From Gimesia fumaroli (GTDB taxonomy: Bacteria; Planctomycetota; Planctomycetia; Planctomycetales; Planctomycetaceae), in contig NZ_CP037452.1 of the NCBI RefSeq assembly GCF_007754425.1, positions 2,182,664 through 2,246,663 on the forward strand: a stretch of 64,000 nucleotides of DNA, read 5' to 3'. The notes beneath the pieces are model-generated. The model made no database searches. It was not told where the DNA came from and saw nothing but the letters and a program-made list of their open reading frames with translations. Every line of letters starts with the position of its first letter. Positions within the stretch are counted from its first letter, which is position 1. Positions 1-64,000 of the stretch are shown piece by piece. A program made the position numbers and the translations under genes.

Positions 1-603
1 CACATTTTTATTGGTTTCCTGTCGTTTGTCGTCTTTGCATTACATAGCAGACTGCAGATTCCAAATGGTCTATTGGAAGTTATTCTTTTTCTCACGTATT
101 ACATCGTGTTTTTAAGTGGTATCTTTGGTTGGTTTCTGTCTCGTACGATTCCCTACCGACTCCTCTCGCGTGGTGAAGAAGTGCTGTTTGAACGAATTCC
201 GATGCACCGAAACAAAATTCATGATCGAGTCAAGACGCTGATATTTGACGATGCGCAGCCAGAGCAAGGGGCCGCACTCCCTGATTTCTATCACAAACAC
301 TTACAGGAATTCTTTGAAGGGCCTCGTCACCAGATCAGTCATATTCTGCATTCGGAACGACATCTGCATCAACTCAAACAGAAAATTTCTGCACTACAAC
401 CGTTTCTTGATGAACAGGAGCAGGTGAGGCTACAACAAATCGCAGAGCAGATTCAGTTGAAAGATGATCTCGATTACCAGTATATTTTTCAGGCCATTAT
501 CAAATTGTGGCTCTTCGTGCATGTGCCTTTAACCTATTCCCTGATCATTTTTTCTTTATATCACGCGCTTGCTGCCTGTGCGTTTGCGAGTACCAGTGGA
601 TGA
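1..603 (+). CDS. C-terminal part of a membrane protein, probable b-type cytochrome (partial)
   Basis: The frame is open from base 1, so the 5' end lies outside the window; about 200 residues are visible. Two hydrophobic helices lie at the start of the visible part, followed by an amphipathic soluble stretch of about 110 residues and a last helix near the C-terminus that carries two histidines (HVPLTYSLIIFSLYHALAA). Histidines also occur in the first visible helix region (ALHS). Paired histidines in helices fit haem b ligation, and the downstream gene is a multihaem cytochrome c whose ATG overlaps this stop codon (ATGA), so the two are probably translated together and form one redox unit. The b-haem assignment is inference; a plain membrane anchor protein is the alternative. 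Confidence 0.6.
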   Translation, partial: HIFIGFLSFVVFALHSRLQIPNGLLEVILFLTYYIVFLSGIFGWFLSRTIPYRLLSRGEEVLFERIPMHRNKIHDRVKTLIFDDAQPEQGAALPDFYHKHLQEFFEGPRHQISHILHSERHLHQLKQKISALQPFLDEQEQVRLQQIAEQIQLKDDLDYQYIFQAIIKLWLFVHVPLTYSLIIFSLYHALAACAFASTSG

Positions 604-2726
604 CCGAACCGTTGCAACCCTTCGACTGGAAGAACAGTAATTACGAACGACCAGCAAACACCTGGGTTTGTGGTCGGTTGTGCGAGGAAGGTTTGCCTTG
701 TCGGCTGGGGCCGAGCAACAAGGGAGAATGCCAGCTTCAAAGCCAGTGCGAGCCTGCTGAGAAAGGCGGGAAATATCAGTGTACCCGTTCCGTGTTAAAT
801 GGGGGGAAGTGTAAGGAAGGCCCGGCACCCGATGGAACCTGCTGTCAGCCTGATACCAGTTGTCAGCCTCGTCGCAGTCTCTTAGCCAGGCGACGGTTTC
901 TGGGTGGACTTGCCGCGTTCATTGCCGCTTCGTTTTGTCTCATTGTTTTCAGCGGTGACTCTCCCTCCTCGCTTCTCTCACCAGGAGAAGTTTCCCAATC
1001 GCACGCCAATATTGAATCGAGCTGTAGTGCCTGCCATACTGCCGCCGAAGGAGGCCTTGATACCTGGATTCATCTGACGATGAATGGTGATGTTGCCCTC
1101 GATGATTCAGCACGGTGCTTGAAATGTCATACAGAACTGGGAGAAAAAGCACTGTTTGCCCACAGCGTGTCTATTGAGCGATTACACAAAATAACCAGTC
1201 AAATTCAGGCAAAGAAGGAATCAGCGTCGGCCCCCATTGCGCTGCAGCTGGCATCACTCACAGGACACCCTGCTACGAACGGAAAACTTGCCTGTTCAAC
1301 CTGTCACCAGGAGCATCATGGACGAAAGACCAATCTCACACAATTAACAGACTTACAATGCCAGTCCTGTCATACCAGTCCGTTTTTAAGTTTCCAGCAT
1401 GGCCATCCTGCGTTAGGAGACTATCCTTACCAACGTCGCTCGCGGATTTATTTCGATCATAACGCGCACATGAGTCGTTATTTCAAAAATGGAGATTTCA
1501 AACGGACCATGCCCAAGGGGCACAAACCGGAATCCTGCAATTCTTGTCATACACCTGATGCCACAGGCCGTTTGATGTTGACTGCTGGCTTTGAAAAGAC
1601 CTGCGCCAGTTGTCATGAGCCGCAAATTGAAGATGTCGATTTTCCAGGCGTTCCTTTTTTTGCACTGCCAGTCATTGCTCCCACATTAATGAAGTCACAG
1701 GGAGTCTGGCCCAATACCGAGGGATCTTTCGCCACAGCCAGATTACCTCGACTGATGGAACTCTTGCTGGAACATGATTCCGACTATCAAAGAGCCATCA
1801 AACAACTGGGAGAGATTGATTACCGCAATCTGAATAATTTTGATCCAGAAAAAGCAGCAGCTGTTGCAGAAATTGCCTGGGCCATTAAACGATTACTCTA
1901 CGATATTTCCACATCAGGGGAAGCGGCGTTAACTGCACGTCTGGGGAAAAACAGTGCGCTCTATCTGCATCTTAAGCCGTCTATCGTTCCTACATTATCA
2001 CAGGCGCAGCAAATCTGGTTTCCGAATCTGGCGACCGAAATAAAATATCATTCAGAGAAAAAGGCAATACCAGATTCTACTCAGCAAAAACCTGTCTCAG
2101 CAGGGTTCTCTGCACGCAACGCCAATAGTGGCTGGTCGATCTCTGATTCTGATTTTACCATTCGCTATCGTCCCATTGGTCATGCCGATCCTCTCATTAA
2201 GGGGTGGCTTGATCAGGCTGTTCAGGAGAATCAGCAGAGTTTAGACCGCGACTCTATGTGGCGGATTTTCTCAAACCCGACCGCATCCGGTACGGAAGAT
2301 TCTCACGGGGCACTTGCTTCCGGACGCTGTCTGATGTGCCATTCAGTTGACAAAGATCCTGTCAGTGGGCGCTCTCATATCAATTGGCAGCCTTTGCCGA
2401 CGCAGCAGTCGAAAGCAGAACAATTCACTCAATTCTCACATGCACCTCACTTGTCATCGGGGCAAAAATTGAATTGTGAAAGTTGTCACGTCTTTGATCC
2501 ATTGGGAACAGACAGTACCACCATCTTGCAGAGTGATTATTTTGTTCGCGATCAATCAAATCTGTTCTGGCAGATCAATCAGAACAGTCAGCAGGCTTGC
2601 ACCAGCGGCTTTCAGCCCATCAGCCGACAAAATTGCAGTACCTGTCATAACGCGGCAACAGCAACTCAAAGCTGCCTGCAGTGCCACAACTACCATGCAC
2701 ATCGACAACTGACGTCTTCCAAATGA
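600..2726 (+). CDS. Membrane-anchored decaheme cytochrome c
   Basis: The protein has 708 residues when started at the ATG that overlaps the upstream stop; the open frame runs further up but that part overlaps the preceding gene and has no RBS. Residues 1-100 form a cysteine-rich, haem-free domain (about 13 Cys, with WVCGRLCEEGLPCRLGPS near the start). A single membrane helix at about 97-119 begins with RRRFLGG and is followed by a long periplasmic part with ten CxxCH haem-binding motifs between residues 142 and 696. The cysteine-rich domain would face the cytoplasm and could hold a metal or Fe-S centre, passing electrons to the haems outside. It is probably an electron-transfer partner of the upstream membrane protein. 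The motifs are certain; the electron donor and acceptor are unknown. Confidence 0.85.
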   Translation: MTEPLQPFDWKNSNYERPANTWVCGRLCEEGLPCRLGPSNKGECQLQSQCEPAEKGGKYQCTRSVLNGGKCKEGPAPDGTCCQPDTSCQPRRSLLARRRFLGGLAAFIAASFCLIVFSGDSPSSLLSPGEVSQSHANIESSCSACHTAAEGGLDTWIHLTMNGDVALDDSARCLKCHTELGEKALFAHSVSIERLHKITSQIQAKKESASAPIALQLASLTGHPATNGKLACSTCHQEHHGRKTNLTQLTDLQCQSCHTSPFLSFQHGHPALGDYPYQRRSRIYFDHNAHMSRYFKNGDFKRTMPKGHKPESCNSCHTPDATGRLMLTAGFEKTCASCHEPQIEDVDFPGVPFFALPVIAPTLMKSQGVWPNTEGSFATARLPRLMELLLEHDSDYQRAIKQLGEIDYRNLNNFDPEKAAAVAEIAWAIKRLLYDISTSGEAALTARLGKNSALYLHLKPSIVPTLSQAQQIWFPNLATEIKYHSEKKAIPDSTQQKPVSAGFSARNANSGWSISDSDFTIRYRPIGHADPLIKGWLDQAVQENQQSLDRDSMWRIFSNPTASGTEDSHGALASGRCLMCHSVDKDPVSGRSHINWQPLPTQQSKAEQFTQFSHAPHLSSGQKLNCESCHVFDPLGTDSTTILQSDYFVRDQSNLFWQINQNSQQACTSGFQPISRQNCSTCHNAATATQSCLQCHNYHAHRQLTSSK

Positions 2727-2765
2727 TTTTGGAGACGATTTAATTATTCTGGATACAGTTTCTCA

Positions 2766-2812
2766 ATAAAAAAGCCCTCTGGAACGTCCGTTTCAGAGGG
2801 CTGTGGTTTTTA
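2766..2812. terminator. Bidirectional intrinsic terminator
   Basis: A nine-base stem (agccctctg at 2773-2781 with cagagggct at 2794-2802) is flanked by A-rich sequence on the left and a T tract on the right (2806-2811). It sits between the convergent cytochrome gene and the giant gene and can serve both. Confidence 0.8.
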
Positions 2813-2840
2813 CTTGTCCGCGGCTGTGAGACACAGGCTG

Positions 2841-5800
2841 CTAGTTGAGCAGCGGGTTGTCTCCGCCGGTGATGGCGCTGAAGAAGTCGTCGATATCGGA
2901 TGCGTCTGCATCGTCGATCTCAGGCAGGCGACGTTGTGAATCGTTCAGCGATTCACTCATCAGGTCGTTGCCTGCTTCGGCAGCGTCCAGATCGTCGTAA
3001 CCCAGGGTATGTCCCAGTTCGTGCATCACGACGGTCAACAGGTCCATGCGGCCGAAGGCTTCGCTGTCTGCGTCGGCGACCAGATTGCCGTCCGCATCCA
3101 GCGTGAATTCGCTGCTGTCAAACGGGCTGTCGTCGACGAACCAGCCATAACCGGCGGCGTTCACATCGATCAGGATCGTGCTGCTGGTTGCACCGCCGAG
3201 CATCGCATCCGGCAGATCCGCCAGCACGAAGCTCACCGACTGCAGACGATCCATCTCGTCAGCGGTCAGCCCTGTGGCACTCCAGTAGGTCAACGCGGCA
3301 TTCCGGACGGCGTCCAGATCGGCCTGGGTGATCGAGGCAGCAGGAGTGCTGCTCTCACCGGCGGCAGCGACCAGTGGTCCGGTCCGTTCGATGCGAACGG
3401 CGTCCGCGATGATCGAACCGTCGGCCACATTGTCGCTCAGCGTCACCGTGATCGAACCACCGGCTCCAACAGCGATCGTCCCCAGGATTTCCCAGTCCTC
3501 GCCTTCGGAGTTGAAGTCATTCGGTGCCACGCGCTGATTGACCACGATCGGACCGGTGCCGATGTTGTATTCCGCATTCGTTGCCCGGGCCACGTTATGG
3601 TACCAGGTCGTGGATACGGTATACGTTCCGGCGGCCAGTCCGGTAAAGTTCCAGGTTGCCGTCCCGTTTTCGCCCTGGTTCAGCTGCTGACCATCAGTCT
3701 GGTAGTAGAACAGGCTCGCTCCCTGTTTCAGCTGCCAGTTGCCTACATCGCTGTAGTCGGCGTCTCTGTCGTCGACAATCTGCACAGCCGACATTGTAGC
3801 CGAGACATCGATGTCGAAGGGCGCTTCGTCTGCATCATTGTTGGCAATCGAAACGGTACCGGATGAGGTACCCGAGACGCCGGTGCTGTTGAATTCCAGC
3901 ACAAACGTCGTCGACTGACCGGCGAACAGGGTTGTGGTTCCCGGTCCCGAGAAGACGCTGAAATTCGCAGGTGTTGTAATTGCGCCCAGGTTCAGGGTGT
4001 CGGTGCCGGTATTCGTAATCGTGAAGGTCTGGAACAGGGATTCCCCGAAGCCGGTTGTTCCCAGATCCAGGCTGCTGACGCCGCTGACCAGGTCCACGGC
4101 TCCTGCCTGTACTTCAATTTCCGGGTCTTGCATGCCGACCGGAATCAGTTCCAGTCGCATGGCATCGGCGGCGATATCACCGCTGGCGCCATCATCAGTA
4201 ATCGTCACGGTCAATGTACCGCCGGCGGCCACCTGGAAGTCTCCCAGTTCTTCCCAGTTTGTGCCATCGGCACTGAAGTCATTGGGAGCAAACCGTTGAT
4301 CCAGGCTGACCGTAACCGGTCCCCCTTCAATTCCGGAGATCGTGATCTGGGCATCCGGGGCCAGGCTGCTGTGCTGGAACCAGTGAGCAGATACCTGATA
4401 GGCGCCGGCTCCCAGATTGTTGAAGCTCCAGCTGGCCGTGTTGCTGCCCGGCAGATCGCCGCCGTCCAGGACATCCTGATCCTGCTGGAAGTATTCATAG
4501 AAGGCCGTCGTGGTGGAAAACGTTTCCCAGGGACCGCTGTTGCTGTAATTCAGATCCCCGTTGTCCACAATCATCGAGTTCTGTGCCGATCCCGTTACCG
4601 TGAAGTTGAACGGATTCGCGTCCGCTGAATCGACGCCGAAGGAGACCATGCCCCCAAACGGACCGGCTGTCGCGGCATCCATCTGCATCGTGAACGTGGT
4701 CGAAGCCCCGGGTGGCAGGTTGTCATTACCAAAGCCACTGATCAGAGTGAATCCGGCTGGCAGGTTAATCGTGCCCAGTGCCATGTTCCGTTCACCCGAG
4801 TTGGTAATGGTGAAGGTCTTGACGACAGCTGCCCCGACGATGGTCTCTTCAAAGTCAACGCTGCTGCCATCTTCCACTTCTACTCCATCGACTTCCACGC
4901 TGATCACCGGATCGACCACACGATAGATGCGGATTTCATCGGCGTACACAATCCCGTTGGCATTGTCGGTCAGCAGGACATTCAGGGCATCACTGGTGAT
5001 CACAACCGGATCGCCAATGAATTCCCAGAAGGTGCCGTCATCCAGGAAGTCATCAGAGCTGGTCTGCTGGTTCACCAGTACGGTGGTTACAGGCGTCACA
5101 TCATCAAAGATCGTGTACGGTGCGTTGCTGGCGGCTCCGTGACCGTTGGTGGTCACATCCGGGTGAACGTACCAGTGTGCCACGACCTGATAACGGCCCG
5201 GTTCGACATCAAAGCTCCAGGTAGCCGTATTGGCTCCCACGCCCCCTGTTACATAATCGCCGGCATACAGGAATTCCGGATCGCCGACACCGCCGGGAGT
5301 ATGACCGGTCCAGGTTCCCGTGGTGGAGAAATCAGTGTCCGTGACACCGACGGTGGCCGGACCCGCTGTTCCACTCACAGTGAAGTTATAAGGATTCTCA
5401 TCTTCGTCGCCCGTGGTGAAGGAGATTTGACCAAAGGTGGAACCGTTGGTCCCCCCGTCAAACTGGACGGTAAAGGTGACCGAACTACCGCCGCCAATCG
5501 TTACCGGAACAGTGTCGGTTCCGAATGGCGAAGCCGGATCAATGCTGAAGCCCGGAGGAAATTCGATCAGGCCGGTGACGTCCACGTCGGTCATCGACAG
5601 GTTGGTCACGGTAAAGGTCTTGATAATCGGAATGCCGGGCAGCGTGCTGCCGAAGTCGACGTTGCCGGTGTCGTCTTCAACGACCGTGCCCATGTCCACG
5701 GTCACTTCCAGATCGGGTTCCGGCAGATATTCAATGCGGATCGCATCGGCAATCACGCCGTTGGCCAGATCGTAGGAGTCACGCGGGAAGTTGTTGGCGT

Positions 5801-8800
5801 CGTTGGTCAGGGTCACCGTCAGGGTCCCGCCGACCACGAGGTACGACAGGTTCAGATCGAACCAGGCAACGCCGTTTTCATCAACAAAGCTGCCAGGAGT
5901 GATCCGCTGGTCCACATCGAGATCAAATACGCCCGCTCCCCCATCCAGGGAGTAAGGGGCATCATCAACGCGGTTGTAAAGCGGCGACCAGGTGGTCGAG
6001 ACCCGGTAATTGCCGTCGGCCAGATCGGTGAAGGTCCAGGTGGCGGTTTCTGTTCCGGGGGCAGGCGTGCTGCCGGGCTGATTTGGAACCGCGCCCGTGA
6101 TATCTCCTTCGAAACCGACGTTGCCTTCATTCACACTGGTGGTGAAGGTTTCAAAGCCGGCGGTGGCTGAGAACTCGGCATCGCCGTCATCCACGATCAC
6201 GACGTTGGAAACCCGTCCGTCCAGCAGGATGTTGAAGGTCGCTTCATCCACGTCATCCGTATCGAATGAGAAGATGCCGGAGCGGTCTCCGAATGTGCTG
6301 GCGTCCATCGTAATCGTAAACTGGATCGTGGAACCGATGCCGATCGCCTGGGCTGTCAGGTCGGTCGTATAACCGGCGGGGATCGTGATATTACTGATAT
6401 TCAGAACCGCTGAGCCGTTATTGGTGATTTCAAAGGTCCGCACAGCGGGGGTCAACAGTTCGGTGTCGCCGAACTGAATGCCGCCGGGATGACCGTCGAC
6501 CACCAGGGCCGGTGGGGCCAAGGCGTCGGTCACATCGGTCAGCTCAATTTCCGGACCGGCGGAGACGCGTTCGATGCGGATCGCATCGGCGGTCACTTTG
6601 CCGTCGGCCAGGTTGGTCAGCATTACGGTCAGCGTGCGGCTGTTAATCGTAAACACGCCCAGATCTTCCCAGACCGCACCATCGACACTGAAGTCATTCG
6701 GAGCAATCTGCTGATTCAGATCCGAGGTTCCCAGATCAACGGCCGTCGTGCCGATGTCAGTCTGGGCACCGTCAAAGACGGTAAACGGGGTATCGGTGGC
6801 CACCTGGGCCACAATACCCGGGTTGGTTGAAACCGGCCAGGTCACTGAGACCCGGTATTGTCCCGGTGTCAGGCCGAAGAATTCCCAGAAGGCCTGAGCG
6901 GGACCCACGCCGGTCGGCGTGGTGCCGGCAACCGTATGAATGTCGTCTTCGAAGCCGATGCCGTTGGTGATGGCGGCGGTTCCTGCCGGATGGTAAGGCC
7001 AGTCGCCGGTGATTGTGAAGGCAGAGTCGCCGTTGTCCACGATGAAGCCGGGATTGTCTTCGAACGGACGCACGTTTTCAAAGTTCAGATACTGCACGGT
7101 CCCCACGCCGTCGGCCGTCAGGGAGAAACCGGTGTCGATCACTTCCTGTCCCTTGGCGTCGAAGTCCAGTGTGTCGTTCCCCCCGCGGCCGTCAACCGAA
7201 CGCAGAACCGGTGGTCCGTCGATCGGGAAGTTACCGTCCTGGGAGAGCGGATCGATGAAGATCAGGTCGTTGAACTCACTGCCGACCACGTTTTCCATGA
7301 AGCTGGGGTTCGTGTCCGGCTGCTGTGGTTGAATCTGTCGCAGTTCGACCGTGTTGCCACCGAAGACGTCCTGCGGTGTGTTAATGATGTCGGCGTCGAA
7401 TACGATGCCCTGGCTGGCGAAGCGGAAGTCGACCGTATCGTTGCCGTGGATATCGGTAATCACGTCGACACTGCCGCCGGCCCCCGGTTCCATCAGGAAC
7501 ACGTCGTTGCCGCCGTTTTCGCTGCCGACGCCGTTACCACCGCCGTCCAGGTTGTCACTGCCGAAGCCGTCACCCAGGATATTGTTGTCGTTGTCGCCGG
7601 TGATATTGTCGTTACCGTCACCACCGAAGACGTTTTCGATGCTGTTGTCATCGTCGCCGCCGCCGGTTCCCAGTGCCAGACCGCCGCCGATATTGGTCGC
7701 GGTTCCCGCAAACAGGTCGACGTTCACGCCGGTCGTGTAATCCCGGTAATCGAGGCTGTCGTTCCCCAGATCCCCGTTCAGGGTTCCGGTCAGGCCGGCC
7801 CCGTCACTCAGGTCGAAGCGGTCATTCAGGCTGCCCCCGATCAGGTTTTCGAAGTCGAGGAAGCTCAGGAACTGTTCCGGTGGTGTGGCCGTGGCGTCAC
7901 CGCCCGTGGTCGGACGACCGATCATCAGGTTGGGACGATCGGCGATAATGAAGCCGGTATCCGTAGAGGTGATGCCCCAGTAGTTGTTCAGGTCAGGACC
8001 TTCCAGCGTGTCACTGAGACCGGACCCCAGCAGGTCGTCGATGTTATCGAAGCCCAGGCTGCCGATGCCGGTTCCCAGGATGCTGCCGTTGTTTTCGCGG
8101 CCCTGGAAGCCGTCGATGGTTCCCAGACCGGAGAGGGCAATGTGCACCACGGCGGCATAGGTGGTGTAGTCGATGGTATCGACGTCGCCGCCCCCGTCGA
8201 TGAAGCCTCGTAGAATGCTGCCAGGCAGGAAGAAGAATTCATCATTGCCGGCATCCCCGTTCAGGCGGGTATCCACGCCCATCGGCGTGCTGCCGTTCTG
8301 CAGGGAGAAGTCATCGTCGCCGTTAAAGCCGTTGATCGTGACGTTATTCAGGTCTTCCTGAGTCGTCAGGTTCACACTGATGTCATCATTGCCGTCGGTT
8401 CCGGTGACGTTCAGGTTATCGATTGCCATATACGTGATATCGGTGCCCGCGGCACTGGTCAGGCCTTCGACGGTGGTCGAAGTGATTTCAAACGTGTCAC
8501 CCGTCAGATCGCCGGAATCGATGATCGTCAGCGTGTCGTTGCCCCCTTCGCCGTCAATCATGATCTGAGCATTGATGTTGTCGACGGTATTGCCGGCATC
8601 AAAGACATTGATCACGTCATCACCGGCGGCTGCCAGGATGTTGATGTTGAGTACGCCCAGCGGAGCCGAATGCACACGGATCACATCGTTGTCGGCTGCG
8701 TTGGTGCCAAAGACGTCGTCGGCATCGATTACAATGCTAGTGATGTTGCTCCCCGGTCCCACAGCGATCAGATCAATGGTTTCGCTGCCCGGTCCGGAGA

Positions 8801-11800
8801 CTACTACCAGATCCTGATATCCATCAAACACCAGGTCGGTGAATCCCCCGTTGCCCATGATCTCAGTATAGCTGCTGAGCAAAGAGGGGGAGTCAATCGC
8901 AATCTGGTTGGTCATGGGGGTAGCACTGGCATCGACGTGGAGTTCACCACCTGAATAAGTGAGGAAGTCGAGTCCTTCCAGACGGGCAAACGAGAATCCG
9001 AAGTCAATATCGGTGTTCCCTGACTGTGCGGCGACGATATTGCCGCTGCCCAGGGCATCGTCCAGGTCCGAGAAGTAACCGACATTATAGGTGTTGATTG
9101 AGGTAATCAGACGAAATGCGTCGTTCATGCCTCCGCCACCATCAAAATGGAACGTGATATCGTTGACATCGTAGGTGTTGGGGTTAAAGACATCTTCCAG
9201 GTAGAAGTCGGCGGCGGCGTTCAGGTGCGAGCCGCTGGAAATGCCAACTGGCGGTGCGGCTGTGGCGAAGAAGGGCAGTCCACCAGCGGTTTCGTTGACA
9301 TGGAGCGAATCGCTATCACTGGACCCCAGGACGGTGAAGGAGAGGATATCAGCGATCGCCCCGGTGAAGAAGATACTGGGGTTGATGGCGATTTGCAGAT
9401 CGGTGCCCGTTGCATCCAGAGCCACATTGATGTCATCAGCGGCCCCGTCCTGGAAGCCGGAAGCCAGCATGTCCAGCACCAGGTGGTAAGCACCGGTGCT
9501 GGTGGTGACGTTTTCGATGCTGCTGTAGGTCACCGGCAGTTGCAGATCGGGTGCGAGGAAGCTGAATTCTCCCGAACCGGCATCCATACCCAGCGTCAGT
9601 ACTGGCGGATTAGTTAAGCCACTGAAGTCCATGTTGAGGACGTCGCCTGGTCCCGGCAATGTGGGATCACCGCCATTGATGGTGATTGGCGAATCGCCCG
9701 TCGGCAGAATGTTGAACGTATCTTCGTCGTCGCCACCGTTGATCGTAGTCAGCGTGGCGTCGACATTACCCAGCAGGTCGACGGTCGCTCCGGCGGCATC
9801 CGGGTCGCCGGCGCTGGGGTCGACGTTAATCTCAATAGTGGTTGCTGCGATGACTTCGCCCGTCAGTGTGAGCAGGAAGTTATCGCCGGAGTTCAAAACC
9901 ACATCTGCGCCCGTTGATTCGACGGTCACACCGGCGTTGATTGTCAGATCATCCCCGGGGCCAGCACCATCGGTTGAGGTCAGCGTGACCGTCCCGGCAC
10001 CAGTGACGTTGCCGGAAACAGTTAATGGGCTTGCTGAGGTGATATCAATCGAACCTGTATTGGCTTCGACATCAGAAAGAGGCATTCCAATAAACAAGGG
10101 TGCCCCAATGTCTAATGCACCCATATTGTAGATGTTAATGTTTCCACCTGGGGTTGATGCTGTCAGTGTAGAAACAGCGGTATCAATATCGCCATCAGCA
10201 AAATTACCGATGCCAGTTGCTGCTAGAAATGCGGCTTCTCCTCCGGTAATCAATGTGCCTTCACCGACCGTGTTGTCAATGATTGCCCCATTGGTGGTTT
10301 CGATCAGGATCTGTCCTCCTATACTGACCAGATTCGTAAGATTGATATCTTCAGAGGCATGAATGGAGAGGAGACCACCACGAGCATTAATTATGCTACC
10401 TTCATTTTGTGTAAACTCACCAGTACCCGAATTATTTAAATCTGCCCTCAAATTAATATATGCAGACGTAGTCGTATCAATACTGGATGCACTACCCAGA
10501 ATCAGGTCATTAAAAGCTAAAAGATTAATCGTACCATCATTAGATTCAATGGCAGCATTCACTGTAAGTTGGTTTCCGGATCTGATACTAACTATCGAAT
10601 CTAAATTTGTGGAACGGACATCCTGGTCGACTGTAATGCTGTTATTAGCTAATAAATCGATATATCCATTATTAAACAGACCTGAGATACCATTCACAGT
10701 TCCTACGTTAACGCTGTCGTGTTCGAAAATTACAATATTGCCACTTGAACTGCTGGCGGACAGCGTATTAACGTTCACGCCTAAATTTGCTGAAATCGCT
10801 GTATCACCAATCCCTGTAGCGGCAAGTAGAGATAAACTGTCTGCAATAATATTTGGAGGAAAAAGGTTTACCGTTTTGTTATCGATGATTGCACCGGCGC
10901 TGGTGGTGATCTGTACTTCGCCGCCGGTAGTGATTCTCACAACATTGACATCGTTTACCGCATCGATGTCGATCAGACCGTTACCGCTACTGTTAATCAA
11001 TGAGTCTTCAATTAAGTTTACTTGTCCGGTTGAGTTAATGCCGATCTCAAACGCACCGGTATTCGAAATGGTTGTTCCAGCATTCTGGTTGAAATTACCG
11101 CCCGTGTTCTGCAATAACAGATCCCCGCCGGAAGCGGTCACATTTTCGGTGACTGTCATGGTACCGGTCGAAGTGATCGTTGAAGGACCGCCGACTGTTA
11201 CGCCGTTGATGCCACCGGCAAAACCGACGTTGAGCGTACCCGTATCGTCGAGCTCCAGTCCGCCACCAATGTTGGCTTCCAGAGCGGAAATCGCCGTCTC
11301 GAGGGCATCAAAGAGACCGGCTCCTGATCCCGAAACCAGTGTGGCATTGTTTGCGGTAATATTGTTCACCCCGGCATTGGCATCAAAAATCGATCCCGCT
11401 GTCGCAGTGACAGTCACATCACCGGTGGTGGTAATCTGCCCCAGCATAATACCAATGCCGGCTTGTAGGTCGATTGTGTTTGCTCCGGCATCAATCACGC
11501 CTGCTGCGGCAAAGGTGATTCCAGAAGACGCATCAATGTCCACACTGCCGGTGGTGGTGAATGCGAGATTGACATTCACCAGCGCCGCATTCAAGTCAGC
11601 ATTGCCAGCACCAATATCGATCGTGCCTGTGTTAATCGCATCATTGGCACCTGCGTTGACCGTCAGGTTGGCGGAGAAGGCAGCATCAGCCCCAATGAGA
11701 TTCACGGTATCGATACCAGTGCCACCAAAGGCTTCGGTATTGATGGTTAGTGACGCTGTGGGATTCAAAAAGAGGACCGATTCTCCCAGTGTGGAGTCGA

Positions 11801-14800
11801 TCAAAGATTGCCCCGCGGCACCACCGTCAGACAACGTGATGAGCTCATCAGCACCGGTAAAACTGAAGATCCGGTCTGCCGCATCGATGTTGTCAATGAT
11901 CGGTTCCAGACCGGTATAAGTAATCGTCGCGGTACCTTCACCATTAAAGAATACACTACCTTCACTATCGTTGGAAAAGCGGTGTTCCACAGTGGTTGCC
12001 GTTCCGCCGAGGATTTCCAGAGTATCGCCGGCGCCATCTTCGCCACCGGTGCCTCCGTTGAAGATGAGGCCATTTACAGGATCGAGCAGACCGCCCATCG
12101 GATTGGTCACGCGCAGAAGATCATCTCCCTCCAGGCCATTGAAGGTGAGGGAGGTGATGTTGGTTAACATCACGGGACCTGTCACGGTTTCTCCCATTCC
12201 GCCGACATCGGTGGTGAGGATAAATGTCGCAGTATTGGCATCAATAAAGGTGATTTCGAGCAGATCGTCTGCACCTGATCCATCAATCACGATGTCACCC
12301 GCCCCGAAGAGGGAGAGATCCTGGAAGGCACCGATGTGCGGCGTCATCGTGTTTGCATCAACGGCGTGTTCGGATGAACTGAACGCGGCTGTCGAACCGA
12401 AGCCGATGGCAAACTGTTCTGCCAGAGAATCTGGGTCAGTAGGTGCATAATTCGGATCGCTTTCGTAAGCAAACAACGGATCGCCGAGGATATTGGTTGG
12501 GTCCAAAGGCAGATTGGAATTCAGATCGTTGTCGTGGAAGACGTTGTAGGTCACGGTTGCGTTGGCAGGAGCGAGGACTCCGAACCCTTCAATGGGGGGC
12601 AGGGGAGGTTCAGCCTGAATATTCAGGTCAATGTTTGTTCCACCATCACCGGTTGCGACTGTGGTGCCGGGGGCATCGTCCAGGTTCCAGTAAGCGACCA
12701 GGCGTGGATCTCCATTCAGGAATGAGGTTCCAACACTGGTTCCGATGATTTCAGCGCGTTCTGCCGGATTGAGTACTACATCGAACCAGGCGATGTCGTC
12801 CATCAGACCGTCGAAGTAGCGACCACTGTCACCGGGGTCACGACCCACATTCATCAGACCATTGATCGTATCGATGAATTGCATACTGTCGAAGCTGGAC
12901 AGGTCTGTGGGGGTGAATCCGGGCAGATAGCCACTGACTTCCGTTCCATCGATGTAAATCCGCATTTCCGAGGTGGTGTTATCCCAGGTGTATTGGATGT
13001 TGGTCCATGTTCCTGCGACACCGGCACTGGGGCCGTCTTCAATCACGAAGTCGCCATCATTTGCGACTCTTCCGTAGAACTGACCTCCACTGTTTGGGCG
13101 GAACTGAAATTCCAGACCCTGATTTCCCGGACCTTCAAAGAACTGGTTCCGTTTCCCGGTATCTTGCATGTTGACCCAGAAACTCAAGGTACCTTGCGCG
13201 CCGACATCGAACGAGGGATCCTGGAATGTGGCAAAATCATCGATGCCGTCAAATTCCAACGCACCGCCGAATTGTCCCATTCCCGGGCGGAACTCAGGAC
13301 CAAGTGGACTGATTCCGTTTGCGGAAATATACATCTCGATGCCGTTTTTATTGTCGACGGCAATATTGCCGGCACCCTGATCGAAGTCCCAGTGTGCGAT
13401 GAGACGGGCGTCTGCTGAGAGTGTGGCCACGCCATTCATTCTAATGTTGTCGCGGTCGGTCTGATTCAGTACAGCGTTAAACCAACCGACATCATCCATC
13501 AATCCGTCGAAGTGTCGATCGCCGCTGGCATCGCGACCAACGGTGACTAACTGGTTGACAGTGCTGATGATCTCAACCCATTGGCTGAGATCTGCGTCAT
13601 AGGTAGTGCTGAGATAGCCAACTTCCGTGCCATCTACATAGATGTGCATTTCCGGATTCACGCCGCCATTAAAATTCCACGTGTATTGGAGATTCTGCCA
13701 GACACCTTCCGTTCCACCAGCGCTGCCATCTTGAATAACAACATTATCACCGGTGTTGTTAACGCCGCGCCCCGGGCTACCAAAGAACTGACCTCCCGTA
13801 TTTTCTCGAAATTGAAATTCAAATCCCAGATCGTCCAGACCTTCAAAGAACTGATTGCGGCGGCTCTGATCCTGCATATTGACCCAGAAGTTGAGCGTTC
13901 CGGCTGCTCCCACATCAAAGGCAGGATCCTGGAACAGACCAAAGTCATCGACGCCGTCAAATTCCAGTGCACCACCAAACACGCCGCCAGCGGGGTTCCA
14001 CAAAGGATCGTTTGTGGGTTGAGGTCCGTCATAAGTGAAGCCGTTAAAAATGTTATCAGTGATGTTGACCGATCCCGGGGGAACGGTGAGGTTTGGATCA
14101 AAGTAAATACCACCAGACTGGGCAAAGTTGCCGACCCCGTTGATCGTGGCAGAATCCTGCCAGTCAAACGTGTTGTGAATGATGTCGACACCATCGGCGG
14201 TCATGCCTTGATTGGTAATCGTGACGGTATAATTCTGATCGCCCTGTTCCTGGAACGCGCCGGCTTCCAATCCGTTTCCGAAGTAGTTGAAGGAAATTTC
14301 ACCACTGAAGGCTTCGTTGTTCGGATCACCCAATGTTCCCTGAGGGCCAATGGCGATCGGCCCCCAGCGGAAGTGATCGGCACGGAATTCATTACGGGTG
14401 ATCAGAAAGTTTTCACCACTGCCACTGTTGCCATCACGGATGGCGGCGCGTCCGAATTTTCCTTCAAAGATGGAATCGGAGATTTCCAGATTGTCAGCAT
14501 TTTCAAAGACGATGGCACTGCGGTAGTTGTCACTGAATAACAGATTATTCAGTGTTGTATTGTCGCCTGTTGTGACAACGACATATCCACGATAGTCGGT
14601 TGCCATCGTGTGCGTTTCCCAACCTAACTGTGCGCCACTGATCGACACGTCATTACCTGAAATGTGGATCACTTCATCATAGGTTGTGGGAGCGCCTGAT
14701 TTGCGAATTTCGACATCTTCTTTACCGGCACCAACGATGGAGACCGCCTGGTTCAAGTTCAGAGTGCCTGTTGTCAGATAAGTGCCCGCGGCGACATTAA

Positions 14801-17800
14801 TGGTGCCACCAATACCAGCGAGATTGAGGGCATCCCGCAGATCAGCACCACCGGCAGAACCAAGTACATTAACCGTAGGAGCATCACCGGAAATACTGGC
14901 GGCAATAATATCGGCATCCAGTTCAACGGTTCCACTGGTAACAGACAGATTTCCTGAGCCAATGTCTGTTGTATTTGTCAGGAAGGAAACAGAATCGTCT
15001 GCTCCCGCGTTGATGATTAGATTCGCGTTGAATTGCTCATCCAGTCCTTCTACATTCAGGGCATCGATGCCACTGCCTCCGCCGAGTTCGGTATTGATCG
15101 TCAAGGAGTTTGTGGCATTCAAAAAGGTAACCGACTCAGCCAGTGAAGAGTCAATGAAAGACTCACCATCATTCAGATCACCATCATCAGACAGTGTAAT
15201 CGTTTCTGCTGCTCCTGTGAAAGTAAATACTCGATCTGTAACGTCCAGATTGTCAGTGATTGGTTCCAGGCCGGTATAGGAAATAATCGGAGTCACTGCT
15301 CCATTGATGATAATATTACCTGAGCTGGCATCGACCAAAACATGCTCTACGGAAGCTAAACTACCGGTCCGACTCAGAACCAGTTCATCGTTACCACCAG
15401 TTCCACCGTTAAAAATAATTTGAAGTGGAGTGGTCTCATCGATGCCGGTCAGGTCAACCGTGAGTCTGTCATCCTGATTGGGTTCACCATCAATGACTAA
15501 GGGGCCGCCCAGAGAAAGTAATGGTATTGTGGATATGGTCATACCGGAATCATTGTCCGTTAAAACCAGATTCGGTCCCACTAAACTGAGTGTGTAGTTG
15601 TTGGCTGTGCCATTCACGGGCAGTGTAATCTGTGGTGTTGGATCTTGAACGACAATGGAGACATCGTTGCCGTCACCACCTGTGTAGGTCAGAAATGCCG
15701 TTAAGCCTGAGACACCGAGAAAATTGGAAAATTCATGGCCTTCATCAAGACCAGCGAAAGTACCGACAACAGGATCAACGCCATCATTGTTGATCAAGAC
15801 AAACTGTTCGCCTGCAGCAGGATCATAGCCGTCGATTAGATTTAATGTTGCTCCCGCACCAATAGTTACCGTTCCCGTGACATCAATCTGATCATATTCG
15901 GTTCCCGGAGTCGTTCCGTTAATCTCAATATCCAGGCTTCCCGCAGGAACGGAATTGGTGTTAATGGTGATCGGAGCATAAAACAGATCTTCGTTGCTGC
16001 CATTGGCTACACTATCGCCATCGATCATCAGCACGCCGGTAATCATATTCCCTGCGATTTGTACGGCGCCGATGGTCATTTCATCCAGTCGCGTCAAACC
16101 AGCTGAACTCAACGCCGTATTGGATACAGAGATAAAATTATCGATCTGGCTGGTAATTACCAATCCGGTAGGATCTACGATCAAAGCACCAATGGCGCCC
16201 AACGTACTTTCAGAACCTTCGCCATCCACATAGAGATAGAGTGTCTGCCCGGATGAAAGGCCAATCGCATCACCACTGGGAGACTGATTCTGGAAATTTC
16301 CGGTTGAACCATCGATGAGGGCACCAACATTGGTCAGCGGGCCGTTTGAGCCGGCGTCTGTTGTCCAGAGGACGATGTCCCCAAAATTGTTTTGTGCATA
16401 GATGCGGCGTTCGCCGTTGATTTCAATGATCCCCCCGCCGCCGGTGGTGCCGGAGTCGGAGCCGATTCCCGGAGTCGGGAAGGGGTAGGGGATTAATGTC
16501 TCATTGATCCAGGTCTGTCCGCCGTCATTACTGATGGCGTGATACTGACTGGTGACACTGGGGCCCGTGCCGGTATGAAAATATCCTTCCAACACGCCGC
16601 CGCCCATGTTGAGGATGCTGGCATGGTCGCCCGAGGTCAGGCCAGTTGGACTGGTGATGGCGCCCAAGACTAAATTTGTTCCGTTCCAGGTATAAGTGGC
16701 CCGGCGGAGTTCTCCCGTGGAACCTCGCCAGAAGAGAATATTTTCTCCCTGAACCGATTCAACATAACGTAAATCTTCGCCGGGTCCCACATCGAGATGA
16801 GTGAAGCTGCCCAGATTGATGTTGTTCAGCTCGAACGTATCTCCCTGAATATTCAAACCATTCGTGTGAATGATTCCGGGACTGAATCCAGGAGCCAATG
16901 TCGCACCATCTGTGACTGTCAGTATTCCCTGAATATCAGGTGTGCCGCTCAGTGTAATTCCACGGTTGACGGTCACGTTTTCTGTATAAGTTCCTGACTG
17001 AACTTCGACTGTTCCAGATGCGTCAACCAGATTAATGGCGTTTTGAATGCGGGAACCGTTTTCCGGTTCGCCGCCGAATGTATGTACGCTGAGAGTTGAT
17101 GTGTCGGGTTGGAATCCGGGAGCGACGCCGTTGGTGTCAGCACCACTGGTAAGAATGGTTGAGAAGTCAATAGCACCATTGGTTTGAGCTAAGCCGTCTA
17201 CGACACCGACGATTCCAGCAGCAATCACGGCAGAATCAGCAGTACCCCACCAGTTTCGACTGGCATCGAGATTTGCCTGAGTGTCCTGCTGGAAGAAGAT
17301 CAGTGCTTCATTATTGACAATACTGTTGTCGCGAATCACAACGTTGGTGGGATGATTGCCAAAGGCTTTACCGATTCGGATGGCGTAATTGATCTGTCCT
17401 GAAGAAACTGATGCCAGATTGTCGTGAATCGAATTATTTGTAATTTGAACATTATCGACGTTTTCACTGACATAGATCACGCCGTTTTCACTCGTACTAC
17501 CGCTGACGTCGTTGCCGCTGACGATCACGTTTGATCGCTCGACCGTGATGCCATCCTGCAGGGAATCAATGACTACGTTATTGATGATATAGCTGGTCGT
17601 GGTATCTGCCCCTATTTCATCAATGACCTTGATGCCGTCATTCTGATTCAGGTGATCCAGATCAAGCAAGTTTCCTTCAATGGTAATAGCTTCGGAATCG
17701 TAAACATAAATGGCCCCGTTGGTGCTGCGAACATTACGCAATTCATTAAAACTGATATTACTGTTCGACGAGTAGGCGAAATTTGCACCGTCGCCTTCAG

Positions 17801-20015
17801 TATCAAAGATGTAGTTATACTGGATCGATGAATTGCTGGCGTTGGCCAGCTGTACGCCTTCGTCGCCTGTTGAGTTGTGAATGATATTGTATTGAACCGT
17901 GATATTATCTACGGGATTGCTGCTGCGAACGAGATCACCAGTACCGTTCGTGATGACCAGGCCGTCCAGGGTGACGTTGTCAGCATCAATCAGGAAGATG
18001 CGGCTCAGTGAGCCTCCGCCGTCAATGATGGTTTCTGTGGAGTCGTCGGTTTCATCTCGTAGAGAACCGGTGCCGGGACGTGGATCAACGCCGGCTTGTG
18101 CCCCCTGAATGGTGATTGACTTGGATACTGTAATTGTCGAACTCGGCAGATAGGTTCCAGCGGCGATGATTACTGTACCGCCATCCGCAACATTGTCGAT
18201 GGCTTCCTGAATCGTAGCGAATGCGTCGACACCAAATTCGGTGGCGGGGCCTCCTGCGTCTGGATCCTGACCTGGAGTTGGATTACTGAAATTGTCATCT
18301 ACGTAGACCACAGCCGGGCCGTTAAACACAAATTCAATGGCGCCAATGTCTGGTGCTGAGCCTTGCGGTCTGGGGGTTCCGATCTGGTCAAATAACGCGG
18401 TGGTGCCTCCATTATCAATCGCTTCGCTCCCCGGAAGAGGGATATGAGTCTGTATTGCAGACTGTGCTCCCGGTGAACCGACCATTGCGCCATTGGGGGT
18501 CAGAGCAGAAAGGTTGGCAGGAGTTCCGGTAATATCAGTCGACTGGAACACAAAACCATTGGGAACATTTTCAACCGTTCCATTAATCAGGTTATATCCA
18601 TTGGAAGTAGTGAGATTAAACATCCCACCATCGGTTCCGATCTGATGACCGCTGTTAGCATCCAGGATTGTGCCGGAGATTTCCAATTGATTTGCAGGTT
18701 GAAGTGGATTTGTGCTGAGATAAATTCCACCGGTTTCATCAACGCTGGCTGTATTGAGAGTAATTGTCGAAGTCAAAATTGTTGAATAGGTGGCATTAGT
18801 GGCGATAGCACCACCAGAGAAAGCATGATTACCCGAAAAAGTACTTTCAGCTACGTTTAATGTATTTGATGGCGAACCATTCAAAACAGTCGAGGAAATG
18901 GCTCCTCCTGTGCCTGATGTGCTTTCGACTGAATTATTCATCAGCGTGGTAGCAAAGATTGTTGTGCGCAATTGTATCTCATTGGAACCAATGCTGCTGA
19001 TTGCACCCCCACCGACAGTAGCATTGGCCTGATCGGTCACTTTGTTATTGAGCAATAAAGAACCATCAATGCGCACATCGGCGATCACACCAAATGTCGA
19101 CCCAGTTCCACCCTCAAATATTTTTGCCAAGATCGCACCACCGCCCTGAGGACCAGAGGTTTGGTTGGAATCAAATACACTTTCATTAATATTGAGTCGT
19201 CCGCCGAAGGATGCATACGCGATTGCACCTCCGCCACCATAAAGACCCGCCGATTCTGTTGTCTGATTATTAACAAAAGTAGAACCGGTGATGGTGTGAA
19301 TCACACCTTCATCTCGACTTTCGGTGATATTGATTGCTCCGCCTTGCGCAGAGTAATCACCAGCGACACTATCAGCTGCAGCAATATTGTCGAAAAAGAG
19401 ACTGTCTTCGATGCTGACAATCGTATTATAAGCATGAACTGCAGCTCCCCACGATGATTCATTTTCAGAGAATTCCATGGCTTGCAGAGTTAATGTGTGA
19501 TTAGGCAAGTTACCCAAAGCCAGAATACCACCACCGCCATTCAGATCTGAATAACCAGTGTTACCTTCCCCGGCAGTAATTGCAAAGTTGGAGAATGTGG
19601 CGTTGGCATTTTCTACTGTAAATACGCGGAACAAGTCGTTGCCGGTCACTGTGATCTCTTTTGTACCAGAGTCACCATCGGTATCGCCGTTGATGATCAC
19701 GTCGTCTTCGATATGCAGAGTTGTTCCAGCATTGATTGTTCCAGAAAGACCTGTCTGAAAGACAATCGTATCTAAACCTGCATTGGCATTGGCCTGATCA
19801 ATCGCGTCTGCCAGTGAACCGGTACCACTGGCGTCTAAATTCTCGACAGTGAATGTCGTGAGCAGCGTTCGGTCTTCCAAGGCTTCTGTCGTCGCGATTT
19901 GATTATCCACAATCGCCTGCCAGCGCCGGCGGATGGCACGACGGTCACGGGATCGAAAGACGGGGCGTTGTTTGATGCGAGAAGTCAGCGTGTTGAGCCA
20001 GTTGGTCAGTAGCAT
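2841..20015 (-). CDS. Giant mosaic surface/secreted protein (about 5,724 residues)
   Basis: The start is placed at the ATG at 20015, which has GAAGGA eight bases upstream; a TTG 27 bases further up has no RBS. Residues 42-52 (TTEALEDRTLL) resemble the planctomycete LEPR-XLL sorting motif. In order the protein then shows: beta-helix repeats with Pmp-like features (about 55-540), a second beta helix starting VYVDDNF (about 570-960), an Asp-box (SNDGGQTW, about 1166), a third short helix (about 1730), two LamG/concanavalin-like domains (about 2010-2450), filamentous-haemagglutinin-like repeats (about 2770-3340), calcium-binding RTX-like GGDGNDNITG repeats (about 4120-4170), five golvesin-like modules alternating with four choice-of-anchor D modules (about 4318-5547), and a C-terminal metalloprotease-like domain with HELGH at 5665-5669. 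The role is probably adhesion or cell-surface structure; no substrate can be read. No secretion system genes lie nearby. Confidence 0.9.
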   Translation of the reverse strand: MLLTNWLNTLTSRIKQRPVFRSRDRRAIRRRWQAIVDNQIATTEALEDRTLLTTFTVENLDASGTGSLADAIDQANANAGLDTIVFQTGLSGTINAGTTLHIEDDVIINGDTDGDSGTKEITVTGNDLFRVFTVENANATFSNFAITAGEGNTGYSDLNGGGGILALGNLPNHTLTLQAMEFSENESSWGAAVHAYNTIVSIEDSLFFDNIAAADSVAGDYSAQGGAINITESRDEGVIHTITGSTFVNNQTTESAGLYGGGGAIAYASFGGRLNINESVFDSNQTSGPQGGGAILAKIFEGGTGSTFGVIADVRIDGSLLLNNKVTDQANATVGGGAISSIGSNEIQLRTTIFATTLMNNSVESTSGTGGAISSTVLNGSPSNTLNVAESTFSGNHAFSGGAIATNATYSTILTSTITLNTASVDETGGIYLSTNPLQPANQLEISGTILDANSGHQIGTDGGMFNLTTSNGYNLINGTVENVPNGFVFQSTDITGTPANLSALTPNGAMVGSPGAQSAIQTHIPLPGSEAIDNGGTTALFDQIGTPRPQGSAPDIGAIEFVFNGPAVVYVDDNFSNPTPGQDPDAGGPATEFGVDAFATIQEAIDNVADGGTVIIAAGTYLPSSTITVSKSITIQGAQAGVDPRPGTGSLRDETDDSTETIIDGGGSLSRIFLIDADNVTLDGLVITNGTGDLVRSSNPVDNITVQYNIIHNSTGDEGVQLANASNSSIQYNYIFDTEGDGANFAYSSNSNISFNELRNVRSTNGAIYVYDSEAITIEGNLLDLDHLNQNDGIKVIDEIGADTTTSYIINNVVIDSLQDGITVERSNVIVSGNDVSGSTSENGVIYVSENVDNVQITNNSIHDNLASVSSGQINYAIRIGKAFGNHPTNVVIRDNSIVNNEALIFFQQDTQANLDASRNWWGTADSAVIAAGIVGVVDGLAQTNGAIDFSTILTSGADTNGVAPGFQPDTSTLSVHTFGGEPENGSRIQNAINLVDASGTVEVQSGTYTENVTVNRGITLSGTPDIQGILTVTDGATLAPGFSPGIIHTNGLNIQGDTFELNNINLGSFTHLDVGPGEDLRYVESVQGENILFWRGSTGELRRATYTWNGTNLVLGAITSPTGLTSGDHASILNMGGGVLEGYFHTGTGPSVTSQYHAISNDGGQTWINETLIPYPFPTPGIGSDSGTTGGGGIIEINGERRIYAQNNFGDIVLWTTDAGSNGPLTNVGALIDGSTGNFQNQSPSGDAIGLSSGQTLYLYVDGEGSESTLGAIGALIVDPTGLVITSQIDNFISVSNTALSSAGLTRLDEMTIGAVQIAGNMITGVLMIDGDSVANGSNEDLFYAPITINTNSVPAGSLDIEINGTTPGTEYDQIDVTGTVTIGAGATLNLIDGYDPAAGEQFVLINNDGVDPVVGTFAGLDEGHEFSNFLGVSGLTAFLTYTGGDGNDVSIVVQDPTPQITLPVNGTANNYTLSLVGPNLVLTDNDSGMTISTIPLLSLGGPLVIDGEPNQDDRLTVDLTGIDETTPLQIIFNGGTGGNDELVLSRTGSLASVEHVLVDASSGNIIINGAVTPIISYTGLEPITDNLDVTDRVFTFTGAAETITLSDDGDLNDGESFIDSSLAESVTFLNATNSLTINTELGGGSGIDALNVEGLDEQFNANLIINAGADDSVSFLTNTTDIGSGNLSVTSGTVELDADIIAASISGDAPTVNVLGSAGGADLRDALNLAGIGGTINVAAGTYLTTGTLNLNQAVSIVGAGKEDVEIRKSGAPTTYDEVIHISGNDVSISGAQLGWETHTMATDYRGYVVVTTGDNTTLNNLLFSDNYRSAIVFENADNLEISDSIFEGKFGRAAIRDGNSGSGENFLITRNEFRADHFRWGPIAIGPQGTLGDPNNEAFSGEISFNYFGNGLEAGAFQEQGDQNYTVTITNQGMTADGVDIIHNTFDWQDSATINGVGNFAQSGGIYFDPNLTVPPGSVNITDNIFNGFTYDGPQPTNDPLWNPAGGVFGGALEFDGVDDFGLFQDPAFDVGAAGTLNFWVNMQDQSRRNQFFEGLDDLGFEFQFRENTGGQFFGSPGRGVNNTGDNVVIQDGSAGGTEGVWQNLQYTWNFNGGVNPEMHIYVDGTEVGYLSTTYDADLSQWVEIISTVNQLVTVGRDASGDRHFDGLMDDVGWFNAVLNQTDRDNIRMNGVATLSADARLIAHWDFDQGAGNIAVDNKNGIEMYISANGISPLGPEFRPGMGQFGGALEFDGIDDFATFQDPSFDVGAQGTLSFWVNMQDTGKRNQFFEGPGNQGLEFQFRPNSGGQFYGRVANDGDFVIEDGPSAGVAGTWTNIQYTWDNTTSEMRIYIDGTEVSGYLPGFTPTDLSSFDSMQFIDTINGLMNVGRDPGDSGRYFDGLMDDIAWFDVVLNPAERAEIIGTSVGTSFLNGDPRLVAYWNLDDAPGTTVATGDGGTNIDLNIQAEPPLPPIEGFGVLAPANATVTYNVFHDNDLNSNLPLDPTNILGDPLFAYESDPNYAPTDPDSLAEQFAIGFGSTAAFSSSEHAVDANTMTPHIGAFQDLSLFGAGDIVIDGSGADDLLEITFIDANTATFILTTDVGGMGETVTGPVMLTNITSLTFNGLEGDDLLRVTNPMGGLLDPVNGLIFNGGTGGEDGAGDTLEILGGTATTVEHRFSNDSEGSVFFNGEGTATITYTGLEPIIDNIDAADRIFSFTGADELITLSDGGAAGQSLIDSTLGESVLFLNPTASLTINTEAFGGTGIDTVNLIGADAAFSANLTVNAGANDAINTGTIDIGAGNADLNAALVNVNLAFTTTGSVDIDASSGITFAAAGVIDAGANTIDLQAGIGIMLGQITTTGDVTVTATAGSIFDANAGVNNITANNATLVSGSGAGLFDALETAISALEANIGGGLELDDTGTLNVGFAGGINGVTVGGPSTITSTGTMTVTENVTASGGDLLLQNTGGNFNQNAGTTISNTGAFEIGINSTGQVNLIEDSLINSSGNGLIDIDAVNDVNVVRITTGGEVQITTSAGAIIDNKTVNLFPPNIIADSLSLLAATGIGDTAISANLGVNVNTLSASSSSGNIVIFEHDSVNVGTVNGISGLFNNGYIDLLANNSITVDQDVRSTNLDSIVSIRSGNQLTVNAAIESNDGTINLLAFNDLILGSASSIDTTTSAYINLRADLNNSGTGEFTQNEGSIINARGGLLSIHASEDINLTNLVSIGGQILIETTNGAIIDNTVGEGTLITGGEAAFLAATGIGNFADGDIDTAVSTLTASTPGGNINIYNMGALDIGAPLFIGMPLSDVEANTGSIDITSASPLTVSGNVTGAGTVTLTSTDGAGPGDDLTINAGVTVESTGADVVLNSGDNFLLTLTGEVIAATTIEINVDPSAGDPDAAGATVDLLGNVDATLTTINGGDDEDTFNILPTGDSPITINGGDPTLPGPGDVLNMDFSGLTNPPVLTLGMDAGSGEFSFLAPDLQLPVTYSSIENVTTSTGAYHLVLDMLASGFQDGAADDINVALDATGTDLQIAINPSIFFTGAIADILSFTVLGSSDSDSLHVNETAGGLPFFATAAPPVGISSGSHLNAAADFYLEDVFNPNTYDVNDITFHFDGGGGMNDAFRLITSINTYNVGYFSDLDDALGSGNIVAAQSGNTDIDFGFSFARLEGLDFLTYSGGELHVDASATPMTNQIAIDSPSLLSSYTEIMGNGGFTDLVFDGYQDLVVVSGPGSETIDLIAVGPGSNITSIVIDADDVFGTNAADNDVIRVHSAPLGVLNINILAAAGDDVINVFDAGNTVDNINAQIMIDGEGGNDTLTIIDSGDLTGDTFEITSTTVEGLTSAAGTDITYMAIDNLNVTGTDGNDDISVNLTTQEDLNNVTINGFNGDDDFSLQNGSTPMGVDTRLNGDAGNDEFFFLPGSILRGFIDGGGDVDTIDYTTYAAVVHIALSGLGTIDGFQGRENNGSILGTGIGSLGFDNIDDLLGSGLSDTLEGPDLNNYWGITSTDTGFIIADRPNLMIGRPTTGGDATATPPEQFLSFLDFENLIGGSLNDRFDLSDGAGLTGTLNGDLGNDSLDYRDYTTGVNVDLFAGTATNIGGGLALGTGGGDDDNSIENVFGGDGNDNITGDNDNNILGDGFGSDNLDGGGNGVGSENGGNDVFLMEPGAGGSVDVITDIHGNDTVDFRFASQGIVFDADIINTPQDVFGGNTVELRQIQPQQPDTNPSFMENVVGSEFNDLIFIDPLSQDGNFPIDGPPVLRSVDGRGGNDTLDFDAKGQEVIDTGFSLTADGVGTVQYLNFENVRPFEDNPGFIVDNGDSAFTITGDWPYHPAGTAAITNGIGFEDDIHTVAGTTPTGVGPAQAFWEFFGLTPGQYRVSVTWPVSTNPGIVAQVATDTPFTVFDGAQTDIGTTAVDLGTSDLNQQIAPNDFSVDGAVWEDLGVFTINSRTLTVMLTNLADGKVTADAIRIERVSAGPEIELTDVTDALAPPALVVDGHPGGIQFGDTELLTPAVRTFEITNNGSAVLNISNITIPAGYTTDLTAQAIGIGSTIQFTITMDASTFGDRSGIFSFDTDDVDEATFNILLDGRVSNVVIVDDGDAEFSATAGFETFTTSVNEGNVGFEGDITGAVPNQPGSTPAPGTETATWTFTDLADGNYRVSTTWSPLYNRVDDAPYSLDGGAGVFDLDVDQRITPGSFVDENGVAWFDLNLSYLVVGGTLTVTLTNDANNFPRDSYDLANGVIADAIRIEYLPEPDLEVTVDMGTVVEDDTGNVDFGSTLPGIPIIKTFTVTNLSMTDVDVTGLIEFPPGFSIDPASPFGTDTVPVTIGGGSSVTFTVQFDGGTNGSTFGQISFTTGDEDENPYNFTVSGTAGPATVGVTDTDFSTTGTWTGHTPGGVGDPEFLYAGDYVTGGVGANTATWSFDVEPGRYQVVAHWYVHPDVTTNGHGAASNAPYTIFDDVTPVTTVLVNQQTSSDDFLDDGTFWEFIGDPVVITSDALNVLLTDNANGIVYADEIRIYRVVDPVISVEVDGVEVEDGSSVDFEETIVGAAVVKTFTITNSGERNMALGTINLPAGFTLISGFGNDNLPPGASTTFTMQMDAATAGPFGGMVSFGVDSADANPFNFTVTGSAQNSMIVDNGDLNYSNSGPWETFSTTTAFYEYFQQDQDVLDGGDLPGSNTASWSFNNLGAGAYQVSAHWFQHSSLAPDAQITISGIEGGPVTVSLDQRFAPNDFSADGTNWEELGDFQVAAGGTLTVTITDDGASGDIAADAMRLELIPVGMQDPEIEVQAGAVDLVSGVSSLDLGTTGFGESLFQTFTITNTGTDTLNLGAITTPANFSVFSGPGTTTLFAGQSTTFVLEFNSTGVSGTSSGTVSIANNDADEAPFDIDVSATMSAVQIVDDRDADYSDVGNWQLKQGASLFYYQTDGQQLNQGENGTATWNFTGLAAGTYTVSTTWYHNVARATNAEYNIGTGPIVVNQRVAPNDFNSEGEDWEILGTIAVGAGGSITVTLSDNVADGSIIADAVRIERTGPLVAAAGESSTPAASITQADLDAVRNAALTYWSATGLTADEMDRLQSVSFVLADLPDAMLGGATSSTILIDVNAAGYGWFVDDSPFDSSEFTLDADGNLVADADSEAFGRMDLLTVVMHELGHTLGYDDLDAAEAGNDLMSESLNDSQRRLPEIDDADASDIDDFFSAITGGDNPLLN
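3370..7065 (-). repeat. Array of five golvesin-like and four choice-of-anchor D modules inside the giant gene
   Basis: Nine modules alternate with a period of about 260-280 residues. The golvesin-like modules share IVDxGD/DxD near the start, an ATW-F-L--G-Y-VS-TW core, QR-APNDF, W--LG and a closing ADAIRIE. The anchor-D modules share a VDFG/LDLGT start, a TFTITN core and SF--D--D--PF-. The copies have diverged clearly at protein level, so this is an old duplication and not a recent one. Confidence 0.8.
10030..10900 (-). other. AT-rich segment inside the giant gene
   Basis: One sample block at 10381-10440 has about 33% G+C, whereas a block at 7501-7560 has about 65%. The frame stays open, and the segment encodes filamentous-haemagglutinin-like repeats. 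The contrast suggests that the gene was assembled from pieces of different origin. Confidence 0.6.
12665..13990 (-). repeat. Tandem LamG-like domain duplication inside the giant gene
   Basis: Two domains of about 205 residues follow each other. Both contain FGGALEFDG-DDF, GTL-FWVNMQD, RNQFFEG, IY-DGTEV, VGRD and FDGLMDD, and both end with a LxAxWxxD motif. They probably bind carbohydrate or another surface ligand, as is usual for the LamG/concanavalin fold. Confidence 0.8.
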
Positions 20016-20603
20016 CCTGTTATTCCTTCGTAAGTCATTCAAAAGATTCAGGGGATGGATTATTTTGGATGGTTTTGGATAGACTAATCACGGAGTGAAT
20101 GCGTTAGGTCGTGAACAGTTTGTGATCGGAGTGAGATAACCATTCAAGGAAAATTCCTCTAAGGCGCAATCAACCTATTGTCTATATAGATACTAGAGTT
20201 ACCTGATCCATCTGTTCATTTCCACCGTAGTAAGTATCTCATTCTTCGTTTTTTAACAAATTTACCAATTTGTACATTGGGGTGGAGAAGTGTTCTTTTG
20301 TGTTGTTTTGAGTGATTTCATCGAATTCAAATGTAGAGATGCCATGTACGGAAAGAGGGCAGATTTGGGAAGTGGCGAGTATTTATCACCTGTACCTCAG
20401 TACGAATGGATTGTTTCCACGACGCGCTGATTTAGTTGATCATTGAGAGAGATCGCATCGCCAGCAGACAGGCTTCCTGAAACTGGCATTTTGTTAACGA
20501 CTCTGATGGTTTTGTATTAGTATTAAAAGAAAAAATCCCTCCTCACTTGAAAGCGAAGAGGGATTTGAAATCAGGTAATCACGTTTTTTTAAGCGTTAGT
20601 GAT
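20016..20603. other. Intergenic stretch upstream of the giant gene
   Basis: This stretch holds the leader of the giant gene and the terminator of the DUF1559 gene at its right end. A small perfect palindrome (tctatataga, 20181-20190) is present. I see no credible gene and no convincing promoter. Confidence 0.5.
20524..20567 (-). terminator. Intrinsic terminator of the DUF1559 gene
   Basis: On the minus strand a stem (gaagagggattt with aaatccctcctc, one mismatch) is followed by a run of T. It lies about 40 bases after the DUF1559 stop codon. Confidence 0.8.
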
Positions 20604-21674
20604 CTAAAATTCGCCGATAACTTCTTCTGAATCTTTTGTTCCTAATGCTCCCCACGTGCCATACGGACTGGCTGTGTTCGTGGAGGGACTGGGGCTGGGC
20701 TGACTCAGGTCACCCGTATCGATGTTTTCCGAGACGAAACGAACGGCACCATCAGCCATCAAGACATGGACGCCCCCGACATGAAGACTGGAAGGGGCAA
20801 GAGCGGCATGAGTAGAGTCTGCATTGACATTCGTGCCTTCCGCACAGGAAGGACCATTGGGAGGCAGGATTGTCGTAAAGACGCAACGTTCTGCCTGTCC
20901 GTCCCAAAGTGAAGTTCCATGCTTTCCTTTTACACTTGTTCCACTCACCCAGTTGGCGCCAGAAGCCAGAGTCATGCAGGCACCAGGATTTGTACGAGGT
21001 GCCTGCCCCATGGCGATCCCTTCGACTCGTCTGCGTCCAGCATTACTTGCATTGGGGCCATAGTTGGCTCGGACATGCTCACTCATGGCAATGGTATTAC
21101 TAGTCCCATCGGTAATATCTCGAATGCGTGTTCCATATCGATAGGGAAACAGTCCGCGCGAGTTAGTTCCATTGATGCTGGTTGCAGAGTCACCCATGCA
21201 AAAGACATAACTTTGCGCCCGGATAGTCTGTTTGTTTCGTCCATCGGACGGACACATCAACATTGGCAGAGAAACATTCCAGACACTCCAGCCACACCAG
21301 GCGCAAGGCCCAAATGGGTGAACTGGAGTCGTAGCTCCCAGGTCACCTGCAGCAATTTTGTTAAACAAGGGCGCCTGGTCCATATAAGGCAGTAGTCCAA
21401 CAAAGCCACTCAAACGAGCACGGTTTGATGTCGCACTATCGGAACCGTTTGTGCCTCCTCTTCGCAGAACAAACATTCCAAAGACATCATGGTAATTGTG
21501 TAATGCCAGCCCAATTTGTTTTAAATTGTTCTTACAAGTTGATCTGCGAGCTGCTTCACGAGCCTGTTGTACTGCTGGCAGTAATAATGCGATTAAAATT
21601 GCGATAATAGCAATCACAACCAGTAACTCAATCAACGTAAATCCTCTACGCTTTTCTTTTAGATAACTCTTCAC
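20604..21674 (-). CDS. DUF1559 prepilin-type surface protein
   Basis: The protein has 356 residues. The N-terminus ([19 protein letters not shown]) is a class III/type IV prepilin signal, to be cut before the Phe and N-methylated, followed by the usual [14 protein letters not shown] segment and the DUF1559 domain with its C-terminal [13 protein letters not shown] motif. This family (called SBP_bac_10/DUF1559) is highly expanded in planctomycetes; its members resemble pseudopilins of secretion systems, but the function is not established. A GTG start at 21674 has AGGAG eight bases upstream; a TTG one codon earlier is also possible. Divergent to the next gene, a lipoprotein, which is a common planctomycete pairing. 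Confidence 0.9.
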
Positions 21675-22122
21675 CAAAGATACTCCTTATAAATACTAGG
21701 TAGAATCGATCCCCGATTGGCGCGCTTCGTAAAAGGGGATACAGGAAAAAACTTTCCTGATAAAAAACGAATCGATATTTAAATTGTGATAAGAGTGGCG
21801 GGAAGAAAAACAACGTAAAATATAAAACGCTGTTTTGTAAAAGTGGCTAATGGCGTTTGTTGAAATTAAGTCAGTTCAAGATGTGATATGTAGTTATTGT
21901 GAAAGTAAGCTCTCACGTGGATGACCAAGTAAATAATCTACCTATTCAATGTTAGTTGAATTCCTGGTGATTTCAACTAACATACTTAGAGAATCTTGTT
22001 TTTTCAGTTAATGTTCATTAGGTCCTACAGTGAAATTACGACTTGGTTATTTGACTTCGGAAGTTAATTAACTTTCTTGTTTTATTCTGGGCTGATTTTA
22101 GAATGGCAAAGAGGGTTCAGTG
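21675..22122. other. Divergent promoter region between the DUF1559 gene and the lipoprotein gene
   Basis: About 450 AT-rich bases separate the two divergent starts. I see no gene. A near-repeat of tagttgaatt/caactaa (around 21951-21985) can form a weak hairpin; no consensus promoter stands out. Confidence 0.4.
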
Positions 22123-22611
22123 ATGCGAAATAGTTTGTGGAATCAATTTACAAAAGTTCCCCGTTGTCTGATATTATTTTTGGTTGTCTCGTTGCCTGGT
22201 TGTGGTGGCCCTGAAGACACGCGGCCGGTACGGAACTCAGTTTCTGGAGTGGTCACCTACCAGGGGAATCCAGTTGAAGATGCGATCGTTGTATTTCGCC
22301 CTGTTGGTTCAGAGGGGCAAACGGCAAACGGACGCACTGATGCGGCAGGCGCTTTTCAAATGGGGACTTTCGAAGGAACTGATGGTGTTGTGCCGGGAGA
22401 ATATTCGGTCATGATTTCCAAGTTGGAAGCAACAGACACGAGCCAGGCCCTGCCCGAAGATGATCCTAACTATGATCCCAATCCGAAAGTAGAGGCGCCT
22501 CCCAAAAATCTGCTTCCGGAAAAATATGCGAAGGCTGATACCTCAGGACTGACGGCTTCAGTTCCTGAAGGAGAAGAAGTCACTGATCTGAAGTTTGAAT
22601 TAAACGACTGA
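22123..22611 (+). CDS. Small lipoprotein with carboxypeptidase regulatory-like domain
   Basis: The protein has 162 residues from the ATG, with GAGGG seven bases upstream; a GTG one codon earlier is less well spaced. The signal peptide ends in a lipobox (SLPGC), so the mature protein would be anchored in a membrane by a lipidated Cys. Residues 40-110 form a beta-sandwich of the carboxypeptidase regulatory/transthyretin-like type (VSGVVTYQGNPVEDAIVVF, then TDAAGAF, then PGEYSVMI). In planctomycetes such proteins usually sit beside DUF1559 genes, as here, and may be their partner in the envelope. The biochemical role is unknown. Confidence 0.85.
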   Translation: MRNSLWNQFTKVPRCLILFLVVSLPGCGGPEDTRPVRNSVSGVVTYQGNPVEDAIVVFRPVGSEGQTANGRTDAAGAFQMGTFEGTDGVVPGEYSVMISKLEATDTSQALPEDDPNYDPNPKVEAPPKNLLPEKYAKADTSGLTASVPEGEEVTDLKFELND

Positions 22612-22643
22612 GCGTTTCGCATCAAAAAATGGCGCTGTAATTG

Positions 22644-24098
22644 TTAAGCCAGAATTTCCTTGATTACGCGTGGGTGGTTGCCTACGCCGGTCAGGCGTTC
22701 GTTTAAACCGTTTCGGGGAATGAAGAGTTCTTCGTGGTTTATTCCCAGAAGATGCAGCATCGTGGTGTGCCAGTCCGGCACACTGACCCGATTTTTGACA
22801 GCGGCAAAACCCAATTCGTCGGTCTCCCCCCAGGTCAGTCCACGCTTGACGCCGCCGCCTGCCATCCAGGTACAGAGCGCATTTTTATTGTGATCACGGC
22901 CCGATTTGCGTTCGTCTTTATCTGCCGAGAGTTGGGCGATTGGCAGGCGGCCCATTTCGCCACCCCACATGACGAGTGTTTCGTCTAACAATCCACGTTG
23001 TTTCAAATCTCTCAACAAGGCAGCCACCGGTTGATCGGTTCGTTGACAGGCATCTTTCAAGCTGGTTGCGATCGCGCTGTGAGTATCCCAGATTTGACTG
23101 TTGATAAATAACTGCACGAATCGCACGCCTCGTTCAATCAGTCTGCGGGCAATCAGGCATCTGCGACCATACGATTCGGTGACTGGCTGCCCGATGCCAT
23201 ACATTTTTTGTGTTTCCGCTGTCTCCTGTGAAAGGTCGAGTGCATCCGAAGCGGCGATCTGCATCCGTGCTGCCAGAGCGTAAGTCGATAGACGCGCTTC
23301 CAACTGATGATGGTGCGTATGCTTGCGTTGATGGATTTTGTCTAAACGCGTGATTAAGTCACGTTCGAGTTTGGAGACGGCGTCAGGTTGATCATAACCG
23401 GGCTTCAGGTTCAATACCGGAGACCCTGTCGCGCGAAATCGCGTTCCCTGATGTTGTGCGGGCAGAAAACCGGCCTGCCAGTTCTCGATTCCATTGACTG
23501 GCAGTCCCAGGGGATCATCCAGAACGACGTAAGCAGGCAGGTTTTTGTTTTCGCTTCCCAGTCCATACGAGACCCAGGCGCCGAGAGCCGGGTGTCCCGG
23601 AAATTCACTGCCCGATTGAATCTTGTAGAGCGCGGGTTCGTGAGTCAGGTTGGTGGTATACATCGAACGAATCATGGTGAGTTCATCTACCTGAGTCGCC
23701 AGATGAGGCATGACGTCAGAAACCCACATTCCCGATTCACCATGTTGGGAAAACTTGAACGGGCTTCTCATCAAAGCGCCCGCTTGCTCTGGGAATTCGA
23801 CTTCCCCTGCGATTTTGTCAAAGTGCTGCTTACCATGAAATTGATCGAGTAACGGCTTGGGATCAAACAGATCCATCTGGCTCGGTCCCCCATTCATAAA
23901 CAAATGGATGACCGATTTCGCACGCGGTTGATTCTGCGGGCCAAATGAGGGCGTTTCCGGGTGGGGTTTTGATTTTGACTCGGCATACAGATCCTGCTGT
24001 AGCAGCCAGGTCAATGCGGCCCCCTGAATCCCCGTAGAGACTTGTTGAAAAAAACTGCGTCTCGGTATTTGATTTTGAATGCAGTGATCCTGTTTCAT
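22644..24098 (-). CDS. DUF1501 domain protein
   Basis: The protein has 484 residues. The N-terminus (RRSFFQQVSTGIQGAALTWLL) looks like a twin-arginine signal. The body shows the DUF1501 features: HLFMNGGPSQMDLFDPKP, GVRFVQLFINS, WDTHS, WGGEMGR and GRDHN-NALCTWMAGGGV. The fold belongs to the alkaline phosphatase/sulfatase superfamily and the protein is expected outside the cytoplasm. It starts 20 bases after the end of the DUF1549/DUF1553 gene, so the two form one operon, the standard arrangement in planctomycetes. The biochemical function of the pair is not established; a role in polysaccharide or haem-linked oxidative breakdown is only a proposal. Confidence 0.9.
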   Translation of the reverse strand: MKQDHCIQNQIPRRSFFQQVSTGIQGAALTWLLQQDLYAESKSKPHPETPSFGPQNQPRAKSVIHLFMNGGPSQMDLFDPKPLLDQFHGKQHFDKIAGEVEFPEQAGALMRSPFKFSQHGESGMWVSDVMPHLATQVDELTMIRSMYTTNLTHEPALYKIQSGSEFPGHPALGAWVSYGLGSENKNLPAYVVLDDPLGLPVNGIENWQAGFLPAQHQGTRFRATGSPVLNLKPGYDQPDAVSKLERDLITRLDKIHQRKHTHHHQLEARLSTYALAARMQIAASDALDLSQETAETQKMYGIGQPVTESYGRRCLIARRLIERGVRFVQLFINSQIWDTHSAIATSLKDACQRTDQPVAALLRDLKQRGLLDETLVMWGGEMGRLPIAQLSADKDERKSGRDHNKNALCTWMAGGGVKRGLTWGETDELGFAAVKNRVSVPDWHTTMLHLLGINHEELFIPRNGLNERLTGVGNHPRVIKEILA

Positions 24099-24118
24099 GT
24101 GACGACTCGTTATTTTAA

Positions 24119-27073
24119 TTAATCGATATATTGAAACTCTGCCAGATTGAAGATCGCATGCGAATAATTCACCAGCGATTTTTGATTGCTGTCCGTATTC
24201 TCTTTCTTCTGTTTATTAGTCTCTTGCCATTGCGCTGCCAGTTGCTTCAGCGCGGCAACGCCAATCTGTTCCTCTTCTGCTGTCGGAGTGCGCCCAAATG
24301 CTTTCAGATAAATCTGTTTGACTTGCGCCAGCAGATCGGTTCCCACTTCACTCCGAATCTGGTCTGCAAAATGGACTGCCAGCTGATGAACCATTTGATC
24401 GTTCATTAAATGCAGCGCCTGTGGAGCGACAAGCGATTCTCCCCGGCGCAGACAATTGGGCCCCATTTGCGGATAGTCGAAATTATCCAGCAGCGTTGGA
24501 ATTTGTGTGCGACGTTGGAGTATATAGATGCTTCTGCGCCATCCACGGTCAGAGCGTTTTGACGTCACCAGACCATCCGATCGAACTTCAACCGGATCAG
24601 CCGGCCCAAAGGGAGTTTCATCCAGTTGGCCCGAAAGATAGAGCAACGTATCTCTGAGAACTTCCCCCTCCATTCGCTTGAGTGGCATCCGCGATAGAAG
24701 ACGTCCATCGGGGTCAAGCCGTAAAGCTCGTTCGCTGACCTTCGAACTCTGTCGATAGGTATTCGATGTGACCATTAATCGATGCAGGGCTTTGAGGCTC
24801 CAGTTTTGACGTACAAACTCATTCGCAATCCAATCCAGCAATTCCGGGTGAGAAGGGCGTTCGCCTGCATGACCAAAATTACCCGGCGTATTGACAATAC
24901 CTTTACCGAAATGATGCAACCAGATTCGATTAACGATCACGCGTGCTGTTAAGGGGTGATTTGGCTGGGTTAACCACCGGGCAAAGGCCAGACGCCGCCC
25001 AACCGGCTTCCCTTTTGGGTTTGAATTAGAAAGCATAAATGATGGATTGTTTTTTGTGAGAACCGCAGGCACACCAGGACTCACAGGACGACCGGGAGTC
25101 AGATAATTGCCACGCTTCAAAATATAAGAGGGTGAAGGGGACCCACGCGACCACAGGGCACGAATCCGGGGTTCTGACATTCGTTTCGCTTCCAGAGTTT
25201 TGATTTGAGTCTGTAATTCCTCTGTTTTCTGTTGATATTCGGGATCGAGCTTCTTCAACTCGTCCGGGGCAATATTGATCAGTTGTTCGTGTTTTTTTAA
25301 CAGCTTCGTCTGCTCAGCCGTATGTGAAGACGGATCATTCGAAAACGCAATCAAGATCTGTTTTCGATCTGTGTCAGGCAACACTTGAATTTTTTTCTCC
25401 CGTTGCACTTTCAGTGTTTTGGCGGTGAGATCTTTTAACGCTTGCCTGGTTTGATTTACTTGTGCCGTCAATTGTTTTTCATGATTCTCATAATGACGGC
25501 GTTCTTCAGGCATGACATGGGGGAGCGTACGTGCCCCTTGTGACTTCAGCCAGTCATGTTCATCGTACGCTTCCTTAAAAATCGCCGTCAGACGGTAATA
25601 GTCCCGTTGTGGAATGGGATCAAATTTATGCGAATGACATCGAGCACACTTTAGCGTCAGTCCCATCACCGCTGATCCCAGAATGTCCATTTCATCGGAA
25701 ATGACTTCCAGCCGATCCGGTACAAAGTTGGTGATATTGGCAAAGGTGCGATCTGGCGCAGTTCTCAGAAAACCAGTCGCGACCAGGCAGTCATACGCTT
25801 CTTGAGAGATTTCCTGCGATTGATAATCGACGAGTTCATCACCGGCGATCTGTTCCGTCAGAAAACGGGAATAGGGTTTGTCCAGATTGAAAGCACGAAT
25901 GACATAATCGCGGTAGCGGTACATGTGCGGTCGCACTTTATCCTGGTTTTGAGCTCCTTCGGAGTCAGCATATCCGGCGACATCCAACCAGTGCCGCGCC
26001 CAGCGTTCCCCATAGCGGCGCGATGCCAATAAACGATCGACTAGTTTTTCATACGCGAGTGGATCAGGATCATTGAGAAACTGATCGATTTCGTCGGGCG
26101 TTGGCGGTAGACCGGTCAGGTCAAAATACAAGCGGCGAATTAAGATGCGTTTTTCTGCTGTGGGTGAAAAAAAGAGCCCTTGTGTTTCCAGTTTTTTCAG
26201 AATAAATGCATCAATCGGGTTTTTGATCTGGTCAGTATGTTTCACTTGAGGGGGCTGAACTTTTGCAGGAGGTTGGAACGACCAGAATTCTCGATCTTTG
26301 TCCGACACCAGTGAATCAGCCAGCCTCGTTTCTGCGTTCGTATTCTCTTTCAACTCCGGCAGCTTGAGTCTGATCCATTGGGAAAGCAACTCCAGCTCGT
26401 TCGCTCCCATCGGTTTCACACTGACGGAAACCAGCTTCCGTCGAGGTGGCATCTCGCCCGACTTGATTTTCTGGATCAGGATGCTTTCTTCCGGTTTTCC
26501 CGGAATCACTATTGGTCCCGATTTTCCCCCTTTCAGGATAGACTCTCTGGTTCTTAAATCAAGGCCCGCTTCCTGTCGACGGCCACCATGACAGGCGACG
26601 CAACGCAAATAGAGCAGGGGGATAATATCATGCTGGGTGACCGCAGGTGCAGATGAAATGGCTTCGCGAAACTTCGCGCCATTGGCGATCCAGAGACGGA
26701 GTGATTCTATTTGATTTTGATTGAGGCGATCTTTCTCATCTGGTGGCATTTCTTCTGCTTCGATCATCTGAAACAGCAGGCTTGCCTCCGGATCTCCCGC
26801 CTGCACGATCCGCCCCGATTCACTGCCCTTGAGAATTCCCTGCGCTGTGCTCAGGTCAAGTCCCGCCTTTTTCATATTGGGATTATGGCAACGGACACAT
26901 TTGGCTTCGATGATCTTCCGGGATGAGGTTTCATAGAAAACAGGGACACTTTCCGAGGCTTGTGATCTGGATGCCACTGCGATGCAGAAAAGAATCGAGC
27001 ACAAAAAAAGACCGATTGACGAGCGATGAAAAAACAGCGGGCGATCAATCTGGGCCAGAAGTCTACCAATCAT
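24119..27073 (-). CDS. PSCyt1-PSCyt1-DUF1549-DUF1553 protein (planctomycete cytochrome)
   Basis: The start is placed at the ATG at 27073, which has GGAG seven bases upstream and begins a normal signal peptide; the open frame goes 33 codons further without a good RBS. The protein has 984 residues. Two cytochrome c-like PSCyt1 domains follow each other, each with a CxxCH (CVRCH at 59-63 and CVACH near 160) and a downstream EMPP methionine. Then come DUF1549 with CARCHSHKFDPIPQRDYY, a coiled-coil-like segment, and DUF1553 with the usual NRIWLHHFG and GNFG--GERPSHPELLDW motifs. It is first in an operon with the DUF1501 gene. The role in periplasmic electron transfer is inferred from the haem motifs. 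Confidence 0.9.
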   Translation of the reverse strand: MIGRLLAQIDRPLFFHRSSIGLFLCSILFCIAVASRSQASESVPVFYETSSRKIIEAKCVRCHNPNMKKAGLDLSTAQGILKGSESGRIVQAGDPEASLLFQMIEAEEMPPDEKDRLNQNQIESLRLWIANGAKFREAISSAPAVTQHDIIPLLYLRCVACHGGRRQEAGLDLRTRESILKGGKSGPIVIPGKPEESILIQKIKSGEMPPRRKLVSVSVKPMGANELELLSQWIRLKLPELKENTNAETRLADSLVSDKDREFWSFQPPAKVQPPQVKHTDQIKNPIDAFILKKLETQGLFFSPTAEKRILIRRLYFDLTGLPPTPDEIDQFLNDPDPLAYEKLVDRLLASRRYGERWARHWLDVAGYADSEGAQNQDKVRPHMYRYRDYVIRAFNLDKPYSRFLTEQIAGDELVDYQSQEISQEAYDCLVATGFLRTAPDRTFANITNFVPDRLEVISDEMDILGSAVMGLTLKCARCHSHKFDPIPQRDYYRLTAIFKEAYDEHDWLKSQGARTLPHVMPEERRHYENHEKQLTAQVNQTRQALKDLTAKTLKVQREKKIQVLPDTDRKQILIAFSNDPSSHTAEQTKLLKKHEQLINIAPDELKKLDPEYQQKTEELQTQIKTLEAKRMSEPRIRALWSRGSPSPSYILKRGNYLTPGRPVSPGVPAVLTKNNPSFMLSNSNPKGKPVGRRLAFARWLTQPNHPLTARVIVNRIWLHHFGKGIVNTPGNFGHAGERPSHPELLDWIANEFVRQNWSLKALHRLMVTSNTYRQSSKVSERALRLDPDGRLLSRMPLKRMEGEVLRDTLLYLSGQLDETPFGPADPVEVRSDGLVTSKRSDRGWRRSIYILQRRTQIPTLLDNFDYPQMGPNCLRRGESLVAPQALHLMNDQMVHQLAVHFADQIRSEVGTDLLAQVKQIYLKAFGRTPTAEEEQIGVAALKQLAAQWQETNKQKKENTDSNQKSLVNYSHAIFNLAEFQYID

Positions 27074-27335
27074 CGTCTTTCTCCAAGATCCTATAATCCC
27101 GACATGATAAGATAGAGTTTGGATTATTTCTTCGTTAAAAACAAGGCCCATTGTTGTGAACGAGAAAATCATCCCTGGCAGAACTCGCTATGGTGCGTGA
27201 ACTCTGATTAAGTCAAGCAGAAAATGAGCTCTGGCAGGAATGAATACTCAGAGCGTAATTTGGGTCTCCAATTAACTTTGCGATGTGGAGAGAGCGGTCT
27301 TCCTGTCTTCGCAGTGATAAGTCGCCCAGATTAGC

Positions 27336-29156
27336 TTAAGTCTGTGTTGCTTCTGATTGCGTCATTGTGTGTGGAGTGAGTCCCATAATTTTCCAATTCG
27401 CTTTTGGCTGGAATTCGGGCTCAGCAGTAAAGACATGAATCTGATCATTCGGATCAATGGCAAACAGCATTAATCGCTCTTCTCCCAGTTTTTTGAGATA
27501 ATCTTCGTAGGAAAACTCTTCCGTCAGTACTGTGGTTTTAATTTCCGCACCTTGATTCAATCGTTCTTCCAGGTCTTCATAGGTAATGGTCTCGTCAAAA
27601 AGAAAACGCCCTCCAAATTTAAAAATGGATTTCTCATCTGCGGGGCCCGTTTCTGGCTGATGATTTCGGATGGTGAAGATGCATTTTGGTGGGAATTCCA
27701 ATCGAAAGTATTGTGCAGCTAAGGCATTCAATTCCAGGTGCGGAGACATGGCCAGAAGATTGCCAATTCCAATCAGGTTGAGATGTCGTTCAGCGTGTTC
27801 CGAGACAGGATTTCCCCAGTACGCAGATAATCCCTTGAGCTTTGCTTCCGTGACGGCTGACCAGTTTTGGTCGGTCAATAAAGTTCGAAATCCATTTTTG
27901 TTCAATTCCAGAGCGATCGTTTGAGTGACAGAATTCGCCCCGATGATCAGAAACCCTTTCGGCTCTGGTTCTGCGACTTTTAAGATTCTGGCCAGAGGTC
28001 TGGCTGTCGCACTTTGCAGCAGGACAGTTCCAATAATGACCAGAAAGGTAAGGGGGACCATTTGTACTGCTTCCGGGTACCCTGTTGATTCAAGTTTAAT
28101 TGCGAAGAGTGCGGAAATCGCGGCAGCGACGATCCCACGCGGGGCAATCCATGACAGCAAATGGCGCTCTGACATGCTCAGCTTTGATCCCAGAGCACAA
28201 ATATGAACACTCAAAGGGCGAACGAAAAATTGAATCAATAAAAAGATCCCCAGCGCTGGCCAGCCCAGATCAATAAAATTCGATAGATTTAATCGCGCAG
28301 CTAATATGATAAACAGCATGGAGACCAGCAAAATACTGAGACTTTCCTTGAAGTTCAGAATGTCATCTAAATCGATGCCTTTCATATTAGTCAGCCAGAT
28401 TCCCATGACTGTGACTGCCAGTAAACCTGATTCTGTCGCCAACATGTTGGAGACGGCAAAGATCGTACAGACAAAAGCTAGTGCTGCAAAATTATGGAGG
28501 TATTGCGGAATCCAATATTTTTTGATGAGAGATCCGAAACAATAACCGCCGGCGACTCCAAATAAGACTCCGCTGAGTAATATCTTACCGAAGACAATCA
28601 GACCGGCTGCAAAACCTTCGTCAGTTCCCTCTGAAATGATAAATTGAAAAACCAGCACCGCCAGAATTGCCCCAATGGGATCGATCAGAATTCCCTCCCA
28701 CTGTAAAATATTGGCAACATTTTCTTTTGGTCGCATCGTCCGTAGGAGTGGCATGATGACCGTAGGGCCTGTCACAACCATCAGGGCTCCAAACAGGAAA
28801 GAGACTTCCCAGGAAAAACCAATTAGCATTCGTGTTGCCAGTGTGATTACAAACCAGGAAATCAACACTCCCAGAGTGATCATATTGCGGATCACACGCT
28901 CTAGCCCCGGGATGTCCTTAAATTTGAGAGTCAAGCTGCCTTCAAAAAGAATGACGGCAACGGCTAGTGATACAAAGGGAAACAGCAGATCGCCAAATAA
29001 TTGATCTGGCTGCAGTAAATCCGATACCGAGCCGGCCAGGATACCCATCGGTAGCAGGAAAAGAATCGCCGGCAGTTTGACCCGCCAGGCGATCCACTGA
29101 CAAAACATACCTGCAAGTAGAATTGATGCGAGAGACAGTATGGCGTGTTCACCCAT
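27336..29156 (-). CDS. Cation:proton antiporter (CPA type) with C-terminal RCK/TrkA-N-like domain
   Basis: The protein has 606 residues. Residues 1-390 form about 12 membrane helices of the CPA antiporter fold, with TGPTVIMPLLR and the acidic EGILIDPIGA motif expected for the ion-binding helix. Residues 395-510 form a Rossmann-type RCK/TrkA-N domain (FLIIGANSVTQTIALELNKN), which in this family binds nucleotides and gates transport, and about 90 further residues follow. It exchanges Na+ or K+ for H+ across the inner membrane; the ion cannot be decided from sequence. Its start overlaps the end of the PP2C gene by eight bases, so the two are translationally linked and the phosphatase may help regulate the transporter. 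Confidence 0.88.
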   Translation of the reverse strand: MGEHAILSLASILLAGMFCQWIAWRVKLPAILFLLPMGILAGSVSDLLQPDQLFGDLLFPFVSLAVAVILFEGSLTLKFKDIPGLERVIRNMITLGVLISWFVITLATRMLIGFSWEVSFLFGALMVVTGPTVIMPLLRTMRPKENVANILQWEGILIDPIGAILAVLVFQFIISEGTDEGFAAGLIVFGKILLSGVLFGVAGGYCFGSLIKKYWIPQYLHNFAALAFVCTIFAVSNMLATESGLLAVTVMGIWLTNMKGIDLDDILNFKESLSILLVSMLFIILAARLNLSNFIDLGWPALGIFLLIQFFVRPLSVHICALGSKLSMSERHLLSWIAPRGIVAAAISALFAIKLESTGYPEAVQMVPLTFLVIIGTVLLQSATARPLARILKVAEPEPKGFLIIGANSVTQTIALELNKNGFRTLLTDQNWSAVTEAKLKGLSAYWGNPVSEHAERHLNLIGIGNLLAMSPHLELNALAAQYFRLEFPPKCIFTIRNHQPETGPADEKSIFKFGGRFLFDETITYEDLEERLNQGAEIKTTVLTEEFSYEDYLKKLGEERLMLFAIDPNDQIHVFTAEPEFQPKANWKIMGLTPHTMTQSEATQT

Positions 29157-30102
29157 TGCGTTTTCCAGCGATCGGTTTTTGTTTGGGTTTCAATATTTTA
29201 GCTTTGGGTGTAGGCTGAGTGTTTCCAGTTTCGACATCCAGTGAGTCAATCATCGCCACGTCCTGGTCACCAAGATCGAGAAAACGGGCTACAACGACGG
29301 TCGTATTGTCAGTGCCTCCACGGTCTTTCACTTCATTCAGCAAGCTGACACAGGTATCGTTGGCCATCGTATCCTGTCCTAATATCTCGGAGATTACCGA
29401 GTCCGGAACGTGCTTTGTCAATCCGTCTGTACATAACAGCAAAGCATCTCCCATTTGTATTTGCATTTTACAGATATCAGGATTAAGCACACTGTCGCCG
29501 TCCCCTCCAATTGAATTTAATAATAAATTTTTCCAGATTTCCGGAACTTCATCAGCCTCTAAGGTTCCATTGGTTACCAGTCGCTCTGCCAGGCTATGGT
29601 CTCTGGTAAGTTGATGAAGGTTCGATTGTCTGTAAAGGAAACAGCGAGTATGGCCGGTATGCACGACATACAATTGTGGCCAGACCATGTAAGCCAATGT
29701 TAACGATGCTCCCATCCCTGCACGCTCCGGATGTTCCTGGACGTCGGATTCCATTCGTTGCTGGCATTGCTCAAACGCATTGATCAGCGCATCGCACATG
29801 TCATCATCTGATTCTTCATCCCACTGGAGAAACCAAGGCATGTTATTCAGAAAATAACGCGTGATGCTATCGGTCGCCAGACGACTGGCTAAATCGCCGG
29901 TTTCTGGATTACCAGTGCCCTCAGCGACCATTAACAGTTTCGCTTGAGAGTTTCCAAACACTCTGGAATGGTTATCCAGGCTTAAGCTACTCAAATGAAT
30001 CCGCATGGATTTCTCCAGGTCAGCAATCAGGAATTGATCTTGGTTTTGGAGCTGTTTGGAGCCGGTCTGTGTCAAGCCATAGCAATCCATCTTTCCTGTC
30101 AT
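29149..30102 (-). CDS. PP2C-type Ser/Thr phosphatase, with changed metal-site residue
   Basis: The start is placed at the ATG at 30102, which has AGGAG seven bases upstream; the open frame goes 32 codons further up without such a signal. The 317 residues show the PP2C motifs in order: NQDQF, VAEGTG (usually VADGMG), GASLTL, HTGHTR (usually NxGDSR), TRDHS, LLCTDGL and GTDNTTVVV. Glu61 stands where the first metal-binding Asp is normally found. Asp residues in the later motifs are kept, so activity may be altered but is not excluded. It removes phosphate from Ser/Thr in partner proteins, unknown here. It is the first gene of an operon with the antiporter. Confidence 0.8.
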   Translation of the reverse strand: MTGKMDCYGLTQTGSKQLQNQDQFLIADLEKSMRIHLSSLSLDNHSRVFGNSQAKLLMVAEGTGNPETGDLASRLATDSITRYFLNNMPWFLQWDEESDDDMCDALINAFEQCQQRMESDVQEHPERAGMGASLTLAYMVWPQLYVVHTGHTRCFLYRQSNLHQLTRDHSLAERLVTNGTLEADEVPEIWKNLLLNSIGGDGDSVLNPDICKMQIQMGDALLLCTDGLTKHVPDSVISEILGQDTMANDTCVSLLNEVKDRGGTDNTTVVVARFLDLGDQDVAMIDSLDVETGNTQPTPKAKILKPKQKPIAGKRNG

Positions 30103-30696
30103 TGTGCTGCTCCTGTTCCCTGTATTTTGTTGCATCGGTCTCAGTGAGTGTGCCGAAAGCATGTTGTTCACAAAGGAAGTTGTGACGCGGTCAGACATTC
30201 ACTGTTCTGAATGTGTAAATTCAATGCATATCACATTCCCGATAGGGGCAATGTGCTGGAATGGCGACACCCGTGTGGAAATACTTCCGGTTAAACTATT
30301 TCTGGAGAAGAGGTTATGTCATTTTCTAAAACTAGAGAACGGAATGTAATTTCTATCAGAGCGCTTATTGTTGTGAGTTGGTTTCAGGATTGGATTCTCG
30401 TCTTGAACATTCACACATCATATTCTGCGCGAAATCAAACCACTCTGGCTTGCTGGCGACCGACTTCGAATTTGCTTTCTATTCTCTGGGCCGGTTGTAG
30501 CTGTTCTTTCGAATAAAGAAATTTCATTGAATCCGGCCTGCATTTACAGAATGAATTGCGATTTTGTTTTGCCTTACCCTCCGGCCGGAATTCAGCGAAT
30601 TTTCAAACTGGCACGTCAATTGCATTTTCAGAAGTTCCATGTAGAAAGCTGATGTTTAGCGAACGCATTAAGAAATGATTTATAAAGGAGAATGTT
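30103..30696. other. Divergent intergenic region between the PP2C and CsbD genes
   Basis: About 590 bases hold no credible gene. The right end carries a consensus sigma-54 promoter for the CsbD cluster. I see no clear promoter for the PP2C gene. Confidence 0.5.
30609..30624 (+). promoter_or_regulatory. Sigma-54 promoter of the CsbD cluster
   Basis: TGGCACG-TCAA-TTGCA matches the -24/-12 consensus (TGGCACG, four bases, TTGCA/T) at every fixed position. Transcription would start near 30635, about 60 bases before the CsbD ATG. Confidence 0.85.
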
Positions 30697-31146
30697 ATGG
30701 CCACTCGGGAAGAACTACGCGGTCACTGGAATGAAATACGCGGTCGAATCGAAGAACGCTGGGGCGAGCTGACTTCAGATGATCTCGATGAAGTCGAAGG
30801 TAAAACCGATCAACTTGTTGGCAAGATTCAGCAGAAAACAGGAGAAACACGCCAGACGATCGAAACCGAATTGGACTCCATTGTGAGAAATCTATCCCAG
30901 TCTGCTTCGTCCTTCTCAGAAGAGTTTGGCGATAATATTCACGAGGCAGTCAATAAAACGAAACAGCAATTTTCACATGCTTCTGATGTCGCGAAAGAAC
31001 AATACGGTCGCGTCCAGGAATCGGTCCAGGATGGTTATCGTCAGGCAGAACAAACCGTTCAGAAAAACCCTGTTGAGTCAGTCGCTGTTGCATTTGGGAC
31101 AGGTTTGATTGCTGGTGTGATCGTGAGTCTGGTCTGGCGTCGCTAA
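30697..31146 (+). CDS. CsbD-like protein with C-terminal membrane anchor
   Basis: The protein has 149 residues and a good RBS (AAAGGAG). Residues 1-50 are a CsbD-like domain (RGHWNEIRGRIEERWGELT, DDLDEVEGK, LVGKIQ). A long helical stretch follows, and the C-terminus ends in a DUF883/ElaB-type anchor: NPVESVAVAFGTGLIAGVIV followed by arginines. CsbD proteins are general stress proteins in many bacteria, induced by salt and envelope stress; the molecular role is unknown. The fusion to an ElaB-type anchor would fix it to the inner membrane. First gene of a cluster of small membrane proteins behind a sigma-54 promoter. Confidence 0.85.
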   Translation: MATREELRGHWNEIRGRIEERWGELTSDDLDEVEGKTDQLVGKIQQKTGETRQTIETELDSIVRNLSQSASSFSEEFGDNIHEAVNKTKQQFSHASDVAKEQYGRVQESVQDGYRQAEQTVQKNPVESVAVAFGTGLIAGVIVSLVWRR

Positions 31147-31201
31147 GAGAGGTCTGTTGACGTGAATGGATTACCTCAAGAAATGAAAGAAGGATAGGGA
31201 A

Positions 31202-31507
31202 ATGATTGATCAATTAGAAGATGTCGAGCATCGTTCCACTCAGTCGCCTCAGCCAGTTTCTAATCAAGATGTAGTCAAACAGGAAAAGGCAAAGCTGAGT
31301 CAATACATCAAAGAGAAGCCCGCGCAATCCGTGTTGATTGGTTTGGGAGTCGGGATTGGTACCGGGCTGATTCTGGGAACCATCTTCCGGGGATCTTCAA
31401 AATATCTGCCACATGATGAAGTGTTGACAGAAAAAATTGGAAACCATGTGAAGAATTCGCTTCGTGAGATTGCTCCTGCTTCGTTAATGAAACACTTCCG
31501 CTCCTGA
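31202..31507 (+). CDS. Small one-helix membrane protein
   Basis: The protein has 101 residues with an RBS (AAGGATAGGG). A charged N-terminus leads into KEKPAQSVLIGLGVGIGTGL, one membrane helix with a glycine-zipper pattern, then a short basic tail. It resembles the C-terminal part of DUF883/YqjD stress proteins, which tie ribosomes or other partners to the membrane, but similarity is weak. It follows the CsbD gene by 55 bases in the same operon. Confidence 0.7.
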   Translation: MIDQLEDVEHRSTQSPQPVSNQDVVKQEKAKLSQYIKEKPAQSVLIGLGVGIGTGLILGTIFRGSSKYLPHDEVLTEKIGNHVKNSLREIAPASLMKHFRS

Positions 31508-31594
31508 TCAATTCAATTTGATTGTGTTGCAGCAATGGATGTGTGGATTCTTCGATGGTGGCTGGAAATCTTGGATAGGGCAGAGGGCGTAGGT

Positions 31595-32053
31595 GTGGTG
31601 ATTCAGACAAAAATTGACCGAGCTGAGCAGATTCAACGATCGATGCAGTTGATCCGTCGAGATTTAGATCACGATTTTGATCAAGTAAAGCAAAGTGCAT
31701 CACAGCTGACTGACTGGCGCTACTATGTCAGAAATTATCCCTGGACGTGTGTGGGACTGGCAGCGGCCATTGGTTACATCGTTGTTCCCCGCAAATTACA
31801 GATACAAAGTCCGGATACAAAAACGCTGGAAAAGTTAGCTCGCAAAAATAAGCTGGTCATTGAAAGTAAATCAAGCGAAGACGATAAGCCGGGAGCCGTG
31901 AAAACAGCAGTGACATTTCTTTCCGGACTTGCTTTGAGAGCAGTTACAGCACAATTGGTCCAAAAGCTGGCTTCAGGTATGGACCAGAATAACGCGACAC
32001 AAACTGGTATAGAGGCAGATTGGCAAGAGGAAGTGACAGCATCAGCTTCATGA
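31595..32053 (+). CDS. DUF883/ElaB-like membrane protein
   Basis: I chose the GTG at 31595, which has GAGGG seven bases upstream; an ATG at 31535 would add 20 residues but has no RBS. The 152 residues start with an amphipathic helix (IDRAEQIQRSMQLIRRDLDHD) and contain the YPWTCVGLAAAIGYIVVPR segment typical of DUF883 anchors, followed by a charged linker and a second weakly hydrophobic stretch (AVTFLSGLALRAVTAQLV). Probably attached to the inner membrane. Function unknown; co-transcribed with the other small envelope genes. Confidence 0.65.
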   Translation: MVIQTKIDRAEQIQRSMQLIRRDLDHDFDQVKQSASQLTDWRYYVRNYPWTCVGLAAAIGYIVVPRKLQIQSPDTKTLEKLARKNKLVIESKSSEDDKPGAVKTAVTFLSGLALRAVTAQLVQKLASGMDQNNATQTGIEADWQEEVTASAS

Positions 32054-32078
32054 TTCACTGAAGCTGAGGAAAGAGGAC

Positions 32079-32294
32079 ATGATGCGATATAAAATCCACG
32101 AAGCATATAAAATACTCGGTCAGTTACAAGAGCAGCGCGATTCATCAGCAAAGCCTGAGTCTGAGCCTGACTTCTTACCTCCCACAGAAGATTGGGAGCC
32201 ATGTCTCAGAGAACAAATCACGAGCCATCCCAGTCTGGTTGTCAATCTCAGCTTGATCGCCGGAGTCGTGATGGGGTGTTGGGTGAAACGATGA
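32079..32294 (+). CDS. Small membrane-anchored protein
   Basis: The protein has 71 residues, preceded by GAGGAAAGAGGAC. A helical, polar N-terminal part ends in a single short membrane helix (PSLVVNLSLIAGVVMGCWVKR). No known domain is recognised. Its stop codon overlaps the ATG of the next gene (ATGA), so the two are coupled. Confidence 0.65.
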   Translation: MMRYKIHEAYKILGQLQEQRDSSAKPESEPDFLPPTEDWEPCLREQITSHPSLVVNLSLIAGVVMGCWVKR

Positions 32295-32737
32295 TAAATT
32301 CAAACGACTGCAATAGAGCAGAAAACAAAACTGATATGAGAGGCCACTTAGGCGACTTGGGAGCAGACCTGATTTCTCTCAGTGAACTGCAGATCGAATT
32401 GCTCACCGTTGACACTCGTGATGCAGTGCGGGAATCTTTTTACCCAATGATCCTGCTGTTTCTAGGGGGCGGTCTTGTAATGGGAGCCTGTCCCGTCTTG
32501 CTGACTGGTATCTCGTGGTGGTTGAGCACAGTCTCAGATCTGAGCCTGGCAGCAAGTTTCTTCACGGTTGCGCTATGCGGATTACTGATTGCAACTGCTC
32601 TTTTTTTCTTTGCCTGGAAAGGTCTGGGAAAGAGTCTGGGACTACTGAAACGGTCACGTACAGAACTCAAAAGTAATATCCAATGGATCAAGAAAATATT
32701 GTCCGAGAAACATCATTACCGCTCATCACGCTCCTGA
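32291..32737 (+). CDS. Holin-X/DUF1469-like membrane protein
   Basis: The start is the ATG in the ATGA overlap with the preceding gene; an earlier in-frame ATG lies inside that gene. The 148 residues contain two long membrane helices (FYPMILLFLGGGLVMGACPV and FFTVALCGLLIATALFFFAW) between an amphipathic N-terminus and a basic C-terminus ending in RSRTELKSNIQWIK. This layout fits the actinobacterial holin-X/phage-holin III-like DUF1469 family, which is found with DUF883 proteins in many bacterial chromosomes and is not phage-derived here. A role in membrane stress is inferred from the context. Confidence 0.7.
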   Translation: MINSNDCNRAENKTDMRGHLGDLGADLISLSELQIELLTVDTRDAVRESFYPMILLFLGGGLVMGACPVLLTGISWWLSTVSDLSLAASFFTVALCGLLIATALFFFAWKGLGKSLGLLKRSRTELKSNIQWIKKILSEKHHYRSSRS

Positions 32738-32785
32738 ACAGAATAATCCAGAAATTGCATCATTTAAACCGAAAGGAATGATCTC

Positions 32786-33004
32786 ATGACTATGAAAGTT
32801 ACGCCATCAAAACAAAATGCGACTTCTACCAGAAGACAAGCTTCAGCAGATTCAGCTACACAACATCAAGATTGTGATCAATTGCAGCCTGTTGACGATA
32901 TCGTAGATTATGTCACGAGCTATGCGCGTCAAAACCCTGGCACTGCTGCCTTATGGTGTTTTGGTGTGGGGTTCATCGTAGGTTGGAAATTAAAGCCCTG
33001 GTAA
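32786..33004 (+). CDS. Small tail-anchored membrane protein, DUF883-like C-terminus
   Basis: The protein has 72 residues and an RBS (AAAGGAATG). A polar Gln/Ser-rich N-terminus is followed by YARQNPGTAALWCFGVGFIV and a GWKLKPW end, the same type of anchor as in the upstream proteins. It is the last of the small-protein cluster. Confidence 0.7.
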   Translation: MTMKVTPSKQNATSTRRQASADSATQHQDCDQLQPVDDIVDYVTSYARQNPGTAALWCFGVGFIVGWKLKPW

Positions 33005-33017
33005 GTTCAGCTGCGAG

Positions 33018-33046
33018 GCAGGGACGTAGAAAATACGTCCTGTCTC
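33018..33046 (+). terminator. Possible terminator after the small-protein cluster
   Basis: A seven-base stem (ggacgta at 33022-33028 with tacgtcc at 33034-33040) with a gaaaa-type loop is followed by a T-rich stretch. It lies between the small-protein cluster and the transporter gene. Confidence 0.5.
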
Positions 33047-33093
33047 TTTACTTGTACTCGTCATCATCGTATCGAAATTAGAGGAGATTCGCT

Positions 33094-34299
33094 GTGTCCC
33101 CATCCATTTCATCTCGAGAGAAGCCGCTCGATGATTCTCAGAAGCAAGCTGATGATGATGTGGGTTCGGAACTGGATTCAGAGCCGAAATCAGACAACAT
33201 TCAAACTGCAGCAGATGATTGCCTGCCGGAATCTGGGCTCAGTGAAAAGCTGACAAAGCATTCTCACGGGCGGGTCTCTCTGGCGATTCTGGCTACTTTG
33301 GCAATTGTGCATGCCCTTTACTTCGCGCGTTCGATTCTGATACCGATCGCGCTTGCCATCGTTCTGTTTTTCCTGTTAGCACCTGTTGTGCGATTCCTGT
33401 CGAAACCGAAGCTGATTTCTGAATCAATTGCGGCTGCAGCCGTTGTGCTTGTGTTAAGTTTGACGATTACGTTTGCAGGTACGTTTCTGGCAGACCCTGT
33501 TTCTGACTGGCTCGCCGATGCTCCTGAGACTTTTCGCAAAGCAGAACAAAAATTACGTTTCATCATAGACCCGGTTGACAAGATCGATAAGGCATCCGAA
33601 CGCGTATCCGATATTGCAGCGGGAGGAAAAAGAGATGATGTCGTCAAGGTCTCGGTTCAACAGCCTCCGGTGACGAGCTATCTTTTGAGTTCTACCGTCA
33701 ACTTTCTGGCAGGAGCCACCATTACAGTCGTACTGGTATATTTACTCCTGGCGATGGGACATCGTACTTTAAACTCGGTTGTGGAATTGATGCCGACGTT
33801 AAAGGACAAACGGGGTTTTGTCACGATGATTCGTAATGTGGAACAGGGAATCTCTCGTTATTTGCTGACCATAACCACGATCAATATCGTGCTTGGAATT
33901 GTGGTGGGGACAGTGCTCGGCCTGTTGGGACTTCCCGACCCTTTTCTGTTGGGGATCATGGTTGCAACATTGAATTTCATTCCGTTTGTCGGCGCTTTTG
34001 TCGGTGCCTCTGTAACATTTTTAATTGGCGTGGTTTATCTTCAGACCCCTGTGGAAGCAATCATTGGGCCACTGATCTATCTCGGTATCAACACACTGGA
34101 AGGAAATGTGATCACGCCAATGATTTTGGGAAGATCGCTGAAGCTGAATCCGGCATTAGTTTTTATTTGTATTATCTTTTGGGGCTGGGTCTGGGGCATC
34201 GGCGGGATCTTGCTATCTGTCCCCCTGATCGGAATGATCAAAATCTCTTGCGACCATTTCAAATTTCTCCAGCCGGTAGCACGGCTTCTTTCTGGCTAA
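33094..34299 (+). CDS. AI-2E family transporter (PerM/DUF20)
   Basis: The protein has 401 residues from a GTG with GAGGAG upstream. A polar N-terminal tail of about 55 residues precedes eight or so membrane helices. The pattern fits the AI-2E family: paired helices at the N-terminus, a soluble helical loop (LADAPETFRKAEQKLRFIID), then the conserved second half with LGLPDPFLLGIMVATLNFIP, GPLIYLGINTLEGNVITPMI and GRSLKLNPALVF. Members move small molecules or, in some cases, Na+/H+; the substrate here cannot be told. It follows the small-protein cluster and may share its regulation. Confidence 0.88.
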   Translation: MSPSISSREKPLDDSQKQADDDVGSELDSEPKSDNIQTAADDCLPESGLSEKLTKHSHGRVSLAILATLAIVHALYFARSILIPIALAIVLFFLLAPVVRFLSKPKLISESIAAAAVVLVLSLTITFAGTFLADPVSDWLADAPETFRKAEQKLRFIIDPVDKIDKASERVSDIAAGGKRDDVVKVSVQQPPVTSYLLSSTVNFLAGATITVVLVYLLLAMGHRTLNSVVELMPTLKDKRGFVTMIRNVEQGISRYLLTITTINIVLGIVVGTVLGLLGLPDPFLLGIMVATLNFIPFVGAFVGASVTFLIGVVYLQTPVEAIIGPLIYLGINTLEGNVITPMILGRSLKLNPALVFICIIFWGWVWGIGGILLSVPLIGMIKISCDHFKFLQPVARLLSG

Positions 34300-34301
34300 G
34301 T

Positions 34302-35858
34302 TTACAAATCCTCGTTCAAAGGATTTAATATCGCGCTTGATCCAGGCAGGCGTGGTGGTGCGAGGTCGAGAAGCTGCATACAAATCGGAGTAATATCGAC
34401 AATTCTGGGTGAATCCGGAAGTTCGAAATCAGCGGGCAAGCCGGCCGCAATCAGTGGGGCCGTTGAATCGAGTTGATGTAATGAACCATGTGATCCCGCG
34501 GGATTGCACTTGAGGTCAGGCAGGCAGAATTCTTTACCTAGCCGTGCTGTGACCCAGATGTTGCCTGTGATTTCAGAGAAGCTTGTAGCAATTCGCTCGA
34601 AAGCGTTCGGGTAATCACCATATTCGAGTTTACCATCAGGAGTAACTTTCGCATCAATGGCGGTTAGATCTCCCTTCCAGTTCCAGCAGGCGTTGTAGCA
34701 ATCAACAGCGTTCTCCTTCTGATTCACTCCCGGCTTAAAGTCGAGCCGGCCCCGGTCGGCTGTCTGAACGTGAAAAGAAGATTCACCGGTTCCATTTAAA
34801 CCATTCTCATCATCACACCAGATGATCTGGTCGATATCAGGGCATTCCATCAGGCATTCAATGACTTCACTGCGACGATCCCAGAGTTCCGGTTTCATAT
34901 AAATCTGAGCCGATCGCATGTTCGGGCAAACCTTCATGTCTTCGTTACCCTGCCAGGGTTTTCCAGCTTCGACAACTGGGAATCGCTCAAGGACTTGATT
35001 CAAATCGATTCGGGGATTTTCATCCAGGTCAGATTGTGAATGATCTCCTGTGATTAAAATGGCAAACTCATCCAGAAACTTCTCAATTCCTCCTTGCATT
35101 TCAAAGACTCGCCCCAGGTGGGCGTCTACTTCTTGCAGAGTAGAAACGGCGTTCTCTGGTCCTTCTGCATGGCTGTCAAAATCGTTATTGGGAAAATAAG
35201 CCAGTGTAAAGTCCGGCAGGCAATTTTGTTCTGCCATCGCCAGCAGGTAGTCGGCAGTAGCTTCATCATGAAAACCAAATCGTCTCGGTAAGCCTCCTCG
35301 TGCAGAGGGCTTAGTTCCGTAAAGCGGCGTTGAAACAAAGTCACCGAGAAACATGGTGTGCGGGCCGCGCATGCTTGGCACCAGGGAAATGCCGGGAGTT
35401 AAATTCAACAGGGTAGGAGTGGTGATCTCATGCTCTACAGTACCCCGGTACCACATGAAATTAACGACTGCGTCAGACAGTGCCCCGTGCTGTTCAATTC
35501 GTTCGAAAATTGTGGGAATTCGCAACCGTTCCATATTTAGTCTGATTTGAAAATCATTGATGTAGTGCTCCATTCCTTCGTTCATGATTGCAGGTAAATC
35601 AGACCCAAAATAAGCGACTTCGTCTTTTTCGGTATCATACCAGTAAGCACCGGAAATTCCATGTTCGAACGGATACCCGCCTGTCACAATCGAGCACGTG
35701 GCAGCGGGAGTAATCGAGGGGAATATCGACGTACATTCCGGGCACAGGATGCCCTGGTCAACCAGCTTTTGAATATTCGGCAACATTCCATTTTGTAATG
35801 CTGGTGAAACAACGCGTGTCGCCAATGCATCAATGATGATCAATAGGACTTTTTTCAT
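34302..35858 (-). CDS. Alkaline phosphatase-superfamily phosphodiesterase/nucleotide pyrophosphatase
   Basis: The protein has 518 residues from the ATG (MKKVLLIIIDALA); a GTG four codons earlier is also possible. It shows the metal-dependent type I phosphodiesterase pattern: a first metal-binding Asp (LLIIIDAL), a Thr/Ser nucleophile region (SIFPSITPAATCSIVTG), FPNNDFDSHAEG and ITGDHSQSD. No signal peptide is evident, so it is likely cytoplasmic. It splits a phosphate mono- or diester; the substrate is unknown. It is convergent with the AI-2E transporter gene, with only two bases between them. Confidence 0.82.
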   Translation of the reverse strand: MKKVLLIIIDALATRVVSPALQNGMLPNIQKLVDQGILCPECTSIFPSITPAATCSIVTGGYPFEHGISGAYWYDTEKDEVAYFGSDLPAIMNEGMEHYINDFQIRLNMERLRIPTIFERIEQHGALSDAVVNFMWYRGTVEHEITTPTLLNLTPGISLVPSMRGPHTMFLGDFVSTPLYGTKPSARGGLPRRFGFHDEATADYLLAMAEQNCLPDFTLAYFPNNDFDSHAEGPENAVSTLQEVDAHLGRVFEMQGGIEKFLDEFAILITGDHSQSDLDENPRIDLNQVLERFPVVEAGKPWQGNEDMKVCPNMRSAQIYMKPELWDRRSEVIECLMECPDIDQIIWCDDENGLNGTGESSFHVQTADRGRLDFKPGVNQKENAVDCYNACWNWKGDLTAIDAKVTPDGKLEYGDYPNAFERIATSFSEITGNIWVTARLGKEFCLPDLKCNPAGSHGSLHQLDSTAPLIAAGLPADFELPDSPRIVDITPICMQLLDLAPPRLPGSSAILNPLNEDL

Positions 35859-36182
35859 TGAAGAATTCACTCTCTGATATGAGGTTCAGGTCGGAAGGGG
35901 CTCACTAACCTGTAATTCAGGATTCCTTAGGCAGGAAGACCAGTAAACCGGTTCAAGAACAATCTTAATTGACTTGTTTCAACTCTGACAGCAATTCAGA
36001 GATCGTATTGTTTTATTTTTATGTTTACTGCTCGTCAAGCAAACCGATATCCATCGTTTTAGATAGTATATTTCGTCAAATATTGTTTATTCAGATATGG
36101 TGCACTCAAAAATGATTTGGTCTAATAGTAACTATAAATGTTCTAAAAAGTACTACACAATACAAAGTGAGATTGAGCGAAG
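35859..36182. other. Divergent intergenic region before the ANTAR regulator
   Basis: About 320 AT-rich bases lie between divergent genes. I see no gene, no sigma-54 site and no convincing hairpin. Confidence 0.4.
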
Positions 36183-36785
36183 ATGGTAATGGAATCCCTG
36201 GAGGTTCTGATCGCACATAGCGATCCTGACACACGTGTTACAATTGAGAACGGTGTTCAAAAACTGGGGCATCAAATTCTGGGGTCTATTTCTTCCGGAG
36301 AAGGCATTGTTGATGCCTGTCAGAAAAAACAGCCTGATATCGTCATTAGTGGGGTGCACATGCCGGATGTGGATGGGATCCGGGCACTTACACTGGTTAG
36401 TAAAGACCGACCTGTCCCAGGAATTATTGTAACTCCGAAAACAGATCTGGAACTCGTGGAAACAGCGGCCCTCGATCACATCATGGCCTGGCTTGTCGAA
36501 CCGATTCGGATGGTTGATCTCGGCCCAACGATTCTTCTGGTGTATCGTCGTGGTCAAGAATTTTCCGAACTCCGCAAGGAGAATCAGGATCTACGTGCCG
36601 CCCTGACGGATCGAAAAATCATCGAACGTGCTAAAGGGATTTTGATGAAAGCCACTGGTCTGAATGAAGGAGACACGTTCAAACAGCTTCAAAAACTGGC
36701 GAGTAGCAAACGCATGAGGTTAATTGAGATCGCACAATCGATCATTAATGCAGAAGGAGCTTTTGAAATAGTTGAGGGCGAGTAG
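36183..36785 (+). CDS. ANTAR-domain antitermination regulator with degenerate receiver domain
   Basis: The protein has 200 residues. Residues 1-120 have the receiver fold, but Gly57 replaces the phosphate-accepting Asp (PDIVISGVHMPDVDG), Glu106 replaces the conserved Lys (WLVEPIR), and the N-terminal acidic pair is reduced (AHSDPD). Residues 121-140 form a coiled linker. Residues 141-192 form an intact ANTAR RNA-binding domain (RKIIERAKGILMKATGLNE, then the AIIN-type helix RLIEIAQSIINAE). ANTAR proteins bind paired hairpins in mRNA leaders and prevent termination. Here control by phosphorylation is unlikely; another signal or a protein partner would be needed. The RNA target is not identified. 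Confidence 0.85.
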   Translation: MVMESLEVLIAHSDPDTRVTIENGVQKLGHQILGSISSGEGIVDACQKKQPDIVISGVHMPDVDGIRALTLVSKDRPVPGIIVTPKTDLELVETAALDHIMAWLVEPIRMVDLGPTILLVYRRGQEFSELRKENQDLRAALTDRKIIERAKGILMKATGLNEGDTFKQLQKLASSKRMRLIEIAQSIINAEGAFEIVEGE

Positions 36786-36811
36786 TTGGTCGAATTTCTC
36801 GAATTAATGTC

Positions 36812-36849
36812 AAAAACGCTGTGAACTGTATCAAATACAGCCCACAGCG
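36812..36849 (-). terminator. Intrinsic terminator of the small CsbD gene
   Basis: A two-part stem (CGCTGTG with CACAGCG, then CTGTAT with ATACAG around a caa loop) is followed on the minus strand by TTTTT. It lies between the convergent ANTAR and CsbD genes. Confidence 0.75.
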
Positions 36850-36940
36850 CCAGAGCCTCACTCTGTCGAGCTGGCTGCTATGTAGATCGTGTTTTCAGAG
36901 ATGATCTGCTTCATACTACAGCATTTCAGCTGTATAAATA

Positions 36941-37144
36941 TTAGCAATGACAGGTCTCTTCAAACTGAGAAACCTGCTTAGAGGCTTCCTCTTTTTCGAT
37001 CCCATATCGTTCCTGGATCTTGCCGATCAGTTCTTCACGCTTTCCATCGATCTGATCAAGTTCGTCATCGGTCAATTCACCCCATTTCTGTTTTGCTTGA
37101 CCTTTAATCTGTTTCCATTTTCCTTCAAATTGATCACTGTTCAT
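36941..37144 (-). CDS. CsbD family stress protein
   Basis: The protein has 67 residues, preceded by AAGGAG. It has the complete CsbD pattern (FEGKWKQIKGQAKQKWGELT, DDELDQIDGK, ELIGKIQERYG). It is soluble and highly charged, unlike the anchored CsbD-like protein in the cluster 6 kb to the left. Family members accumulate under general stress; the mechanism is unknown. It ends with CHC, an unusual Cys pair for the family. Confidence 0.88.
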   Translation of the reverse strand: MNSDQFEGKWKQIKGQAKQKWGELTDDELDQIDGKREELIGKIQERYGIEKEEASKQVSQFEETCHC

Positions 37145-37251
37145 TTTCGTTCTCCTTCATATTAAATTGATAGTAAGTTCGATCACATTTATACGTCAGT
37201 TCTAGAAACAACCGACTTGTTATCAGGTTTAGACATGAAACCTGTTTGAAC

Positions 37252-37440
37252 TTATTTTTTGTCTACTTCGACTCCGACTGCGCCAGAATCTTTATCACGT
37301 TCAATTTCAATCTCTCCGCCGGGCGTTTCGACATCCAGCACTTTTTCCTTGTTATCGCATCCAGTGAGTGTGAATGATGCTGTCAGCAGCAAGGCCAATG
37401 CGACAAATGGAATTGACAGCATTTCAATATATTTTTTCAT
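37252..37440 (-). CDS. Small lipoprotein
   Basis: The protein has 62 residues. A signal peptide ends in a lipobox (TLTGC), after which only about 35 mostly acidic residues remain (DNKEKVLDVETPGGEIEIE). No known domain. It lies between the CsbD gene and the broken PRC-barrel gene on the same strand, so it probably belongs to the envelope-stress group. Confidence 0.7.
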   Translation of the reverse strand: MKKYIEMLSIPFVALALLLTASFTLTGCDNKEKVLDVETPGGEIEIERDKDSGAVGVEVDKK

Positions 37441-37566
37441 GGGGTTGTTCCTTTTCTATTTTACGAGTCGGATTTTATGTCAGCGCATGGAGAGTCCGAT
37501 GCGATAACACCTGTAGTTGTGTTGACTCTTGAAGCTTAGGTGCTGGTAGACAACTTTGGAGCTCTC

Positions 37567-38298
37567 TTACCAATAAGAGGGACGACCATAAAAGTCGTAA
37601 AGCTGTGTTTCATAAGCACGATTCACGGGTAACCGAGAATCATAATGGGGCGCATTTTTCACCTGTTCCTGGGGCAAATCGACGTGGGCTTTTCGGTCTT
37701 CCCATGTGAAATGGGTAATCCAGTCGAACGCAATAATGACTTTTTTGCTTGTAGGCAACCAGTCTTTTGTGTCGATAATGAGATACCGTAAAGACCAACT
37801 CTCTGTGTCAACAATTAAGTCTTCGATATGCCCCAGGGGACCTTCCATGCACTGAATCTGATATCCAGTCACTTCTCGGGCACTACGTAAGTGGAGGTCG
37901 CCTGCATTCTCCTTGACTTGCGTCGCCACTTCCGCTGATGTTGTCTGGCGTCTGAGAACAGAGGAAGCCGCAGACCCCCAATACATGGGCCAATTATAAA
38001 ATGACGCCAACGCTGATTCATATTGTCGAGATACCGGATAATCGGCTTCAATGGCCGGCGATTCTTCAATATTTGCCTTAGTGAGAACAGTAGGAAGCTT
38101 TTGGGAATCAAAATCTGGCTGATCGATGGCTACGGGAGAAATTAAAACCTGTCTCCCGGTCAGCCATCCGCCTGTGTTGACGACAATGTAACGTGCGATA
38201 GTTGATTCATCGTCGAATAGAATATCTTATACGGTTCCACATTCTCCATCAGTGGCAAGAATCTTATAACCGTTAAGTTCTTTTGTACTGCGAAACAT
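37567..38298 (-). pseudogene. PRC-barrel protein gene with two PRC domains, interrupted by an in-frame stop
   Basis: From the ATG at 38298, which has AGGAG six bases upstream, the reading frame encodes 23 residues (MFRSTKELNGYKILATDGEC, then GTV), then a TAA at 38227-38229, and then stays open in the same frame to 37567. Read through, the product has 243 residues with two PRC-barrel domains: one over about residues 1-70 and one over about 135-205 (VTGYQIQCMEGPLGHIEDLI). At the stop position the second domain has Glu, so one G-to-T change (GAA to TAA) would explain it. After the stop there is no ATG, GTG or TTG until a TTG at 38010, which has no RBS. Either the gene is recently lost, the stop is read through, or the base is a sequence error. 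Confidence 0.85.
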
Positions 38299-38334
38299 AA
38301 ATGTCTCCTTTCCTTTTTCTGTCTGAAGACGAAA

Positions 38335-38350
38335 TGCAGATCGTGTGCCA
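38335..38350 (-). promoter_or_regulatory. Sigma-54 promoter of the PRC-barrel gene
   Basis: On the minus strand TGGCACA-CGAT-CTGCA keeps the GG and GC of the -24/-12 elements with one mismatch to the consensus. It lies about 37 bases upstream of the ATG at 38298. Confidence 0.7.
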
Positions 38351-38557
38351 TTCGCAGTCGCAGCCTGTTGAGGGTCACTGGATTTATGCGTTCCCATGCA
38401 GTTTTCTCGTTGTAATATAATGATTTGCTTGTTCCAGATAATTTTTCAAAATTGATTACCGACATCCTCATCTGTCGTCAGGCTGTTAGATGATCGACGG
38501 CTGATAAACCGGACTGATTGACGATCACCCAGCAGAAACAGGAGTTTTGTCCGGGTA

Positions 38558-38603
38558 TAAAAAAAGCCCTGTGGCGCACAAAAACGTGCTCCACAGGGCT
38601 TTC
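38558..38603 (-). terminator. Strong hairpin with T run, no gene directly upstream
   Basis: A ten-base stem (agccctgtgg at 38565-38574 with ccacagggct at 38591-38600), extended by an inner cgcac/gtgc part, is followed on the minus strand by seven T. On the plus strand only three T follow. No minus-strand gene ends near it. Confidence 0.6.
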
Positions 38604-38799
38604 ATAGGCCTGTTATCTCCCTTTTCTTCACGAATCGAGAGCTTGGAATCTATCATTCAGTTTAACGCAGACGGATATACAGTCAATCCATTAAGTCATG
38701 GAATTTAAAAGTTAATTCCATCAGCGCCGGGACAGATTTATTTTAAGAGTCAGGCAAATTCCTCAAAAAGATCAACTGACGTGGATCGGATTAAAGAGT

Positions 38800-38826
38800 T
38801 TGAAACAGGGGTGACTGGTGTATAAT
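38800..38826 (+). promoter_or_regulatory. Possible sigma-70 promoter of the sigma-54 activator gene
   Basis: TATAAT at 38821-38826 is a perfect -10; TTGAAA at 38800-38805 is a fair -35, but the spacer is only 15 bases. The leader would be about 110 bases. Confidence 0.35.
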
Positions 38827-38942
38827 AAGCAAAAGATGCGCACCTTGATTCTGTTCAACGAGAGAATCCGGTGATAAAATGTGCCTGCTCGCGAGGCAGC
38901 AGACGAAATGAAAATCTAAAAGAAACTGGGAACTTCTGAAAC

Positions 38943-40424
38943 ATGCCCAAAGCATTGGTAATTGATGACGATCGTACAATCCGCGAAATGGTGCGGCGAT
39001 CGCTTGAAAAAGTAAATGTGGATGTCATCTCTGCAGGAGCAGCTGACGAAGGGCTAGAGGCAATCCGAAGCGAATCGCCCGAAGTGGTTCTGCTTGACAT
39101 CATGTTGCCAACGGTTTCAGGACTGGATGTCTTTCGTGAAATTCAGAATCTTGACCGTCGATTGCCGGTTGTTTTCATTACCTCGTCAAGTGAAAGTAAT
39201 GTGGCTATCGAAGCCATGCAGTTAGGGGCATTTGACTATCTGGCCAAGCCACTGGATCTTCCGAAGCTCAATGCTTTAACGCAAAAAGCAATCGAAACCC
39301 GCAGGTTGATGAACATTCCCGTTGCATTGCCTGTGGGCGATGTAAAGCCTGAAAACGGGGATCAGTTTGTGGGACGCAGTCCACAGATGCTGGAAGTATT
39401 CAAGTCAATCGGACGCGTCGCAGCACAAAATGTGAACGTTCTGATTCGGGGAGAAAGTGGAACAGGCAAGGAACTTGTCGCGCGAGCCATCTATCAACAT
39501 AGTCCCCGATCGAACGAATGTTTCATGGCGGTCAATTGTGCTGCACTGACCGAGACACTGCTGGAAAGCGAACTGTTTGGCTACGAAAAGGGGGCTTTCA
39601 CTGGAGCCGATAAACAAAGAATCGGAAAATTCGAACAATGTAACGGAGGTACGTTGTTTCTCGATGAAGTCGGCGATATGTCACAATTGACCCAAGGGAA
39701 AGTACTGCGTCTGTTACAGGAGCAGAAATTCGAACGCGTTGGCGGAAACAAAACCATAGAAACAGACGTACGGATCATAGCGGCGACAAACCGTAACCTG
39801 GAAGAGATGGTGAAAGACGGTTCGTTTCGCGAAGACCTGTTTTATCGACTGAATGGCATGACTATTTCATTACCACCATTACGCGAACGTGGTAAAGATA
39901 TTGCTTTACTGGTTGAGCATTATCTGAATGCGGCATGCTATGAGATGGGGCGTACGGAAACCGAGGGGGTCTCTTCCGAAGCGCTCGACTTGATGATGCA
40001 ATATCGGTGGCCTGGAAATGTGCGTGAATTACAAAGTGTGATCCGACAGTCCCTCTTGAACAGCACCAGTCCGATCATTATCCCCTCGTTTCTGCCAGGA
40101 GAACTCTTGGGCGAGACTGCTGCAGATGTCACAATTGTGTCATCCGCAGACCCGGAAATCTCAGAAACGGGTGATACGCTTCCTCTTTCTGACTTGCGTC
40201 TCTTTGTGGATGAGCGATTGGTCGCGAATTCAACAGATCTCTACAGCGAAACTCTCGAAACGATGGAACGCTACCTCCTCACGCGGATCTTAAATGAGAC
40301 GGGTGGCAACCAGACTCGTGCCGCGGAGATTCTGGGGATCACGCGAGGGAAAATTCGTGATCGAATTGCCCAGTTCGGCATTTCTCTAGAGAAAACGGTC
40401 AGCATTGATGACGATGTGACATAG
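38943..40424 (+). CDS. NtrC-type sigma-54-dependent response regulator
   Basis: The protein has 493 residues. Residues 1-115 are an intact receiver (acidic DDD at 8-10, phospho-acceptor Asp52 in LLDIMLP, Lys102). Residues 140-375 form the AAA+ sigma-54 activator domain with Walker A GESGTGKE (170-177), GAFTGA (217-222), Walker B GGTLFLDEV (235-243) and the R-FREDLFYRLN motif. A Fis-type helix-turn-helix ends the protein (NQTRAAEILGITRGKIRDRI). It activates RNA polymerase carrying sigma-54 after phosphorylation by a partner kinase. Four sigma-54-type promoters within 10 kb on either side make local genes its likely targets. The hybrid kinase 1.3 kb downstream is a candidate partner. Confidence 0.93.
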   Translation: MPKALVIDDDRTIREMVRRSLEKVNVDVISAGAADEGLEAIRSESPEVVLLDIMLPTVSGLDVFREIQNLDRRLPVVFITSSSESNVAIEAMQLGAFDYLAKPLDLPKLNALTQKAIETRRLMNIPVALPVGDVKPENGDQFVGRSPQMLEVFKSIGRVAAQNVNVLIRGESGTGKELVARAIYQHSPRSNECFMAVNCAALTETLLESELFGYEKGAFTGADKQRIGKFEQCNGGTLFLDEVGDMSQLTQGKVLRLLQEQKFERVGGNKTIETDVRIIAATNRNLEEMVKDGSFREDLFYRLNGMTISLPPLRERGKDIALLVEHYLNAACYEMGRTETEGVSSEALDLMMQYRWPGNVRELQSVIRQSLLNSTSPIIIPSFLPGELLGETAADVTIVSSADPEISETGDTLPLSDLRLFVDERLVANSTDLYSETLETMERYLLTRILNETGGNQTRAAEILGITRGKIRDRIAQFGISLEKTVSIDDDVT

Positions 40425-40613
40425 CATAGTCCAGTTGCCCGTCTGAAGTGATGGGAGACGGTCTGCCGGTCCTGCTTTCACGCAGTCTGGCTTTCTGGTG
40501 CTCAGTAGGATCTGCAGCATCAGTACAACTACGCGAAAAATGCGCTGTCAATCACTCTTGAATCTTTTCATTCTTGTTTCGGTTGTTAACCGACCAAAAT
40601 ATCTTCTCCCCCG

Positions 40614-40640
40614 ATCGGTGAGCAACCGATTTTCTTTTCT
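40614..40640 (+). terminator. Intrinsic terminator after the sigma-54 activator gene
   Basis: A short stem (ATCGGT at 40614-40619 with ACCGAT at 40625-40630, loop gagca) is followed by TTTCTTTTCT. It lies 190 bases after the activator stop codon. Confidence 0.5.
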
Positions 40641-40736
40641 CCCTCACGCTTTCTTTAAAAACAATAGTTCGGGATATATTTCTAACTCACGTTTTAGAAA
40701 TGTCTTACGTTGATTGTTTCGCTTGGGTGACTTCTT

Positions 40737-40752
40737 TGGCACACCACTTGCG
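40737..40752 (+). promoter_or_regulatory. Sigma-54 promoter of the DUF1328 gene
   Basis: TGGCACA-CCAC-TTGCG matches the -24/-12 consensus except for the last base. Transcription would begin near 40763, leaving a leader of about 160 bases. Confidence 0.8.
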
Positions 40753-40924
40753 ATACTTACTTTTATCGCCGCAACGCGATCAAAAATGAAAAAAGAAATA
40801 TTAAATGAGCCGAGATGAAAACTCGGTCGGTTGGTTTTCGCTGACGTTTTCGTTGGCCTGACCGGATCGGAAATGAGAACCCGATTTCGAACAAGACAAC
40901 CCCACATATTGAAAGGGTGGAACT

Positions 40925-41092
40925 ATGTTAAGCTGGGCATTGATGTTTTTGGTAATTGCTTTAATCGCAGGTCTATTTGGTTTTGGTCTGGTTGGTGGAA
41001 TGGCCTATGGTGCCGCCAAGATCTGTTTCTTCATCTTCCTGGTTCTGGCTGTTATCAGTCTGCTGACCGGTAAGCGAGTTCCTACTGAATAG
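40925..41092 (+). CDS. DUF1328 (YtjA-type) small membrane protein
   Basis: The protein has 55 residues, too short for most gene finders. It consists of two membrane helices: [20 protein letters not shown], then a G-rich turn ([12 protein letters not shown]), then [17 protein letters not shown]. This is the full DUF1328 pattern, including the final K-VP. AAAGGG stands seven bases before the ATG. DUF1328 proteins are stress-linked in many bacteria and of unknown mechanism. A sigma-54 promoter lies upstream and a terminator directly downstream. Confidence 0.88.
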
Positions 41093-41141
41093 TAGGAACG
41101 ATCAAAGGCTAGATTCATTCTGTCTTATGAACTGCTGAATT

Positions 41142-41183
41142 AACCAACCGACGGCATACTGTTTGTGTGCCGTCGGTTTGGTT
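41142..41183 (+). terminator. Intrinsic terminator of the DUF1328 gene
   Basis: A long stem (aaccaaccgacggca at 41142-41156 with tgccgtcggtttggtt at 41168-41183, one bulge) separates the DUF1328 gene from the next small gene. The T tract is short. Confidence 0.7.
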
Positions 41184-41225
41184 TATAAGACTGGGATCAA
41201 TGGTTTTTTAATCAGGAGTAGAATG

Positions 41226-41486
41226 ATGCAAAACTTAATTGTCATAATTTTAATCATTGTTGCCGTAGTGGCAATGGTGCTCGGTGGTTGGGTTTCCTTT
41301 GCTGACCTGGATGAGAGTTCGACTATCACGATTCACAAAGATGAGGTCAAAAAAGATACCGAATCTGCTCTTGAAAAAGGCGAATCGCTGTTGGATGATG
41401 CGACTCAACAGAGCCGTGACCTTATTGGTCAAACGAAAGATTCGAAAACAGATAAGCCAGCGACTGATTCACTGAAGGAACAATAG
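41226..41486 (+). CDS. Small one-helix membrane protein
   Basis: The start is taken at the second of two adjacent ATG codons, with AGGAG seven bases upstream; the open frame extends further but crosses the upstream hairpin. The 86 residues have an N-terminal membrane helix (NLIVIILIIVAVVAMVLGGW), then FADLDESSTITIHKDEVKKD and a polar helical tail. A short motif of this kind (helix plus TITID-like strand) is common in small planctomycete envelope proteins. Function unknown. Confidence 0.7.
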   Translation: MQNLIVIILIIVAVVAMVLGGWVSFADLDESSTITIHKDEVKKDTESALEKGESLLDDATQQSRDLIGQTKDSKTDKPATDSLKEQ

Positions 41487-41741
41487 TTGAGACATCCTTG
41501 AGGCAAGAAATCTGAAGCTTGCATTCCATGATGATAAACCCTCATCTTCCAGCAGGAGCCCCAAATCAGAGTGGGGTCATATCTTTCCCCTGGAGGTCTG
41601 GTTCTGCTTGTTGTGTTCATGTAGAAAAACTCATTCAATTCTGTTAATTTCATACGAAATAGAAGCCGTGTTCCAATTCCTGGTTCTAAGAAAGCTTCAG
41701 AAAACTCAACGTCATTTCATTTAATTGGAAACCGCGAGAGC

Positions 41742-44700
41742 ATGACTCACTCCTCAAATTCTAATACTCCAGATTCTGCACTGTGGGCTTCTGATGCACG
41801 GCTACAAGCCATCATAGATTCTGCATTGGATGCAGTCATCACCATGGATCTTGATGGCTGTGTGATGGACTGGAATCGACGGGCTGAAGAAGTCTTTGGC
41901 TGGTCACGCGAAGAAGCAGTGGGAAAACCGGTTGCAGAGCTGATTATGCCGCAGCAGTATATTGCGCAACATTTGGATGGTCTTCGTCTATTCAAGTCCA
42001 CAGGTAAAGGACGTGTGATTGATCAGAGACTGGAATTAACGGCCTTGCGCAGAGATGGTCAAGAGTTTCCGATTGAATTGATGGTGACGCAACTCGAATG
42101 GAATGATCAGATTATTTTCAATGCATTTGTGCGTGATGTCTCAGAGAGGAAAGAGGCAGAACAACTGATTGCACGTGAGAAACTGGAAACAGCCTTACTC
42201 CAGCAGGCGAGTTATTCTTCATCAACTCATGATGCACTGGAAGATGCCTTGCGCATCTGTGTTTCCAATCTGGGAGAGATCTCAGGCTGGCCAGTAGGAC
42301 ATGCCTTTATCCGAAATCAGGCAGGAAATAAATTGGTTTCTTCCCGCATCTGGTACCTCGCAGATAACACCAATTTTCGTGATCTGCAAGCGGTTTCAGA
42401 AAAAGTGAAGCTCTCTCCAGGCGAGGATCTTCCAGGGCAGGTCTGGCAGACTGGTAAGGCAGTCTGGATTACTGATATTGAACAGGATGAAACGATCGTT
42501 CGTAGACGTAATAAGTCACGTCTTGGAGTCAGAGCTGCGTTTGCATTTCCGATCAAAGTGGACGATGAAGTGATTGCCGTTGTCGAATTTTTCAATACGA
42601 AACTTGTTTCACCCGACCAGAATTTGTTGTCTCTAGCGCGCGGGGTGAAAAATAAAATCAGACAGATGATGGAACGCATGCAATGGCAGGAAGAACGAAC
42701 GCGTCTGGCGGCAATTGTTGATAATTCAGGGGATGCGATCATCGGCAAAGCGCCTGATGGGACAATCACTTCCTGGAATAACGGGGCTGAAGTGACATAC
42801 GGCTGGAAAGCCGATGAAGTCATCGGCGAAACAATTTCCATCATTCTGCCCCCTGGGATGGCACGTGAAGAATCTGAGATTCTCGAAGCGATGAAAACAG
42901 GGCGGCGACTGGAGCAGTTTCAGACCCGGCGCATGCGGAAAGATGGAACCATTATTGATGTTTCCATTACCGTTTCACCAATTCGAGGTCAGGACATGCA
43001 GATTATCGGCTCGTCAATTATCGAGCGTGATATTACCGCCCGACGTCGTCGTGAAGAAGAATTGCGGAGTGCTCGTGATGAGGCAGAACAGGCCAGCCGA
43101 GCCCAAGGTGAATTTCTTGCAAACGTGAGTCATGAACTCCGCACGCCCATGAATGCGATACTGGGGATGCTGGAACTCACACTGCAGGAGAATTTGACAC
43201 CCGTAAAACGCGATTATCTCGAAACAGCAAAAGATTCTGCAGAACAACTTCTGTTACTTGTGAATGATATTCTGGACTTTTCGCGTCTCGAAGCAGGGCG
43301 GTTTGAACTGGAACCCACAGTATTCAACCTGCGTGATTTACTGGACGATGTTGTTAAAACGCTCTCTTTGAGAGGTTATGAGAAAGGTCTAGAGATCGTA
43401 TGTCATATCAAGAACGAAGTTCCGAAACGTGTTGTTGGTGACCCAGTCAGACTGCGTCAGATTTTGACGAATCTGGCAGGCAACGCCATTAAATTTACCG
43501 AGCAGGGGGAAGTCGTGGTTGCCCTCAAGCTGGTTGAGTCGTCTGAGGTAACTCAGGATATTTTCCCCGGCGAAAAAGTCTCTCTGGAATTCAGTGTGTC
43601 AGACACAGGCATCGGTATCGCTGCCGAGGACCAGGAACGGATCTTTTCACCATTTGCTCAGGCTGATGCTTCCACGACACGACAGTACTCGGGAACAGGT
43701 TTGGGCCTGGCAATTTGTCACGAGCTGATTGGGTTAATGGAAGGAGAAATGCAACTGGAGAGCGAATTGGGCAAGGGGAGCAAGTTTTCATTCGTTATTG
43801 AATTACCTGTCGCAGAAGCCGATGAAACAGTTGTGATACGTGATAAAGCGACGGTCGATGAATTGCGCGACCTGCCTGTGCTTGTCGTGGATGATAATCG
43901 TACGAATCGATTCATCCTGGAAGAAATGTTGAGCAACTGGTCAATGTCTCCGATCCCGGTGCCATCAGCCCAGCATGCGATAGAACAACTCTCTGAAGCC
44001 ATTCAGAAACAAAAAACATTTCCACTGGTGATTGTCGATGCTTTAATGCCGGAGACCGATGGGTTTATGTTGCTGGAGCAGGCGAAAGAAGAAGGACTGC
44101 TGGATTCGGCAACGATTCTGATGTTGTCGTCTGCAGATCATCAGATTTTTAGCGAACGTTGCCAGGGCCTGGATATATCAGCCTTTCTGGAAAAGCCGGT
44201 TTCCCAATCTGATTTACTCGATGCAATTATGACGGCTCTTAGGGGCCCCCAACTTGAACGGGAGAGTGTGAGTCAAATCAATGAAGCCAGTCAGTCATTT
44301 AAGGTTTTGATTGCCGAAGATACCCCAGCCAATCAAAAGGTGATTACGGCAATATTAAATAAAAGAGGACACCACTGTATTATCGCTAATAACGGACGTG
44401 AAGCTGTCGAGTGTCTGCGCAATGAATCATTCGATATTGTGTTGATGGACGTCCAGATGCCAACAATGGATGGTTTACAGGCAACGGCCATGATTCGAGA
44501 GCAGGAAGAAGAATCTGGCGACCATATTCCGATTATTGCGATGACAGCTTACGCCATGCGTGGGGATCGCGATAAATGTATCGCAGCCGGAATGGATAAC
44601 TACATTTCTAAACCGATCGATGCCAAAAAACTGCTTCGTCTGTTGGAACGATATGCCAAGGAAGCCAAGCGAAAGCGAACAGGCTCTGAGGAAACGAAAC

Positions 44701-45125
44701 AACAACGCTCTGCTTCCCAAACGCAATCCATTTCTTCTCGAGAACAGAAGAGTAAAACTCAAAACGCCTCTGGACCACAACGCCCCGTAATTGACATGCA
44801 GGCAGCACTGAAACGTACGGGAGATGATGTCGAAATTCTGAATGATATGGTGAATTACTTTTTTGAAGATACTTCGAATCTGATGCAGGAAGCACTCGAA
44901 TGCGCAGAAAAAGGAGATGCTGCAGAGACAGCTCGTGCTGCTCACAGTTTAAAAGGTCTTTGCGCGAACTTTAATGCACACTCGGCGACAGAAGCAGCAA
45001 AAGTGGTTGAAGACATCGGTCTTTCGGGGGATCTGAATCACGTTTCAGAAGCGCTGACAACTCTCCAGATAGAGCTCACGATTCTCACCGAGGGGCTCCA
45101 CCAGTGGCAAGCTGAAAATCAATAA
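41742..45125 (+). CDS. Hybrid sensor histidine kinase (PAS-GAF-PAS-HisKA-HATPase-REC-REC-Hpt)
   Basis: The protein has 1,127 residues. Order of domains: PAS (about 15-140), GAF (about 150-310), PAS (about 315-440), HisKA with phospho-His464 (VSHELRTPMN), HATPase (about 565-690; N-box near FTEQGE context, DTGIGI, GTGLGLAI), receiver 1 with Asp766 (VIVDALMP), receiver 2 with Asp903 (VLMDVQMP) and an Hpt domain with His1068 (AAHSLKGLCANF). It has no membrane helix, so it senses a cytoplasmic signal. All phosphorelay residues are present. The final Hpt can pass phosphate to a separate regulator; the NtrC-type gene nearby is the obvious candidate, but this is only inferred from position. Confidence 0.93.
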   Translation: MTHSSNSNTPDSALWASDARLQAIIDSALDAVITMDLDGCVMDWNRRAEEVFGWSREEAVGKPVAELIMPQQYIAQHLDGLRLFKSTGKGRVIDQRLELTALRRDGQEFPIELMVTQLEWNDQIIFNAFVRDVSERKEAEQLIAREKLETALLQQASYSSSTHDALEDALRICVSNLGEISGWPVGHAFIRNQAGNKLVSSRIWYLADNTNFRDLQAVSEKVKLSPGEDLPGQVWQTGKAVWITDIEQDETIVRRRNKSRLGVRAAFAFPIKVDDEVIAVVEFFNTKLVSPDQNLLSLARGVKNKIRQMMERMQWQEERTRLAAIVDNSGDAIIGKAPDGTITSWNNGAEVTYGWKADEVIGETISIILPPGMAREESEILEAMKTGRRLEQFQTRRMRKDGTIIDVSITVSPIRGQDMQIIGSSIIERDITARRRREEELRSARDEAEQASRAQGEFLANVSHELRTPMNAILGMLELTLQENLTPVKRDYLETAKDSAEQLLLLVNDILDFSRLEAGRFELEPTVFNLRDLLDDVVKTLSLRGYEKGLEIVCHIKNEVPKRVVGDPVRLRQILTNLAGNAIKFTEQGEVVVALKLVESSEVTQDIFPGEKVSLEFSVSDTGIGIAAEDQERIFSPFAQADASTTRQYSGTGLGLAICHELIGLMEGEMQLESELGKGSKFSFVIELPVAEADETVVIRDKATVDELRDLPVLVVDDNRTNRFILEEMLSNWSMSPIPVPSAQHAIEQLSEAIQKQKTFPLVIVDALMPETDGFMLLEQAKEEGLLDSATILMLSSADHQIFSERCQGLDISAFLEKPVSQSDLLDAIMTALRGPQLERESVSQINEASQSFKVLIAEDTPANQKVITAILNKRGHHCIIANNGREAVECLRNESFDIVLMDVQMPTMDGLQATAMIREQEEESGDHIPIIAMTAYAMRGDRDKCIAAGMDNYISKPIDAKKLLRLLERYAKEAKRKRTGSEETKQQRSASQTQSISSREQKSKTQNASGPQRPVIDMQAALKRTGDDVEILNDMVNYFFEDTSNLMQEALECAEKGDAAETARAAHSLKGLCANFNAHSATEAAKVVEDIGLSGDLNHVSEALTTLQIELTILTEGLHQWQAENQ

Positions 45126-45436
45126 AGTCCTTACGTGACTCTCACTTTCTCTCATTTCGAGTCGTGTCATCACTCTCAAGAGGCTTTGACGGATGATCGG
45201 TTTCCGCTCATTCTGATCGCAAATCAATCATGGGTTTGCGTCGTTTTGACCTAAGGTCTTTGAAAATCAGCGGTTTTCTTGCGCTGGTCGTCAAAATTCG
45301 CAATTATTCTGAATTGGTACGGGATCTGCTTTAAGTGATCTTGGCAATGGTTTCATTCACAGGCAGAGGAGAAATTGCACACGTGCTATGAAACCAATAC
45401 TGAAAATGCTCCCTTCATTCAGAAAGGTTTAAAACC
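45126..45436. other. Intergenic region before the Pmp3-like gene
   Basis: About 310 bases hold a possible sigma-54 promoter and no gene I would defend. A 14-codon frame starting at 45389 lies too far from the nearest AGGAG to be called. Confidence 0.4.
45315..45330 (+). promoter_or_regulatory. Possible sigma-54 promoter of the Pmp3/TrkA-C genes
   Basis: TGGTACG-GGAT-CTGCT keeps the invariant GG and GC at the right distance but has two mismatches to the consensus. It is about 105 bases upstream of the Pmp3-like ATG. Confidence 0.5.
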
Positions 45437-45643
45437 ATGTCGGCAAATTTACAGACTCACTCACAGCCAAAGTCATCAACCTTTGCAGATGTTCTTCGAA
45501 TCATTCTGGCAATTATTTTGCCTCCAGTCGGGGTTCTGTTACAAGTCGGTCTGGGTATGCACTTCTGGTTAAATATCGTGCTTACATTATGCGGATACAT
45601 TCCAGGACTGGTTCATGCTGTCTGGGTCATTGCGAAGAAATAG
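45437..45643 (+). CDS. YqaE/Pmp3 family membrane protein
   Basis: The protein has 68 residues. After a polar 17-residue tail it shows the family pattern: FADVLRIILAIILPPVGVLL, a short loop, and FWLNIVLTLCGYIPGLVHAV. Pmp3/YqaE proteins are two-helix inner-membrane proteins induced by salt, cold or envelope stress and affect membrane potential in yeast. A weak AAAGG stands ten bases upstream. It precedes the TrkA-C gene by 50 bases, so they probably share a transcript. Confidence 0.9.
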   Translation: MSANLQTHSQPKSSTFADVLRIILAIILPPVGVLLQVGLGMHFWLNIVLTLCGYIPGLVHAVWVIAKK

Positions 45644-45693
45644 TGACTCCTGTGACAAATTCTAAGATGAAAATAGATCTGATCTGAGCCATT

Positions 45694-46452
45694 ATGTTAG
45701 CAATTGTATCGCTTGTTGTCATTATCGTCATTTCCATGATCGTGGTGCGCGTGGCGACCATCGCACTCACATTGACGGGACTCTCAACCCCGCTGGCGCG
45801 TTTCCAGGCACGGTCCGCATTTACCAGTACAGGTTTTACGACAACCGAAACTGAAAAAGTCATGCGGCATCCGGTTCGTCGTCGAATCATCATGATCCTC
45901 ATGGTATTTGGTAACGCCGGGTTCGTTACGGCAATTTCTTCTCTGATTTTATCTTTCATGGGGGCCGAATCGAATGAAGGGTTGTGGCTGCGTATCGGAG
46001 TTCTTGCGCTCTGTTTATCATTACTGTGGATGATTGCATACAGTGAATGGGTGGATCGTCGCATTTCGAAGATCATCCAGCGCGCATTGCAGCGCTGGAG
46101 TGATCTGGAAATACGTGATTACGCTGGATTACTGCATCTGACTGGTGATTACATCGTTGTTGAACTGAATGTGAAAGCAGGTGACTGGCTGGCAAACACC
46201 AGTTTGAATCATTTGAAACTGGCCGACGAAGGTGTGCTGGTACTCGGGATTGAGAAGCCGGATGCCTCCTACATTGGAGCACCGCGCGGAGATACGAAAC
46301 TGGAAGCCGATGACACGGTTCTGCTTTATGGGAAAGCCAGTGTTCTGAAAAATCTGGACGAACGAAGAACCGGCGCTGCCGGAAACTGGGAACACCATAA
46401 AGCCGTCGATGATCAAAAACGAAATGAGCAGAAGCCGGTCAGTCAGGATTGA
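45694..46452 (+). CDS. Membrane protein with TrkA-C (RCK-C) domain
   Basis: The protein has 252 residues. The N-terminal half has three membrane helices (about 1-25, 60-87 and 97-118); between the first two stands ARSAFTSTGFTTTE, which resembles the ion-selectivity loops of TrkH/KtrB-type channels. Residues 140-225 form a TrkA-C domain (LNVKAGDWLANTSLNHLKLA, then DTVLLYG), which normally binds a regulatory ligand on cation transporters. The protein is too short to be a full Trk channel. It may be a minimal ion channel unit or a regulator of a separate transporter. Context with Pmp3 suggests ion or osmotic stress. Confidence 0.75.
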   Translation: MLAIVSLVVIIVISMIVVRVATIALTLTGLSTPLARFQARSAFTSTGFTTTETEKVMRHPVRRRIIMILMVFGNAGFVTAISSLILSFMGAESNEGLWLRIGVLALCLSLLWMIAYSEWVDRRISKIIQRALQRWSDLEIRDYAGLLHLTGDYIVVELNVKAGDWLANTSLNHLKLADEGVLVLGIEKPDASYIGAPRGDTKLEADDTVLLYGKASVLKNLDERRTGAAGNWEHHKAVDDQKRNEQKPVSQD

Positions 46453-46691
46453 AAAATATTTCAGGCATCGCTGTTTAAGTCGGAACTCCGTTGAAGACGC
46501 GACACCTCACACATCGCGCCAACAAGGTTTTATCTTTTCGCAATGATTATTTATTTGACCTGACAGAGCGATTCACACACAATAGTTATTCGTAGTGTTA
46601 TTTGGTTCAGCCTGTCATTGATGTCAGGCAGCAGTGCATTTCTTCATAGCTGACACTCTACAGTCCCTTCTATCAGTAACGATCGGTTTTT

Positions 46692-48731
46692 GTGGCATTC
46701 TCTTTACGATTGAATAGGCCAGGGCAAGGGCAAAAATTCCGTCAGGGGTTAAGCTTTCTGTCGCGATTGGCGCTGTTTATCTTGCTGATCACTGTCAATT
46801 TGCAGGCAGAAGATCAAAATCCATTTTTACCAGTCGGAGTGCCAGATGAAGGATGGCCTGCGGTACGCGGAGTCCATTACGATGCGCATTCTCCGGAAAT
46901 TCATCTGGCAAATAACTGGCCAGAGGAGGGACCACCTGTTCTGTGGGTCAAGGATTTAGGGCAGGGGTATTCAGCGTTTGTTGCCCAAGGTAACCGGGTT
47001 TATACACAAGCTCAGACTCTGCAGGGGCAGTATGTTTATTGTCTGGATGCACGCACGGGGAAAACGATCTGGGAGTATCGCTACGACTGGCCTTACGAGC
47101 TTGCAGGCGTTTATCCCGGACCACGTGCAACACCTACTCTGGCTCGGGGACGTCTCTTATTTGCGGGAACAAGTGGATTGATCGGGTGCCTGAATGCTGA
47201 TTCAGGGAAACTGATCTGGTCGCGCAATGTGGTTGAAGAGTTTCAAGGTAAGGGGGGGACGGGCTTTGGTTACTCCTGCTCTCCGACCGTTGTAGATGAT
47301 CTGGTATTTATGCCGGTCGGTGGACCAGGGGCAAGCATGGTTGCCCTGAAATTATCTGATGGTAAGACTGTCTGGGCCTCCGGTGATGAACCTGCCAGTT
47401 ATAACCCTGCGATGCCGATTGTGCGAAATGGACGACAGTTGATCCTGGGGTACCTGGAAAATGCAGTGGTCATTCATGATTTCAAGTCCGGGGAAGTGTT
47501 ACTCGAACACGAATTGTCACAAGGCTACGACGAACATTCTGCCTGGCCGATCTATCGTGAACCTTATCTGTGGATCGCAGCGCCGTTTAAGTCTGGTTCA
47601 CAGTTATTTGAGTTGCCTGAAGAATTGAGTCCGCAGGTCCCTCTCAAGAATATCTGGCGATCGCGTACGTTATCGAACGACGTGCTTTCCAGTGTTCTGG
47701 TGGGTGAGCAGATTTATGGATTTGATATTTTCGATCAACAGTCAAAAACTCAACGCCCCTCGCGCGGGAAATTTCGTTGCATCGACTTCATGACCGGCAA
47801 AGAGTTATGGGAACAGGGATCGGGACGGCCGGAACGATCCAATAATGATACGTCAGACGAATTAGGTCAAGCAGGAATCATTGCCGCGGATGGGAAACTG
47901 ATTTTGTTCAATGAGCGTGGCGAATTAATTCTACTGCGTGCCAATCCGGAGCGATGCGAAATTCTTGCGCGATGTAAGGTATTGACAGGTGAGTTGACCT
48001 GGACTCCTCCCATTCTACACCGAGGTAGTGTATTTGTCCGTAATCATTCACGGGCCGCTTGTATCTTTGTTGGGGACCCCGCTTTACTTTCCAGGAATCA
48101 GTCTACACTCAGCCTGGCCGATATTCCTCAAGAAAAATACTACGACTGGGCGGGGCAAATTCTCACCGTGGAGCCGGAATATGCGTTTGATATCCCATCA
48201 CCAGCCTGGTTAGCCAGCTGGTTCTACTGGTGCCTGGGGTTGCTGATAGCCAGTTTGATTGTTGCTGCCGTTCCTGCTTGTTTTGTAGCGGCAAAACGCA
48301 GGATGGGAGTCTGGACGATTGGCTATCGAACACTCGCTTTTATTTCCGGTGCACTGGGAACGACCTGGATCAGTTACTGGACACAGGAGTTTGTTTTCAC
48401 TTGGCCTCTCTGTCTGTTTATTGCACTGGAACCGGTTTTGGCGAGTGTCCAGTTTCGCAATGTGAAGAAAACATCCTTCTGGCGAGATCGTTTGCCGGTA
48501 GTCTGGTTTTTGTTCGTCTTTGTCCTCTATTTTTTACTCTGCCGTCGTTTGAGTCTTGTCTTCGAGTGGGCATTTCTTGCGGCACCCCTCGGGGCACTTC
48601 CCGTTGGTTGGTGGGAATGGCGCGTAAGCAGGAACACTACCGTCAAATTCTTGTTTTTTGTATTCTTAAAATTGGTGACATTCAGCTGTGCCTATGGTAG
48701 TGGTGTACTTGTCTTATGGCTCAAGTATTAG
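46692..48731 (+). CDS. PQQ-type beta-propeller protein with C-terminal membrane domain
   Basis: The protein has 679 residues from a GTG; the RBS is weak, so the start is less sure. A signal peptide or anchor helix (LALFILLITVNLQA) precedes an outer-membrane/periplasmic PQQ-like propeller: repeated blade motifs such as YCLDARTGKTIWEY, GCLNADSGKLIWS, ALKLSDGKTVWA and CIDFMTGKELWEQ. Residues from about 505 onwards contain five or so membrane helices. Planctomycete genomes have many such propellers of unknown substrate; there is no sign of the Ca/PQQ catalytic residues of true dehydrogenases. The following sulfatase gene lies on the same strand, 132 bases on. Confidence 0.85.
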   Translation: MAFSLRLNRPGQGQKFRQGLSFLSRLALFILLITVNLQAEDQNPFLPVGVPDEGWPAVRGVHYDAHSPEIHLANNWPEEGPPVLWVKDLGQGYSAFVAQGNRVYTQAQTLQGQYVYCLDARTGKTIWEYRYDWPYELAGVYPGPRATPTLARGRLLFAGTSGLIGCLNADSGKLIWSRNVVEEFQGKGGTGFGYSCSPTVVDDLVFMPVGGPGASMVALKLSDGKTVWASGDEPASYNPAMPIVRNGRQLILGYLENAVVIHDFKSGEVLLEHELSQGYDEHSAWPIYREPYLWIAAPFKSGSQLFELPEELSPQVPLKNIWRSRTLSNDVLSSVLVGEQIYGFDIFDQQSKTQRPSRGKFRCIDFMTGKELWEQGSGRPERSNNDTSDELGQAGIIAADGKLILFNERGELILLRANPERCEILARCKVLTGELTWTPPILHRGSVFVRNHSRAACIFVGDPALLSRNQSTLSLADIPQEKYYDWAGQILTVEPEYAFDIPSPAWLASWFYWCLGLLIASLIVAAVPACFVAAKRRMGVWTIGYRTLAFISGALGTTWISYWTQEFVFTWPLCLFIALEPVLASVQFRNVKKTSFWRDRLPVVWFLFVFVLYFLLCRRLSLVFEWAFLAAPLGALPVGWWEWRVSRNTTVKFLFFVFLKLVTFSCAYGSGVLVLWLKY

Positions 48732-48863
48732 AGTGTGAAGAAATCAATCAGTGATTCGTCTGCTTATATGCTTGTTTCTCTGTTTGAGTTTCAATATTTT
48801 GTTGAGAGCCATTGTTGCTCTGATCCTGTTCGAAGCAGAAGCTTGATAGAAAATGAGAGTCAG

Positions 48864-50279
48864 ATGTTAAAACGAGTTCAGGTTCAAATCAGTTTATTGT
48901 TTCTTCTTTGCTGGGCACCATTTGCGAACGCGGAAGAACGGCCCAATTTTGTGTTCATCATTGCCGATGATTTGACGTTTCGTGACATCGGCTGTTACGG
49001 CGGGCAGGCACACACACCTCATATTGATCAGTTAGCGACGGAGGGGATGAAGTTTACTCACTGTTTCCAGGCTGCGCCGATGTGCTCGCCCACCAGGCAC
49101 AACATTTATACCGGCCTGTATCCGGTCAAATCGGGAGCGTATCCCAATCATACATTTGCCAAACCTGACACCAAAAGCATTGTGCACTATCTGAGACCTC
49201 TAGGGTATCGGGTTGCTTTATCCGGGAAAAAACACATCAGTCCGAAGCGGGTTTTTCCGTTCGAATATAGTGGTAAAAAAAATAACCCGGACATGGATGT
49301 TATCGACGAATTGTTTGCGGATTCAAGCAGTTCCAAGTCTCCTTTTTGTTTATTTGCCTGCTCGAATGAACCACATTCCCCTTGGAATAAAGGGGATGCG
49401 TCCCAATATCCCCCCAAGAAAATAAAATTACCGCCGTACCTTGTTGATACGCCTCTCGTGCGAGACTATTTCAGTCATTATCTGGCAGAGATCACGTATT
49501 TTGATCATCAGGTCGGGCAGATCTTGAAATCACTCGAAAAGCACAATTTGCATGATAACACGATGGTGATGGTGGTGAGCGAACAGGGCAACGGATTCCC
49601 TTTTGCCAAGTGGACTTGTTATGGAAACGGTTTACAGTCGGCCATAATCGTTCGCTGGCCGGGTAAAGTAAAACCGGGATCGATTACTGATGCGATGGTC
49701 GAATATGTCGATATCACGCCTACGTTCATCAACGCTGCTGGAGGCGAGCAGAATCCTGTTTTAGAGGGAACCAGTTTCCTCCCGGTTCTGACTGGAAAGA
49801 CAAATCATCACAAAGATTTTACTTATGGGATTATGACTACAAGAGGAATTATCAACGGCAGTGATCAATATGCCATCCGTAGCGTACGTGATAAAAAGTA
49901 TCGTTTGATCTGGAATCTGAATTACGATGCCGAATTTTCCAATATCTGTATGAATACTGATTACTTTCAGTCGATGGTTGAAGCGGGAAATGCCGGTGAT
50001 GCAAAAGCCAGATCACTGGTGAAGAAATATAAAAAACGTCCGGAATATGAGCTCTATGATTGTGAAATTGATCCACTGGAAATGAAGAATCTGGCGGAAG
50101 ATTCAAAGTACAAAGCAGAAATGCAGCGCTTAAATAAACGACTTAAAATATGGATGCAGGAGCAGGGGGATCAAGGTATTGAAACTGAGCTCGATGCTAT
50201 TTTACGTCAAGGCAAGTTCAAAGGATTGACGCGCGAACAAGCGATGAAACGCTTCAGAAAAAAAGACAGAAAGAAGTAA
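48864..50279 (+). CDS. Type I sulfatase (formylglycine-dependent)
   Basis: The start is placed at 48864, where the product begins with a signal peptide (MLKRVQVQISLLFLLCWAPF, cut after ANA); the open frame goes 43 codons further without a plausible N-terminus. The 471 residues contain the metal-binding IIADDLTFRDIGCYGG, the sulfatase signature CSPTRHNIYTG with Cys74 to be oxidised to formylglycine, GKKHI, and VSEQGNG with the second metal site. It hydrolyses sulfate esters in the periplasm, probably from algal sulfated polysaccharide, as is typical in marine planctomycetes. The substrate cannot be told. The maturase is not in the window. Confidence 0.9.
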   Translation: MLKRVQVQISLLFLLCWAPFANAEERPNFVFIIADDLTFRDIGCYGGQAHTPHIDQLATEGMKFTHCFQAAPMCSPTRHNIYTGLYPVKSGAYPNHTFAKPDTKSIVHYLRPLGYRVALSGKKHISPKRVFPFEYSGKKNNPDMDVIDELFADSSSSKSPFCLFACSNEPHSPWNKGDASQYPPKKIKLPPYLVDTPLVRDYFSHYLAEITYFDHQVGQILKSLEKHNLHDNTMVMVVSEQGNGFPFAKWTCYGNGLQSAIIVRWPGKVKPGSITDAMVEYVDITPTFINAAGGEQNPVLEGTSFLPVLTGKTNHHKDFTYGIMTTRGIINGSDQYAIRSVRDKKYRLIWNLNYDAEFSNICMNTDYFQSMVEAGNAGDAKARSLVKKYKKRPEYELYDCEIDPLEMKNLAEDSKYKAEMQRLNKRLKIWMQEQGDQGIETELDAILRQGKFKGLTREQAMKRFRKKDRKK

Positions 50280-50335
50280 CAACCAAGTCTCAGTTGATAC
50301 CATGATGGTAAAATATGCTCCGCCAGCTAAACGGC

Positions 50336-52750
50336 TCACTTTTTATCTGCTGGCTTTGTGACATTGACGGTGATCAATTTTGACCAGACGGCAAATTTGG
50401 TATTGGTGGGAGCTGCTTTCTTTTCTGTGGATTTCGCCGTTGCGGTTGCTTTAGCCAAAGCCTGTTCTGCGCGGCTGAGCTGATCGGGTTTCGCTTTCTT
50501 CTGCTCAACCTCTGTCTTGATTTGCTTCACCAGTTTTTCGATGCGTTTGACTTCCGCAGCGGCTGCGAGACTGGCAGGCCGATTATGTTGATATTGCGTC
50601 ACACCGACCCCCAGCAGGGCGAATTGATAGCGTCCCGGCTCAACTTTGAAGTTACCCGTCGGTTTAAAATTGATGACCAGCGTTCCCTCGGTCTCTTTCT
50701 CACCAATATTCACGGTGGGAGGGCTGCGCAACATGCTAAACAGTTCGTGCGGTTCTATGGTGAGATTTCCGGTTCGGGAGCCGCTCCCTGTAAGTTTAAT
50801 AGGAATTTCCAGTTTCTGGTTGAGTTCAACAGTCCATTCTTTATCTTCTACTGGTGACAGAATGACGGGGACAGATTCCTGCCCATTGACTCCCAGTGGC
50901 ATCCGCATTGTGAGTCTCGAACGCACGCGGATCGCATCGGCAAAAATATGCCCCCAGATCAGGGAAGCAAATTTTGCTTCTCGGACCACCGGCTGGTTGT
51001 TGATCTGAGCTTTGCCGACAATGCGGATTTCACCCGCCCAGGATTTGGCCGTTTCATCAGCTGAAAGAACCAGGATTCCATGATCTGTTTTACCACTCAA
51101 CGTCAATGGCTTCGCTGACACACCCTGGGGTAAATTTTCCGCGGTGATCACGATGTCGCCGGTAAATCCATCCTGGCGTGGAGCGACAATCCGCACTCCC
51201 CAGTTCGCACCCCGTCGTAAGAGCGGGGTGACTGAATAGCCTGTCCTCCCTGTCGGTAATGTGCGTTCTGTTGTGGCGATCAACTGAAAGTCGTGCTTTG
51301 GTTCGCGAATCGCCAGACGATACAGGTCTGCCGAGCCTCCACTACCAAACTGGTTAATAATAGTGACTGCATACTCGCCATCCTGTTCAGCAACAAATGT
51401 TGCCGAAGCGTCATTGGTGTCGAGATTGATGGCATTCTTTCTATGGACACTAAAAAATGAGGGCGGGTCATCATTTTCCGTGATTTTTTTGAAGGTCTTT
51501 TCTCCGGTTTTGGATCGAGTGATCTGGTGAATTTCCAGATACGGATCGACTTTGGATGTCATTCGATCGGCGATGACTTCAATACAGTACGTCTTGCCTT
51601 TTTTCGCTTGAAAATGAAAGACATCTTCATCATTGGGCTCGTCAAATCGTCCGGCAATTTCCGTGGGAATCGAAACCGTTTGTTGATCCAACTCCGGCTT
51701 TTCCAGTGTGACGGGCGCTGTCGCAAAACCGATTTTGACTGTATTTGAATTTTCGAGTTGATAGTCAAAACCATTTAATGAACCCTGGCGAGGAGTGCCG
51801 GGTTGGAAACTGCCGGGGGGAGTCGGAACATCGGGTAGCTGGATTTCTACTTCTACGGACTCCAGTTTTTGACCATTCCGATAAACCGTTTTTCCGAAGC
51901 TGCCGCCAGGCAAATTGCGTCCATAAATCGTATAGGTGTTTCTTGACCCCGGTTCGCCGGCGGGGGGGAATACAAAATCGATGTGCGGTTTGTTAGAAAC
52001 ACTCAAGCGATAAAAATGCTCTGATCCCCCGCGATAGAGAATATCTGAAATTGCCAGAAAAAATGTCTCGTCCTGTTTCGGCTGAATTTCAAGAAACGGA
52101 TCGCGGCCATACCAGTCCCGATTGCGGGCAATTTCGCGCCCCTGGGAATTGTACGCCACGATCTGCCCATCCAGTCGAGAATCGATTCGCTCTGCGATCA
52201 GTTCAACGAGAACGCGTTGGCCTGCTTTCGCGTTAAATTGATACCAGTCAATTCCCCGCGCAGGGACATCACCAGTGATCACCGAATTGAGCTCCACAGT
52301 CATTGCTGTTTCGCGTGTTGCATGATTTCCCGTCTCAGGAACTTCACGGCTGTCCGAAGCTGCAACGACGAAAGGTCGTGCCGTGGACAAGCCGAAATAA
52401 GAAACGGCGCGTGCCTCGTAGATTCCTGGCGGGACATCGGGAGAGACCGTAACCGTGAACTGGGAGCCTTGAATTCGCGGCTGGAGATGAAATTCATCGG
52501 TCGGCAACATGACGGGTTTCGCTGTAATCCCCGGATGCGTGAATCGTAGTTCCGAAGCATTATCCAAATTTGAGCCTGAAATCTTCAGTTCGACAGTTTT
52601 CCCTGCGGGTGCAGCAAAGGGCTGAATCCGCCGCAGATCTGCTGTCGGGAGCTGCGCGAATGCAGTCTGCTGGTACGATACTATCAGCACTATCAGCAAC
52701 ATCATCAGAAGATAAATGGCGCGCGGCTGGATCTGTTTGATTGTCTTCAT
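50336..52750 (-). CDS. Secreted protein with PPC (pre-peptidase C-terminal) domains
   Basis: The protein has 804 residues with a signal peptide (AIYLLMMLLIVLIVSYQQTA). An IPT-like Ig domain comes first (AAPAGKTVELKISGSNLDNA), then two PPC domains at about 150-240 and 350-470 with the WYQF/VFHFQAKKG and YRL motifs, then beta-rich domains and a charged Lys/Ala-rich coiled-coil near the C-terminus. PPC domains are usually non-catalytic binding modules. It starts 20 bases after the DUF1549/DUF1553 gene and is its operon partner. In planctomycetes this trio (DUF1549, PPC protein, DUF1501) is often found together; the role is not established. Confidence 0.85.
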   Translation of the reverse strand: MKTIKQIQPRAIYLLMMLLIVLIVSYQQTAFAQLPTADLRRIQPFAAPAGKTVELKISGSNLDNASELRFTHPGITAKPVMLPTDEFHLQPRIQGSQFTVTVSPDVPPGIYEARAVSYFGLSTARPFVVAASDSREVPETGNHATRETAMTVELNSVITGDVPARGIDWYQFNAKAGQRVLVELIAERIDSRLDGQIVAYNSQGREIARNRDWYGRDPFLEIQPKQDETFFLAISDILYRGGSEHFYRLSVSNKPHIDFVFPPAGEPGSRNTYTIYGRNLPGGSFGKTVYRNGQKLESVEVEIQLPDVPTPPGSFQPGTPRQGSLNGFDYQLENSNTVKIGFATAPVTLEKPELDQQTVSIPTEIAGRFDEPNDEDVFHFQAKKGKTYCIEVIADRMTSKVDPYLEIHQITRSKTGEKTFKKITENDDPPSFFSVHRKNAINLDTNDASATFVAEQDGEYAVTIINQFGSGGSADLYRLAIREPKHDFQLIATTERTLPTGRTGYSVTPLLRRGANWGVRIVAPRQDGFTGDIVITAENLPQGVSAKPLTLSGKTDHGILVLSADETAKSWAGEIRIVGKAQINNQPVVREAKFASLIWGHIFADAIRVRSRLTMRMPLGVNGQESVPVILSPVEDKEWTVELNQKLEIPIKLTGSGSRTGNLTIEPHELFSMLRSPPTVNIGEKETEGTLVINFKPTGNFKVEPGRYQFALLGVGVTQYQHNRPASLAAAAEVKRIEKLVKQIKTEVEQKKAKPDQLSRAEQALAKATATAKSTEKKAAPTNTKFAVWSKLITVNVTKPADKK

Positions 52751-52770
52751 GGGAAATTCACTCGTTGAGC

Positions 52771-55281
52771 TTAATGATTGAATAAAAACTCTTTGGTATT
52801 GATGACCACCCAGATAATATCTTCGTAGGCTTCTCTCTCAGCCTGCTCCAGTGATAATTTCTGAGGATCGGCTTTTGACTGGTTTCGCTTCTTGGCCAGA
52901 TGCGCCAGTCCCGTCTCAAGCTCGTTTTGAGTCGGTTGCCGTGATAACGTGTGTTGATACAGTTCAGTGATGTGAGTGTGGTCATCCTTCTTTTTGTCGC
53001 GTGCCAGTTGAAGGGCACGTCCATCGGAGGCTGTCAAAATTTTCTGCATCGTATCGGAGTTGATCAGATGCAGACTCTGAGCCAGGTCAGCATTGGCAGT
53101 CCGTTCGCACTCACAGGCGGTATCCATTTGGGGACGTCCAAAGACACGCAGAAAGAACGATTCGACATTCGCCGAGTCGTCCGGCAATGCGACCGCCCGC
53201 ACTCCCACCGGTTGGTGATTGAAATTATTCTTTGCTCCCGCAGCGTCATTCATCGCATCCAGCATGATTTCAGCAGAGAGGCGACGCGGGTAATAGCGTG
53301 CGTAGTTTTGATCATCATCCCTGTTATATTCATTCGGGAACGAACTGAGCTGGTAAGTTCGGCTGTTGCAGATCGCACGGCAGACCTCTTTCAAATCATA
53401 ATTCGATTTGACAAAGGATTCCGCCAACTGGTTCAGCAACTCTGGGTGTGTCGCGGGATTCGTAACGCGAATATCATCTTCCGGTTCAACAAGCCCTCTA
53501 CCTAAAAAGTGCTTCCAGTAGCGATTTACCAGGATCTTGGCGAAAAACGGATTCTCCGGTGCACAGACCCAGTTGGCCAGATCAATGCGCGGATCACGTT
53601 GAGCCGGGATCTCTAATGCGTCTCCATCAAGGGGCGTCGGTTTGAGTTCCTGGTTGGTGTTCGGGTTTTTGGCAACCGCTACGATACGCTTATGGTAGAC
53701 GATGTCATCTTCCGGCAGCTTGTAAACTTCTTTGCGACCCAATGTGGTGAAGAATGCCTGAAACCCGTAGAAATCATCCTGGCTCCACTTTTCATAGGGA
53801 TGGTGATGACACTGAGCACACTGAATTCGAACTCCCAGAAATACTTGGGCGATGTCTGACATCTGGTCTTTTGGGTCTTTGACTGCACGATACCAGGAAA
53901 CCGCCGGGTTGGTGCCCGCTTTACCCCGCGCGGTGATTAATTCCGTGACAAATTCATTGTACGGTTTATTGGTTGAAAGGCTGGTGCGAATCCAGGAATG
54001 AAAGCCGAATGTTTCTCGAGCAATCTGTTCCAGATTGCCGCCCGCCTTATTCCGCAGGATACCTGCCCATTTAGAAGCAAACAGATCGGCATAGCCCGGG
54101 CTGTCCAGTAGCTCATCAATTTTTCGCGCCCGTTTATCAGGCCTCTGATCTGCCAGAAATTCCTGTGTTTGTTCTAATCTCGGAATTCTGCCGGTGATGT
54201 CTAACGTCACTCGTCGCAGAAACGTGGAATCATCGCACAGGGGGGAGGGAGGTAAGCCTAACACAGCCAGTTTCGCGAAAATATGTTCGTCGATAAAGTT
54301 TTCAGGCTGTGGCAGGTTCGGCGTTGGTTTTCCTAGCGGAATTGTAGTCATAAAAACGGCAACATGTTCTTGAAAGCGAACCATCACCGATGTCGTTCCG
54401 GTGAGATCTTTGAGCTGGACCACGCCGTGGTGATCCACTTCGGACATTTTGGGTTGGTTCGGCTTATACTCTGCCATGCGGGTAATGTCCCGCGTTGTGC
54501 CATCAGAGAAATAAGCCGTTACGACAAGCTGTTGCGTTGCATGGACTGGAAGAACGCGGACCTGGGGAAAGATTTCGATCCGTTCCACCGTCGGTTCCGT
54601 TGCCGGGTTGTACTGCATTCCTTCTTGAATCCAACGGCTGATCAGTTTGACTTCTGCACCATCTGCTTTGAATCGACTGCCTCCGCCATGTGGGAGATCA
54701 CCGGTTGCTTTGCGCAGCAATAAACTCAATTCCGGGGCTCCCGGATTGATGCGGCGTCCCACAGATTCTTTCGTGATATATTCAAAGTCATTCACTGGTT
54801 CAAAACCGAGCAGCGAAAGATGGAAATTGTTTTTTCCGGAGGGAGTTCCGTGACAGGCGCCGCTGTTACAGCCACCCCGGGTCAATTGTGGGATGACGTC
54901 ATTATAAAAACTGACGGGACGGCGCTTTTCAAACGATGAGACACGCACAGGGATGTTGAGTGGTGTTGCGGATGTGAACTGTGCGGTGATCGTCGCTGTA
55001 CCATTGGCAAGAGGGGTGACGTAGCCCGTATCACTGACCTGAACAATTCCCTCTGGTTGAGCCTGGTAGGTCACTTCTCGCGTGACATCACGCACTGACC
55101 CCGGTTTTTCTTCCAGCGTCACGAGCAATTGTTGCCGGGCGTCCGGATCACTTAACTCAATCGCCTGTGCCTGGTTCGGAATATACCCTGTAAGTTGGCC
55201 TGCATAAGACAGAGAAGGAGCCCCTCCAGACAGAATTACCAGGCAGGCAGCGATCATCAGGAGTATGGATTTGAATTTCAT
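52771..55281 (-). CDS. BIG2-DUF1549-DUF1553 protein with cytochrome-like motifs
   Basis: I chose the ATG at 55281, which has GGGAAG close upstream and starts a signal peptide (MKFKSILLMIAACLVIL); a start 14 codons earlier has no RBS. The 836 residues comprise a bacterial Ig-like (BIG2) domain (about 30-120, ending TATITAQF), a haem-like segment with GGCNSGACHG, in which the Cys are separated by four residues (CX4CH), DUF1549 with a standard CAQCH (CAQCHHHPYEKW), and DUF1553 with NRYWKHFLGRGLV. It is first in an operon with the PPC gene, and divergent to the second DUF1501 gene, which is probably a functional partner. Confidence 0.9.
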   Translation of the reverse strand: MKFKSILLMIAACLVILSGGAPSLSYAGQLTGYIPNQAQAIELSDPDARQQLLVTLEEKPGSVRDVTREVTYQAQPEGIVQVSDTGYVTPLANGTATITAQFTSATPLNIPVRVSSFEKRRPVSFYNDVIPQLTRGGCNSGACHGTPSGKNNFHLSLLGFEPVNDFEYITKESVGRRINPGAPELSLLLRKATGDLPHGGGSRFKADGAEVKLISRWIQEGMQYNPATEPTVERIEIFPQVRVLPVHATQQLVVTAYFSDGTTRDITRMAEYKPNQPKMSEVDHHGVVQLKDLTGTTSVMVRFQEHVAVFMTTIPLGKPTPNLPQPENFIDEHIFAKLAVLGLPPSPLCDDSTFLRRVTLDITGRIPRLEQTQEFLADQRPDKRARKIDELLDSPGYADLFASKWAGILRNKAGGNLEQIARETFGFHSWIRTSLSTNKPYNEFVTELITARGKAGTNPAVSWYRAVKDPKDQMSDIAQVFLGVRIQCAQCHHHPYEKWSQDDFYGFQAFFTTLGRKEVYKLPEDDIVYHKRIVAVAKNPNTNQELKPTPLDGDALEIPAQRDPRIDLANWVCAPENPFFAKILVNRYWKHFLGRGLVEPEDDIRVTNPATHPELLNQLAESFVKSNYDLKEVCRAICNSRTYQLSSFPNEYNRDDDQNYARYYPRRLSAEIMLDAMNDAAGAKNNFNHQPVGVRAVALPDDSANVESFFLRVFGRPQMDTACECERTANADLAQSLHLINSDTMQKILTASDGRALQLARDKKKDDHTHITELYQHTLSRQPTQNELETGLAHLAKKRNQSKADPQKLSLEQAEREAYEDIIWVVINTKEFLFNH

Positions 55282-55534
55282 AAATCTTCCCACAGTCTTC
55301 AAACCAGCGGATTTGCTTCTCATCAGTACTGGGACCAGCCTGATTAAAAAGGCCTAAATTGGCTACAAAACCGTATTTAACGACAATTTGACTGATTTCA
55401 ATTTTAATTCCAGGAGATTCTGAAATAAATTGAACTTGAATTTCTATTCTAAACGATGCAATATACATTACAATACGTTGATGTGTTCTTGTTGAGAAGT
55501 ATGAAACGAGATTTTTTCGATTGGGAAGATAATA

Positions 55535-56962
55535 ATGAGTGTGAGATCTTCAAAAGGTCGCTGCGCTGGCCCCATGAAACGCCGTACGTTCCTGGAAATT
55601 GGTGGATCGAGCATGCTTGGTCTGGGGATGTGCGATTTACTTCGTCAACAGGCTTTGGCGAAAGCGATCGGGGATTCAACGGAAGACACTTCGGTGATTT
55701 TTGTCTGGCTTCCCGGCGGTCCGCCTCATATGGAAACCTATGACATGAAACCAGGGGCTCCGGCAGAGTATCGGGGCGAACTGGATCCGATCCGGACGAA
55801 CGTGCCTGGTCTTGATGTGTGTGAAATGCTTCCCCAGCACGCGAAGATCGCAGATAAGTTCACACTGATCCGCTCTATTCATCATGAATTTGCGGATCAT
55901 GGTGGCGGACATAAACGATTGATGACAGGTCGCATTCCTGCAACGCCCGTGGGAACCATTAATGACGCTCCCGCTGTCAGCAGCATTGTGAAAAAAATGC
56001 TGGAGAAAAATGGCAGCGAAATGCCGGTCTGTGTCTCTGAAGTCGATTCTTCTCGGGCGAACATTGATACATTTGCGATGGGACCGGCTTATCTCGGACC
56101 TTCCTCGACACCGTTCATGGTGGCCGGCGATCCCAGTAATCCCGATTTCAAAGTACAGAACATTGGCGTCAAAGCTTCGATGGAAACGCGGCTGGATGAC
56201 CGGATTGCCATGCTGAAAGGAATTGATAAATTCCGGCGTGACGTCGATAAGAGTGGCTCAATGGAAGCCATGGACAGCTTTAACCGTCAAGCCATCGATA
56301 TGCTGACCAGTGAAAAAGTACGCAACGCATTCGATCTTTCCAAAGAGCCCAAAGAAATCCGCGATCGCTATGGCTGGAATGCGTATGGTCAGCGGGCCAT
56401 TCTGGGCCGACGTCTGGTTGAATCAGGCGTGAGATTCGTCACGATGGTCTGGGAGCACCCATTTCCCGGCAAACCAACACCCAAGACGGCTGCCTATAAC
56501 TGGGATTCGCACGCCGTCAATGCGCATCTGTTTAAAGACTGTGACTGGCGTTTGCCTCCTTACGATCAGGCTGTCTCAGCTTTGATTGAAGATCTCTATC
56601 AACGTGGCCTGAATCGCAGAGTGTTGTTGGTCGTCACTGGGGAATTTGGTCGGACTCCCAAAATTTCGGTTCAACGAGGAACGCAGACCGGAGTCATGCA
56701 GCCCGGTCGCGACCACTGGCCAAAAGCAATGTCGGTTCTGGTTTCCGGTGGCGGAATGCGAACCGGTCAAGTGATTGGTGCGACAAATCCCAAGGGAGAA
56801 TATCCGGTTGAACGTCGTTTGACTCCCAATGATCTTTGGGCAACTGTGTACCGGCATCTGGGAATTGATCATGAATTTGTATTACATGATCTCCAGGGGC
56901 GCCCCGTGCCAATTTTGCCGTTTGGTAAGCCAATTCGCGAACTTCTGCCAACCTCGGCCTGA
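55535..56962 (+). CDS. DUF1501 domain protein (Tat signal)
   Basis: The protein has 475 residues. The ATG at 55535 has GGGAAG six bases upstream and is preferred over a downstream ATG at 55574 with no RBS. Residues 14-33 form a twin-arginine signal (MKRRTFLEIGGSSMLGLGMC). The DUF1501 pattern follows: FVWLPGGPPHMETYDMKPGA, HGGGHKR-MTG, VRFVTMVWEHP, NWDSH, TGEFGRTPKI and GRDHWPKAMSVLVSGGGM. The protein folds like sulfatases and phosphatases and is exported folded. It is the second DUF1501 gene here and differs clearly from the one at 22.6 kb. Divergent from the DUF1549/DUF1553 gene across 253 bases. Confidence 0.9.
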   Translation: MSVRSSKGRCAGPMKRRTFLEIGGSSMLGLGMCDLLRQQALAKAIGDSTEDTSVIFVWLPGGPPHMETYDMKPGAPAEYRGELDPIRTNVPGLDVCEMLPQHAKIADKFTLIRSIHHEFADHGGGHKRLMTGRIPATPVGTINDAPAVSSIVKKMLEKNGSEMPVCVSEVDSSRANIDTFAMGPAYLGPSSTPFMVAGDPSNPDFKVQNIGVKASMETRLDDRIAMLKGIDKFRRDVDKSGSMEAMDSFNRQAIDMLTSEKVRNAFDLSKEPKEIRDRYGWNAYGQRAILGRRLVESGVRFVTMVWEHPFPGKPTPKTAAYNWDSHAVNAHLFKDCDWRLPPYDQAVSALIEDLYQRGLNRRVLLVVTGEFGRTPKISVQRGTQTGVMQPGRDHWPKAMSVLVSGGGMRTGQVIGATNPKGEYPVERRLTPNDLWATVYRHLGIDHEFVLHDLQGRPVPILPFGKPIRELLPTSA

Positions 56963-57003
56963 TTCTTTTTCTTTCGTCAGCGGGGCTGCTGTCACCTGGA
57001 GAG

Positions 57004-57570
57004 TTATATCAGGGCCTTGGACAACCAGTTCCCGATGAGAATGGCAATCAGGAGTGTGCCGAACCATTTCGGCCAGCGGAGGTCCATTACCGACAGGGGT
57101 GGTTGGCACATCATATAAATGCGATACGGGATTTGAGCAATCAACGTCAAAGCCATGATCCAGCCGATTCGGTTCTGTTGAAAAGATGCTGCCAGGTTTC
57201 CATCTGCCAGAGCGATAAAGCTTCTGGTGAGACCACAGCCCGGGCAGCTGACGCCAAAGATGGCACGAGAGCCACACAGTTCGGGGATAGGCAGTTGAGG
57301 AAACCAACTGACTTCCACCTTCCCGGTGTCCAGTGTGCTCATGCTGAACGCCGCCAAGATGACAAAAATAGAGAATCCCAGCATAACACGTTGCCGTTTC
57401 CGGAACACTCTGATTCGCGCCTGTAAGTATTCCTCATCAATCTCTTCGTGAGTCTCATCAAGCTCATCAGGAAGTTGATTTTTTTGAGTCACCTCGCTCT
57501 CTCCCTCATCCCGAATTTGAGAAGAACTTCCAGTGAGGGGACGGTGATGTTGATTGATATGGATATCCAT
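57004..57570 (-). CDS. DUF2752 membrane protein
   Basis: The protein has 188 residues. An acidic, polar N-terminus of about 55 residues leads to three membrane helices. CPGCGLTRS at 109-117, in the loop between the first and second, is the hallmark of DUF2752 (YhhN-unrelated small membrane family of unknown function). It is the last gene of the ubiquitin-like operon, starting five bases after the E2 gene's stop codon. The partner role in that system is inferred from position only; the two Cys could bind metal or form a disulfide. Confidence 0.85.
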   Translation of the reverse strand: MDIHINQHHRPLTGSSSQIRDEGESEVTQKNQLPDELDETHEEIDEEYLQARIRVFRKRQRVMLGFSIFVILAAFSMSTLDTGKVEVSWFPQLPIPELCGSRAIFGVSCPGCGLTRSFIALADGNLAASFQQNRIGWIMALTLIAQIPYRIYMMCQPPLSVMDLRWPKWFGTLLIAILIGNWLSKALI

Positions 57571-57575
57571 GATTT

Positions 57576-58214
57576 TTATACAACAGGGATTTCGATGATT
57601 GCTTCACATTTTTTACAGCGGACTTTGCGTTTCTGAAATTCTGCTGGTAATCGGTATTTAGCCTGACATGAAGGGCAAACGAGTATTCTTTGACTCTGAG
57701 TCTTCTCGTTCGATTCTTCTGTCCTGGATACAGGTTGTTTTTTCTTACTCTTTTCTTCCGGGAGAAGGCTTACGGTATCTGTGGGAAACTCCTCACTGTT
57801 TTGTTCGGCCCAGCGGGCGGCTTCTCCATTGAGCGGGCTTTTGAGGTTGTAACTCTGATACGCCAGGATTTCACCAATACGGATGATGATTGACTGCAAT
57901 GACTCACCGGCGCTCCAATGATCGCCGACACAAATTGCATGTGGCGCGATATTGGGATGGAAGACCGGGCTGAGCATGCGGCACTGTGGTGGTGTTCGTG
58001 GGTAGTTCCGGGGTAGAGAAATTTCTACAGTATGGGTTTTGACCGGAACCACTTCCTGGTTTTGCATGCGGACGCTTTTGATGACGTATTGCAACTGAAA
58101 TTTTTCAGGTGGATCTCCGGTGACTTGCAAAAGAGAAACACGCGGATGCAGGCGAACATATTCTTTCAGTTTGGCATAGTCAGCAGCGAGCCTCCGCAGT
58201 CGAACATTGCTCAT
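57576..58214 (-). CDS. E2-like ubiquitin-conjugating enzyme with C-terminal zinc ribbon
   Basis: The protein has 212 residues. Residues 1-140 follow the E2 (UBC) fold: an N-terminal helix, the strand-turn YPRTPPQCRMLSPVF, the HPN motif (86-88), the candidate catalytic Cys95 seven residues later (ICVGDHWSAGESLQSII; the matching region in eukaryotic E2s is ICL--LK--WSP--TI), Trp100 and SPLNGEAA (126-133). Residues 176-212 form a zinc ribbon with Cys180, 183, 200 and 203. It would accept a ubiquitin-like protein from E1 as a thioester and pass it on. All neighbours in the operon are E1, JAMM and RING proteins. The alternative, a non-catalytic UEV-like protein, is made less likely by the Cys. Confidence 0.85.
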   Translation of the reverse strand: MSNVRLRRLAADYAKLKEYVRLHPRVSLLQVTGDPPEKFQLQYVIKSVRMQNQEVVPVKTHTVEISLPRNYPRTPPQCRMLSPVFHPNIAPHAICVGDHWSAGESLQSIIIRIGEILAYQSYNLKSPLNGEAARWAEQNSEEFPTDTVSLLPEEKSKKKQPVSRTEESNEKTQSQRILVCPSCQAKYRLPAEFQKRKVRCKKCEAIIEIPVV

Positions 58215-58239
58215 CTAAATGGAACCTTGATTATTACGA

Positions 58240-59550
58240 TTAGTTATTTGTTTCGGATACATTGGCATCATCGCTTTCTATTTTACCCTGCTGAGCCGGG
58301 ATTTGAAAAGTGCCTGGTATCAAGTCGAACAGCGTATTTATTGAGATGGCAAAGCCGAGACCTTCTGCGACTCTTTTATCTCCCGTCATCGTGTTGATGC
58401 CAATGAGAAATCCGTTCTCATCATATAACCCGCCACCTGAATTTCCGGGATTCAGCGGGGTGGTTGTTTGAATGATCTGGTAGGTAAACGCGCCCTTGGT
58501 CTGTTTCCGATACTGAGAAAGATTGCCAGTGGAGTGCGTCCAGCCAAGGGCATGCGGATTACCAATGGCAAAGACTTTTGAACCAATCAGCGGGGCTTTT
58601 TTCTTGTTCCAGAATGCATCACTTATGACTTCTTTGTCGAGCGGTGCCGAGATCAAGGCCAGATCGATTCCATGTGGCGCAATCCATTCAATCTGGCCTT
58701 GGACAGGAATTTGACCAATGGCCTGGACTGTGACCGGATCCGATTTGTCAAAGTCGTCAGCTACTACGTCCCGAGAGTCGTCATTATACTCAGAGTCAAT
58801 CACATGACGATTTGTCACAATCAAAGACTTTCCATTGACTGATGTTAAAATGACTCCACTACCCATTCCTCGGCCGAACAGGCCGTTGTTGACTTCGATC
58901 AGGACATTTGACTTCATTGCTCTCTTTAAGTCGGCTGGTAAATTGTCCAGGGATGTAGGGTCAAAGGCATATTCACTGAATGCAATCGAATTGGTGCGGG
59001 GCGTGTCCATGTAAAAATACAATCCTGCAGACCAGCCGATAATTTCGAAAAAGCCGATCATTAACCCTGCAACAGCTAAAGCGAATCCTTTTTTGTGAGT
59101 CGGATGAGAAACTAATGCTATGCAGGCCAGGATCATGGCGAAGAGCCCCGTGATGATCCCAAACAAGGGGATGCCCAGAAGCGCGATGACAAATGCCCAG
59201 ATTGCAAGCTTATTCCATATCTGTTTTGGTTTTTCAGAAATGGTCAGCGCGTTGTCCGTGTAACTTGGGATGACAGGAAGTGGCTCTGCATGGTTTAGAT
59301 CGTCTCGTGAAATGACGAGTGCCGATGTGGAGGCTTTGCTCATAGTTCCTTGAGAGCATTGATAGGACCCGCATTGCTGGTATTCCGTCCAACACGTCTG
59401 GTGATGAATTCCCCCACATTGCATACAACTGGCGGTCAATTCTCCCTGTTCGATTTCTTTATTGCACCGCGCACATTTAACTCCCGCTTCCCGCTCTCCT
59501 GCAACGCGGATATACGGGCTCTCTTTTGAACTGCTTCTGCTCTGATCCAT
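58240..59550 (-). CDS. RING finger-membrane-trypsin-like serine protease fusion
   Basis: The protein has 436 residues. Residues 22-68 form a prokaryotic RING finger (Cys26, 29, 42 and 45, His49/50, Cys53, 60 and 65). Two membrane helices follow (about 112-165, DUF4190-like, with KGFALAVAGLMIGF). Residues 210-425 are a trypsin/DegP-type protease with His249 (VTNRHVID), Asp296 (GIDLALI) and Ser371 (PGNSGGGLYD). No PDZ domain is present. The RING probably works with the E2 as an E3-like element, while the membrane helices place the protease either in the cytoplasm with the RING or, if the number of helices is odd, outside. The combination of E3 and protease in one protein is unusual. Confidence 0.88.
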   Translation of the reverse strand: MDQSRSSSKESPYIRVAGEREAGVKCARCNKEIEQGELTASCMQCGGIHHQTCWTEYQQCGSYQCSQGTMSKASTSALVISRDDLNHAEPLPVIPSYTDNALTISEKPKQIWNKLAIWAFVIALLGIPLFGIITGLFAMILACIALVSHPTHKKGFALAVAGLMIGFFEIIGWSAGLYFYMDTPRTNSIAFSEYAFDPTSLDNLPADLKRAMKSNVLIEVNNGLFGRGMGSGVILTSVNGKSLIVTNRHVIDSEYNDDSRDVVADDFDKSDPVTVQAIGQIPVQGQIEWIAPHGIDLALISAPLDKEVISDAFWNKKKAPLIGSKVFAIGNPHALGWTHSTGNLSQYRKQTKGAFTYQIIQTTTPLNPGNSGGGLYDENGFLIGINTMTGDKRVAEGLGFAISINTLFDLIPGTFQIPAQQGKIESDDANVSETNN

Positions 59551-59627
59551 AAGGGCTCATCCAGATTAAAATTAACAAAACCGGAAGCCGATCTTGCTGA
59601 TTGTCATTAAAGGAAGTCAAGGCTTCC

Positions 59628-60332
59628 TCAATTACTCAGTATAAAGAACAGAAACATCAAAAGGGTATAAAAAATGTTTAAAGCGACCGAAACCCAGGCA
59701 AGAATAGATGTAATCGGTCCTGATTGTGAAAGTTGTTTCCTTCGCGGTAGTACATAAATCAAACTGACCAGCAGTGCGAGTGGGGCCAAAATGCCGATCA
59801 TCGAAAAAACAAACAGACCGATCACACTGTTCCTCATGGAATCAACACGTTCTCCTCGATCGTATTGATTTTTTAAATCATTGAGAGACATTGGATCGGT
59901 GGAATCAAACGTTGTACTACAGTATCTGCATTTAAGGGCGATTGATTTGATCACTTCGCCGCAGGCGGGACACTCCTTGGTATCCCCCCATGCGGTTAAT
60001 GGTACTTGCGAAGTTTTGTCAGAGTCGACTGGAGCTGGCGCCTGTTGACAACCGTAGGTCCCGCAGCCACCAATTTCACTCCAGCATTCACGATGATGGG
60101 TTTGATCACAATCGGGACATTGAACACAGCTTTCATTCGCCTGGATATCGCTTTGACAGATCGGACAGACCGCCGTCTGGCCAACATCCAGAGGAGCACT
60201 GAATAGAACTTTCAAGTCCGTCGTTAATGCGATCTGCTTCTTGCATTTAGGGCATTGAAATGAACGGTTTCGCTCTGAATCCGGAAGTCGAACCTTCACG
60301 CCACATTCACAAGTTACGATATTTTCAGCCAC
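59628..60332 (-). CDS. RING finger membrane protein with two zinc ribbons
   Basis: The protein has 234 residues. Order: zinc ribbon (Cys8, 10, 27, 30), a prokaryotic RING finger (Cys56, 59, 69/72/75, His79/80, Cys83, 90, 95; CPIC, HHRECW and GGCGTYGC), zinc ribbon (Cys121, 124, 135, 138), then two membrane helices at about 170-195 and 205-232. The RING resembles that of the RING-protease next door, so the two are paralogous and may serve as alternative E3-like factors. The zinc-rich part faces the cytoplasm if the tail is a hairpin in the membrane. E3 activity is inferred. Confidence 0.83.
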   Translation of the reverse strand: MAENIVTCECGVKVRLPDSERNRSFQCPKCKKQIALTTDLKVLFSAPLDVGQTAVCPICQSDIQANESCVQCPDCDQTHHRECWSEIGGCGTYGCQQAPAPVDSDKTSQVPLTAWGDTKECPACGEVIKSIALKCRYCSTTFDSTDPMSLNDLKNQYDRGERVDSMRNSVIGLFVFSMIGILAPLALLVSLIYVLPRRKQLSQSGPITSILAWVSVALNIFYTLLMFLFFILSN

Positions 60333-60430
60333 GTCAGGAATTTCTTAAAAGAAGCATCAATAGGGGAGGTCTTTGTATCGGGTAAACGGGTTCTAAGACT
60401 TCCATGAATTTACTGAACTGTGAAAAACGG

Positions 60431-60979
60431 TTAATTCTGATTCAGAGCTCTGATTACAGCAGAAATGACATTCCAGAGGACGGCAAAACCGATTGATACC
60501 AGAACCATTTTTCCCCCTTTGGGTTTCCCTTGAATCATCCAGACAATTCCTGCAATACACCCAATGCCTGAACAAATAGCGGCAACCACCCAGTCGCCTG
60601 TTGTCATATCCTCATCGACGTCTGCATTGTCTTTCTTCCGGTTTTTCTTAGCCTCTCTTTTGGCTTTCGCTTTCAGTGCCGGATCAAATATTTCTCCACA
60701 AAATCGGCATTTGGATGCTGACTTGGCGATGTCTTCGCCGCAACTGGGGCAAGCCTTTCTCTGTGCGGAGGGAACGGATTCTCCTTCATTGGGGTCAAAA
60801 TCGTCAAAGCCAAATGGATCATCCTCACCTGTTGACTCGGCATCATAAATTTCTTCTTCATCAGGATTCGGGATTTTGATGACTCCGCCGCAATCTGGAC
60901 ACTTCCCTTTTTTTCCGGCAGCGGAGTCCTTGGCTTTAATTTGCTTTCCACAAAAACTACATGTTACACGAATAGTCAT
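60431..60979 (-). CDS. Zinc-ribbon membrane protein
   Basis: The protein has 182 residues. Two zinc ribbons (Cys7, 10, 27, 30 and Cys77, 80, 91, 94) flank an acidic linker (DPFGFDDFDPNEGE). A basic Lys/Arg/Ala stretch (about 102-118) and two membrane helices follow. It resembles the neighbouring RING protein without the RING. Probably an adaptor at the membrane; the substrate or partner is unknown. There is no clear RBS upstream. Confidence 0.78.
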   Translation of the reverse strand: MTIRVTCSFCGKQIKAKDSAAGKKGKCPDCGGVIKIPNPDEEEIYDAESTGEDDPFGFDDFDPNEGESVPSAQRKACPSCGEDIAKSASKCRFCGEIFDPALKAKAKREAKKNRKKDNADVDEDMTTGDWVVAAICSGIGCIAGIVWMIQGKPKGGKMVLVSIGFAVLWNVISAVIRALNQN

Positions 60980-61043
60980 AGTGCAATTTTTCTTGGTCTA
61001 AGATTGAATGAGATGGATTAAAAGGGATCAGGAAAAAGGCGTC

Positions 61044-62111
61044 TCAACTGGAGTTCTCTTTCAAAGAAAACTCCAGTACTGTTTTTCCAAGTACAATTTG
61101 GTCTTTATCATGTAATGTGCTGGCGGTGATGGGGATCCCGTTGACATAGGTCCCATCAGGGGTACTGCAATCTTCAATTTCAAAACGCCCCCCTCGATTG
61201 ATAATTAATGCATGTCGCGGTTCAATCGCATCGTCTTTGAATAGATAGATATCGGCTTTGGGTGAACTTCCCAAAACGGTTGTGTCTTTATAAATGATAA
61301 ATTGTTTCCCGGCGAGTGGTCCTTTCTGCATCAAGACCCAGGCTGTTTTCGTCCAACCCTCAACTAGCCCGATAAACAGTCCCACAAAGATCCCAATGGT
61401 TGTGAGTCCAACTGCTCTGGAGTAGGTTGCCTGGCCATCTTCACTGGTGAGGACCAGACTGAGCGGATCGAACAAAAGTCCTCCGATAAGACCTCCTAGA
61501 ACGGCTCCCACCAGGCCATTGATAATGACTTTTTTTTCCTTCAAGGCAATTCCCTGTCCGATGCCTGCAGGAATCGAAACGATACTCCATGCCGCGGCCC
61601 GTCCCATCATCAGGACCAGCAGGGCCATGCCCGTCGGCATTTCTCCAGGGAGAGGGTCTTCCATTAAGCCAAGAGCGATGGCAGACATGATGCCAAATAC
61701 GATTCCCGTGGGAAATAATGCAATGAGTCCCCCAAGAAATCCCACACCCAGGCCGACAACACTCGATTTCAGTGCCCGCAGGCTGTTTCTACAAATCAGG
61801 CCTTCTGCGGCTCCCAGAAAAAGACCAATAAAAGCAGCCGTTACGGGAAACAGAAGCAGTGCCGCAAGATTGAATTCCTCGCCGATTTCATTGTCATCAA
61901 AGAATGGTTCCAGTATCAGCCACCCCAGAAATGCGCCCACACCACCGCAAAATGCCATATAGAACCAGTTGGCATAGATGACACGAACGATCCAGGGGCG
62001 ATCATTGATCGGGCCTGCATCTCTCCGGAGAAAGGACTGCAGTTCGACATATTCATCAACATCAGGTGCATAGAGCTCATCTGACGTGATCTTCATGGAA
62101 TCTGACATCAT
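61044..62111 (-). CDS. Membrane protein with C-terminal FHA domain
   Basis: The protein has 355 residues; AAGGA stands four bases before the first of two adjacent ATGs. Residues 45-255 hold about six membrane helices rich in glycine. Residues 265-350 form an FHA domain: VLGSSPKADIYL, then EPRHALI, then DCSTPDGTYVNGIPI. The Ser/Arg/His pocket that binds phosphothreonine is largely kept (PRHA, STPDGTYVNG). FHA domains read protein phosphorylation. In this operon it may bring phosphorylated substrates to the membrane-bound conjugation machinery. Planctomycetes have many Ser/Thr kinases that could supply the mark; none is in the window. Confidence 0.85.
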   Translation of the reverse strand: MMSDSMKITSDELYAPDVDEYVELQSFLRRDAGPINDRPWIVRVIYANWFYMAFCGGVGAFLGWLILEPFFDDNEIGEEFNLAALLLFPVTAAFIGLFLGAAEGLICRNSLRALKSSVVGLGVGFLGGLIALFPTGIVFGIMSAIALGLMEDPLPGEMPTGMALLVLMMGRAAAWSIVSIPAGIGQGIALKEKKVIINGLVGAVLGGLIGGLLFDPLSLVLTSEDGQATYSRAVGLTTIGIFVGLFIGLVEGWTKTAWVLMQKGPLAGKQFIIYKDTTVLGSSPKADIYLFKDDAIEPRHALIINRGGRFEIEDCSTPDGTYVNGIPITASTLHDKDQIVLGKTVLEFSLKENSS

Positions 62112-62195
62112 GTGATCCTTAAATTGATGAATTCGTCCTTCGTTTACTTATCGTCTCATCACAGATAAATAAAATGGCGATAAAATAGTGTATCC

Positions 62196-63371
62196 CTATT
62201 GACTCTCTGATTTCAATATCTCAGATTCTTGAGATACTTTATTTTTGGCATTTGGTTTCTTCTCGGAATCCTCTTGCTTTTCGGATTGTTTTTCATGTGA
62301 AGCATCAGCCGATTTGGAATTCGTTTTCGAGCCATTTTGGAGCTCTCTTTGCTTTCGCTGAATATACTTCGTCAGTGCTTTGCGTTCCTGATCTGTCAGC
62401 CCATATTGTGTTTGAATCATGCTCAACGCTTGCGAACAAAGAGTAAGTGTTTGTGAAATCGCTGTTCGCTTCTTGTTTTCAAGTTCAATCTGCTCTTTGG
62501 TTGCGTCCTCTGGCATTGTTGTTGAAAGAGTTCCAAACAGGTGATTGACTTCCTGTAGGCGCTGATTCACTTCTCTGAGTTTATCCTCGAATCCAGGCTT
62601 GATCAATTTATTTGTGCCATAGTGTTCGACAACACCGGTCACAATCATTTCCTGCTCCCATCTTGATTTTGTTCCAGCGAGCAGGTAACCAATCAGAAAC
62701 AGACAGAGCCCCATCATAAGTTGAATGGATCCTCGCATCAGAGGGTGCTCTTCATGCTGTTGTGTCGCAGCCGCTCGCGGATCCGGTGAGGAATGTTGCG
62801 AGATACTGCCGGTCTGAGTTAAAGGTGTCTGGCTGGCTTCAAGGCTCCAGACTTTTTCCCCCACCCAATAATGACTCATGAGAACCGGTTTTCCGTTTCG
62901 CCATTCAAACACGCCTTCCAGCTTGCGAACAGGGTCGACGACATAAGCAACTTGACCGGGGCCGGAAAAAAAATTCTCCTGTATGAATACATCACGATCA
63001 GAAAGAAAAATTCCAAAATCAGGATGAGAGTGATACCAGCCAATAATTCTCAAGTCCGAATATTTAGAATCCATTTCACTATTGATCTGAGACCATGATT
63101 CATGTGTAAATGTGACTTCGGCAAATTTACTGGCTGCCTGATTACAACGAATGTATTGAGTGACACTAGCAAAAGGGCCATTCTCATCTTGTTGCCATTC
63201 TCCGACAAGAACACCGCAAATTTCGACGCTGGTATCGTTTGAAGCGTGATCCTGGATGCCCTGGTGGACAGTCGGGGAGATTAAAAGTCGAAAATCAGAG
63301 TGTGGCTTGATCGGGAATTCTGCTTCCGGGAACTTCTCTTTTTTTAACTGATGTATATCGGGGCCGGCCAT
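62196..63371 (-). CDS. JAMM/MPN (JAB) isopeptidase with membrane helix and coiled-coil tail
   Basis: The protein has 391 residues. The N-terminal domain carries the complete JAMM site: Glu50 (VEICGVLVGE), then His114 and His116 (GWYHSHPDFG), Ser124 and Asp127, exactly the HxH-x7-S-x2-D spacing of active zinc deubiquitinases. A membrane helix at about 212-232 follows and then a charged coiled-coil tail of about 150 residues (Glu/Lys/Gln-rich). It should cut a ubiquitin-like protein from substrates or process its precursor. The ATG overlaps the E1 stop codon by one base (TAATG), so translation is coupled. Confidence 0.9.
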   Translation of the reverse strand: MAGPDIHQLKKEKFPEAEFPIKPHSDFRLLISPTVHQGIQDHASNDTSVEICGVLVGEWQQDENGPFASVTQYIRCNQAASKFAEVTFTHESWSQINSEMDSKYSDLRIIGWYHSHPDFGIFLSDRDVFIQENFFSGPGQVAYVVDPVRKLEGVFEWRNGKPVLMSHYWVGEKVWSLEASQTPLTQTGSISQHSSPDPRAAATQQHEEHPLMRGSIQLMMGLCLFLIGYLLAGTKSRWEQEMIVTGVVEHYGTNKLIKPGFEDKLREVNQRLQEVNHLFGTLSTTMPEDATKEQIELENKKRTAISQTLTLCSQALSMIQTQYGLTDQERKALTKYIQRKQRELQNGSKTNSKSADASHEKQSEKQEDSEKKPNAKNKVSQESEILKSESQ

Positions 63372-64000
63372 TATTTTGTTTTCCCTGCTTCGAGAGACCC
63401 CAACACCTGTTGGCGGTCTCCAGATAATTCATAAAATTTCTGTTCCATCCCCACTCGCCCCGTAAGAATATCCCACAAGGGGACTCCCAATTCATTTAGT
63501 GTCAGATCAAGGAATTTCGACTTAGAATTGAGAGAGTGAAAAAACTGAGGCGCCCGTTGTTCCCCACAATCGGGGCAAATGGCATTGCTCTCAGTGACTT
63601 GGCCCAGGGAAGAGTGGTGAATTTCAGTTTCCTGACAGGAATGACACGTGAATGATTCGATTAAATCCTGATTAAACTCTGCAACGGCTTCCGGACCGAG
63701 ATCAGATAAAATGAGCTCAAGAAACGTACCAGCCTGGATCTGACTGTTCTGCGAAAGTTCAATGACTGGTTCAAATATTTCATGTGTTGGACAATCTTCC
63801 AGGCGAGAGTATTTCACAAGGTAACTCTGATGATTCGTACCATCGAAAACAAACCCTTGTCCTTCAAGCGTTTCGAGTCCATGAATCATCTTTACCGCTT
63901 CCTGAACCTGAATCCCTGCAATGACGGATGAGGTTGTCGGAGTTGTCGGGACTTTTCCCTGTTCCATTTCGTCACGAGTCAACAGGGCACAGCTTCTTCG
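63371..64000 (-). CDS. C-terminal part of an E1-like (ThiF/MoeB) activating enzyme (partial)
   Basis: The frame is open to the window edge, so the N-terminal ATP-binding part is missing; 209 residues are visible. The start of the visible part (RRSCALLTRDEM, then PTTPTTSSVIAGIQVQEAVK) is the end of an E1-like adenylation domain; the Cys four residues into the visible part is a candidate for the thioester or metal site but cannot be confirmed. A zinc ribbon follows (visible residues 119/122 and 142/145, CHSC and CPDC), then a C-terminal domain with LTLNELGVPLWDILTGR. It would activate a ubiquitin-like modifier with ATP and hand it to the E2. It is the upstream gene of the operon that is visible here. 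Confidence 0.82.
   Translation of the reverse strand, partial: RRSCALLTRDEMEQGKVPTTPTTSSVIAGIQVQEAVKMIHGLETLEGQGFVFDGTNHQSYLVKYSRLEDCPTHEIFEPVIELSQNSQIQAGTFLELILSDLGPEAVAEFNQDLIESFTCHSCQETEIHHSSLGQVTESNAICPDCGEQRAPQFFHSLNSKSKFLDLTLNELGVPLWDILTGRVGMEQKFYELSGDRQQVLGSLEAGKTK

What the first reader, a model, noticed from the sequence alone, without database searches (positions are those of the whole stretch)
57004..64000. Eight-gene ubiquitin-like conjugation operon, mostly membrane-bound
In transcription order: E1-like enzyme (partial), JAMM isopeptidase, FHA membrane protein, zinc-ribbon membrane protein, RING membrane protein, RING-protease fusion, E2-like enzyme, DUF2752 membrane protein. Spacings are 5-98 bases and one pair overlaps. 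Seen: intact JAMM residues, HPN plus Cys95 in E2, RING ligands. Known: Aravind and co-workers described bacterial E1/E2/RING/JAB clusters from comparative genomics, and related Bil operons act in antiphage defence. Inferred: here the machinery works at the inner membrane, with FHA reading phosphorylation and a protease as effector. Six of eight genes carry membrane helices, which sets it apart from the soluble Bil-type operons.
Basis: partly seen in the sequence, partly recalled or inferred. Interest (0 to 1): 0.95.

Follow-up and report, generated by a model that had tools for sequence, protein, structure and literature searches.

The report
Membrane-anchored bacterial ubiquitin-like tagging operon
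A bacterium carries, in one nine-gene operon, what looks like a complete ubiquitin-style protein-tagging machine (tag, three classes of enzymes, tag remover), most of it anchored in the cell membrane and partly fused to a protease, a set-up usually thought of as typical of complex cells.

Summary
The operon has nine genes: the missing tag (UBL) gene lies 589 bases beyond the window, just upstream of the E1. The UBL core ends in P-x-I-x-A-G in 82 of 84 rows, followed by nothing or a variable tail, as expected of a precursor trimmed to glycine. Catalytic residues of E1, E2, JAMM and protease are conserved; the E2 model has a UBC fold. The gene order recurs in other Planctomycetota and partly in MAGs labelled Riflebacteria, Myxococcales and others. 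All 30 genomes (of 392) with a strong UBL match also have the E2; four genomes with only Cys-less E2s lack the UBL. Two inferences need correcting: the FHA domain has lost its phosphothreonine contacts, and the protease probably faces the periplasm (inferred). Best reading: membrane-based UBL conjugation coupled to proteolysis, for envelope quality control or signalling; target unknown. Bacterial E1/E2/RING/JAB operons were predicted in 2011 (recalled), so this is a variant of a known kind.

The parts
63371..64000 (-). E1-like enzyme, 402 aa, GTG start; the window holds only this part of it (whole gene 63371-64579 in extrapolated coordinates). ThiF adenylation domain, candidate catalytic Cys197, C-terminal UFD-like domain with C312/C315/C335/C338. 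Beyond the window, 9 bases upstream of it, lies the UBL gene: extrapolated 64589-64861, minus strand, G000:C1:2247252-2247524, 90 aa, beta-grasp (YukD family), C-terminus ...LQPEITAGS
   Evidence: E1; orthologue model. UBL; only YukD-family hit in the genome
62196..63371 (-). JAMM isopeptidase with one membrane segment (216-234); E50, H114, H116, S124, D127
61044..62111 (-). six-TM protein with C-terminal degenerate FHA domain
60431..60979 (-). zinc-ribbon protein with two C-terminal membrane segments
   Evidence: (sub-threshold zinc-ribbon hits)
59628..60332 (-). RING (C4HC3: C56 C59 C72 C75 H80 C83 C90 C95) plus zinc ribbon plus two TM; candidate E3
58240..59550 (-). RING - membrane segments (DUF4190 region) - HtrA/trypsin-like protease (H249, D296, S371), no PDZ hit
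57576..58214 (-). E2 (UBC; H86 P87 N88, C95) with C-terminal zinc ribbon
   Evidence: only UQ_con hit in the genome
57004..57570 (-). DUF2752 membrane protein (2-3 TM), last gene

Best explanation
A complete ubiquitin-type conjugation/deconjugation system assembled on the inner membrane. Steps: (1) the UBL precursor is trimmed by the membrane-anchored JAMM protease to expose the glycine of ...PEITAG; (2) the E1 adenylates this glycine and takes it on Cys197; (3) its UFD-like domain presents the E2, which takes the UBL on Cys95; (4) the membrane RING protein, and the RING of the protease fusion, recruit E2~UBL and direct transfer to target proteins at the membrane; (5) the RING-HtrA fusion links tagging on the cytosolic side to a protease that probably faces the periplasm; (6) the JAMM protein removes the tag; FHA-like, zinc-ribbon and DUF2752 proteins form the membrane scaffold or sensor. 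The most likely purpose is quality control or regulated turnover of envelope proteins, an analogue of ER-associated degradation. Shown here by sequence: genes, order, conserved catalytic residues, UBC fold, E1 domain layout, glycine terminus, co-inheritance. Inferred: that conjugation occurs, the order of steps, the E3 role, the membrane side of the protease, target and purpose. My confidence is about 0.85 for UBL conjugation and 0.4 for envelope quality control; the number below is for the whole.
For: Domains. UBL C-terminus: P-x-I-x-A-G in 82 of 84 rows (80 PEITAG), 20 ending exactly at AG, the others with 1-51 further residues. UBL is the slowest-evolving of the products compared: median identity to the window genome's protein 71% versus E1 58, FHA 55, E2 52, RING 44 (12 loci), JAB 40, protease 39 (10 loci), in 13 loci with UBL, E1, JAB, FHA and E2. 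Gene set conserved: of 36 named loci with 8.5 kb or more beyond the UBL, E1 34, JAB 34, protease 29, E2 28, FHA 27, RING 27. Catalytic residues; HPN with a nearby Cys in 50 of 60 E2 rows, the ten others being 5 Cys-less orphans, 2 cut by contig ends and 3 with the Cys a little further on. E2 fold; E1 adenylation plus UFD-like layout. Co-occurrence: 30 of 30 genomes with UBL at 1e-10 have the E2 among 392; the 4 genomes with only Cys-less E2s have no UBL, 15 of the other 16 do. The JAB profile's best PDB match is an Rpn11-like protein (6fjv, 6fnn, 6fno), and 6fnn also holds the fourth-best match of the UBL profile.
Against: No biochemical data. UBL-to-ubiquitin PDB matches are weak (best E 0.004). 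B. subtilis YukD is reported not to be conjugated (passage in PMC1779556). The RING's last pair is C-x4-C, and its matches to solved RING E3s are weak and mixed with PHD and C1 fingers. Simple charge counts put the JAMM domain 'outside' more often than 'inside' (34 vs 18, 10 undecided), opposite to what the model needs. The same crude scan flags membrane segments in 21 of 74 E1 and 14 of 59 E2 family rows, so it is not precise. No proteasome or unfoldase gene in the operon. 8 of 36 long loci lack a recognised E2 and 2 lack E1 in the stretch held. At the looser threshold, three weak UBL matches (G169, G249, G415) lie in genomes without an E2 match; one search scored only 6 candidates per genome.
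Confidence: 0.55

Rival explanations
1. Anti-phage defence: a membrane version of the Bil/Bub idea, in which UBL tagging at the membrane disables phage particles or triggers the protease to kill the infected cell.
For: Patchy in the genus (3 of 15 genomes). In G000 and G017 it sits right after a DUF1501-type gene, where five other genus members examined (G008 among them) have different neighbours, and G008 carries its operon elsewhere, so it moves or is re-acquired. E1 and JAB weakly match PADLOC E1-E2 (54 bits) and JAB (31 bits) models; the protease matches RT-Protease models (34 bits).
Against: UBL and FHA proteins match no PADLOC model and the E1 matches BilD only weakly (25 bits). Of 97 flanking proteins, no PADLOC family matched more than 2 at 1e-10, mainly PD-T4-6 models (kinases, recalled) (no random control). 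The UBL is very conserved over distant loci.
Confidence: 0.2
2. Lipid or envelope-polymer conjugation, Atg8-like: the UBL is attached to a membrane lipid rather than to proteins, to remodel the membrane.
For: Six of nine products are predicted membrane proteins, the JAMM enzyme included.
Against: The E2 has HPN and a UBC core and its profile matches UBE2A, UBE2N and UBE2K; RING proteins are present; no lipid enzyme was recognised in the operon.
Confidence: 0.07
3. Non-conjugated YukD-like scaffold of a secretion or envelope complex, with ubiquitin-like enzymes as assembly parts.
For: Pfam assigns the UBL to YukD, whose B. subtilis member is reported not to be conjugated (PMC1779556 passage).
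Against: C-terminal glycine with removable tails (82 of 84 rows); E1, E2 and JAMM catalytic residues at 90% or more of rows; no ESX-type gene stood out among recurrent flanking clusters (judged by reading).
Confidence: 0.05
4. Sulfur carrier system like ThiS-ThiF or MoaD-MoeB.
For: NCBIfam scores of the E1: ThiF 130 bits, MoeB 112, UbaA 104, Ube1 72, all below cut-offs.
Against: E2, RING and JAMM in the same operon; UFD-like C-terminal domain; AG, not GG, terminus; no cofactor gene in the operon.
Confidence: 0.03

Closest known systems
Predicted bacterial E1/E2/RING/JAB/YukD-like-Ubl gene neighbourhoods (Burroughs, Iyer & Aravind 2011, Mol Biosyst 7:2261; recalled, paper not held)
   Same: Same component classes; as recalled, it proposed that YukD-like Ubls are conjugated and that some bacterial RINGs carry TM helices.
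   Different: I could not check whether this exact nine-gene module, the RING-HtrA fusion, the FHA and DUF2752 proteins, the tailed PEITAG precursor or the cross-phylum spread are described there.
Caldiarchaeum/Asgard ubiquitin operon (James et al. 2017, PMC5654768; abstract and passages seen)
   Same: Ubiquitin-like precursor with C-terminal tail, E1-like enzyme with C-terminal UBL-like domain, E2, small RING, Rpn11/JAMM; our UBL and JAB profiles both match proteins of PDB entry 6fnn (Caldiarchaeum, recalled).
   Different: Bacterial; tag ends AG not GG; JAMM, RING and most partners membrane-anchored; protease fusion, FHA and DUF2752 added.
BilABCD (PMC11354881 passages)
   Same: UBL, E1, E2, JAMM in one operon; JAMM exposes the C-terminal glycine.
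   Different: BilA has two Ubl domains, BilD an inactive plus an active adenylation domain, BilB a CEHH motif; here one Ubl domain, one adenylation domain, HPN E2, RINGs and membrane anchors.
CBASS Cap2/Cap3 and 6A-MBL
   Same: E1 adenylation and JAB domains (NCBIfam 6A-MBL 43 and 13.5 bits).
   Different: Separate E1 and E2, a UBL, RINGs; far below the curated cut-off of 320 bits.
DegS/HtrA membrane protease
   Same: Trypsin-like HtrA-type protease with intact triad (NCBIfam degP/HtrA 80.6 bits).
   Different: No PDZ hit, below cut-off; N-terminal RING and DUF4190-type membrane region.

Membership tests
Conjugated ubiquitin-like modifier | beta-grasp domain with exposed or removable-tail C-terminal glycine | tested here: met
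   YukD PF08817 1.9e-8 above cut-off (by sequence, no model made); P-x-I-x-A-G in 82 of 84 rows
Conjugated ubiquitin-like modifier | covalent attachment to targets | not testable with these tools
   needs biochemistry
Canonical E1 | ATP-binding adenylation motif plus candidate catalytic Cys | tested here: met
   G45 A46 G47 A48 G50 N51, R80, K93, D137, C197 at 90% or more of 75 rows; the Cys is invariant in 31 hand-picked members
Canonical E1 | UFD that binds the E2 | tested here: inconclusive
Canonical E2 (UBC) | UBC fold with HPN and catalytic Cys | tested here: met
   UQ_con 7.5e-14; Foldseek to UbcH5c, RAD6B; 24 invariant columns of 26 hand-picked members include H86 P87 N88 C95
JAMM/MPN+ isopeptidase | E...HxHx7SxxD | tested here: met
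   E50 H114 H116 S124 D127 invariant in 17 hand-picked members
RING E3 | eight ligands of a binuclear treble clef | tested here: met
   C56 C59 C72 C75 H80 C83 C90 C95 invariant in 13 hand-picked members; C4HC3 with longer last loop is what PMC11354881 reports for prokaryotic RINGs
RING E3 | E2 binding and ligase stimulation | not testable with these tools
   needs biochemistry
FHA phosphothreonine reader | conserved Arg, Ser and Asn contacts | tested here: not met
   Arg 0 of 50, Ser position E/A/D in 46 of 51, Asn 4 of 51 (contact roles recalled, positions read from the GarA alignment)
BilABCD | tandem-Ubl BilA, double-adenylation-domain BilD, CEHH E2 | tested here: not met
   one Ubl domain, one ThiF domain, no CEHH spacing after C95 (read); family features from PMC11354881 passages
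Archaeal Caldiarchaeum-type ubiquitin operon | di-glycine ubiquitin with E1, E2, small RING and Rpn11 | tested here: not met
   AG terminus; membrane segments in RING and JAMM proteins; works alike, not filed as a member
HtrA | trypsin-like protease with PDZ | tested here: not met
   protease and triad yes; no PDZ hit and scores under cut-offs
Known PADLOC defence system | model hits for the set of genes | tested here: not met
   only weak single-domain hits

The most novel reading that the evidence does not exclude
A bacterial counterpart of ER-associated degradation: a ubiquitin-like tag, E1, E2 and membrane RING E3s on the cytosolic face, joined through one polypeptide (RING-TM-HtrA) to a protease on the far side, so that tagging inside drives proteolysis outside the membrane; a module ancient in, or exchanged across, many bacterial phyla, and mechanistically nearer to the archaeal/eukaryotic ubiquitin system than to the defence-type Bil systems.
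Probability: 0.3. Interest if true: 0.88.

Novelty: new variant of a known kind. Interest (0 to 1): 0.73.

Why it matters
If it works as inferred, bacteria have a full E1-E2-RING ubiquitin-type pathway, organised on a membrane and coupled to a protease, possibly outside phage defence. A survey dated 2014 stated that none of the bacterial genomes it analysed held a complete ubiquitin toolkit (PMC4327156, abstract and passages), whereas here single-contig genomes (G000, G008, G017) carry the component set. The system offers a compact, conserved module in which RING-E2 cooperation, JAMM maturation and membrane-protein tagging can be reconstituted, and a test case for where eukaryotic-type ubiquitination came from. 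Orphan Cys-less E2s in genomes without the tag offer a bacterial parallel to eukaryotic UEV proteins.

Tried and rejected

Rows dropped and choices: one search found 172 candidate flank proteins and printed 120; I passed 97, leaving out 23 by hand without a fixed rule. Searches show the first 25 of 30 and of 72 families. Bit cut-offs were set by me; UBL rows under 60 bits (e.g. L162, L163) were left out of the tail count, and L161 has only the second half of the UBL. The 84 UBL rows include contigs present twice (L037/L093, L048/L094, L056/L096, L039/L104, L046/L108). Alignments A2, A3, A5 and A6 hold members picked by hand. Five E2-only genomes (G185, G198, G230, G300, G313) were not examined; G300 had a weak UBL hit.
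Full report
WHAT IS THERE. The window is G000:C1:2182664-2246663 of a 7.70 Mb single-contig genome. The contig continues: the E1 is 402 aa, and 9 bases upstream of it lies a 90-aa UBL gene, window-equivalent 64589-64861. Upstream of the UBL there is a gap of 379 bases to the next long ORF of the same strand (DUF1501 type, my reading of the sequence); downstream of DUF2752 the next long ORF is convergent. So the operon, judged by spacing only, has nine genes: UBL, E1, JAB, FHA, zinc ribbon, RING, RING-protease, E2, DUF2752.

CONSERVED RESIDUES. Across loci, columns conserved at 90% or more include E1 C197 and its ATP-site residues, JAMM E50/H114/H116/S124/D127, E2 H86/P87/N88/C95, and protease H249/D296/S371. 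The RING is C4HC3 with four residues between the last pair, the layout that PMC11354881 (passages) gives for prokaryotic RINGs. Apart from L153 (cut by the contig end) and L160 (only the first part matches), the UBL rows of 60 bits or more have the core end P-x-I-x-A-G, 82 of 84, with 0 to 51 residues after it; 20 rows, L037/L093 among them, stop exactly there. An invariant glycine plus a variable tail is what a JAMM-matured precursor predicts. Of 60 E2 rows, 50 have HPN with a Cys within ten residues; 5 are Cys-less orphans, 2 are cut by contig ends, 3 have the Cys slightly further on.

DISTRIBUTION. E2 matches in 48 of 150 genomes of the order; by my count 25 of these are only the zinc ribbon and 23 cover the UBC part (one, G122, in two contig-end pieces), 4 of the 23 having only Cys-less orphans. 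In the genus 3 of 15 genomes have it. UBL: 32 of 392 phylum genomes by single sequence at 1e-3, 30 of 392 by profile at 1e-10; E2: 38 of 392 at 1e-10. All 30 are among the 38, though part of them belong to a more divergent class with UBL beside E2; three of the other eight are the Cys-less E2 genomes, five were not examined. Three weak UBL matches (G169, G249, G415) are in genomes without an E2 match. Among 20 chosen genomes UBL is in 15; the five without are the four with only Cys-less E2s and G138, a fragmented assembly. A scan of named genomes gave 76 loci, the 72 longer matches at 48-85% UBL identity, with titles including Planctomycetota, Riflebacteria, Deltaproteobacteria/Myxococcales, Acidobacteria, Verrucomicrobia, Armatimonadetes, Sumerlaeota, WS1 and Zipacnadia; most are MAGs, whose labels can be wrong. 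Of 36 with at least 8.5 kb beyond the UBL: E1 34, JAB 34, protease 29, E2 28, FHA 27, RING 27, zinc ribbon 16, DUF2752 13 (my cut-offs). Among clusters present in four or more of these loci, none beyond the nine families stood out except antisense shadows and small sets in 4-5 loci, among them a Ser/Thr kinase (my reading) in 5.

LOCATION. In G000 and G017 the operon lies right after a DUF1501-type gene; in five other genus members examined (G008 among them) the neighbour there differs, and G008 carries its operon elsewhere. The operon therefore moves or is re-acquired. Of 97 flank proteins of named loci, no PADLOC family hit more than 2, and the 25 of 72 Pfam families shown are mixed metabolic, transport and regulatory. 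There was no random control, so this weakens but does not exclude a defence role.

HOW IT PROBABLY WORKS. Trimming by the JAMM protein, activation by E1 Cys197, transfer to E2 Cys95, RING-guided transfer at the membrane, removal by JAMM. In the window genome UBL, E1 and E2 lack predicted membrane segments while the other six have them (a crude scan that also flags some E1 and E2 relatives), so soluble tag chemistry seems to be docked on a membrane platform. The RING-protease fusion probably has its RING inside and its HtrA-type protease outside (charges and split first segment in relatives), which would couple tagging inside to cleavage outside. These steps are inference; only the anatomy and conservation are shown. 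The JAMM topology by simple charge counts goes against it (34 outside, 18 inside, 10 undecided); I place the JAMM domain inside because I see no signal peptide (not tested with a predictor) and its presumed substrate is cytosolic.

The FHA domain is related to GarA/OdhI, but the three phosphothreonine contacts (roles recalled) are largely lost across the family while a different motif, GSSPKADIYLFKD in the window's protein, is kept in similar form; it more likely binds another partner. Membrane proteins are six of nine. The system is not Bil (membership table).

KNOWN OR NEW. A bacterial E1/E2/RING/JAB/YukD-like set was predicted by Burroughs and co-workers in 2011 (recalled; not held). PMC5654768 (passages) notes 'some examples of complete operons' in bacteria, citing Koonin & Yutin 2014; PMC11354881 (passages) found human-like E2s in bacteria only as single instances, Riflebacteria among them; PMC4327156 (abstract and passages) found no complete bacterial toolkit. 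Hence: a new variant of a known, experimentally little-explored kind (the last from recall). What the ten searches did not show in print are the nine-gene membrane module, the RING-HtrA fusion, the tailed PEITAG precursor with its spread over phyla, the degenerate FHA, and the Cys-less orphan E2s.

Noticed in passing
L050, L051, L052, L053, L054 (E2 ORFs): Orphan E2 homologues that keep HPN but have lost the catalytic Cys (e.g. HPNIDDKSIYLEEHW), outside any UBL operon in the stretches held; 4 of the 5 genomes have no UBL match, G079 has both an active operon and a Cys-less copy. UEV-like pseudo-E2s in bacteria.
   Followed up: partly
L145:8864-15350, also L147, L148, L150, L151, L161: Variant loci in Armatimonadota/WS1/Zipacnadia-type and unlabelled MAGs: typically a protease gene upstream of UBL, then E1, two JABs, E2, RING, a third JAB (single loci vary).
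   Followed up: no
L055:8171-12945 and genomes G167, G292, G306, G320, G332: A second, more divergent UBL class (about 30-40% identity) near E2 in the same phylum; L055 has E1, E2, UBL ending QAG, JAB.
   Followed up: no
L042, L045 (genus g25): E2 and DUF2752 are split off from the rest and sit after a DUF1549-type gene (my reading); the UBL lies on another contig.
   Followed up: partly
L046 / L108 (same contig): An operon in which FHA, zinc-ribbon and RING genes were not found: UBL, E1, JAB, RING-protease, E2, DUF2752 only, a possible minimal set.
   Followed up: no
window 56962-57004 and L180-L184: Insertion point: genus mates keep the DUF1501-type gene ending at 56962 but have other genes after it (in L180, L181 and L184 a similar predicted oxidoreductase).
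   Followed up: partly
L157, L158, L159: Records titled Bifidobacterium breve MAG carry this UBL locus; the label is probably wrong.
   Followed up: no
L002 (G000:C1:527096-527380): A second, weaker Prok-JAB match elsewhere in the genome (E 1.2e-4, below cut-off).
   Followed up: no
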